In this document: piece by piece, positions 1 to 34,838 of the stretch
How positions within the stretch are numbered: position 1 is the stretch's first letter
Layout: each line of letters begins with the position of its first letter
Assembly (NCBI GenBank): GCA_017394405.1
Contig: JAFPYW010000011.1
Coordinates: 1-34,838 of the forward strand
Length of the DNA: 34,838 bases
Direction: 5' to 3'
Source: Alphaproteobacteria bacterium
Lineage (GTDB): Bacteria; Pseudomonadota; Alphaproteobacteria; CAAHEQ01; UBA3637
The notes under the pieces: generated by a model
What the model was told of the DNA's origin: nothing
What the model saw: the letters and a program-made list of their open reading frames with translations, nothing else
The model's database searches: none
Translations under genes and position numbers: made by a program

Positions 1-137
1 ATAGAACGTGATTTAATAACACCGCTTACAACGGAATGCCCCGCAGGTACAGAAACAAGCAGCCGAAATATTTGTTTCAATTTTTCTTTGGCTTCGTTTG
101 TCCCCCTGAATTGAAAATTTGGCTCCGTCTGAGGCAT
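1..137 (-). CDS. hypothetical protein, 5' part only (runs off left edge)
   Basis: An open frame of 45 codons starts with ATG at 137-135 and is still open at the window edge. An AGGAG site lies about 9 bases before the ATG, which is why I treat it as a real gene. The visible N-terminus starts MPQTEPNFQFRGTNEAKEKL and is hydrophilic with no signal peptide. It lies directly downstream of tRNA-Ser on the same strand and may share its transcript. I do not recognise the family and too little is visible to assign a function. Confidence 0.5.
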   Translation of the reverse strand, partial: MPQTEPNFQFRGTNEAKEKLKQIFRLLVSVPAGHSVVSGVIKSRS

Positions 138-154
138 AGTCGCGGCTCCTAAAA

Positions 155-245
155 TGGCGGATGGGAGAGGATTCGAACCTCCGTTAGGCTTTAGACCTAA
201 ACGCACTTTCCAGGCGCGCGCCTTCAACCACTCGGCCACCCATCC
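155..245 (-). tRNA. tRNA-Ser, anticodon GGA
   Basis: A 91-base class II tRNA reads on the minus strand, starting GGATGGGTGGCCGAG and ending with an encoded CCA (155-157). The seven-base acceptor stem pairs GGATGGG with CCCATCC. The T arm GGTTCGAATCC is visible, and a long variable arm (GTTTAGGTC...GCCTAAC) is typical of serine tRNAs. The anticodon loop CTGGAAA gives anticodon GGA at 209-211, reading UCC/UCU. Confidence 0.97.
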
Positions 246-265
246 ACTGCTGGAAAAGTGGAGTC

Positions 266-294
266 ATTATAGCCGATTTTTACCCAAAAGTCAA
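266..294 (-). promoter_or_regulatory. sigma-70 type promoter of tRNA-Ser(GGA)
   Basis: On the minus strand TTGACT (294-289), 17 bases, then TATAAT (271-266). The predicted start lies about a dozen bases before the tRNA 5' end at 245, as expected for a tRNA gene with a short leader. Confidence 0.8.
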
Positions 295-319
295 GGGATA
301 ATTCACCCATCAAAGACAT

Positions 320-1216
320 TTATCTGCCCTGACGTCTGCCATGAATCAACCGAGCAAGAGATTGCATCAAACGGCTTTTGCGGCGCGGACGGCGACAGGT
401 TTTTACTGCAGCCATCACCTCATCAAAAGTCATTGGTATTTCCAAATATGATAAATAAGATTCTATGTTTTGACGAAACACCTCATGCGAAGCATCGGGG
501 TTAAAATTCTTGACACGCCATACTTTTCTGAGATAATCATTTATGCGCTGTGTTTTCCCGGACAGAGCGCTCATTAAGGCCACTTTGCGCCGCCGGGGTG
601 ATGGTAGTCTTATATCCTCACGAACAACCTTGCCACCATATCGGATATACATAGGATCCTTTGGCCCCTTGGCAACACGCATCTTTCCTTCTTCATCCCG
701 AGGATGATGGTAAATATATAATTCATTCAATAAATCATTTTGGGCGCGCAACTCAGCATCTACTTGCTCTCCCCGCATGAAAGCACTCATTTCATCAAAA
801 ACTTGTGCAACAATCAGTTCTTCACGATTTCCTACATTTTGAAAAAGTTGAGTGTTTTTCATCACATCCACCCGATGTTGTAATTCATGTGCCAACGTGC
901 CAGCCATTTGAATTTTGATTCGGGCTTTCAACTTTGGATTCATTCCAGGAATATTGCTGGCAATTCGCACCAACTCAATGCGATTTTCTTTACGATAAAA
1001 AACGCCACTACGCTCTGACATACCAGGGACGAAAGAAATCTGTGGCATTTCACCACCAATTTGTTGCAACTCCAATAATAACTTACGCCCGTATGGTGCA
1101 GCCGACACCAGTTGCATCAACTCGCGTAATTCCTGAATCTCATCCGGCATCCCGTTAAAATGGAATTGACTGATGATTTGTTCGCAACTGATTTTTTCCA
1201 GTAAAGTTCCGACCAT
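320..1216 (-). CDS. putative zinc metallopeptidase-like protein (HExxH)
   Basis: A 298-residue protein with HELQH at about residues 110-114 in the context TLAHELQHRVD, the HExxH zinc-binding pattern of metallopeptidases. An acidic stretch DEMSAFMRGEQVDAEL some 30 residues later could supply the third ligand, as in gluzincins. There is no signal peptide or membrane segment, so it is probably cytoplasmic; the C-terminus is strongly basic. I chose ATG 1216 because AGGTG lies 6 bases before it. A GTG at 1225 directly abuts the stop codon of the upstream thyX-like gene and would add three residues. The tight junction implies co-translation with thyX. Substrate and role are unknown, and the peptidase assignment rests on the motif alone. 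Confidence 0.75.
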   Translation of the reverse strand: MVGTLLEKISCEQIISQFHFNGMPDEIQELRELMQLVSAAPYGRKLLLELQQIGGEMPQISFVPGMSERSGVFYRKENRIELVRIASNIPGMNPKLKARIKIQMAGTLAHELQHRVDVMKNTQLFQNVGNREELIVAQVFDEMSAFMRGEQVDAELRAQNDLLNELYIYHHPRDEEGKMRVAKGPKDPMYIRYGGKVVREDIRLPSPRRRKVALMSALSGKTQRINDYLRKVWRVKNFNPDASHEVFRQNIESYLSYLEIPMTFDEVMAAVKTCRRPRRKSRLMQSLARLIHGRRQGR

Positions 1217-1225
1217 GGCAATCAC

Positions 1226-2566
1226 CTAAACCTTTCGTTTGGGAAAATAATGATCCTTTGGTGTGCCCTTGATATCGCGTCCGCAATAACGCGCCCCCTC
1301 TTGACATTTGCCACAAATAAAGCACGGCGGTGCCAAGACAGACACCAAATTTTTTGCCTCAGGCATTTCGGCCAAAACTTCCCGCAAAGCCACAGACAAA
1401 TGATAAATTTCTTCTTGCGCACACCAACATGTCCGTTTGCCCTGTTCATGAATTAAAGCATTCAAATCGGCCAATTTGTCATAACTGACCATCGCACCAT
1501 AAGGGGTAATTGCCTGCATCAAACCGGCAGGAACTTTATCTTTCAAATCCAACCATTCTTGCATAAACTTTAACGCAACTGGCGTCATACCCGCTTGCTT
1601 CAATAAAGGTGGCAAATAAAAACTGGTCGTCAATCGGGGCGTGGAGTGGCGCACAGAACGATGCCGTTGATCTTGCCCATACGTGGCACAAGAAACTTGT
1701 ACTTTCGTATGCACATAATGAACATCATTTTCCAATGCTTCCGGTGTGAAATATAATGTATCCACGCTGTCTTTCCCGGCATTTGTATAAACACCCTCAT
1801 ATAAATCCGCATGCACTAAATATAAATCCGGCTTGTCCGCCAAAATTGCCGTCCCCTCTTGCAGCGGCAAATACCAATCTGTATCACGCCGCGCCGCCGG
1901 ATTAAAAAATCCTTCCAATTCAGGATATTCGGCCACAACAGCATCTTTCATCGCGTCCGTTAAAGCGCGCATTTCTGGGGTCCAGGCGCTGCGCCACAAA
2001 GCCGTAATTGCCGACAGGTTCAATGTCGTATCCAAAGCGGTCGGCACCACCTGAGAAATAAACATACGCATTTGCTCTTGGGCCAATTTTGGCGCGTTGA
2101 TTTCAATATATTTTTCGTTTGCAAAAGGACGTTCTTCCTTGATGGCCTGCACAGCAAACGGCAATACCTTTGGTAACCAATCTTTGTAAATCACAAAACC
2201 TGTTTCAATCCACGGCATCACTTTTTCCACATCCTCTGCCGTATAATGTTCCGTCAGCATTTTGCGAATCATATCAAAATCGGGCTCTTCATACATTTTG
2301 GAAAAACGACCGGATCGTTGATCCGAATTGTAATACGGGCTGGTCAAATGCAATCCGAACAAAATGGTTGTCACCGGCACATCTTGAATATAAAAAGTGA
2401 AGTTTGTATGCTGCAACGTGGTATGGTGACCCGAATCAAACAACCGCGCTTTCACATCAATCGGCTTTTCAATCAGTTCTTGATTTAAGGTGTAACAAAC
2501 ACGCGCCGCATGAGAAGCCAAATCAAGTGGTTTTTTATCCGATTTTGCCAATAATTTTACGCGCAT
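1226..2566 (-). CDS. thyX: long, two-domain ThyX-like FAD-dependent thymidylate synthase
   Basis: ThyX enzymes methylate dUMP to dTMP using FAD and methylene-tetrahydrofolate. This 446-residue protein is about twice the usual ThyX length. The N-terminal half has ThyX-like segments: LQHTNFTFYI (51-60), SDQRSGRF (81-88), EQMRMFISQVVPTALDTTLN (164-183) and TPEMRALTDAM (196-206). The place of the canonical RHR motif reads LHL. The C-terminal half has RHRS (301-304) followed by HSTPRL (307-312), and ends in a cysteine cluster CFICGKCQEGARYC (415-428) that looks metal-binding. It therefore resembles two fused, unequal ThyX domains. The start at ATG 2566 has a strong AGGAGGTG site 4 bases upstream; an in-frame start at 2602 lacks one. 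The family call is good, but catalytic activity is inference. Confidence 0.82.
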   Translation of the reverse strand: MRVKLLAKSDKKPLDLASHAARVCYTLNQELIEKPIDVKARLFDSGHHTTLQHTNFTFYIQDVPVTTILFGLHLTSPYYNSDQRSGRFSKMYEEPDFDMIRKMLTEHYTAEDVEKVMPWIETGFVIYKDWLPKVLPFAVQAIKEERPFANEKYIEINAPKLAQEQMRMFISQVVPTALDTTLNLSAITALWRSAWTPEMRALTDAMKDAVVAEYPELEGFFNPAARRDTDWYLPLQEGTAILADKPDLYLVHADLYEGVYTNAGKDSVDTLYFTPEALENDVHYVHTKVQVSCATYGQDQRHRSVRHSTPRLTTSFYLPPLLKQAGMTPVALKFMQEWLDLKDKVPAGLMQAITPYGAMVSYDKLADLNALIHEQGKRTCWCAQEEIYHLSVALREVLAEMPEAKNLVSVLAPPCFICGKCQEGARYCGRDIKGTPKDHYFPKRKV

Positions 2567-2592
2567 ACAACACCTCCTTGCTTGATACAAGA

Positions 2593-2621
2593 AGCATATC
2601 AAATTAGGAGGGCAAACGCAA
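2593..2621 (-). promoter_or_regulatory. possible weak promoter of thyX
   Basis: On the minus strand TTGCGT (2621-2616), 17 bases, then TATGCT (2598-2593), inside the 58-base gap after htpG. The inverted repeat TTGATA (2582-2587) / TATCAA (2597-2602) overlaps the -10. The match is modest, and read-through from htpG is the alternative. Confidence 0.4.
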
Positions 2622-2624
2622 CAA

Positions 2625-4448
2625 TTATTTTAACAAAAGTGCGGTTAGTTTTTCCGTCCAACGGGCGGGGTCTTTCACGGGCTCGCCCTCAATTACTAAT
2701 GTCTGGTCAAACAACACCAACACATAGTCCGTCGGATCATCCATCTCGGCCATTTTGTGAATTAGTGGATGCCGTGGGTTGATTTGTAAAATTCGATCGG
2801 AAGCATACGCCGTTTGTTGCCCATGTGCGCGCATCAAGCGTTCCATGTTTAAGGTCATTTGCCCAGCGCCTGTAATCAATGACATAGGACTTTTTGTCAG
2901 ACGGTCGGTAGATTGCACTTCTTTGACTTCTTCGCCCAAAATCTTTTTCATTTTTTCGATCAGCTTGTCCAATTTATCTTTGGGCAAAGCATCACCTTCG
3001 TCTTTGACCTTTTCAATTTTCTCTAACTCTGCACCGGCCTGTTGTACTGCTACAAACTTTTTACCCTTGTAATCAGGGAAAGTGTTGGTCCAAAATTCAT
3101 CTATCGGATCGGTAAGGAGCAACACTTCTATTCCACGCGCAGCAAAGCCTTCCAGCTGAGGATTTTGACGCAAGGTTGCTAAATCAGCGCCCGTCAGATA
3201 ATAAATGCTTTCTTGGCCTTTTTTCATGCGTGATACATAGTCCGCAAAACTGGTCAGATCCTCCCCATTTGTGGAATAAAAACGACAAAGTTCAGCCACA
3301 TCATCACGGCTGGCCGATGGCTCATAAAGGCCTTCCTTTAACACAATGCCAAAGGCATCCCAAAAAGTTTTATATTCCTCGGGTTTTTCGGCACGTTTTT
3401 TCAAAGCAGCAATAATTTTGGCGGTCAATCCCTGCCTGATTTTTGTCATTACTGGGGTTTGTTGCAACATCTCGCGACTGACATTCAAAGGCAAATCTTT
3501 TGTGTCAATCACGCCCGTCACAAAGCGCAACCAATAAGGCATCAAATCCGGCACATCATCGGAAATAAAAACCTTGTTGACATACAAATTCAAACTGGTT
3601 TTTCTGTCCGGTTGGAACAGGTTTAATGGTGCCTTGGTTGGAATAAATAACAACGCAGTGTAATCTATCACACCTTCGGCATGGAAATGCAAAGTTTCCC
3701 ATGGCGTATCAAAAGCATGCGACACAGTTTGATAAAAATCTTTGTATTGTGTTTCGGTAATTTCCGATTTCGGTCGTGTCCATAATGCAGATCCAGCATT
3801 TACCGTATCTTCGTGTCCTTCATTTTTAAGGGCAATCGGCAAGCTCACAAAATCGCTGTATTGTTTAATCAGGTGGCGCAAACGGAACGGATCCAAAAAC
3901 TCTTCATCGTCCTTTTTCAAAAATAATGTGACAGCGGTGCCTTGTGGGGCATCTTTGTCTTCCGAAATAGTGAACGAGCCAGCACCATCGCTTTCCCACA
4001 AATAGCCTACATCTTCACCGGCTTTGTGTGTGCGTACTTGTACCTTATCGGCAACCATAAAGCTAGCATAAAAACCAACACCAAACTGACCGATCAAAGC
4101 CATATCTTTTTGTTTGTCGCCAGACAAAGCCTTCATAAATTCGCCCGATCCAGACCGCGCAATCGTGCCCAAATGATTCACTAAATCGTCACGGTTCATA
4201 CCGATACCATTGTCGGAAACGGTTAAAGTCTTGGCGGTTTTGTTTGGCTCAACGACAATCTTAAAACCCTCCTTGCGGGCAAGTTCAGGGTGCAACATTT
4301 GCTCATAGCGCAATTTATCGCACGCATCCGACGCATTGGAAATCAATTCACGTAAGAAAATTTCTTTATTGGAATACAGGCTGTGGATTACAATGTCCAA
4401 CACTTTGGCCACCTCGGCCTTAAAATGAATTTTTTGAGATTTTGCCAT
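2625..4448 (-). CDS. htpG: molecular chaperone HtpG (Hsp90)
   Basis: A cytosolic ATP-dependent Hsp90 chaperone that helps remodel client proteins, normally with DnaK. The 607-residue length is normal. The GHKL ATPase domain is plain: ELISNASDACDKLRY (about 34-48), DNGIGM, then GTIARSGSGEF and GQFGVGFYASFMVADKV, which form the nucleotide lid and pocket. Middle-domain landmarks include LPLNVSREMLQQ, with the conserved Arg of the catalytic loop. I start it at ATG 4448, which has GGAG 7 bases upstream; the longer frame from 4469 has no such site. It has its own promoter, is divergent from the mipZ operon, and may continue into thyX. As a classical RpoH client it fits with the rpoH gene found elsewhere in this window. 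Confidence 0.97.
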   Translation of the reverse strand: MAKSQKIHFKAEVAKVLDIVIHSLYSNKEIFLRELISNASDACDKLRYEQMLHPELARKEGFKIVVEPNKTAKTLTVSDNGIGMNRDDLVNHLGTIARSGSGEFMKALSGDKQKDMALIGQFGVGFYASFMVADKVQVRTHKAGEDVGYLWESDGAGSFTISEDKDAPQGTAVTLFLKKDDEEFLDPFRLRHLIKQYSDFVSLPIALKNEGHEDTVNAGSALWTRPKSEITETQYKDFYQTVSHAFDTPWETLHFHAEGVIDYTALLFIPTKAPLNLFQPDRKTSLNLYVNKVFISDDVPDLMPYWLRFVTGVIDTKDLPLNVSREMLQQTPVMTKIRQGLTAKIIAALKKRAEKPEEYKTFWDAFGIVLKEGLYEPSASRDDVAELCRFYSTNGEDLTSFADYVSRMKKGQESIYYLTGADLATLRQNPQLEGFAARGIEVLLLTDPIDEFWTNTFPDYKGKKFVAVQQAGAELEKIEKVKDEGDALPKDKLDKLIEKMKKILGEEVKEVQSTDRLTKSPMSLITGAGQMTLNMERLMRAHGQQTAYASDRILQINPRHPLIHKMAEMDDPTDYVLVLFDQTLVIEGEPVKDPARWTEKLTALLLK

Positions 4449-4472
4449 CTTCAAACTCCTTTGTTGCATATT

Positions 4473-4501
4473 TATATAATCATCACTTTTCCGAAGCGCA
4501 A
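4473..4501 (-). promoter_or_regulatory. promoter of htpG
   Basis: On the minus strand TTGCGC (4501-4496), 17 bases, then TATATA (4478-4473), about 25 bases before the start codon. The -35 is preceded by CC (CCCTTGCGC), so it also resembles the CTTG core of RpoH -35 elements. A heat-shock promoter is possible but not provable from one site. Confidence 0.6.
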
Positions 4502-4516
4502 GGGTTTTTCATAAAA

Positions 4517-4543
4517 AAGACAAAAAGGTTCAATTTTTGTCTT
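4517..4543. repeat. 10-bp perfect inverted repeat in the htpG / mipZ-operon divergent region
   Basis: AAGACAAAAA (4517-4526) and TTTTTGTCTT (4534-4543) are exact inverted copies with a 7-base spacer. The right arm overlaps the first two bases of the -35 of the rightward promoter (4542-4547). A repressor operator is a reasonable reading; an A/T-rich accidental palindrome is the alternative. Confidence 0.5.
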
Positions 4544-4570
4544 GCAAAAAGACCTTTTTTGTGCTACACT
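4542..4570 (+). promoter_or_regulatory. promoter of the orf167-mipZ-pgm operon
   Basis: TTGCAA (4542-4547), 17 bases, TACACT (4565-4570). The start codon of the first gene follows 40 bases later, behind AAGGAG. Confidence 0.75.
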
Positions 4571-4610
4571 ATTTTTTACTTTTTGAATTAAAAAATTAAG
4601 GAGTTTTAAT

Positions 4611-5114
4611 ATGGTTACTTTAACACCTGCTCAACAACGCAGAATTGATTTTGAATTTGAAGAAATGATTACGCAACATTCGTCTGAACTGTCACCGGCT
4701 TGGCAACAGATCATGTCCCTTAGCCCACGTGTGGTTTTACAACACTTTAATTATTACAGACAAGTAATTTCCTCGGAAACACTTTTGCGTCACCGCAACG
4801 AATTAGCCCGCGGATTTATGGTGGCATTGAGAAACAATAACTGGGATACACACCCACACGATTCTCGTGATGCAGCCGCTGTGGTAGATTGGTTGATGAC
4901 TTTAAGAACCGGCAAAAATTCTGGCGGTTATTTGCACGACTTACGTGCCATGCTTTTATTGGCCTGTAATAGATTGCATGTGGCAGATAGACAAAAAAGC
5001 GCATGGAGAGAAGTAATTCGGTGCAAAACCGTCTCTTGTCCAAAAGGTATTGCTCAACAATCAGCAAATGCCATTCCACGTCCGGCGTTGCGTGGCGTTC
5101 GAACCCAAGATTAA
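4611..5114 (+). CDS. hypothetical protein, first gene of the mipZ operon
   Basis: A 167-residue soluble, mildly basic protein that I do not recognise. It has no signal peptide, membrane segment or obvious motif. The N-terminal half is rich in aromatic and polar residues (for example QHFNYYRQVIS), and the C-terminus has CKTVSCPKG with two cysteines. AAGGAG lies 7 bases before ATG 4611. It is the promoter-proximal gene and ends 15 bases before mipZ, so it is very likely co-transcribed with it. A role linked to division or chromosome positioning is a guess from position only. Confidence 0.8.
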   Translation: MVTLTPAQQRRIDFEFEEMITQHSSELSPAWQQIMSLSPRVVLQHFNYYRQVISSETLLRHRNELARGFMVALRNNNWDTHPHDSRDAAAVVDWLMTLRTGKNSGGYLHDLRAMLLLACNRLHVADRQKSAWREVIRCKTVSCPKGIAQQSANAIPRPALRGVRTQD

Positions 5115-5129
5115 AAAAGGATATAGAAT

Positions 5130-5933
5130 ATGACGGCTAAAATTATTGTTTTTGCAAACGAAAAAGGCGGCACAGGGAAATCCACTTTGGCTATGCACAC
5201 AATTGTGGCATTATTGCGCGCCGGCAAGAAAGTGGCCTCTTTTGATTTGGATCCTAACCAACAAAGTTTAACCCGCTACATTGAAAACCGCAAAACTTTT
5301 GTGATGGAAAAAGGTGTTTCCTTGCCGTTGCCGGAACATACTTGCTGGACACCAGATGTGGCCAAAATTTACACTTTGCGCAGCCGTTTGGATAAATTGG
5401 CAAACGAAGTGGATGCTATTGTTTTAGATACACCGGGATCCCACACCGAATTGGGAATGGAAGCCATGACTTTGGCTGATGTTTTGGTCACCCCGATGAA
5501 CGACAGTTTGGTTGATTTGGACATTTTGGCTTTGGTGGATGGCGAAACATTAAAAATTACAGGCCCCAGCCATTTTGCACAAACAGTATGGAGCACTCGC
5601 CAACAACGCATGTTGGAACGCAAACCATCATTGAATTGGTTTGTGATTCGCAATCGGATGTTGTTTAACAAATCTAAAAACTCTCAAACAATGTCCATTT
5701 TGTTGAACGCATTATCTCGGCGTATCCATTTTGATTTGGTCGGCGTGGTTTCTGAACGTGTCGTGTTCCGGGAATTGTTCTTAAAGGGCTTGACAATGTT
5801 GGACTTCAAAGATGAAAACGTCAAAATTGCAACCAACAATTCCGCCAAAACAGCGCGTCAAGAATTATGTACCCTCGTCAATAAAATTTGGGGGACCCCC
5901 TTGTATAACGATATCGTTTCTGATATAAAATAA
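5130..5933 (+). CDS. mipZ: MipZ-type division-site positioning ATPase (ParA/MinD family)
   Basis: In Alphaproteobacteria MipZ binds ParB near chromosome origins, forms a bipolar gradient and inhibits FtsZ assembly away from midcell. The 267-residue protein has the deviant Walker A NEKGGTGKST at residues 10-19, including the signature first lysine K12. DLDPNQQSLTRYIENR (39-54) follows, then Walker B IVLDTPG (97-103). The MipZ-typical stretch TPMNDSLVDLD (121-131) and a later FRELFLKGLTMLD segment separate it from ordinary ParA or MinD. It lacks the C-terminal amphipathic membrane helix of MinD. It sits second in the operon, 15 bases after an unknown gene and 28 before pgm. No parB is in the window. 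The subfamily call comes from remembered motif similarity. Confidence 0.9.
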   Translation: MTAKIIVFANEKGGTGKSTLAMHTIVALLRAGKKVASFDLDPNQQSLTRYIENRKTFVMEKGVSLPLPEHTCWTPDVAKIYTLRSRLDKLANEVDAIVLDTPGSHTELGMEAMTLADVLVTPMNDSLVDLDILALVDGETLKITGPSHFAQTVWSTRQQRMLERKPSLNWFVIRNRMLFNKSKNSQTMSILLNALSRRIHFDLVGVVSERVVFRELFLKGLTMLDFKDENVKIATNNSAKTARQELCTLVNKIWGTPLYNDIVSDIK

Positions 5934-5961
5934 GGAGAGACATTTCAAAAAAGGATTACAA

Positions 5962-7584
5962 ATGGATATCACCGCCGTCAAAACCGAACCTTATCAAGAC
6001 CAAAAATTTGGCACCTCGGGACTTAGACGGCGGGTTTCTGTTTTTATGCAAAAAAATTACTTGCAAAATGTGGTGCAATCGTTGTTTGACTCGCTCAGCA
6101 ATTTTGAAGGGAAAACATTGGTTGTCGGCGGAGACGGGCGCTTTTTTAACGATAAAGCCATTCAAATTATTATTAAAATAGCCATCGCAAATGGTTTTGG
6201 ACACATAGTTGTTGGCAAAAACGGATGGCTTTCCACGCCAGCGCTTTCTCACTTGATTACATTGAAAAACGCTTTTGGCGGTATCATCTTGACGGCCAGC
6301 CATAACCCTGGCGGAAAAGACGGCGATTTCGGCATCAAATTTGATACAGCCAATGGTGCCCCTGCTCCCATCAGTTTAACCAACGCCATTACTGAACATA
6401 CAAAAATAATTGATCATTTTTGGTGGGTGGACGAACCGGACATTGACTTGCGCAATACCGGCACAAAACAAATTGGCAATTCCGTTGTGGAAGTGGTTGA
6501 TCCAGTGGCTGATTACGCCGCTTATATGCAACAAATTTTTGATTTTAAGGTTATCAGAAATCTTTTTTCATCAGGTTTCCGCTTTACTTTTGACGCTATG
6601 AACGCCATCACCGGTCCCTATGCTATAGAAATTTTTGAACATTTGTTGGGCGCCGGCGAAGGATCCGTTGTCCATGCAGAACCATTACCAGATTTTGGGG
6701 GCTTACACCCGGACCCGAATCTGGTTTATGCCAAACATTTGGTAGATCGGATGAACGAAGATGGCGCACCTGATTTTGCCGCTGCATCCGATGGAGATGG
6801 TGATCGCTATATGATTTTAGGTCCCAAATTTTTCGTGAATCCATCAGATAGTTTGGCTATTTTAGCCGATTATTTGGACAAATTACCATTTTATCACGAT
6901 ACCTTTTATGGCGTCGCCAGATCTATGCCCACATCCAGTGCGGTTGATATGGTTGCTGAACGCAAAAAATTGCCCCTGTATAAAACACCAACCGGTTGGA
7001 AGTTTTTTGGGTCTTTATTGGAAAACAAAAAAATCAGTTTGTGCGGTGAAGAAAGTTTTGGTGCTGGCTCCTATCACGCCATGGAAAAAGATGGCATCTG
7101 GGCTGTGTTAGCGTGGTTAAACATTTTGGCCATCACACAAAAAATGCCACAACAATTAGTTCAAGAATTATGGGAAAAGGATGGCCGCGTTTATTATTGT
7201 CGCCATAATTATGAAGACGTACCAAGCGAAAAAGCCCAACATTTGATGGATTCTTTGAAATCTCAATTACCCACTTTGCCGGGAAGTAAATTCGGGCTTT
7301 TAACCATCAAATCCGCAGAAATTTTCAGCTATACAGACCCTATAACAAATGAATATGTTTCAGACCAAGGGGTCTTCATACAACTTTCGCATGATGCGTC
7401 CTTTATGGTGCGATTGTCCGGCACAGGAACCGTTGGAGCCACCTTGCGTTTGTATTTTTCAAAACGCGAGAAAAATTGGGATTCACAACCGGCCGAAGTT
7501 TTGGCCCCTGTGATTTTAGCCGCGACATCTATTTTACAAACACCAAAATATTTGGAAATAGATGCGCCAACCACAATAACTTAA
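5962..7584 (+). CDS. pgm: alpha-D-phosphohexomutase, probably phosphoglucomutase
   Basis: Interconverts glucose 1-phosphate and glucose 6-phosphate through a phosphoserine, feeding glycogen and envelope sugar synthesis. The 540-residue protein has KFGTSGLRRR (15-24) at the N-terminus and the active-site loop TASHNPGGKDGDFG (111-124) with phosphoserine S113. The metal loop is SDGDGDR (276-282), the sugar-binding loop GEESFGAGS (362-370), and a C-terminal phosphate-binding segment reads RLSGTGTVGATLR. The extended GGKDGDFGIKF after the serine is typical of true alpha-phosphoglucomutases rather than PMM/PGM or GlmM. AAAGGA precedes ATG 5962. It is the third gene of the mipZ operon; the functional link to division is not obvious. 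Confidence 0.93.
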   Translation: MDITAVKTEPYQDQKFGTSGLRRRVSVFMQKNYLQNVVQSLFDSLSNFEGKTLVVGGDGRFFNDKAIQIIIKIAIANGFGHIVVGKNGWLSTPALSHLITLKNAFGGIILTASHNPGGKDGDFGIKFDTANGAPAPISLTNAITEHTKIIDHFWWVDEPDIDLRNTGTKQIGNSVVEVVDPVADYAAYMQQIFDFKVIRNLFSSGFRFTFDAMNAITGPYAIEIFEHLLGAGEGSVVHAEPLPDFGGLHPDPNLVYAKHLVDRMNEDGAPDFAAASDGDGDRYMILGPKFFVNPSDSLAILADYLDKLPFYHDTFYGVARSMPTSSAVDMVAERKKLPLYKTPTGWKFFGSLLENKKISLCGEESFGAGSYHAMEKDGIWAVLAWLNILAITQKMPQQLVQELWEKDGRVYYCRHNYEDVPSEKAQHLMDSLKSQLPTLPGSKFGLLTIKSAEIFSYTDPITNEYVSDQGVFIQLSHDASFMVRLSGTGTVGATLRLYFSKREKNWDSQPAEVLAPVILAATSILQTPKYLEIDAPTTIT

Positions 7585-7599
7585 AAACTGATTTTATCC

Positions 7600-7628
7600 T
7601 TGCATTTCATTATTTTTACAGGTACAAT
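7600..7628 (+). promoter_or_regulatory. promoter of the mlaE-mlaF-radA-cvpA-cdd-rlmH operon
   Basis: TTGCAT (7600-7605), 17 bases, TACAAT (7623-7628), 22 bases before the mlaE start. No internal promoter was noticed until the one before rpoH at 12119. Confidence 0.7.
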
Positions 7629-7650
7629 AATTTATACCAAAGGAGTAATC

Positions 7651-8439
7651 ATGTTCCAACAAATTATGTCTTTTATCAACACACTGGGACGATTTTTAAT
7701 CGGGTTTTTCCGTGCCAGTGGTGATTTGATTTTATTTACGGCCAACACTCTGCTCAAATGTTTTCGTCGCCCGTTTTATTTGCGAGAAATTATCAGAATG
7801 TGTATTGAAATCGGCTTTTATTCGTTACCCGTTGTGGCTTTAACAACAATTTTTTCGGGTATGGTAATCGCCATCCAAACATACGAAGCGGTATCTAAAT
7901 TTTCAGCCGAAGGCGCTGTTTCTATGGTGGTGTTGGTCGCTGTGACGCGTGAGTTGGCCCCCGTAATGGCGGCATTGATGGTGTCTGGTCGAATCGGCGC
8001 TGCTATGGCCGCCGAAATCGGAACAATGCGCGTAACCGAACAAATTGATGCCCTTTCTACATTAAAAACAAATCCCGTTCAATACTTGATCGTCCCACGC
8101 GTGATTGCTGGCGTTTTGATGATGCCGTTGTTAGTATTGCTCGGTGACATTATCGGTATCTGTGGCGGTTATTTGGTCGGCGTAACAAAGATGGATTTTA
8201 ATGCAACAACCTATTTGGTCAATACATGGAATACATTGAAAGCGATGGATATTATTTCTGGTATGACAAAAGCGGCTGTATTCGGTTTCATTATTACGGT
8301 TTTGGGATGTTATCACGGCTTTAAGTCACAAGGCGGTGCCCAAGGTGTGGGTCAGGCCACAACCAACGCCGTTGTGTCGTCCAGTATTTTGATTTTAATC
8401 TTCAACTATATCCTGACAGAAATGTTCTTTAAGATGTAG
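7651..8439 (+). CDS. mlaE: MlaE-family ABC permease (phospholipid transport)
   Basis: The inner-membrane permease of the Mla system, which moves phospholipids between the inner and outer membranes and keeps outer-leaflet asymmetry. The 262-residue protein has the hydrophobic pattern of the family and its best-conserved segment: VTRELAPVMAALMVSGRIG, then AAMAAEIGTMRVTEQIDAL. That carries the E-x-G-T-M-x-V-x-E-Q-I-D-A-L signature. I start it at ATG 7651, which has AAAGGAG 5 bases upstream; the frame extends back to 7600, but that stretch holds the promoter. mlaF follows after 9 bases. The MCE substrate-binding gene mlaD is not adjacent, which is unusual since mlaE, mlaF and mlaD commonly cluster. 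Confidence 0.95.
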   Translation: MFQQIMSFINTLGRFLIGFFRASGDLILFTANTLLKCFRRPFYLREIIRMCIEIGFYSLPVVALTTIFSGMVIAIQTYEAVSKFSAEGAVSMVVLVAVTRELAPVMAALMVSGRIGAAMAAEIGTMRVTEQIDALSTLKTNPVQYLIVPRVIAGVLMMPLLVLLGDIIGICGGYLVGVTKMDFNATTYLVNTWNTLKAMDIISGMTKAAVFGFIITVLGCYHGFKSQGGAQGVGQATTNAVVSSSILILIFNYILTEMFFKM

Positions 8440-8448
8440 GGGGTTTCA

Positions 8449-9183
8449 ATGACACAAAAAAAGATCAAAATTCAATTAAAAAATGTGGCAAAAAGTTTTG
8501 GCTCCAAACATGTTTTGAAAGACGTTTCGTTGGATATTTATGAAGGTGAATCTGTCGTGATTATCGGCGGATCCGGAACCGGTAAATCGGTCACATTAAA
8601 ATGTTTATTGGGATTGGTTGAACCAGATAAAGGCAGCATAAAAATGGATGTTCAAAGTTTGGGTATGTTGTTCCAAGGCGCCGCCCTGTTCGATAGTTTA
8701 TCCGTTTGGGAAAACGTGTCCTTTGTGATGTTGCAAAAACCACGAGCCGACCGAGTGGCCGCCAAAAAATTGGCCATTCAAAAATTGGCTCAAGTGGGAT
8801 TACCCGCGGAAGTCGCGGATGCTTATCCGGCAGACCTTTCCGGCGGTATGAAAAAGCGTGTAGGTTTAGCCAGAGCCATTGCCACAAACCCTGACATTAT
8901 TTTCTTTGATGAGCCAACAACCGGCTTGGATCCGATTATGTCGGATGTGATCAATGATTTGATTGTGGATTGCGTGAAAAAATTGGGTGCTACCGCTTTA
9001 ACCATTACGCATGATATGAATTCCGCACGCAAGATTGCCGACCGGATTGCGATGCTTTACGATGGCAAAATTATTTGGGTTGGCACGGTCGCAGAGTTAG
9101 ATAAAACAACAAATCCTTATGTACGTCAATTTGTTGCTGGATCCGCACAAGGACCGATTAAAATGGAGGTCAAAGCCGAATAA
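8449..9183 (+). CDS. mlaF: MlaF-family ABC transporter ATP-binding protein
   Basis: The cytoplasmic ATPase that powers MlaE. The 244-residue protein has Walker A GGSGTGKS (40-47), Q-loop LGMLFQGAALFDSLSVWENV (71-90), and ABC signature LSGGMKKRVGLARA (129-142). Walker B plus D-loop IIFFDEPTTGLDP is at 150-162, and the switch histidine is in TITHDMNSA. The Q-loop wording is characteristic of the MlaF/Ttg2A group. Its stop overlaps the radA start by one base (TAATG at 9181-9185), indicating translational coupling. In the full complex MlaB and MlaD would be expected, but neither is in the window. Confidence 0.95.
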   Translation: MTQKKIKIQLKNVAKSFGSKHVLKDVSLDIYEGESVVIIGGSGTGKSVTLKCLLGLVEPDKGSIKMDVQSLGMLFQGAALFDSLSVWENVSFVMLQKPRADRVAAKKLAIQKLAQVGLPAEVADAYPADLSGGMKKRVGLARAIATNPDIIFFDEPTTGLDPIMSDVINDLIVDCVKKLGATALTITHDMNSARKIADRIAMLYDGKIIWVGTVAELDKTTNPYVRQFVAGSAQGPIKMEVKAE

Positions 9184-10562
9184 TGGCCAAGAAAACAACA
9201 CATTTTGTTTGCCAAAATTGTGGTGCCGTCTATGCCAGATGGGCGGGCAAATGTGAGGCGTGCGGCGAATGGAATACAATTCAAGAAGAAGCATTGCCCA
9301 CATCCGACAGCCCCACTGCGACTGGCGGACAAAATGGGAAAAAGATTGAATTTGCCGATTTACGTGGCGCCCCTGAAATTGTCTTTCGCTTAAAAACTGG
9401 CATTGGTGAATTGGATCGCGTGTGTGGCGGTGGTTTAGTACCCGGATCGGTGATTTTGGTTGGCGGCGATCCCGGAATTGGTAAATCAACTTTGTTGTTA
9501 CAAGCGGTTGCAAGTTTGACAAAAGGTGTAAATAAAGCAGGATCCCCTACAAAATGCAGTTATATTTCTGGCGAAGAATCGGTAGATCAGGTGCGCTTGC
9601 GCGCCCTACGCTTAGGATTAGCCGATAATCCTGTGGAGTTGGCCAGCGAAACACATATCCGTGATATTGTCGCCACATTAGATACGCCCGACGCCCCCGA
9701 TATTGTCATCATTGATTCTATTCAAACCATGTATGCAGATACTGTGGAGTCTGCGCCAGGGACAGTGGCCCAGGTGCGCGCCTGTGGTCACGAGTTGATT
9801 CGTTTAGCTAAAAAGCGTGGCTTTGTTTTGTTCCTCGTCGGACATGTGACAAAGGAAGGAACTTTGGCCGGACCGCGCGTCCTTGAACACATGGTGGATA
9901 CCGTGCTTTACTTTGAAGGTGATCGCGGTCATCATTTCCGCATTTTGCGTTCTGTTAAAAACCGATTCGGAGCCACAGATGAAATTGGTGTTTTTGAAAT
10001 GACAGACAAAGGACTTTCCGAAGTGGCCAATCCATCCGCGTTATTTTTGGCCGACCGACAAGGTCATATTTCAGGCAGTTGTGTGTTTGCCGGCATTGAG
10101 GGATCACGCCCATTGTTGGTGGAAATTCAAGCCCTTGTGGCACCAATGACAGGCACGAACCCACGGCGAGCCGTTGTCGGTTGGGATACAAACAGATTAA
10201 ATATGTTGTTGGCCGTATTGGAAACACGATGTGGCATTTCATTTGCCAATAAAGATATCTTTTTGAATGTCGCCGGCGGATTAAAATTGACCGAGCCAGC
10301 TGTTGATTTGGCCGCCATTATGGCCATTTTATCCAATGCCTTTGACCATCCATTGCCATCTGATATGGTGTTCTTTGGTGAAATCGGTTTATCTGGAGAA
10401 ATCAGAAATGTGGCCGCCAGTGATTTAAGATTAAAAGAAGCAAAAAAATTGGGATTTACAAAGGCCTTGGTGCCACCTAATAAAAATAGGAAGTCCGATT
10501 TTAAGGCCACAGAAATCGGCAATTTGAAAACCGTATTAGACTTTTTCGAAAGGGGGAAATAA
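9183..10562 (+). CDS. radA: DNA repair protein RadA
   Basis: A RecA-related, Lon-related helicase that promotes branch migration during homologous recombination. The 459-residue protein starts with a four-cysteine zinc finger, C10-x2-C13 and C24-x2-C27. It continues with Walker A GGDPGIGKST (94-103), Walker B VIIDSIQTM (175-183) and the RadA-specific KNRFG (259-263). The C-terminal third is the Lon-protease-like domain and lacks a working Ser-Lys dyad as far as I can judge, as is normal for RadA. The ATG overlaps the mlaF stop, and the cvpA-like gene starts 1 base after its stop, so it is embedded in a long operon. Confidence 0.97.
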   Translation: MAKKTTHFVCQNCGAVYARWAGKCEACGEWNTIQEEALPTSDSPTATGGQNGKKIEFADLRGAPEIVFRLKTGIGELDRVCGGGLVPGSVILVGGDPGIGKSTLLLQAVASLTKGVNKAGSPTKCSYISGEESVDQVRLRALRLGLADNPVELASETHIRDIVATLDTPDAPDIVIIDSIQTMYADTVESAPGTVAQVRACGHELIRLAKKRGFVLFLVGHVTKEGTLAGPRVLEHMVDTVLYFEGDRGHHFRILRSVKNRFGATDEIGVFEMTDKGLSEVANPSALFLADRQGHISGSCVFAGIEGSRPLLVEIQALVAPMTGTNPRRAVVGWDTNRLNMLLAVLETRCGISFANKDIFLNVAGGLKLTEPAVDLAAIMAILSNAFDHPLPSDMVFFGEIGLSGEIRNVAASDLRLKEAKKLGFTKALVPPNKNRKSDFKATEIGNLKTVLDFFERGK

Positions 10563-10563
10563 G

Positions 10564-11226
10564 ATGATCGGTATTATTGATTTAATCGTATTGGCTATTA
10601 TTATTATCTCGGTTTTATTCGCGCTTTATCGCGGATTGGTGCGGGAATTGTTGGGCATTTCATCTTGGTTGTTGGCTGGATTGGCAGCCCTGTATAGTTA
10701 TGACCCATTTATCAAATACATGGATGGTCATTTTGAAAATGTAAAATTAGCCGCCATCATCAGTTCGGTTGTCTTGGCGTTGATTGTTTTAATTGTCATG
10801 ACCATCGTCAATGCCGCCATTACACGCCGTTTGCGCAAAAGTTCACTCAGCGGATTGGATCGCATTTTCGGATTAGTATTTGGTGTGGCCCGCGCATTGT
10901 TGATCGTAGCTTTGATTTATATTTTCTCGGCCGCAATCGTCTTATCACCCAAACAAATTGATTCCATGAAAAAGAACAATCATTGTATTACCTACATCCA
11001 ACTGATTTCTAAATATGTGGAAAGTGTTTTCCCGGAAAATATCAAAAAAGATTTAGATGAATACGAACAAAATAAAAAAGAGCGTCCGTTAAAACATGCC
11101 GAAAGAAAAGCGGCTGAAAAATTGGCTGAGGAAGCCAAAAAAGCCACCACAGATTACACCGAAAAAGATCGGCAATCTTTGGACAATATGGTGGAAAGCA
11201 TTGTAGAAATAGGAGACATTGAATGA
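10564..11226 (+). CDS. CvpA family inner-membrane protein
   Basis: A 220-residue protein with about four membrane segments in the first 120 residues: starting MIGIIDLIVLAIIIISVLFA, then around 30-47, 62-85 and 98-120. A charged, helical, Lys/Glu-rich cytoplasmic tail follows. The segment RGLVRELLGISSW after the first helix is typical of CvpA (colicin V production) proteins, whose molecular role is poorly understood; in enterics cvpA sits before purF. Here it lies between radA and a deaminase gene. Its stop overlaps the next start in ATGA at 11223-11226. Confidence 0.85.
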   Translation: MIGIIDLIVLAIIIISVLFALYRGLVRELLGISSWLLAGLAALYSYDPFIKYMDGHFENVKLAAIISSVVLALIVLIVMTIVNAAITRRLRKSSLSGLDRIFGLVFGVARALLIVALIYIFSAAIVLSPKQIDSMKKNNHCITYIQLISKYVESVFPENIKKDLDEYEQNKKERPLKHAERKAAEKLAEEAKKATTDYTEKDRQSLDNMVESIVEIGDIE

Positions 11227-11639
11227 CAAAAATTAAACCAGAAGACTTGATTAAAAAAGCCGGTGATTTAATTAAAAAGCGGTACAACCCAGACTTTCAT
11301 GAACATCACACGGTTGTCGCGGCGGCTGTCTTGTCTAAATCCGGAAAGGTTTATACATCCGTCAACGCAGGCACATATCAACCATCTATTGCAACTTGTG
11401 CTGAAATTGTTGCTATTGGTATGGGCAACACCGCCGAAAAAGATTTTGAAATTGACACCATTGTCGCTATGCGTGATGTGCCCCCTTACCCAATCAGCCC
11501 GTGTGGCAAATGTCGTGAATATATTTCTGATTATGGTCCAAAAGCCAAAGTCGTGATGCCTGCCGACAATAAAAAGGGGTGGGAATTAGTCAAAATCGCC
11601 GATTTGATTCCCGGTAAATATGTGAAAAAGGAACAATAA
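11223..11639 (+). CDS. cytidine deaminase-like zinc enzyme
   Basis: A 138-residue protein of the cytidine deaminase superfamily. The zinc site is visible: C59-A60-E61 (first ligand plus catalytic glutamate, in TCAEIVAIG) and P93-C94-x2-C97 (PCGKCRE). The all-cysteine ligand set and small size fit tetrameric cytidine deaminases. Blasticidin-S-deaminase-like enzymes have the same layout, so the substrate is uncertain. The likely role is salvage of cytidine or deoxycytidine to uridine forms. It overlaps the cvpA-like gene by 4 bases and rlmH by 1 base, so it is translationally coupled on both sides. Confidence 0.85.
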   Translation: MTKIKPEDLIKKAGDLIKKRYNPDFHEHHTVVAAAVLSKSGKVYTSVNAGTYQPSIATCAEIVAIGMGNTAEKDFEIDTIVAMRDVPPYPISPCGKCREYISDYGPKAKVVMPADNKKGWELVKIADLIPGKYVKKEQ

Positions 11640-12100
11640 TGCATATCATCTTGGCCGCCATTGGAAAATTGAAAAAGAACTCGCCAGAATATGAACTGAT
11701 GAGCGAGTATTTGAAGCGCACCAAATGGTCGGTTGAGGTCAAAGAATATGAAGAAAAAAAGGCCTTGTCTGGTGAAGCATTGAAAAATGCCGAAGCAGAA
11801 TTATTGCTTTCGGGCGTCCCCGAAAAAGCCAAAGTGGTTGTATTGGACGAACATGGTGACACCCTGTCTTCGCGCGAGTTTGCCGGCAAATTACGCGCAT
11901 GGCAAAATGCAGGATCAGATACGGTCGCCTTTTTAATTGGTGGAGCCGATGGACATGGGCAAAAAGTAAAAGACCGCGCCAACCTGACACTTTCCTTTGG
12001 GCGTATGACCTTGCCCCACTTTTTAATGCGGGTCGTGTTGGCCGAACAAATCTATCGCGCCAAAACAATTTTGGACGGCCACCCCTACCATCGGGATTAA
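11639..12100 (+). CDS. rlmH: 23S rRNA (pseudouridine-1915 N3)-methyltransferase RlmH
   Basis: A SPOUT-class, SAM-dependent methyltransferase that modifies pseudouridine 1915 in helix 69 of 23S rRNA on assembled ribosomes. The 153-residue length is normal. The knot region with its SAM loop is FLIGGADGHG (98-107), followed by LSFGRMTLPHFLMRVVLAEQ, and the protein ends in the conserved HPYHRD. The ATG overlaps the deaminase stop by one base. It is the last gene of the mlaE-led operon. No hairpin terminator is obvious before the rpoH promoter 19 bases downstream. Confidence 0.97.
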   Translation: MHIILAAIGKLKKNSPEYELMSEYLKRTKWSVEVKEYEEKKALSGEALKNAEAELLLSGVPEKAKVVVLDEHGDTLSSREFAGKLRAWQNAGSDTVAFLIGGADGHGQKVKDRANLTLSFGRMTLPHFLMRVVLAEQIYRAKTILDGHPYHRD

Positions 12101-12118
12101 AAAAATACGAAAATATTC

Positions 12119-12147
12119 TTGACTTCCCCTATTCCTTTTGGTACAAT
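12119..12147 (+). promoter_or_regulatory. promoter of rpoH
   Basis: TTGACT (12119-12124), 17 bases, TACAAT (12142-12147). It gives a leader of about 80 bases before the rpoH start, long compared with other genes here. Confidence 0.8.
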
Positions 12148-12204
12148 AAAGGGGCTTAGTTCGAAAGACGGGCTTGTTCTTGTCTAAAATAGAGGGAACA
12201 AAAC

Positions 12205-12234
12205 TTTATATTGCTTCATAGGAAAGGATATAAA
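12205..12234 (+). promoter_or_regulatory. candidate RNA thermosensor: AU-only stem enclosing the rpoH ribosome binding site
   Basis: TTTATAT (12205-12211) is the exact complement of ATATAAA (12228-12234), which directly abuts the ATG. The 16-base loop holds the Shine-Dalgarno AGGAAAGG, and inside it CTT (12214-12216) can pair with AAG (12224-12226). The outer stem has only A-U pairs, so it should be marginally stable and melt on warming. Thermal control of rpoH translation is known in E. coli, but with a different structure. The function here is inference. Confidence 0.45.
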
Positions 12235-13110
12235 ATGACGAACACATACGCTTTATCTTTATTGGCATCAAACGCCTCGCTTCCAAGATATTTGGCTGAA
12301 ATCAACAAATTTCCGATGTTAGACGCGGAAAAAGAGTATATGTTGGCAAAACGTTATCAGGAAACAGGCGATATTGAGGCTGCTCACGAATTAACAACAT
12401 CCCATTTACGCTTGGCCGCCAAAGTGGCAATTTCGTTTCGGCACTATGGACTGGCTTTGTCTGATCTAATTTCCGAAGCAAATATCGGCTTGATGCAAGC
12501 CATTAAAAAGTTCGATCCCGATAAGGGCTTCCGCTTGGCAACCTATGCCATTTGGTGGATTAAAGCCGCTGTGTCCGAATTCATCTTAAAATCTTGGTCT
12601 TTGGTCAAAATCGGCACAGTTGCCACACAAAAGCGCTTGTTCTATAACTTGCACAAGATCAAATCTCGGTTGGGATTGTATGGGGAAACATCTTTGAATG
12701 ACGAAACAGCAGAGCAAATTGCCGCAAAGTTGGGCGTCAATAAAAAAGATGTCATTGAAATGGAACAACGTTTGTCTGGCGATTCTTCGTTGAATGCTAC
12801 TTTATCCAACGATTCCACCACAAATTACCAAGATATGCTGACGGATAGTGATGAAACAATTGAAGAAAAATTGGGCGAATCACAAGACATGCTCCTCAAA
12901 AAGAAATTGTTGAAGGAAGCATTGGCCGATTTGTCCGATCGCGAACGCTTGATTGTTCAAAAACGCTTTTTGACCGACAACCCCGAAACATTGGAAGATT
13001 TGGGATTGGAATTCCACATCAGCCGCGAACGGGTACGCCAGATTGAAACAAAGGCCTATCAAAAAATTTCTAAAGCCATTCACGCCGGTGCCGCTAAGTA
13101 CGCCCTATAA
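12235..13110 (+). CDS. rpoH: RNA polymerase heat-shock sigma factor RpoH (sigma-32)
   Basis: Directs RNA polymerase to heat-shock promoters such as those of chaperones and proteases. The 291-residue protein has region 2: LISEANIGLMQAIKKFDPDK (78-97), then FRLATYAIWWIKAAVSEFI with the tryptophan-rich DNA-melting segment. The RpoH box QKRLFYNLHK (132-141) distinguishes it from the primary sigma factor. Region 4.2 reads LEDLGLEFHISRERVRQIE. I start it at ATG 12235 with AAAGGA 6 bases upstream; the frame extends to 12211, but that part lies in the structured leader. It is monocistronic as far as can be seen, with its own promoter. htpG at 2625-4448 is a likely regulon member. Confidence 0.96.
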   Translation: MTNTYALSLLASNASLPRYLAEINKFPMLDAEKEYMLAKRYQETGDIEAAHELTTSHLRLAAKVAISFRHYGLALSDLISEANIGLMQAIKKFDPDKGFRLATYAIWWIKAAVSEFILKSWSLVKIGTVATQKRLFYNLHKIKSRLGLYGETSLNDETAEQIAAKLGVNKKDVIEMEQRLSGDSSLNATLSNDSTTNYQDMLTDSDETIEEKLGESQDMLLKKKLLKEALADLSDRERLIVQKRFLTDNPETLEDLGLEFHISRERVRQIETKAYQKISKAIHAGAAKYAL

Positions 13111-13134
13111 TCTTCTTTCATTTTTCAAAAAATA

Positions 13135-13143
13135 TGCTATAAT
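13135..13143 (+). promoter_or_regulatory. extended -10 promoter of map, predicting a leaderless mRNA
   Basis: TGC then TATAAT (13138-13143) forms a perfect extended -10. The best -35 at a 17-base spacing is only CTTTCA (13115-13120). The ATG of map begins 6 bases after the -10, where transcription itself should start, and there is no Shine-Dalgarno in GTTGGC. Confidence 0.7.
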
Positions 13144-13149
13144 GTTGGC

Positions 13150-13938
13150 ATGAGTGAAATTATTATACACACAAAGGAAGATTTTGTTGGCTTGCGCGCC
13201 GCGGGGCGTTTAGCCGCAGAAACATTGGATTACATTACACCTTTTGTAAAGGTGGGTGTTGATACCGAATATCTGGATAACCTGATGAACGAGTTTATTA
13301 AAAGCAAAGGTGGTGTGTCCGCTTGCTTAGGCTATCATGGATATCCAAAGGCCACCTGTATTTCACCCAATCATGTCATTTGTCACGGCATCCCCAGCCC
13401 GAACAAACATCTGCAAAACGGCGATATTATCAACATAGATGTGACCGTGATTTTGAATGGCTATTATGGCGATACCTCGCGCATGTATTTTGTGGGTCAT
13501 CCTTCCGTCAAAGCCAAGCGCTTGGTTATGAACGCCTATGACACGATGATGGCTGGAATAAATGCTGTGAAGCCGGGCGCTACGACGGGCGATTTGGGCT
13601 ATGCGATGGAAAAAACAGCCGAAAAAGAAGGTTTTTCCGTTGTACGTGATTATTGCGGTCACGGCTGTGGCAAAGTCTTTCACGGCGCACCAAACATTTT
13701 GAATTTTGGCCGTAAAGGCAGCGGCGTCAAGATTGTGCCGGGCATGGTCTTTACGGTAGAACCGATGGTCAATGTCGGTACCTTTGAAACAGTTGTTTTG
13801 GGCGATGATTGGACGGTTGTGACAAAAGACAAGCAACTTTCCGCGCAATTTGAACACATGTTGGGCGTGACGGAAGACGGCTTTGAAATCTTCACGCTTT
13901 CGCCAAAAGGATGGAACTTTCCGCCCTATAATGAATAA
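13150..13938 (+). CDS. map: methionine aminopeptidase, type I
   Basis: Removes the initiator methionine from nascent proteins in the cytoplasm. The 262-residue protein has all five metal ligands: D97 (INIDVT), D108 (YYGDTS), H171 (CGHGCG), E204 (TVEPM) and E235 (QFEHM), plus the substrate histidine H79 (VICHGIP). It is a compact type Ia enzyme without an N-terminal zinc extension. The ATG at 13150 is the only sensible start because the extended -10 lies immediately upstream. The gene is therefore predicted to be translated from a leaderless message. No terminator is seen after it; a new promoter begins 11 bases past its stop. Confidence 0.97.
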   Translation: MSEIIIHTKEDFVGLRAAGRLAAETLDYITPFVKVGVDTEYLDNLMNEFIKSKGGVSACLGYHGYPKATCISPNHVICHGIPSPNKHLQNGDIINIDVTVILNGYYGDTSRMYFVGHPSVKAKRLVMNAYDTMMAGINAVKPGATTGDLGYAMEKTAEKEGFSVVRDYCGHGCGKVFHGAPNILNFGRKGSGVKIVPGMVFTVEPMVNVGTFETVVLGDDWTVVTKDKQLSAQFEHMLGVTEDGFEIFTLSPKGWNFPPYNE

Positions 13939-13948
13939 GTTATTATTC

Positions 13949-13977
13949 TTGACATCTTCTGCACTTTATTATATTTT
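13949..13977 (+). promoter_or_regulatory. promoter of the first pilin-like cysteine-rich gene
   Basis: TTGACA (13949-13954), 17 bases, TATTTT (13972-13977), 23 bases before the start codon. Consensus -35, weaker -10. Confidence 0.7.
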
Positions 13978-14000
13978 GCAAACAAAGGGGGAGATCAAGA

Positions 14001-16610
14001 ATGCGCTCAAAGCATAATCAGCAGGGCAGAACTTTAGTAGAAGTTATTGGCATTTTGGCTATTTTAGCGATTCTCACCATCGGCGGACTCACCCTATTTG
14101 AGATGGCAAGTTCCGGCGCTATTTCCAAAAATTTAATGGATGCAACAGTTGAATTAGCCATTTCACGGCGCAATACGCTTTTATCTCCCATGGCAAAATT
14201 AGATGCGGATAAACTCGTTCGCACCGGCCCACACAATACCCCCATGAGTGTGGAAAATGGTCAAGGATCTTCCGATGATATATTTTGGGTCACATTGGGA
14301 TCGCAAGACCATTTAATTGCACAAGATATTTGCAACGAATTATTGAAAAAATCTGAAAAATTAAGAACTTCCAAACTGGGTTTTGTCGCCATGACATTAG
14401 ACGATACACCCGTGACTCAATGCGATCATGATGGCGAAATAAAATTTTTATTTAGTAAAATAGCTATAAATGCAGATGCCTCTGGTTCATGGATTAAACC
14501 ACACACCCCTTCAGAGGAAGAATGTCCTTCCCGTTTGTGTCCGACCGGAGGCGTTTGTTCGGGTGGCAATCTTTCCGCATGTTTGCCGGGATATCATATG
14601 GTTTCTTGCGACACCTGTAACGTGACCTGTCAAAAATGTCCAGCCGGCACCTACATGCCCACCCAAACAACCTCATGCGAAGATTGTTTGCCTTGCTCAT
14701 CAGAGATACAACATACAAATACAACCCAAACACAATGTATCCAATTAAAACCCGGGGATCGTTGCCCCAGCGGCGGTTTTGTCAATGATGATTTAGATTG
14801 TGTTGATTGCCTTTCATCAGATAATTGTGACCCCGGTGAAGTGTGTGATTCCACTACCTTTACCTGTCGCAAAGATTGTGGCGACGGAAAAGTTGCTGAT
14901 GAAAACGGCATCTGTCACGAATGTGATGATGATGGGGATTGTGATATTTGCTATTCTTGTGACTCAACCACCTATAAATGCGAAAAAGATGCCAACAACC
15001 ACCCAGACAACGCAGAATGTCACCCCGATAGCAGCGGCTTTTATTGTAATGCGGGATATTATAAACATGATAATGTCTGTGTCGCATGTCCAGCCCCATT
15101 GACCAGCAATCAAGGCGCCACAAAAGAAGGTGATTGTTATTGTCCAAATAATTATTATTTAACAACCGAGGGTGTTTGTACCGCCTGTGTAAGTGGCAGC
15201 ACCAGTATCGGACCAAACGCCACAACATGCACTTGTACCGATGACACAAAAGAATGGAATCCAACCACAAACACATGCAAAATACAAATTCATTGTGGCG
15301 ATAATGCTTCGGCAATAGACGAAACATGTTGGTGCAATGCAGGATATTATGGCGACGGACAAATATGTACGAAATGTGGCGGCTACGGATTCACCTCAAC
15401 CCCTGGCGAAAATACCACCACCGAAAGTTGTTATTGTCCAGACGGCTCATTCATTTGGCCAGACGATCCTATATTCTGCGCATTATGTGAATCCGTTGAT
15501 GCCATAGGAAGCGTCAGCCACAAAAACGCAACCGCCTGTGTTTGTCCGGCAGGCCATTGGTGGGATGCACAATCGGTCTATTGTACATCTTGTCCTTACA
15601 ATACAACCAGTGATCAAGGTTCCACAAAAGAAAGTGATTGCTATTGCCCAGATAATTATTATTTAAGACAGCCAAATAATTTGAATTCGTGTGATCCTTG
15701 TGATGAAGACAGTACCAGTCAAGGCCCAAACGCCACAGCATGTGTTTGTCAAACAGGTTATTATTGGGATGATGGTTGTCTGCCCTGCCCAGACAATTCA
15801 AGCTCAGATGGAACATCTTGTATTTGCCAAGAAAATTATTATTGGAATCAAAATTATTGTGCGCAATGCCCGAGCAAAATTGGCCCAATAGGAGCCGCCT
15901 CGGTAGATAAATGTTGTGCAGCAGACCAAGTGTTGGATCCAGACAGCAATACTTGTGTAAGTTGTATAAATGATAACAATTGTGCTGGGGACATGACATG
16001 CAACAGCAACCACACCTGTGAATGCCCCAATACGGGCAGATGGATAACCCTGACTGACGGAACATCCGCTTGTGTTGTTTTGGAAACACACACCTTAGGT
16101 ACTGGCTCATACACGAAAAAAGTTCATTTAACAAAGAGCCTGTATACTTTCGCTGACGCCCAAAAAATTTGTAATGCATGGGGAAAAACTTTGTTTTGGA
16201 GTTATTCTTTAAGGAAAGTAACAAATGCAAAAGTCGACCCATATCAACAAACCATCGAGACAGGAACGCCTTCTGAAACCCAAGCAAAATGGTGTGTTAA
16301 CGCCACATGGACTCCTTCACCACTTACAAACGAAAATGGGAATTTTGCCTGTTGTTGGTATTATGACGAACAAGAAAAACAGCAAAAGTGGGTTGAAGAC
16401 CTTGATGATATTATTGGACCATCAATGACTTTTTGGACAGGAAACACCAAATGTTCTGGAAATACAGGCATGGTGGCATATGCACACTGGACACAATACA
16501 CAAATCAAGATCCTGATTTCGTAGGTGTATATAGAAAATTCTGGTATTTCGTTTCTATGACAAACGTCCGCACCGGTGCGCTTGCCACTGTTATTTGTAA
16601 TGATTGGTAA
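14001..16610 (+). CDS. giant pilin-headed cysteine-rich protein with lectin-like C-terminus (869 aa)
   Basis: The N-terminus is a type IV prepilin signal: a short charged leader to G9, then RTLVEV with glutamate at +5 and a hydrophobic helix to about residue 32. Mature position +1 is Arg where Phe or Met is usual. A pilin-like globular part runs to about 170, with a probable disulfide pair C111/C141. From 175 to about 690 there are dense cysteine repeats (12 cysteines in 175-246 alone) of the CPAGTY...C..CLPC type, reminiscent of TNFR- or ephrin-receptor-like modules. Residues about 695-869 form a separate domain with FADAQKICNAWGKTLF (717-732) and a terminal VICNDW, recalling C-type lectin folds. 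GGGGGAG lies before ATG 14001. Likely exported and displayed; adhesion or tip function is inference. No pilus assembly genes are in the window. Its 3' end lies 2 bases from that of convergent uvrA. Confidence 0.88.
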   Translation: MRSKHNQQGRTLVEVIGILAILAILTIGGLTLFEMASSGAISKNLMDATVELAISRRNTLLSPMAKLDADKLVRTGPHNTPMSVENGQGSSDDIFWVTLGSQDHLIAQDICNELLKKSEKLRTSKLGFVAMTLDDTPVTQCDHDGEIKFLFSKIAINADASGSWIKPHTPSEEECPSRLCPTGGVCSGGNLSACLPGYHMVSCDTCNVTCQKCPAGTYMPTQTTSCEDCLPCSSEIQHTNTTQTQCIQLKPGDRCPSGGFVNDDLDCVDCLSSDNCDPGEVCDSTTFTCRKDCGDGKVADENGICHECDDDGDCDICYSCDSTTYKCEKDANNHPDNAECHPDSSGFYCNAGYYKHDNVCVACPAPLTSNQGATKEGDCYCPNNYYLTTEGVCTACVSGSTSIGPNATTCTCTDDTKEWNPTTNTCKIQIHCGDNASAIDETCWCNAGYYGDGQICTKCGGYGFTSTPGENTTTESCYCPDGSFIWPDDPIFCALCESVDAIGSVSHKNATACVCPAGHWWDAQSVYCTSCPYNTTSDQGSTKESDCYCPDNYYLRQPNNLNSCDPCDEDSTSQGPNATACVCQTGYYWDDGCLPCPDNSSSDGTSCICQENYYWNQNYCAQCPSKIGPIGAASVDKCCAADQVLDPDSNTCVSCINDNNCAGDMTCNSNHTCECPNTGRWITLTDGTSACVVLETHTLGTGSYTKKVHLTKSLYTFADAQKICNAWGKTLFWSYSLRKVTNAKVDPYQQTIETGTPSETQAKWCVNATWTPSPLTNENGNFACCWYYDEQEKQQKWVEDLDDIIGPSMTFWTGNTKCSGNTGMVAYAHWTQYTNQDPDFVGVYRKFWYFVSMTNVRTGALATVICNDW
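15087..15236 (+). repeat. intragenic cysteine-rich repeat, copy A
   Basis: Encodes CPAPLTSNQGATKEGDC, then NNYYL and GPNATTCTC. It matches copy B at 15591-15749 in residue order and partly at base level (both have CCACAAAAGAA and AATTATTATTTAA). Offset is 504 bases at the start. Confidence 0.75.
15591..15749 (+). repeat. intragenic cysteine-rich repeat, copy B
   Basis: Encodes CPYNTTSDQGSTKESDC, then DNYYL and GPNATACVC. It is 9 bases longer than copy A, from a small insertion after the NYYL segment. The close base-level match suggests a fairly recent internal duplication or gene conversion. Confidence 0.75.
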
Positions 16611-16612
16611 AA

Positions 16613-19396
16613 TTATTTCAATATCTTCTTTAGGTATTGGCCGGTATAGCTTTCTTTGACTTTGGCGACTTGTTCGGGTGTGCCTGTGGCCACAACTTTA
16701 CCGCCGGCATGACCACCCTCGGGCCCCATATCAATGATATAATCGGCCGATTTGATGATGTCCAAGTTATGTTCGATCACAACAACAGTATTACCTGCAT
16801 CCACCAACGCTTGCAGCACCTCCAACAATTTTTGAATATCCGCAAAATGCAAACCCGTTGTCGGCTCGTCCAAAATATACAAGGTCTTTCCTGTTGATTT
16901 GCGCGCCAATTCTTTGGCCAATTTTATGCGTTGTGCTTCGCCACCCGATAAAGTGACAGCCGATTGACCCAGCGTGATATAGCCCAAACCAACTTTGCGC
17001 AATAAATCACATTTATCACGAATGCTTGGCACATGACCGAAGAATTCAAATGCTTCGTCCACCGTCATATTCAAAACATCTGCAATAGACTTGTCTTTAT
17101 ATGTAATCTCCAAAGTTTCACGGTTATAGCGTGTACCATGACATACATCACAGGTCACATACACATCTGGCAAAAAGTTCATGGAAATTTGTTTCACGCC
17201 ATCACCCTCACACGCTTCACACCGCCCGCCCGCTACATTAAACGAAAAACGACCCGCTTTGTAGCCACGCGCTTTGGCTTCCGGAAGCGCTGCATACCAA
17301 TCACGAATCGGTGAGAACATGCCTGTATAGGTGGCAGGATTTGACCGCGGGGTCCGTCCGATCGGGCTTTGGTCAATATCAATAATCTTGTCAATCGCCG
17401 CCGTGCCACGCATAGTCTTGTAAGGACCCGCCAATTGCTTTGTCTTGCTGATAATATTGCTTAAGCCCTTGTACAAAGTTTCAATAATCAAACTGGATTT
17501 ACCACCACCGGACACACCCGTTACACAGGTAAATGTGCCAAGAGGAATATCCACCGTCACGTTTTTCAGGTTGTGGCATTTTGCGCCTTCAATCGTTAAC
17601 AACTTACCATTTCCCGCACGACGTTTGGATGGCACCTTGATTTCTTTCGTGCCAGACAGATATTGTCCTGTGACTGATTTTGGATTTGCGGCAATTTCTT
17701 TTGGACTACCCTCGGCCACTAAATGCCCACCCAACCGTCCCGCTTTCGGACCGATATCAAAAATATAATCGGCGGCCTCCATTGTTTCCTGATCGTGCTC
17801 CACCACAATGACAGAATTGCCCAAATCACGCAAATGGAAAAGCGTTTCCAATAATTTATGATTGTCGCGCTGATGCAAACCGATAGATGGCTCATCCAAC
17901 ACATACAACACGCCCGTCAAACCCGATCCAATCTGGCTGGCAAGACGAATCCGCTGTGCTTCACCACCAGACAAGGTACCACTAATACGATTCAAGGGCA
18001 AATAGCCCAAACCAACATTGTTCAAAAAGCGCAGGCGTTCCACAATTTCTTTCAAGATACGTTCCGCAATTTCTTGTTTCTCGTGGTCTAATTTGGACGG
18101 CACTTTTTGGAACCATTCAAAAGAATCGGCAATGGAAAGTTCTGTCACTTCTGCAATATTTTTGCCCGCAATCTTAACGGCCAACGCTTCGGGTTTTAAC
18201 CTGGCACCACCACACGCTTCACAGGGCGTTTTAAGCATATATTTGCTCATTTCCTCGCGCGCCCAATCGGATTCCGTTTCCAAATAACGCCGTTCCATAT
18301 TTGGAATCACACCTTCAAAATGACAACCCTTTGTATGATAGCCGTGCAAAATGGCTTCTTGCGTTTCTTTTGGCAATTTACACCATGGCGTGTCCATATC
18401 TAAATCTAAGGCGCGGATCAGGGGACGCAAAGCATACTCATGCCATTGATACATGTCACCAGAAGTACTTGTCCACGGAGCAATTGCACCTTGTTTGATA
18501 GAAAGTTCTGGATGTTGAATAACCAAACTTTCATCCACGCCTTGCTTGGTTCCTAAACCTGCGCAAACGGGACAAGCGCCCTCGGGATTGTTAAACGAAA
18601 ACAAACGCGGCTCCAATTCGGCGATTGTAAAACCAGACACGGGACAGGCAAACTTGCTGGAATAAATTTTGGTTTCGTGTGTGGCAATGTTTTCCACCTC
18701 CAACAATCCATCCGCCAAAGAAAGGCATTTTTCAACGGATCCCGCAATACGCCCTTCGGCTTCCTTTTTCACAACCACACGATCCACCACGACACAAATC
18801 GTATGCTTTTGATTTTTATCTAACTCAGGCGCTTCCTCAATTTCACAAAATTCGCCATCCACTTTCAAACGTGTAAAACCCGCCTTTTGCCAAGCAGCTA
18901 TTTCTTTTTTATACTCCCCCTTGCGATCACGCACAACAGGAGCCATCAAAATCAACTTTGTGCCATCTTGTTCGGCCAAAATGCCGTCAGTCATCTGGCT
19001 GACCGTCATAGCCTTAATTGGCAGGCCCGTGGCGGGGGAATATGGTGTCCCCGCGCGAGCCCACAACAACCGCATATAGTCATAAATTTCCGTCACCGTA
19101 CCAACGGTAGAGCGTGGATTGTGGCTGGTTGTTTTTTGCTCAATAGAAATAGCGGGTGACAGCCCTTCAATTAAATCCACATCCGGTTTGCCCATCACAT
19201 CCAAAAACTGACGCGCATAAGCGGACAAACTTTCCACATAACGCCGTTGCCCTTCCGCATAAATGGTATCAAAAGCCAAACTGGATTTACCCGAACCGGA
19301 CACACCTGTAATCACCACCAATTGATTTTTCGGAATATCAAGATTGATGTTTTTCAGGTTGTGTTGGCGTGCGCCACGGATTTTAATATAGTCCAT
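16613..19396 (-). CDS. uvrA: excinuclease ABC subunit A (UvrA)
   Basis: The damage-recognition ATPase of nucleotide excision repair; it loads UvrB on lesions. The 927-residue protein has two ABC modules. The first Walker A is GVSGSGKSS (31-39). A UvrB-binding and zinc region follows with CPVSGF and [17 protein letters not shown], then [14 protein letters not shown] and signature [12 protein letters not shown]. The second module has [10 protein letters not shown], a zinc module [12 protein letters not shown]...[10 protein letters not shown], and a second [13 protein letters not shown] start it at ATG 19396, which has AAGGAG 5 bases upstream; the open frame extends to 19576 through the promoter and is not coding there. 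It converges on the pilin-like gene with a 2-base gap. Confidence 0.97.
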
Positions 19397-19418
19397 TTGT
19401 GCTCCTTGTTGGGCAAGT

Positions 19419-19447
19419 ATTATACACGATTTTATGCATAAAATCAA
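19419..19447 (-). promoter_or_regulatory. promoter of uvrA with a perfect palindrome between -35 and -10
   Basis: On the minus strand TTGATT (19447-19442), 17 bases, TATAAT (19424-19419). The spacer carries the perfect 18-base palindrome GATTTTATGCATAAAATC (19428-19445), the classical place for a repressor to block RNA polymerase. It does not contain GTTC half-sites of the usual alphaproteobacterial LexA box. Confidence 0.75.
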
Positions 19448-19497
19448 ACAGATTTTAGAATGTATTTTATACTCCATATAAAATAAACCACGTTTTT

Positions 19498-19526
19498 TTG
19501 ACAAAAAACGATTTTTGTGATATAAT
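19498..19526 (+). promoter_or_regulatory. consensus promoter of the two-gene hypothetical operon
   Basis: TTGACA (19498-19503), 17 bases, TATAAT (19521-19526): a perfect match at both hexamers. The inverted repeat CGTTTTTT (19491-19498) / AAAAAACG (19503-19510) is centred on the -35 and could be an operator. Strong constitutive expression is expected unless repressed. Confidence 0.85.
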
Positions 19527-19553
19527 ACTATTGTTTTAACAAAGGAGGAAACT

Positions 19554-19994
19554 ATGTCACCAAAAACAAAAGCCATTTGGAAAACCGTAGGTGCCGTCTT
19601 GGCCGGCGCTCTTACATTTGCCTATTTACCACTTGTCTCTTTTGCGGCCGTACCACAAGCAATGGGGTGGTTGCACTTTACTCTTGCCGCAATTTACCCA
19701 TGGTTGGGTGATGCATTGTTAGGGGCTAGTGTTGCGTCTGGTGTTGGATTAGCCATCAAAAAGATTTGGGGCGGATACTTTGCTGAAAAAAGAATTGAAA
19801 AGAAAATTAAAGACGCATTAAAACAAAAGGCCTTGGAACACAAACAAGCGGTCAGCAAACAAAAAACTCGTCAATATGACTACGTTGATGAAGCGGAAAT
19901 GCCTCGCGCAAAAACCAAAAAAGCGCCCGCGAAATTAACACGACCTGCCGCCACGAAAGCGATGAAAAATCGTCGTCAAAAAGAAGCCGCATAA
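19554..19994 (+). CDS. hypothetical membrane protein with Lys-rich tail
   Basis: A 146-residue protein I do not recognise. Two hydrophobic stretches are visible, at about 11-34 ([20 protein letters not shown]) and 40-68, followed by a long basic tail with [14 protein letters not shown] and [14 protein letters not shown]. The first stretch could also be a cleavable signal peptide ending near SFA-AVP. The AAAGGAGG site is excellent and the promoter is consensus, so the product is probably abundant. It forms an operon with the next gene 21 bases downstream. The strongly basic tail might contact nucleic acid or phospholipid; no function is assigned. Confidence 0.8.
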
Positions 19995-20015
19995 CCCACT
20001 TAAAAGGAGGGAACA

Positions 20016-20546
20016 ATGAAGATAAAGGAATTTTTGAAAAAAACGGCAAAATCAGGTGCTAAAGCGGGTGGAAAAACCCTATTAAAAAGTGCATTGGATC
20101 CCAAAACTTGGTTGGTCGTCTATATGGCAATTTTAGCCACAAAGGCATACAATAAAGTTGGGGCAGCTTTGAACAGGGAGGCCGCCATCAACCAAGCCGC
20201 TGCCAAAAAGATTGAACAAATGACAGCCACACCTGAACAAATGCAACAGGTTTGTGAAATGTATGACCTGACGGAAGAGCAAGTGCAAGAAGTCATTGAT
20301 GTTCAAAAGGAATTGTCCGCCACCGAAAAGGTCGTCGTCAAGACCGCCGCGGATAATACCAAGAAAAGTTGGCGCCGTTGGCTCCCCGGTGCAGGTGCGT
20401 TGTCTGACCAGGGTGTTCAGCGGGGAACCCGTTTGGATGTGCCCGGGCAAGCCGCCCTTGCTTTGGATGCTTATGAACAAGCGGAACAGAGTCAAAAACA
20501 AATAGAACAACAACAGGCAAAAGGTGCTGCCGCTCGTGGCAAGTAA
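20016..20546 (+). CDS. hypothetical protein with one membrane segment and Gln-rich tail
   Basis: A 176-residue protein I do not recognise. The N-terminus is a basic amphipathic segment (MKIKEFLKKTAKSGAKAGGK), followed by a likely membrane helix at about 32-46 (TWLVVYMAILATKAY). Next come a helical acidic middle part with EQMQQVCEMYDLTEEQVQEV and a C-terminal Gln-rich, potentially coiled-coil tail. AGGAGGG precedes ATG 20016. It is co-transcribed with the preceding membrane protein and followed by a strong terminator. Both products have a basic end and a membrane segment, so they may act together at the membrane. Confidence 0.8.
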   Translation: MKIKEFLKKTAKSGAKAGGKTLLKSALDPKTWLVVYMAILATKAYNKVGAALNREAAINQAAAKKIEQMTATPEQMQQVCEMYDLTEEQVQEVIDVQKELSATEKVVVKTAADNTKKSWRRWLPGAGALSDQGVQRGTRLDVPGQAALALDAYEQAEQSQKQIEQQQAKGAAARGK

Positions 20547-20564
20547 TGAATTGCCTTTAACAAT

Positions 20565-20597
20565 AAAAGAGCCAACGAAAATTGTTGGCTCTTTTTT
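20565..20597. terminator. bidirectional intrinsic terminator
   Basis: AAAAGAGCCAAC and GTTGGCTCTTTT form a 12-bp stem with a 7-base loop, followed by T-runs in both directions. It serves the hypothetical operon on the plus strand and tRNA-Ser(CGA) on the minus strand. Confidence 0.92.
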
Positions 20598-20599
20598 AT

Positions 20600-20690
20600 T
20601 GGCGGAAAGGGGGGGATTCGAACCCCCGATAGAGAAATTCCCTATAACAGATTTCGAGTCTGCCGCATTCGACCACTCTGCCACCTTTCC
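20600..20690 (-). tRNA. tRNA-Ser, anticodon CGA
   Basis: A 91-base class II tRNA on the minus strand starts GGAAAGGTGGCAGAG and ends in an encoded CCA (20600-20602). The acceptor stem GGAAAGG pairs with CCTTTCC. The T arm GGTTCGAATCC and a long variable arm (TATAGGGAATTTCTCTA) are visible. The anticodon loop CTCGAAA gives CGA at 20654-20656, reading UCG. It is the second serine tRNA of the window. Confidence 0.97.
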
Positions 20691-20703
20691 AAAAGGATGC
20701 TTG

Positions 20704-20732
20704 ATTTTACCATATTTCCCTTAAAAAATCAA
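20704..20732 (-). promoter_or_regulatory. promoter of tRNA-Ser(CGA)
   Basis: On the minus strand TTGATT (20732-20727), 17 bases, TAAAAT (20709-20704). A 9-bp inverted repeat CTTGATTTT (20700-20708) / AAAATCAAG (20725-20733) overlaps both hexamers. Confidence 0.7.
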
Positions 20733-20743
20733 GAAAAATTATC

Positions 20744-20772
20744 TTGACATCCCGGCAAAACAGGCATATCTT
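20744..20772 (+). promoter_or_regulatory. promoter of ndk
   Basis: TTGACA (20744-20749), 17 bases, TATCTT (20767-20772), 26 bases before the start codon. Confidence 0.75.
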
Positions 20773-20798
20773 TGGGCCATAAAATGAAAGGAAAAAAT

Positions 20799-21218
20799 AT
20801 GCTAGAACGCACTCTTTGTATCATCAAACCAGACGCTACCACGCGTCATTTGGAAGACGAAATCAATGAAAAAATCCGCGAGGCAGGATTTGAAATTATT
20901 GCCTCCAAACGTATTGAACAACCAACTCGTGAACAATTTGAGGCCTTTTATGCCGAACACAAAGGCAAAGATTTTTATGAAAGATTATTACAATTCATGA
21001 CATCCGGCCCCATTGTGGTACAAGTATTGGAAGGCGAAGACGTCATTCAACGTTATCGGACTTTGATGGGCAAAAGAAACCCAGCAGAAGCGGCTGAAGG
21101 AACCTTGCGCAGACTTTTTGCCGAAAGCGAAACACGCAATTCCGTCCATGGATCCGACAGCCCCCAAAGTGCTGCCCGCGAAATTGCTTTGTGGTTTAAT
21201 GCGGCAGAATTAAAATAA
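20799..21218 (+). CDS. ndk: nucleoside diphosphate kinase
   Basis: Transfers the gamma-phosphate of ATP to nucleoside diphosphates through a phosphohistidine, balancing NTP and dNTP pools. The 139-residue length is normal. It starts [14 protein letters not shown] with the conserved K10 and has the active-site NSVHGSDS with phosphohistidine H117. RYRTLMG and [15 protein letters not shown] form the nucleotide-binding region. I start it at ATG 20799 with AAAGGA 6 bases upstream, because the longer frame begins inside the promoter. Monocistronic, with its own promoter; no terminator is seen before the next promoter 3 bases after its stop. Confidence 0.97.
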
Positions 21219-21221
21219 TCA

Positions 21222-21250
21222 TTGACATCGGCCGCCGTCTTTGTTATATT
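21222..21250 (+). promoter_or_regulatory. promoter of the second pilin-like cysteine-rich gene
   Basis: TTGACA (21222-21227), 17 bases, TATATT (21245-21250), 23 bases before the start codon: the same geometry as in front of the first pilin-like gene. Confidence 0.8.
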
Positions 21251-21273
21251 TTGGATGATATAGGAGAGACTAA

Positions 21274-24200
21274 ATGGCCGGTGAATTAACAAAAAACACC
21301 CAGAAAAGGCCTGCTTTGTGTATCGCACAAAGTGGTCGTACTATGGTTGAAATGATTGCCGTTTTAGTCATCATTGCCATTTTGGGTATCGGGGCTTTAG
21401 CGCTGTACAGATCCGCCATGAACAGGCAATTAGCCGACACGCTTTATAATGATTTCAAAGTACGATCCGTGTTGAGTTCTGATCGCAAAAATTTCTTTTC
21501 AGGTGGTTCTGGCGCACAAGAAGCCGACAGCCAATCACGAATGACAAAATCCACATACGGGAATCAAATGATCATTCTGCAAAACGAGCCAACAGAAGGG
21601 TACTTTACCATCTCGGCTTATGATGTTGAACCAGCCATTTGTGAGCGTTTATTGCAACAAGAATGGCCCGTCAACGAGGCAGGCAAGCCGATTAAATGCC
21701 AAATTTATTTGGACAACAAACCCTTTGGAATATCCATTCACAAATGTCCGAATACGCCCGTAAAATTTTCTGTAGCCTATCGTTCCGCACATGCCGGTAC
21801 AACTCAAGCTTTGACACATTGCCAAAATAATGATGATTGTTGTGAAGATCCAGCCAATTGTTCATACGAGTGCAACAAAGATCCGGCCCAAGAATACGGT
21901 TCCTGCCGTAAACAAACAATCACGTGTAATCCCGGCGAATTTTTAGACGGCGGGATTTGTAGATCTTGCGGAACCATCTCCGGTACCACAGGAACACAAA
22001 TGTCCGCCCAACAATGTTACCAATGTGGCTATACCTATATCGCCACAGAACGTCGGTGCTACGGCCCATGTGATTCGAACAATCAGTTTAGGGCAAACAC
22101 TGGAAAATGCGTCCCTTGCAATTCTGTGGACAAGGTGACAGCGCCAGATGCGGAATGTGCAAATTGCCCCAATCGTTATACATTAAACGGCATTTGTTAC
22201 CCGGCCTGTCAAGGCGGATATTTCCGCAGCCTTGAGGGCAAATGTATAGCATGTTCTAACAAAGATGTTGTTGCTGCTGATCAAACACAATGCCAGCGGT
22301 GTGACGCCCAGCGCGTTTGGAATTCTGCCGATTCCGGTTGTTCATTGGATTGTGCTAGCGGATTTATCAACGCAACAGGAACATGTATTGATTGCGATGA
22401 TGAAACAAGCACTGGCGCGGATATCCTTGTTACTAATGAATCAGACGCCACTTGCAATCCTAACGAACGTTTCTTGACAGACGACAAGCACTATGTCCAT
22501 TGTAATGCATCCGGGTCATTCAAAACTACTGATATGGACGCTTGTTTAGCCTGTGCCAATCGTTTTATAGATGATGGAAATAATTGTATTACATGCGATT
22601 TTGCTAACAGTGCCACCATTTCTTCGCCAGAAATTTGTGACAGATGTGATGGTCGTTATTGGTCCGATAACGCCTGTTATCCAAAATGTAATGATGGCGA
22701 ATTCCACGATAAAAATGGTAATTGCGTCCAATGTGATGCGACAACGGACGTTGAGGCAGACGAAGATGAATGCGACCGTTGCGACGGCGACAGAACGTGG
22801 GATACTGGCATCTGCAAAACACCACATTGCGATGGATTTAAAAACAGCAATGGTCAATGTATCCCGTGCAGTTATGTCGGTGAAGATGATTCAACTCGGG
22901 TAGATAATGCCGACGCCTGTCATGCTTGCGACAATCGTTTCATTGATAGTAATAACAAATGTACCTCTTGCGATTCTATCAACAATATCGGATCAGAACA
23001 ACAACCTTGCCGCAGATGTAATGGACGTTATTTTAATACCGATACCTGTTATCCAAAATGTGATTTGGATGAATTCCACAACACGGACGGAACTTGCGTG
23101 CCGTGTGATTCTGACTCAGACATTGCTGCAGACGAAGACGAATGTAATAGTTGTGGGAACGACAGAACATGGAACAATGGTGTTTGTTCCCGCAAATGTA
23201 ATGGATTCAGAAACATCAATGGGAACTGTATCTCGTGCAATGACACCAGAACAGATGATAGCATTAAAGTGGCTGATGCAACAGCTTGTAATGTTTGTGA
23301 CAACAGATTCTTTGCGACCACAGACAACAACACTGTTGAGGCAAACAGAAAAACAAACATGTGCTATCTGTGTTCACAACCAAGTGGTGGAACTCAAAGC
23401 AACAAGATAGACCCCATTACAGACAGCGATCAATGCAACAGATGTGTCACGTATGCCACCAGTTTATATAATGGTGGGACCGGTGCGCTTGCAACACAAC
23501 AAAACCTTCGTGCATGGAGTAATAAGCAAGAATGCCGTAGCCCCTGTGCAACCGGAGCAACAATAGAGCAATCAGTGCATGCAGATACAAAACAACTGTG
23601 TCAAACATTTGACAAGACAATATCAACGAGTCGCCCTAAATGGACCAAAGTTTCAGTATTAGAATGTGCCATAGTCGGTGGAGATTATACAACTGCAAGC
23701 AATGGAACCTGTTACAAGTGGGATTGTGAAAGCGATGAATTCCGCGATACAGAACATTCGGATCAAAGAATCTGTATAAAATGTACATCCCCAGATGCCA
23801 TTTCCACCATAGAAAGCGCCTGTTTATCCTGTAATAAAAACGGGGAAACGTTGCGCGTCTTTGAATCAACCGAGGCCAATTCTGCCATAAAGAAATGTTT
23901 CTTGGCTCAATGTCCAGAAGGCACCATACGAACAGATACTGGATGTCAGGACGAAGCGCCCTGCAATTCTGGCCAATTCAAAGATTCCGATGGTCAATGC
24001 ATCAGCTGCACAAACACAGACTCCATCCAAACAACAGAAATTGCCTGCAAAGCATGTTCAAATCGTTTTTATGCAAATGGTATTTGTTATCCGTGTTCTT
24101 ATCCGTCAGATGTTACAACAACAGCGGATCAATGCACTCGTTGTATTACCTATGCAACCGGATTGGGTGTCGGTCTTTCCGCTCAACAGAATTTGCGTGC

Positions 24201-24438
24201 CTATTGGTCAAGTAATGGACAATGTCGAAAGCCCTGTGCCACAACAAGCGATACAGAGGTTCAACCCTATGCACACGCAGGATGGACTGGTAGCGGTTAT
24301 CAAAACAACTGCCGACCATTTAATGAATCTCCTGATCCAAGTCTCACGACTTCAAAATTTGAGTGTGATATTGTCAAACTAATACTTCCTCAGGCCCAAA
24401 TGAGTGGCAAAAAATGTTATGTGTATACAACACCATAA
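21274..24438 (+). CDS. giant pilin-headed cysteine-rich repeat protein (1054 aa)
   Basis: Same architecture as the 869-residue protein at 14001. A leader ends at G21, then RTMVEM with glutamate at +5, a hydrophobic helix to about 45, and a pilin-like domain to about 175. The motif ICERLL (122-127) plus C-x4-KF (158-164) parallels ICNELL and C-x5-KF in the other protein. From about 183 to the end it is built of cysteine repeats of the kind CDNRF...NKCTSCD. These include a 124-residue super-repeat (residues 455-578 and onward) and a C-terminal module present twice (721 onward and 954 onward) with TYAT, QQNLRA and C-R-x-PCAT. No membrane anchor exists other than the pilin helix. GGAGAG precedes ATG 21274. 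Probably exported, disulfide-rich and surface-displayed; function unknown. Confidence 0.88.
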   Translation: MAGELTKNTQKRPALCIAQSGRTMVEMIAVLVIIAILGIGALALYRSAMNRQLADTLYNDFKVRSVLSSDRKNFFSGGSGAQEADSQSRMTKSTYGNQMIILQNEPTEGYFTISAYDVEPAICERLLQQEWPVNEAGKPIKCQIYLDNKPFGISIHKCPNTPVKFSVAYRSAHAGTTQALTHCQNNDDCCEDPANCSYECNKDPAQEYGSCRKQTITCNPGEFLDGGICRSCGTISGTTGTQMSAQQCYQCGYTYIATERRCYGPCDSNNQFRANTGKCVPCNSVDKVTAPDAECANCPNRYTLNGICYPACQGGYFRSLEGKCIACSNKDVVAADQTQCQRCDAQRVWNSADSGCSLDCASGFINATGTCIDCDDETSTGADILVTNESDATCNPNERFLTDDKHYVHCNASGSFKTTDMDACLACANRFIDDGNNCITCDFANSATISSPEICDRCDGRYWSDNACYPKCNDGEFHDKNGNCVQCDATTDVEADEDECDRCDGDRTWDTGICKTPHCDGFKNSNGQCIPCSYVGEDDSTRVDNADACHACDNRFIDSNNKCTSCDSINNIGSEQQPCRRCNGRYFNTDTCYPKCDLDEFHNTDGTCVPCDSDSDIAADEDECNSCGNDRTWNNGVCSRKCNGFRNINGNCISCNDTRTDDSIKVADATACNVCDNRFFATTDNNTVEANRKTNMCYLCSQPSGGTQSNKIDPITDSDQCNRCVTYATSLYNGGTGALATQQNLRAWSNKQECRSPCATGATIEQSVHADTKQLCQTFDKTISTSRPKWTKVSVLECAIVGGDYTTASNGTCYKWDCESDEFRDTEHSDQRICIKCTSPDAISTIESACLSCNKNGETLRVFESTEANSAIKKCFLAQCPEGTIRTDTGCQDEAPCNSGQFKDSDGQCISCTNTDSIQTTEIACKACSNRFYANGICYPCSYPSDVTTTADQCTRCITYATGLGVGLSAQQNLRAYWSSNGQCRKPCATTSDTEVQPYAHAGWTGSGYQNNCRPFNESPDPSLTTSKFECDIVKLILPQAQMSGKKCYVYTTP
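22636..23007 (+). repeat. 124-codon super-repeat, copy 1
   Basis: A 372-base in-frame unit encoding a series CDRCDGRYWS, YPKCNDGEFH, EADEDECDRC, DRTWDTGICK and CDGFKNSNGQC, then DACHACDNRF. Every landmark recurs in copy 2 in the same order; the GRYW and GRYF codons lie exactly 372 bases apart. Confidence 0.85.
23008..23330 (+). repeat. 124-codon super-repeat, copy 2 (diverges at its end)
   Basis: Encodes CRRCNGRYFN, YPKCDLDEFH, AADEDECNSC, DRTWNNGVCS and CNGFRNINGNC, then TACNVCDNRF, after which it diverges. Directly abuts copy 1. The 3' boundary is approximate. Confidence 0.8.
23434..23730 (+). repeat. C-terminal-type module, internal copy
   Basis: Encodes CNRCVTYATSL, TQQNLRAW, ECRSPCAT, LECAIV and GTCYKW. 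It parallels the module that ends the protein at 24133-24435. End is approximate. Confidence 0.75.
24133..24435 (+). repeat. C-terminal-type module, terminal copy
   Basis: Encodes CTRCITYATGL, AQQNLRAYW, QCRKPCAT, FECDIV and KKCYVY and then stops. Second copy of the module at 23434; the conserved order of landmarks marks it as a folding unit and not as random cysteine repeats. Confidence 0.75.
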
Positions 24439-24448
24439 AAAAAACCTC

Positions 24449-24477
24449 TTGACAAGGTAAATTGTTTTTGATATAAT
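24449..24477 (+). promoter_or_regulatory. consensus promoter of the rimP-nusA-infB operon
   Basis: TTGACA (24449-24454), 17 bases, TATAAT (24472-24477): perfect hexamers. It lies 10 bases after the pilin-like gene, with an 80-base leader before rimP. Confidence 0.88.
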
Positions 24478-24512
24478 GGGCTCATTCTTCCCAATTAGTT
24501 ATAAAAAAATGG

Positions 24513-24534
24513 GTGGGACTCGAAAGGGTCCCAC
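24513..24534 (+). promoter_or_regulatory. leader stem-loop with GNRA tetraloop before rimP
   Basis: GTGGGACTC, GAAA, GGGTCCCAC form a 9-bp stem (one T-G pair) with a GAAA tetraloop. No T-run follows, so it is not an intrinsic terminator. Its place in the leader of the rimP-nusA-infB operon suggests a regulatory or stabilising role. Confidence 0.65.
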
Positions 24535-24557
24535 TTAAAAATTATAAAGGAGAACAA

Positions 24558-25043
24558 ATGGAATTGACTGAAACGATTACAAAGGCCGTAGAACCCGCCC
24601 TCACCTCAATGGGGTATGAGTTGGTGCGTGTCGCCATTATTGGCGCAGACATCAAAACGGTTCAAATTATGGCCGAGCGTCAGGATCGCAAGGATATGAC
24701 GGTGGATGATTGCGAAAAAATCAGCCAAACCGCCAGCGCTTTATTGGACGTTGCCGACCCGTTCAACGGACGTTGGGTGCTGGAAGTTTCTTCTCCCGGC
24801 ATAGATCGTCCGCTTGTAAAACCCGCCGACTATGACCGCTTTAAGGGTGAAGAAGCCAAAGTAGAATTGTTGAACGACATTGATGGACGCAAACGCTTCA
24901 AGGGTATTCTGAAGGGTATTCACGGTACAACAATTACAATGGATTTTGAAGGACAGGATATTACTTTTGATTTTGCCGATATCGCAAAAGCAAAATTGAC
25001 TTTTAAGGATGAAACTTTAGATAACAAGAAAGGAAAAAAATAA
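24558..25043 (+). CDS. rimP: ribosome maturation factor RimP
   Basis: Needed for maturation of the 30S ribosomal subunit. The 161-residue protein has the RimP core: LTSMGYELVRV near the N-terminus, then MTVDDCEKISQTASALLDV and the hallmark WVLEVSSPGIDRPL, followed by a C-terminal SH3-like domain and a Lys-rich end. I start it at ATG 24558, which has AAAGGAG 5 bases upstream; a longer frame from 24513 would translate the leader hairpin. nusA starts 1 base after its stop, the standard rimP-nusA arrangement. Confidence 0.95.
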   Translation: MELTETITKAVEPALTSMGYELVRVAIIGADIKTVQIMAERQDRKDMTVDDCEKISQTASALLDVADPFNGRWVLEVSSPGIDRPLVKPADYDRFKGEEAKVELLNDIDGRKRFKGILKGIHGTTITMDFEGQDITFDFADIAKAKLTFKDETLDNKKGKK

Positions 25044-25044
25044 A

Positions 25045-26562
25045 ATGCAAAACGCAACTTTACCAAGACCAGAACTAATTCAAATGGCCGATTTATTGGC
25101 CCATGAAAAAGGCATTGAAAAGGAAGCCGTCTTACATGCTATGGAAGAAGGTATTTCAAAAGCCGGCCGCAGCAAATACGGCTCCGAATATGATATTCGC
25201 ACCACAATTGATCCCAACAACGGATCCATTAGTATGGCACGTTATATCACCGTTGTGGAAGAAGTGATGGATGAATTCCGTGAAATCAGTTTGGCTGAAG
25301 CCCGCAAAAATAATAAGTTTGCAAAAGTCGGTGACGAAATTGTGGATGAATTACCGCCAATGGACTTTGGTCGTATTGCCGCTCAAACCGCAAAGCAAGT
25401 GATTACTCAGAAAGTGCGTGAAGCAGAACGTAGCCAACAATTTGAAGAAATGAAAGACAAGAAGGGTGAAATCGTTCATGGTGTTGTGAAACGCGTGGAA
25501 GCCGGCAATGTGATCGTTGAATTGGGTCGTGCCGAAGCTTTATTGCGTCGCGATGAAATGATTCCCCGTGAAATGTATCGTCCGGGCGATCGCATTCGTG
25601 CATTGGTGTTGGATGTCCGCAACGAAGTGCGTGGTCCGCAAATTTTCTTGACCCGTTCTCATCCAGATTTCTTGGCCGCTTTATTCAAAGCCGAAGTGCC
25701 TGAAATTTATGATGGCTTGATTGATGTCAAAGCCGTTGCACGTGACCCTGGATCCCGGGCAAAAATCGCCGTCCATTCCAACGATTCTACATTGGATGCC
25801 CGCGGCGCCTGTATCGGTATGCGCGGTATTCGTGTGCAAGCCGTTGTGAACGAATTACAAGGTGAAAAAATCGACGTGGTGACATGGTCTGCCGACCCAG
25901 CCACATTTATCATTAACGCTTTGGCTCCAAACGAAGTGTTGAAGATCGTGATTGATGAGGAAGCCAAAAACGTGGAAGTCGTGTTGCCAGAAGAACAACT
26001 TTCTTTGGCCATTGGTCGCCGCGGGCAAAACATCCGTTTGGTCAGTCAATTAACCGGTTGGCATATTGATATGATGACAGAGGCACAAGAATCTGAACAT
26101 CGTCAAGCCGAAACAAAAGGCCGCGTGGATTTGTTCATGTCCGCTTTGGATGTGGATGACATGATGGCGCATTTGTTGGTGCAAGAAGGCTTTGCCAAAG
26201 TGGAAGATATTGCCTACATTGGCTTGGACGAATTGGCCAGCATTGAGGGCTTTGACGCCGACTTGGCCGCCGAATTACAAAATCGTGCCAAGGCCTATTT
26301 GGTTGCTAAAGAAGCCCAATTGAACCAAAAAATGAAAGAATTAAAATTGGCTGACGACCTGACAAAATTTGAAGGTCTAACACCAGAAATGTTGGTAAAA
26401 TTAGGCGAAGCAGGTGTGAAGACTTTGGATGATTTGGCCGATTTGGCGGGTGATGAATTGCGCGAAATCGTGGGCGCTGATTTGTCCGAAGAAAACGCAA
26501 ACGCTTTAATTATGAAAGCACGGGAGCATTGGTTTAGTGAAGACGCACAATCACAAAAATAA
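25045..26562 (+). CDS. nusA: transcription termination/antitermination factor NusA
   Basis: Binds RNA polymerase and RNA, controlling pausing, termination and antitermination. The 505-residue protein has the N-terminal RNA polymerase-binding domain and an S1 domain (GEIVHGVVKRVEAGNVIVEL). KH domains follow, with DPGSRAKIAVHS, CIGMRGIRVQAVVNEL and IGRRGQNIRLVSQL. Two C-terminal acidic repeats are built around LLVQEGFAKVEDIAYI and LGEAGVKTLDDLADLAGDEL, as in Proteobacteria. It has the weaker site AAGGAAAAAA before ATG 25045 and is probably coupled to rimP (1-base gap). Confidence 0.97.
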   Translation: MQNATLPRPELIQMADLLAHEKGIEKEAVLHAMEEGISKAGRSKYGSEYDIRTTIDPNNGSISMARYITVVEEVMDEFREISLAEARKNNKFAKVGDEIVDELPPMDFGRIAAQTAKQVITQKVREAERSQQFEEMKDKKGEIVHGVVKRVEAGNVIVELGRAEALLRRDEMIPREMYRPGDRIRALVLDVRNEVRGPQIFLTRSHPDFLAALFKAEVPEIYDGLIDVKAVARDPGSRAKIAVHSNDSTLDARGACIGMRGIRVQAVVNELQGEKIDVVTWSADPATFIINALAPNEVLKIVIDEEAKNVEVVLPEEQLSLAIGRRGQNIRLVSQLTGWHIDMMTEAQESEHRQAETKGRVDLFMSALDVDDMMAHLLVQEGFAKVEDIAYIGLDELASIEGFDADLAAELQNRAKAYLVAKEAQLNQKMKELKLADDLTKFEGLTPEMLVKLGEAGVKTLDDLADLAGDELREIVGADLSEENANALIMKAREHWFSEDAQSQK

Positions 26563-26584
26563 TAATCCCAAAACGAAGGTTGGC

Positions 26585-26875
26585 ATGAAAACCTGTTTTG
26601 TGTGTAAGACAATTTCTCCGCGTAACCAAATGTTGCGTTTTGTTGGGGGCGCGGGCGAGATTGTTCAATTTGATGCAAAAGAGGTGTTGCCAGGCCGAGG
26701 GATGTGGTTGCACGCTGATGAGTCTTGCTTGGAAAGGGCCATTGAAAAGCGCCTGTTCCAACGAGTGGCAAAAGGTGTTGTGACAATCCCTGGGGATTTA
26801 ATGGATGTGGTAAAAAAAGCGATTCAAAACCATCCCGAAAAACAAAAACTCTTTTTCCAAAGGAGCAATTCATGA
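26585..26875 (+). CDS. YlxR (DUF448) family RNA-binding protein
   Basis: A 96-residue protein of the YlxR family, commonly found between nusA and infB; proposed to bind RNA and in some bacteria to affect RNase P or transcription. It has the family pattern: [17 protein letters not shown] at the N-terminus, then [20 protein letters not shown] and RLFQRVAK. I start it at ATG 26585 with AAGG 5 bases upstream. The frame continues upstream to a GTG at 26537 inside nusA, which would add 16 Asn/Lys-rich residues. Its stop overlaps the infB start in ATGA at 26872-26875. Confidence 0.9.
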
Positions 26876-29277
26876 GTGAAGAAAAAAAATTGACTTTGTC
26901 TGGTAAGACATTATCTTTGGGTGGCACTTTGCGTCCCAATATGGGTAGCCATAGCGGCGTCCAGGTGGAAGTTCGCAAACAACGCCGCATCATTACACCG
27001 GATCAAAAACCGGCCACGATGACCCAAGATGCTGCTCAAAAATTAAAATTGTTGCAGGAAGCTCAACGTGTCGCCGAACACGCCAAACAATTAGAGGCAG
27101 AGCGTCAGGCACAAGCGGAAAAAGCACGTCAAGAACAAGAACGCCGTGCCGCCGAAGAAGCAAAACGTCAATCCGAAATTGAACAACAAGTTATGGAAGC
27201 AACGACAGCTCCTCAAGAAAAGCAACAACGTTCATTTTCTGATAATAAGAAAAAAGATTTAGATGAAATTTTGGCGACTAAAAAGCAAAAGGAAATGGAA
27301 CAAGCCATGAATCGTGGCAAGGGTTCCTTTGAAGAAAAACGCGCCAACAAAATGAATTTGAATGCTTATAAACAATACTCCGGTGATGATGAAGATTCTG
27401 ATGAAGAAGGCGGCCCACACCACCATCGTCGTTCTTTGGCCTCTATCAAACGGGCCCGTGAAAAACAATATCAGAAGTTTTTGAATGCCCAAAAAGGGCC
27501 AGCCGAAAAAGTCATTCATGATGTGATTATTCCTGAAACCATTACGGTGCAAGAATTGGCCGCTCGTATGGCCGAAAAAGGCGCCGATGTTGTGAAGACA
27601 TTGATGAAGATGGGCATGATGGTCACCATTACGCAAACCATTGATGCGGATACAGCCGAATTGGTTGTGACAGAAATGGGACATCGCGTGAAACAGCGTG
27701 TAGCCGAATCTGATGTGGAAAATGTGTTGAAACATGATGATATTCCTGAATCTGAATTTGAACCACGTCCAACGGTTGTGACCGTGATGGGACACGTGGA
27801 TCACGGCAAAACTTCTTTGTTGGATGCCTTGCGTTCTACAAACGTGGCTGCTAAAGAATCAGGTGGTATTACTCAGCATATTGGTGCTTATCAGGTTGTT
27901 TTGGAAAGCGGTAAAAAAATTACCTTTATTGATACACCAGGGCACGAAGCATTTACCGCTATGCGGGCTCGTGGAGCTCAGGTAACAGATATCGTGATTT
28001 TGGTTGTCGCTGCAAACGACAGCGTGATGCCTCAAACCATTGAAGCCATCAACCACGCAAAAGCGGCCAATGTGCCATTGATTGTGGCTATCAACAAAAT
28101 GGATGTTCCTGGAGCCAACCCCAACAAAGTGCGCACAGATTTATTGCAACATGGCGTTGCAGTTGAATCTATGGGTGGCGATGTGTTGGAAGTGGAAGTT
28201 TCCGCTAAACAAAAGACAAATTTGGACAAGTTAGTGGAAGCTATTTTATTGCAGGCCGAAATGTTGGATTTGAAGGCGCCAAAAAAGTGCCCAGCCGAAG
28301 GTGTTGTGGTGGAAGCCCGTATGGAAAAAGGACGCGGTTCCGTGGCCACAATTTTGGTGAAAAAGGGTACGCTCCATATCGGCGACTTGTTTGTGACTGG
28401 TCAAGAATGGGGTCGTGTGCGTTCTATGTCTAACGCCAAAAATCAAGTGTTGGAAACGGCTGAACCCGCGCAACCAGTTGAAGTGATTGGTTTGAACGGA
28501 ACACCATCCGCCGGTGATGATTTTGTGGTGGTGGATGACGAACAAACCGCTCGTGATATTTCCGCCTATCGTCAAAGAAAAGCCCGCGAATTGTTGAACG
28601 TTAAACGCATGGGTGGTACAGAAGGTTTGTTGGCTCAAATCAAGGCCGGACAGATCAAGGAAGTGCCAGTTTTGATTAAGGCAGATGTGCAAGGTTCTGT
28701 GGAAGCCTTAATCGGTGTTTTAAGCAAAATCAAAAATGATGAAATTAAGGTCAATATTGTGCACAGCGCGGTGGGTGGTATCAATGAAACAGATATCGCG
28801 TTGGCGCGGGCTAGTAATGCACTGGTTATCGGCTTTAACGTGCGTGCTAACCAAGGGGCCAGAAGTGCCGCCAAACGTGATGGCGTCGATATTCGTTACT
28901 ATTCCATCATCTATGATGTCGCAGATGATATCAAGAAAGTTGTGGAAGGTATGCTGACACCTGAAGAACACGAAAAAATCATTGGTTATGCCGAGGTACG
29001 TCAAGTTATCTCCATTTCTAAGGTTGGTAAGATTGCCGGTTGTATGGTGACCGAAGGCGTGATCAAGCGTGGTGCAAAAGTCCGCTTACTCCGCAACGAC
29101 ACCGTGATTTACACGGGCGATTTGGAACAATTGAAACGCATGAAAGACGATGTGCGTGAAGTGAAAGAATCGTTTGAATGTGGTGTGAAATTGGCCAAGT
29201 TTGATGATATCAAGGAAGGTGACATTGTGGAATGCTTTGAAATGGAGCAAACCGCAGTGAAGTTTGTGGCAAACTAA
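26872..29277 (+). CDS. infB: translation initiation factor IF-2
   Basis: The GTPase that brings initiator fMet-tRNA to the 30S subunit and promotes 70S joining. The 801-residue protein has a long charged Ala/Glu/Arg helical N-terminus (about 50-160). An IF2N-like domain around 220-280 ([20 protein letters not shown]) follows. The G domain has G1 GHVDHGKT (307-314), G3 DTPGHEAF (354-361) and G4 NKMD (408-411). The C-terminal domains end with the fMet-tRNA-binding domain ([20 protein letters not shown] onward). AAGGAG lies before ATG 26872, which overlaps the ylxR stop. Confidence 0.97.
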
Positions 29278-29286
29278 GGAGTGCCT

Positions 29287-29673
29287 ATGAGAAGCAAAAA
29301 AGCACCAGGTGAAAGACAGTTGCGTGTGGCTGAAGAAATTCAGCACGTGTTGGCGATGTTGTTGATTCATAACAACTTTTTCATCACGGGATTAAAGGCG
29401 CCATACATTATGCTGACGGAAGTGGATATTTCCTCAGATCTTTCTTTTGCCCGGATTTTTGTGCGCGCTATTCCACCGGTTGATACAAAAGAACAAGTGG
29501 CGTTGTTGCGCGAACATAAAGGTCTTTTCCGCAAAGAAATCGGACAAAAAATTCGCTTGCGCATTGTGCCGGATTTGGACTTTGTGGCGGATACGCGCAG
29601 AGAAAATGCCGATCGCATTGAAGAGCTTTTGAATTCCCCGAAAGTAAAGGCCGACCTTGAAAGAAAAGAATAA
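29287..29673 (+). CDS. rbfA: 30S ribosome-binding factor RbfA
   Basis: A small KH-like factor for late maturation of the 16S rRNA 5' region and cold adaptation. The 128-residue protein has RQLRVAEEIQHVLAMLL at the N-terminus, MLTEVDISSDLSFARIFV in the core, and the RbfA-typical LRIVPDLDFVADTRRENADR near the end. I start it at ATG 29287 with AGGAG 5 bases upstream; a GTG at 29281 lies within that ribosome site. It overlaps truB by 17 bases. Confidence 0.95.
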   Translation: MRSKKAPGERQLRVAEEIQHVLAMLLIHNNFFITGLKAPYIMLTEVDISSDLSFARIFVRAIPPVDTKEQVALLREHKGLFRKEIGQKIRLRIVPDLDFVADTRRENADRIEELLNSPKVKADLERKE

Positions 29674-30565
29674 CCTGAATGGTTTTTTGGTGATTGACAA
29701 GCCCTATGATATGGGTTCAACGAAAGTTGTTTCCGTCTTAAAACATTTTTTGCAACCGACAAAAATCGGTCATGCGGGCACTTTGGATCCGTTGGCAACG
29801 GGGGTTTTGCCGATTGCATTTGGCAAAGCAACCCGCTTGATTCCCTATGTGATGGCGGGCAAAAAAACTTATCAATTTACAATAAAATGGGGCGTGGAAA
29901 CAGATTCGGATGATTTGGCTGGTAAAGAAATTGCCACAAGCGATAAAATTCCAACCGAGGATGAAATCAGGTCTATTTTGCCAAAATTTGTGGGTGAAAT
30001 TATGCAAACACCCAGCGTTTTTTCGGCCCTTAAAGTGGATGGCAAACGAGCCTATGAATTGGCGAGAGAGGGCAAAGAAGTTGAAATCAAATCCCGTTCC
30101 ATTACGATTTATGATTTGAAAATTTTAGAAATAAAGCCAAATACCGCCACTTTTGAAGTTGTGTGCAGCAAAGGTACTTATATCCGTACGCTGGCGCACG
30201 ATATCGCTCATGCGCTTGGTACGGTGGGGGTAGTGATAATGCTTCGCCGTACGAAGTGTTTGCCGTTTGAATTAGCACAAGCAATCCCGTTGGATGTCAT
30301 AAAATCCGAAAAAATCACGACCAAAAATTTACCCCTAATCCCAATGGAAAAAGTGATTCAAGATATTCCCACAATCGCCCTATCCGAAACGGAAATTAAA
30401 CGTTTGTCGCAAGGCCAAAGATTATCATGGGCAAAATTAGAAATTTCCCAACCCGAAACACAAAACGGCATTTATTGTGTGAAAGTTGGCGAAAAAACAC
30501 TAGGTATTGTGAAAAAAGAGGGCGTTGTTTTGTCACCGGAATTCATTTGGTTTGAAATAAAATAA
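29657..30565 (+). CDS. truB: tRNA pseudouridine-55 synthase TruB
   Basis: Converts U55 of the tRNA T-loop to pseudouridine. The 302-residue protein has GFLVIDKPYDMGSTKVV at the N-terminus. The catalytic motif GHAGTLDPLATGVLP follows with nucleophile D44, then KTYQ and GEIMQTPSVFSALKVDGKRAYELAR, and a C-terminal PUA-like part. The reading begins with TTG at 29657, preceded by AAAGG at 6 bases; the first in-frame ATG (29709 region) falls after the conserved GFLVIDKP, so TTG is the likely start. It overlaps rbfA by 17 bases, implying coupling. Confidence 0.95.
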   Translation: MKEKNNLNGFLVIDKPYDMGSTKVVSVLKHFLQPTKIGHAGTLDPLATGVLPIAFGKATRLIPYVMAGKKTYQFTIKWGVETDSDDLAGKEIATSDKIPTEDEIRSILPKFVGEIMQTPSVFSALKVDGKRAYELAREGKEVEIKSRSITIYDLKILEIKPNTATFEVVCSKGTYIRTLAHDIAHALGTVGVVIMLRRTKCLPFELAQAIPLDVIKSEKITTKNLPLIPMEKVIQDIPTIALSETEIKRLSQGQRLSWAKLEISQPETQNGIYCVKVGEKTLGIVKKEGVVLSPEFIWFEIK

Positions 30566-30569
30566 TCAC

Positions 30570-30598
30570 TTGATTTTTGTAAAAAAATCGTGTATAAT
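30570..30598 (+). promoter_or_regulatory. promoter of rpsO-pnp with an inverted repeat in the spacer
   Basis: TTGATT (30570-30575), 17 bases, TATAAT (30593-30598). The 18 bases 30572-30589 (GATTTTTGTAAAAAAATC) form inverted arms GATTTTT/AAAAATC in the same position as the palindrome of the uvrA promoter, and both end in ATCGTGTATAATA. Confidence 0.8.
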
Positions 30599-30604
30599 AA
30601 TCCC

Positions 30605-30691
30605 GTTGTTTTCAATGAAAGCAAGATTGACCTAACTGACCGATATCTCGGTGTGTGCCGATTTTGTGGGAGAAAGCAGCTGATTAACAAC
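30605..30691 (+). promoter_or_regulatory. structured rpsO leader, probable S15 autoregulatory element
   Basis: A leader of about 100 bases precedes rpsO. GTTGTT (30605-30610) can pair with AACAAC (30686-30691), closing a domain that contains a CCGA-TATC-TCGG hairpin near 30640. Autoregulation by S15 binding its own leader is known in several bacteria, with lineage-specific structures. That this is one is inference from place and structure. Confidence 0.5.
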
Positions 30692-30708
30692 AAAAGAAAG
30701 GATATACG

Positions 30709-30978
30709 ATGTCGTTGACAAAAGAAGCTAAACAAAAGCTGATTGCTGATTTTGCAGTCACAAAAGGCGATACAGGTTCACCTGAAGTACAAATTGCTGT
30801 TTTAACAGAAAAAATTAATGCTTTGGCCGAACACATGAAAACACATGCTAAGGATTTTCACTCCCGTCGTGGATTGAATTCCATGGTGACAAAACGTCGT
30901 CAATTGTTGGCTTATGTTAAAAAGCAAGACAATGCTCGTTATGAGGATTTGATTGCCCGCTTGAAATTGCGGAAATAA
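30709..30978 (+). CDS. rpsO: 30S ribosomal protein S15
   Basis: A primary binding protein of the 16S rRNA central domain. The 89-residue length and the pattern are standard: [20 protein letters not shown], then [19 protein letters not shown] and [12 protein letters not shown], ending in [15 protein letters not shown] lies before ATG 30709. It has its own promoter and structured leader. pnp follows after 75 bases containing a strong hairpin, the arrangement known from many Proteobacteria. Confidence 0.98.
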
Positions 30979-30987
30979 TTTCTTGGC

Positions 30988-31011
30988 AAGGGGTGTCAAG
31001 GGACGCCCCTT
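30988..31011 (+). promoter_or_regulatory. rpsO-pnp intergenic stem-loop (attenuator or RNase processing site)
   Basis: AAGGGGTGTC, AAGG, GACGCCCCTT form a 10-bp stem (one T-G pair) with a 4-base loop. Only a weak T-run follows (CCACTTTGT), so it is at most a leaky terminator. In E. coli a hairpin in this interval is cut by RNase III for PNPase autoregulation; the same role is plausible here. Confidence 0.7.
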
Positions 31012-31053
31012 CCACTTTGTATGTATGAATGATGATGAAAGGAAAAAATTTAT

Positions 31054-33243
31054 ATGTCAATTTTTACAACATTTAAGAAGGAAATCACTTGGGGAGGTAA
31101 AACCCTGTCCATTGAAACAGGTAAAATCGGTCGTCAAGCCGACGGGTCTGTGATTGTCCGTTATGGAGATACAATGATTCACGCCACAGTATGTGCCGCG
31201 AAAACAAAACCAGAAACTTTTGAAGATTTCATTCCACTCACGGTGAATTACCAGGAAAAAACATATTCTGCTGGTCAAATTCCGGGTGGATTTTTCAAAC
31301 GTGAAGGAAAACCCAGCGAACACGAAGTGTTGGTCAGCCGCTTAATCGACCGCCCAATTCGTCCGTTGTTTGTGAAGGGATTCAACAATGAAACTCAGGT
31401 CGTTTGTACCTTAATTTCTTATGACAAGAAAACACAATCCGATATCGTGGCCATGATTGCTGCTTCTGCCGCGATCACAATTTCCGGTTTGCCATTCTTG
31501 GGCCCGATTGCTGGTGCCCGCGTTGGCTACATTGATGGTCAATATGTGTTGAACCCGGATATTCAACAAATGAAAAACACCAAATTGGACTTGGTTGTGG
31601 CCGGTACCAAAGAAGGTGTGTTGATGGTTGAATCCGAAGCACAAGAATTGTCCGAAGAAGTGATGTTGGGTGCCGTGGAATTTGGTCACGAAAGTTTGAA
31701 ACCGGTGATCGATATGATCATTGCCTTGGCCGAAGAATGCGCCAAAGATCCTTGGGAAGTACAAAAAGAACCTGCCGAATACGAAGCAGTTCGTACCGAA
31801 ATCAAGGAAAAGATGGGTGCCAAAATTGCGGATGCTTATAAAATCCACAACAAATTGGAACGCCAAACAACTTTGGATGCTATTCGTGAAGAAGCCAAGG
31901 CCTTGTTTGAAGGCAAAGAAGTTGAATTGTCCATTTATGAAAAAGTGTTCCACGAAATTGAATACCGCACCGTGCGTGATTCCATTTTGGCCGGCAATCC
32001 GCGTATTGACGGACGTGACACAAAGACAGTTCGTGTGATTGAAACAGAAGTTGGTTTGTTACCGAAAGCGCATGGTTCCGCATTATTTACACGTGGTGAA
32101 ACACAAGCTATGGTGGTGACCACTTTGGGTACCGAAGACGATGAACAAATCATTGATTCTTTGGACGGCGAACAAAGCGAACACTTTATGTTGCATTACA
32201 ACTTCCCGCCATACTCTGTCGGTGAAATTGGTCGTTTGGGCTCCCCGGGTCGTCGTGAAATTGGTCACGGCAAATTGGCTTGGCGTGCTATTCACCCAAT
32301 GTTGCCGAGCAAGGAAGAATTCCCATACACAATTCGCGTTGTGTCCGACATTATGGAATCTAACGGATCTTCCTCTATGGCGACGGTTTGCGGTTCTACC
32401 TTGTCCTTGATGGATGCTGGTGTACCGATGAAAAAACCTGTGGCTGGTATCGCTATGGGTTTGATTAAAGAAGGCGAAAAGTTCGCTGTTTTGACAGATA
32501 TCTTGGGTGATGAAGATCACTTGGGAGATATGGACTTCAAGGTTGCCGGTACAAAAGACGGCGTGACCGCTTTGCAGATGGATATCAAGATCACATCCAT
32601 TACCAAAGAGATTATGAAGATTGCTTTGGAACAAGCCCATGAAGGTCGTATGCACATTTTGGGTAAGATGGCTGAATCCATTGCTGAACCACGTGCAGAA
32701 GTCAGCCCGAATGCTCCACGCATTCAATCTTTCCAAATTGACAAGGAAAAGATTCGCGACGTGATCGGTTCCGGTGGCAAGACCATTCGTGAAATCACAG
32801 AAAAAACAGGCGCTACCGTCAATATCAATGAAGATGGTATCGTGTCTGTAGCTGCCGTGGATGGATCTGTGGCTCAAGCCGCTATTGATTGGATCAAAGG
32901 TATCGTTGCTGAACCGGAAAAAGGTAAAGTTTATGATGGTACAGTTGTGAAAATCATGGACTTTGGTGCGTTCGTGAACTTTATGCCGAACCGCGATGGT
33001 TTGGTCCATGTGTCCGAAATTAAACCGGAACGTGTGGAAAAGGTGACCGACGTGTTGAAGGAAGGCGACAAGGTGAAAGTCTTGTGCCAAGGTGCCGACA
33101 ACCGCGGTAAGATCAAATTATCCATGAAGCGTGTCAATCAAGAAACGGGTGAAATCATTGAGTTACCTGAAAAGAAAAAACACGCCGAAGGTGAAAAAGA
33201 GGAAAAGCCCGCCGAGGCCCCTGCTGAAACACCTGCCGAGTAA
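31054..33243 (+). CDS. pnp: polyribonucleotide nucleotidyltransferase (PNPase)
   Basis: A 3'-to-5' phosphorolytic exoribonuclease of the degradosome. The 729-residue protein has two RNase PH domains. The first includes [20 protein letters not shown] and IDRPIRPLF; the second has [30 protein letters not shown] and the active-site [20 protein letters not shown]. Next come a KH domain ([20 protein letters not shown]), an S1 domain ([20 protein letters not shown]) and a charged Glu/Pro/Ala tail from about 700. ATG 31054 has AAAGGA about 10 bases upstream, a little far. Followed by a terminator. Confidence 0.98.
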
Positions 33244-33257
33244 GGATGACAAACAAT

Positions 33258-33291
33258 AAAAAGCGCCCCCGATTTTACGGGGCGTTTTTTT
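33258..33291 (+). terminator. intrinsic terminator after pnp
   Basis: CGCCCC (33264-33269) and GGGGCG (33279-33284) form a GC stem with a 9-base loop, flanked by an A-run upstream and seven T downstream. Ends the rpsO-pnp unit. Confidence 0.92.
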
Positions 33292-33324
33292 GTTATAAAA
33301 ATTCCAAAAATCATGCAATTTTTC

Positions 33325-33354
33325 TTGCAATAATGACATAAAATCTTCTATACT
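33325..33354 (+). promoter_or_regulatory. promoter of the rsmH-ftsL-ftsI operon
   Basis: TTGCAA (33325-33330), 18 bases, TATACT (33349-33354), 22 bases before rsmH. The only promoter listed here with an 18-base spacer. Confidence 0.65.
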
Positions 33355-33376
33355 TTTCCTAAAAGGAAAAAAGTAA

Positions 33377-34282
33377 ATGGAGACACCGCATATTCCGGTT
33401 TTGCTAAATGAAGTTTTGGACTACCTGCAGCCCGGTGGTGGCACGTTCATTGACGGCACATTCGGCGCTGGCGGTTATACCCGCGCCATCTTGGCCGCAC
33501 ATCCAAACAACAAAGTCATCGCTTTTGATCGCGATCCCACCACAAAAAAGGCAGCCGACAAAATAAAATCCGAATTTGGCAATCGTTTTACTTTTGTTCA
33601 AGATTGTTTCAGTAAAATGGCTGCACATATTACCGAGCCCGTTGACGGCATTGTGTTGGACATTGGCGTTTCATCTATGCAAATTGACACGCCGGAAAGG
33701 GGCTTTTCTTTGCGCTGTAACGGCCCATTAGACATGCGCATGAGCAATACCGGTCCCACCGCGGCCGATTTAATTGCCACCCTGCCTGAAAGCAAATTAG
33801 CCGATATTTTATTCAAGTATGGCGAAGAACGTCAAAGTCGTAAAATCGCACACGCCCTAAAAGAACACCAACCCAAAACAACCGCTGAAATGGCCGAAAT
33901 TATTCACCACATTATGCCGCGTCCGAAAGACGGATCCGATTCCGCAACGCGATCTTTCCAAGCCCTCAGAATTGCCGTCAATGATGAATTAGGTGAATTG
34001 GAACGCGTTTTAGCCGACAGCCCAAAATTGTTAAAAACGGGCGGCAGATTGGTGGTCGTTTCTTTCCATTCGTTGGAAGACAGAATCGTCAAAGATTTTT
34101 TGGCCCAAAATTCCACGAAACAACAACACATCAATAAATATGCCAAAAACGAAACGGATATTGGCATTTTTCAATTACTCAACAAAAAACCAATTACCGC
34201 CAGCGATACCGAATTGACTCAAAATCCGCGCGCTCATAGTGCAAAATTACGCGCCGCCGAAAGAACGGAGGTCGCCCTATGA
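33377..34282 (+). CDS. rsmH: 16S rRNA (cytosine-1402 N4)-methyltransferase RsmH (MraW)
   Basis: Methylates C1402 in the ribosomal P site using SAM. The 301-residue protein starts with HIPVLLNEVLDYL and has the SAM site DGTFGAGGYTRAIL (26-39). It continues with VLDIGVSSMQID and the signature RGFSLRCNGPLDMRM. ATRSFQALRIAVNDELGEL, VVSFHSLEDRIVK and the terminal NPRAHSAKLRAAER are all typical. It heads the division and cell-wall cluster, but mraZ, which usually precedes it, is absent here. The preceding 85 bases hold only the promoter. Its stop overlaps ftsL in ATGA. Confidence 0.97.
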   Translation: METPHIPVLLNEVLDYLQPGGGTFIDGTFGAGGYTRAILAAHPNNKVIAFDRDPTTKKAADKIKSEFGNRFTFVQDCFSKMAAHITEPVDGIVLDIGVSSMQIDTPERGFSLRCNGPLDMRMSNTGPTAADLIATLPESKLADILFKYGEERQSRKIAHALKEHQPKTTAEMAEIIHHIMPRPKDGSDSATRSFQALRIAVNDELGELERVLADSPKLLKTGGRLVVVSFHSLEDRIVKDFLAQNSTKQQHINKYAKNETDIGIFQLLNKKPITASDTELTQNPRAHSAKLRAAERTEVAL

Positions 34283-34635
34283 AACATTGGTTATTAAATT
34301 TGATTTTACCCATTGTCGCCCTCAGCATTGGCATCGGATTATTTTTGATGAAACAACGGGTGGTGGAGTATGAAAAAGAGTTGGCTTCTTTGCGTCGCAC
34401 GATTTTGGCCGATCAACGCGAAATTCATACCTTGAAAGCCGACTGGGCCGTCTTGACGGAACCATCCAGATTGCGTCACTTATTGGCTCAAAGTGCCGTC
34501 CAACAAATTCAAGTGAAACAGGTGGTTAAACCAGATGAGGTGGCCTTAAAACCGGTGCCGGTTCCATCCAAAAAACCATTTGAAGAAATCAAAGACGAAA
34601 CACCAACAACGGAGGAAACAGATGTTCTTCCGTAA
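34279..34635 (+). CDS. ftsL: cell division protein FtsL
   Basis: A small bitopic divisome protein that works with FtsB and FtsQ to activate septal peptidoglycan synthesis by FtsW-FtsI. The 118-residue protein has one membrane helix at about 4-24 and a periplasmic coiled coil (KQRVVEYEKELASLRRTILA onward). The conserved LTEPSRLRHLL is followed by a Pro/Lys/Glu-rich tail. Identification combines this pattern with the rsmH-ftsL-ftsI order. It overlaps rsmH by 4 bases and ftsI by 14 bases. Confidence 0.92.
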   Translation: MKHWLLNLILPIVALSIGIGLFLMKQRVVEYEKELASLRRTILADQREIHTLKADWAVLTEPSRLRHLLAQSAVQQIQVKQVVKPDEVALKPVPVPSKKPFEEIKDETPTTEETDVLP

Positions 34636-34838
34636 GAAAAATCAAGTTCCGTTTTATACACCCTGCCAAGAAATTCCTTTACCCGAACGAGATATGGATA
34701 GATATGTGGATCCCGCCACACAAAAAAGTTTGCGAACCGCCGCGTTCAGAAGTTACTTGGTGGCTGGGGCCGCAATTTGTGCGTTGACAATTATTTTGGG
34801 CAAGTTGTTTTATTTGACGGTTTTAGACTATGATAAAC
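34622..34838 (+). CDS. ftsI: FtsI-like penicillin-binding protein, N-terminal part (runs off right edge)
   Basis: The 72 visible codons encode a cytoplasmic head starting MFFRKKNQVPFYTPCQEIPL, then a membrane helix at about 44-66 (YLVAGAAICALTIILGKLFY) leading into LTVLDYDK. A Gly-Lys-Leu-Phe-Tyr-like exit from the helix is common in class B PBPs. GGAGG lies 6 bases before ATG 34622, which overlaps ftsL by 14 bases. The catalytic domain is outside the window, so the call leans on synteny and the membrane topology. Confidence 0.8.
   Translation, partial: MFFRKKNQVPFYTPCQEIPLPERDMDRYVDPATQKSLRTAAFRSYLVAGAAICALTIILGKLFYLTVLDYDK

Follow-up and report, generated by a model that had tools for sequence, protein, structure and literature searches.

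A prepilin with a long cysteine-rich stalk and a changeable end: a candidate modular pilin adhesin from an alphaproteobacterium

What use can a bacterium have for a protein that starts as a type IV prepilin, goes on for some 500 residues as a dense run of cysteine repeats, and closes with a separate domain? The question is raised by one gene in the stretch of alphaproteobacterial DNA analyzed here (34,838 nucleotides, hereafter the window). The gene lies at positions 14001 to 16610 of the forward strand, and it encodes a protein of 869 amino acids that we call P0001. In our reading, to which we give a probability of about 0.7, P0001 belongs to the modular type IVb minor pilins and serves as a long-reach adhesin, most likely located at the pilus tip.

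Gene and pilin head

The open reading frame and its four parts (prepilin signal, helix, cysteine stalk, and C-terminal domain) had been described from the letters alone, and all of that description is confirmed in the sequence. P0001 is not a chance open reading frame, because it has a full-length homolog in another genome and because other proteins have kept its pilin module. The homologs also rule out a frameshift or chance as the source of its cysteine richness. The ribosome-binding site is good (GGAG at 13990 to 13993, + strand, within ggggag, with the ATG 7-8 nt downstream). A promoter-like site before it (TTGACA-17-TATTTT, 13949 to 13977, + strand) is a match to the consensus only, and promoter-like sites are no commoner in the region around the gene than expected by chance. 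No inverted repeats of note were found near the gene, which stands alone between two neighbors. The upstream one (13150 to 13938, + strand) we take from its translation to be a methionine aminopeptidase gene, and the downstream one (16613 to 19576, - strand) is, also by its translation, presumably uvrA.

The first nine residues (14001 to 14027, + strand) read MRSKHNQQG, with the cut expected after G9; RTLVE and a hydrophobic helix come next. This puts a glycine at -1 and a glutamate at +5, as in type IV prepilins. An alignment of six related heads shows no variation at G9, R10, or E14, and the only two cysteines in residues 1-174 of P0001, C111 and C141, are kept in all six homologs. The Pfam model N_methyl matches residues 5-28 with an E-value of 0.017, which falls short of the cut-off of the model, and P0001 ranks second among the N_methyl matches of its own genome. 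The prepilin signal and helix that had been proposed are borne out by the leader, the invariant residues, and this sub-threshold match taken together.

The AlphaFold2 model of P0001, built on an alignment of six rows, has a pLDDT of about 75-87 across most of the head. It predicts a helix at residues 11-61, strands at 71-75, 81-86, and 94-99, a helix at 108-122, and strands at 128-133 and 147-152. We thus describe the head as an N-terminal pilin helix (residues 10-61; 14028 to 14183, + strand) followed by a globular domain (residues 62-160; 14184 to 14480, + strand). When residues 11-156 are compared with known structures, the top four matches are all type IV pilins: TcpA (Z 8.4, 2.8 A over 124 residues), PilA1 (Z 8.2), CofA (7.6), and PilS (7.4), all of them Z-scores near the level that is common by chance. 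TcpA, CofA, and PilS are type IVb pilins. The predicted layout, a long helix and an alpha-beta head with a C-terminal disulfide, is also that of a type IVb pilin, a class assignment to be read with the Z-scores being close to chance level. The assignment as a pilin is nonetheless firm, as four independent pilins come out on top, over the expected residues, and behind a prepilin leader. The sequence-only reading had made its case depend on residues 33-170 folding as a small pilin-like domain, and the predicted head does resemble type IV pilins. The model therefore supports a type IVb-like pilin domain at the head of P0001.

Cysteine-rich stalk and end domain

Residues 175-690 (14523 to 16070, + strand) form the stalk, in which 69 of the 516 residues (13.4%) are cysteines, and which includes seven CxC...CxxC units at residues 379-623. 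The dense cysteine repeats are thus there as described. Do they resemble modules of eukaryotic receptors, as had also been claimed? In predicted fold, they do. Foldseek matches the stalk to mastigoneme proteins, to ELAPOR1, and to the cysteine-rich domains of Eph and TNF receptors, and residues 190-249 align structurally with the cysteine-rich domain of the calcium-sensing receptor (Z 7.1, 56 residues) as well as with DR5 and OX40. At the level of families there is no such likeness: none of the Pfam profiles for the TNFR, EGF, or Eph families matches P0001. P0001 residues 176-249 are therefore like the cysteine-rich domains of TNFR, Eph, and calcium-sensing receptors in predicted fold and in disulfide spacing, and they differ in being bacterial and in escaping all of those models. 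The likeness may be one of convergence. By its predicted layout and its stalk matches, P0001 is a pilin module joined to a module that is not specific to pili, which is the makeup of a modular pilin.

So many cysteines could also mean that this region is a redox or metal-binding device and that the pilin head is just a means of export. We find that very improbable: in its CxC...CxxC spacing and its predicted hairpins, the region agrees with disulfide-bonded receptor modules, and its length and sequence vary freely among relatives.

The end domain (residues 691-869; 16071 to 16607, + strand) has seven cysteines. The sequence-only reading had described a separate C-terminal domain with FADAQKICNAWGKTLF and a terminal VICNDW, both present as quoted, and had called it lectin-like. 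Support for this last claim is weak. Compared as profiles, the end domain shared by P0001 and its full-length homolog matches a set of lectins with probabilities of 36-50%. The hhalign match at 50% has an E-value of 1.7e-4 and a score of 28.5, higher than that of any of 150 column shuffles (best 22.4), and no more than 19 columns, those around FADAQKICNAWGKTLF, are aligned. Other anchors of C-type-lectin-like domains (FWTGN, C818, and the terminal VIC) are present by eye and in the right order. On the other hand, the end domain is absent from the hmmsearch matches listed up to E 10, it has no noteworthy match in PDB or Pfam, and nothing useful came from searching the PDB sequences with phmmer using P0001 or with profiles of the head and the end domain. 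The AlphaFold2 pLDDT of this domain is about 27 on the six-row alignment and 40 in a second run. The alignment for that second run was chosen from 200 random subsets for lining up four anchor residues, and it is biased toward a C-type-lectin answer because it was picked on those residues.

Thus, the anchors and the shuffle test lend the lectin claim a little weight, and a confident fold prediction and a database match do not come to its aid. Given 19 aligned columns, anchors found by eye, and pLDDT values of 27 and 40, we call the end domain possibly C-type-lectin-like. With such domains, Lcl_C included, it shares the cysteine signature of the first helix, the FWT motif, a late cysteine, and the C-terminal VIC/ALC; it differs in being longer (about 165-175 residues) and in being only marginally recognized by profile comparison.

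Relatives with changing ends

Matches to P0001 are found in 42 of 43 genomes of the family, mostly in the prepilin head. The full-length homolog (L061:8659-11400 in genome G003) has 913 residues, an E-value of 5e-68, and 29-36% identity, and it is the one partner with which P0001 shares its end domain, which is common to only 2 of the 43 genomes. The window has a second giant cysteine-rich prepilin (21274 to 24438, + strand; 1054 residues, 98 cysteines) with the same type of leader. It lies directly upstream of what we take, by gene names read from the sequence, to be the rimP-nusA-infB cluster. The L061 homolog adjoins what we again take to be rimP-nusA-infB, and so occupies in its genome the place that the 1054-residue prepilin has in the window; different giants therefore share chromosomal places. 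In total, about a dozen prepilins are encoded in the P0001 genome. The four giants among them measure 869, 1002, 1054, and at least 2367 residues, and the largest is an open reading frame that runs off the end of its contig (L066:1-7101, G000:C23), with 283 cysteines in the part available, and it is the longest pilin-headed one that we have seen.

Across these relatives, the pilin module is conserved, head and stalk are kept, and the end domain changes; it can be C-type-lectin-like, F5/8C, Hint, or other. For a profile of the ends of other giants, the 28 matches listed among PDB sequences are all C-type lectins or lectin-domain receptors (best E-value 0.0014). As examples of different ends, one prepilin has an F5/8 type C (discoidin) end (L097:1525-2730 in G005, E-value 6e-11), and another has a Hint (intein-like) end and adjoins a lectin-ended prepilin (L089:3329-4393 in G010, PF07591, E-value 9e-7). 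A further one has EGF-teneurin repeats (L101, E-value 2e-12). P0001 is a member of a lineage-wide set of prepilins with interchangeable ends, and the set probably serves to grip different targets. In a separate case, a prepilin end without a Pfam match resembles by eye a von Willebrand A domain (DIVLMVDQSSS; L094:3580-5145 in G046).

This diversity bears on an alternative role for P0001, that of a structural or priming minor pilin whose end docks a secreted partner or starts assembly and binds no target by itself. CofB and TcpB are such pilins: they have a type IVb pilin head, and their lectin-like third domain is the binding site for a secreted factor (PMC9565799). The P0001 head resembles TcpA and CofA. 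Still, a single priming role accounts less well than diversified binding for many paralogs with unrelated ends, and no obvious gene for a secreted partner adjoins P0001, so that we hold a priming role to be improbable.

Are the ends also diversified by other means? Reverse transcriptases are found in 10 of the 43 family genomes and in 0 of the 11 genomes of the genus. Three of the loci that we examined, from sister genera, are diversity-generating retroelements (DGRs) that act on small secreted lectin-like proteins (L111:553-3377, L106:615-3263, and L112:378-2527). Each pairs a template repeat with a variable repeat, and the latter lies at the 3′ end of the gene for the small lectin. Where the two repeats differ, the template has an adenine in 9 of 9 cases for L111, 11 of 11 for L106, and 16 of 17 for L112, and L111 and L106 encode an Avd-like protein. 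The small DGR lectins and the lectin ends of prepilins belong to one set.

One lectin-ended prepilin of a sister genus (L113:3-2076, G035) lies directly upstream of a shortened reverse transcriptase of the retroelement type. A paralog that is 80% identical to it (L084) has lower identity near the 3′ end, with a conserved tail after that. At their 3′ ends, L113, L084, and L125 are similar to the end of DGR variable repeats. The shared lectin set, the position of L113, and these 3′ ends suggest that retroelements act on pilins in sister genera. Copies of variable repeats are dispersed further, in L119, L120, and L121 (G012:C16, C32), and in L126 and L129-L133 (G011); seven matches to its template repeat are found in G011, the template itself included.

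P0001 itself was considered as a DGR target and rejected: the 11 genus genomes have no reverse transcriptase, and no tail resembling a variable repeat follows its stop codon. A more ambitious proposal, which we regard as tentative and on the doubtful side, is a type IVb pilus that can draw on a whole repertoire of giant tip proteins with stalks. Their lectin ends would come from a pool hypermutated by DGRs in sister genera, so that the specificity of the tips could change. P0001 would then be one fixed member of the tip repertoire. If true, this link to the retroelement-mutated lectins of the sister genera would add pilus tips to the sites at which proteins undergo targeted diversification.

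Pilus machinery, proposed role, and known pilins

For P0001 to be a pilin at work, there should be a pilus. It had been proposed that the machinery is encoded elsewhere in the genome, and that a genome lacking a prepilin peptidase would tell against the whole idea. The peptidase is there (A24; G000:C6:39690-39998, PF01478, E-value 8.7e-22), and so is a PilT-family ATPase. In the available assembly, which is 81% complete, a T2SSE of about 650 residues, a T2SSF, and a secretin were all not found, though the operon is present in congeners. T2SSE (about 650 residues) and T2SSF are found in each of the 8 congeners that we searched; 7 of these also have the secretin. The congener operon includes TcpQ (E-value 1.7e-18), a PilN-type secretin, PilO (1e-25), PilP, a PilQ-type ATPase (T2SSE, 4e-68), and a PilR-type platform protein (T2SSF, 2e-24); PilN (5e-80) and PilP (4e-7) are both just under their NCBIfam cut-offs. 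By these profile matches, the operon is an R64/IncI-like type IVb pilus set. Its neighbors differ among congeners. In G003 it is flanked by the enolase gene, and the same arrangement was looked for in the P0001 genome and rejected, as enolase has another neighbor here.

That the operon was not found in this assembly favors a different possibility, in which P0001 undergoes processing but no polymerization and is a prepilin-like surface protein, either anchored in the inner membrane or released, with the cysteine part as a spacer, a shield, or a soluble binder. Very large appendages are also unusual on filament subunits, and one paralog in the same genome has at least 2367 residues. Against this we set the prepilin peptidase, the type IVb operons of congeners, the retention of a pilin fold and helix, and the existence of large tip pilins (PMC8179133). 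On balance, we consider a protein that never enters a filament unlikely.

In the long-reach adhesin that we favor, the A24 prepilin peptidase of the genome would cut the P0001 leader after G9. The N-terminal helix and the pilin domain would then give the protein access to an R64-like type IVb pilus. The tip is its most likely position there, since an appendage of 700 residues hardly fits inside the shaft. The disulfide-rich stalk of 516 residues would set the end domain at a distance from the filament. That domain, perhaps C-type-lectin-like, would bind a glycan or a protein on a host, a ciliate, a plant particle, or other bacteria. Since the same pilin module is found with different ends in different genes, the cell could present several binding specificities. 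Both the adhesin role and the tip location are presumed from precedents (PMC8179133, PMC9045228, PMC9565799). The sequence-only reading thus stands in part: the pilin domain and, in fold, the receptor-like stalk have gained support, the lectin-like end has gained little, and the search of this assembly did not turn up the operon.

For a bacterium whose genome measures about 1 Mb, a dozen prepilins, several of them from 870 to more than 2300 residues long, are a heavy investment in contact with something outside the cell. Pili that carry receptor-like cysteine-rich stalks whose ends can be exchanged offer a concrete, testable account of how these uncultured gut Alphaproteobacteria attach to their partners. 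The bearer of P0001 is related to MAGs from ruminant guts, and it may belong to GTDB order Rs-D84, whose members have been described as gut bacteria that have reduced genomes and lack flagella (PMC12306168).

How does P0001 compare to the pilins already known? In Streptococcus sanguinis PilB, likewise, an N-terminal pilin module is followed by a separate functional module that is expected at the pilus tip and that binds host proteins (PMC8179133). P0001 differs from PilB by the 500-residue cysteine-rich stalk between the modules and by its type IVb-like head. Several giants with different ends are also carried here by one genome. The most extreme multi-domain pilin named in that survey (PMC8179133) has 860 residues, versus 1570 and at least 2367 for relatives of P0001. 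PilV of the IncI plasmids R64 and TP114, a type IVb minor pilin of the R64 type, has as here a constant head and alternative C-terminal adhesin ends, which in PilV choose the target cells (PMC9045228). In contrast to PilV, the ends here vary among separate chromosomal genes, with no shufflon as far as we have seen, and P0001 has its long cysteine-rich stalk. Finally, CofB and TcpB have a similar layout in three parts (type IVb pilin domain, middle region, lectin-like end), and the middle of CofB is a beta-repeat part where P0001 has a receptor-like cysteine-rich stalk (PMC9565799). The third domain of the CofB/TcpB kind is a homotrimeric H-type lectin, to be set against the low-confidence model of the P0001 end. 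Modular pilins are thus already known, and P0001 departs from them by its receptor-like cysteine stalk and by the exchangeable ends of its set.
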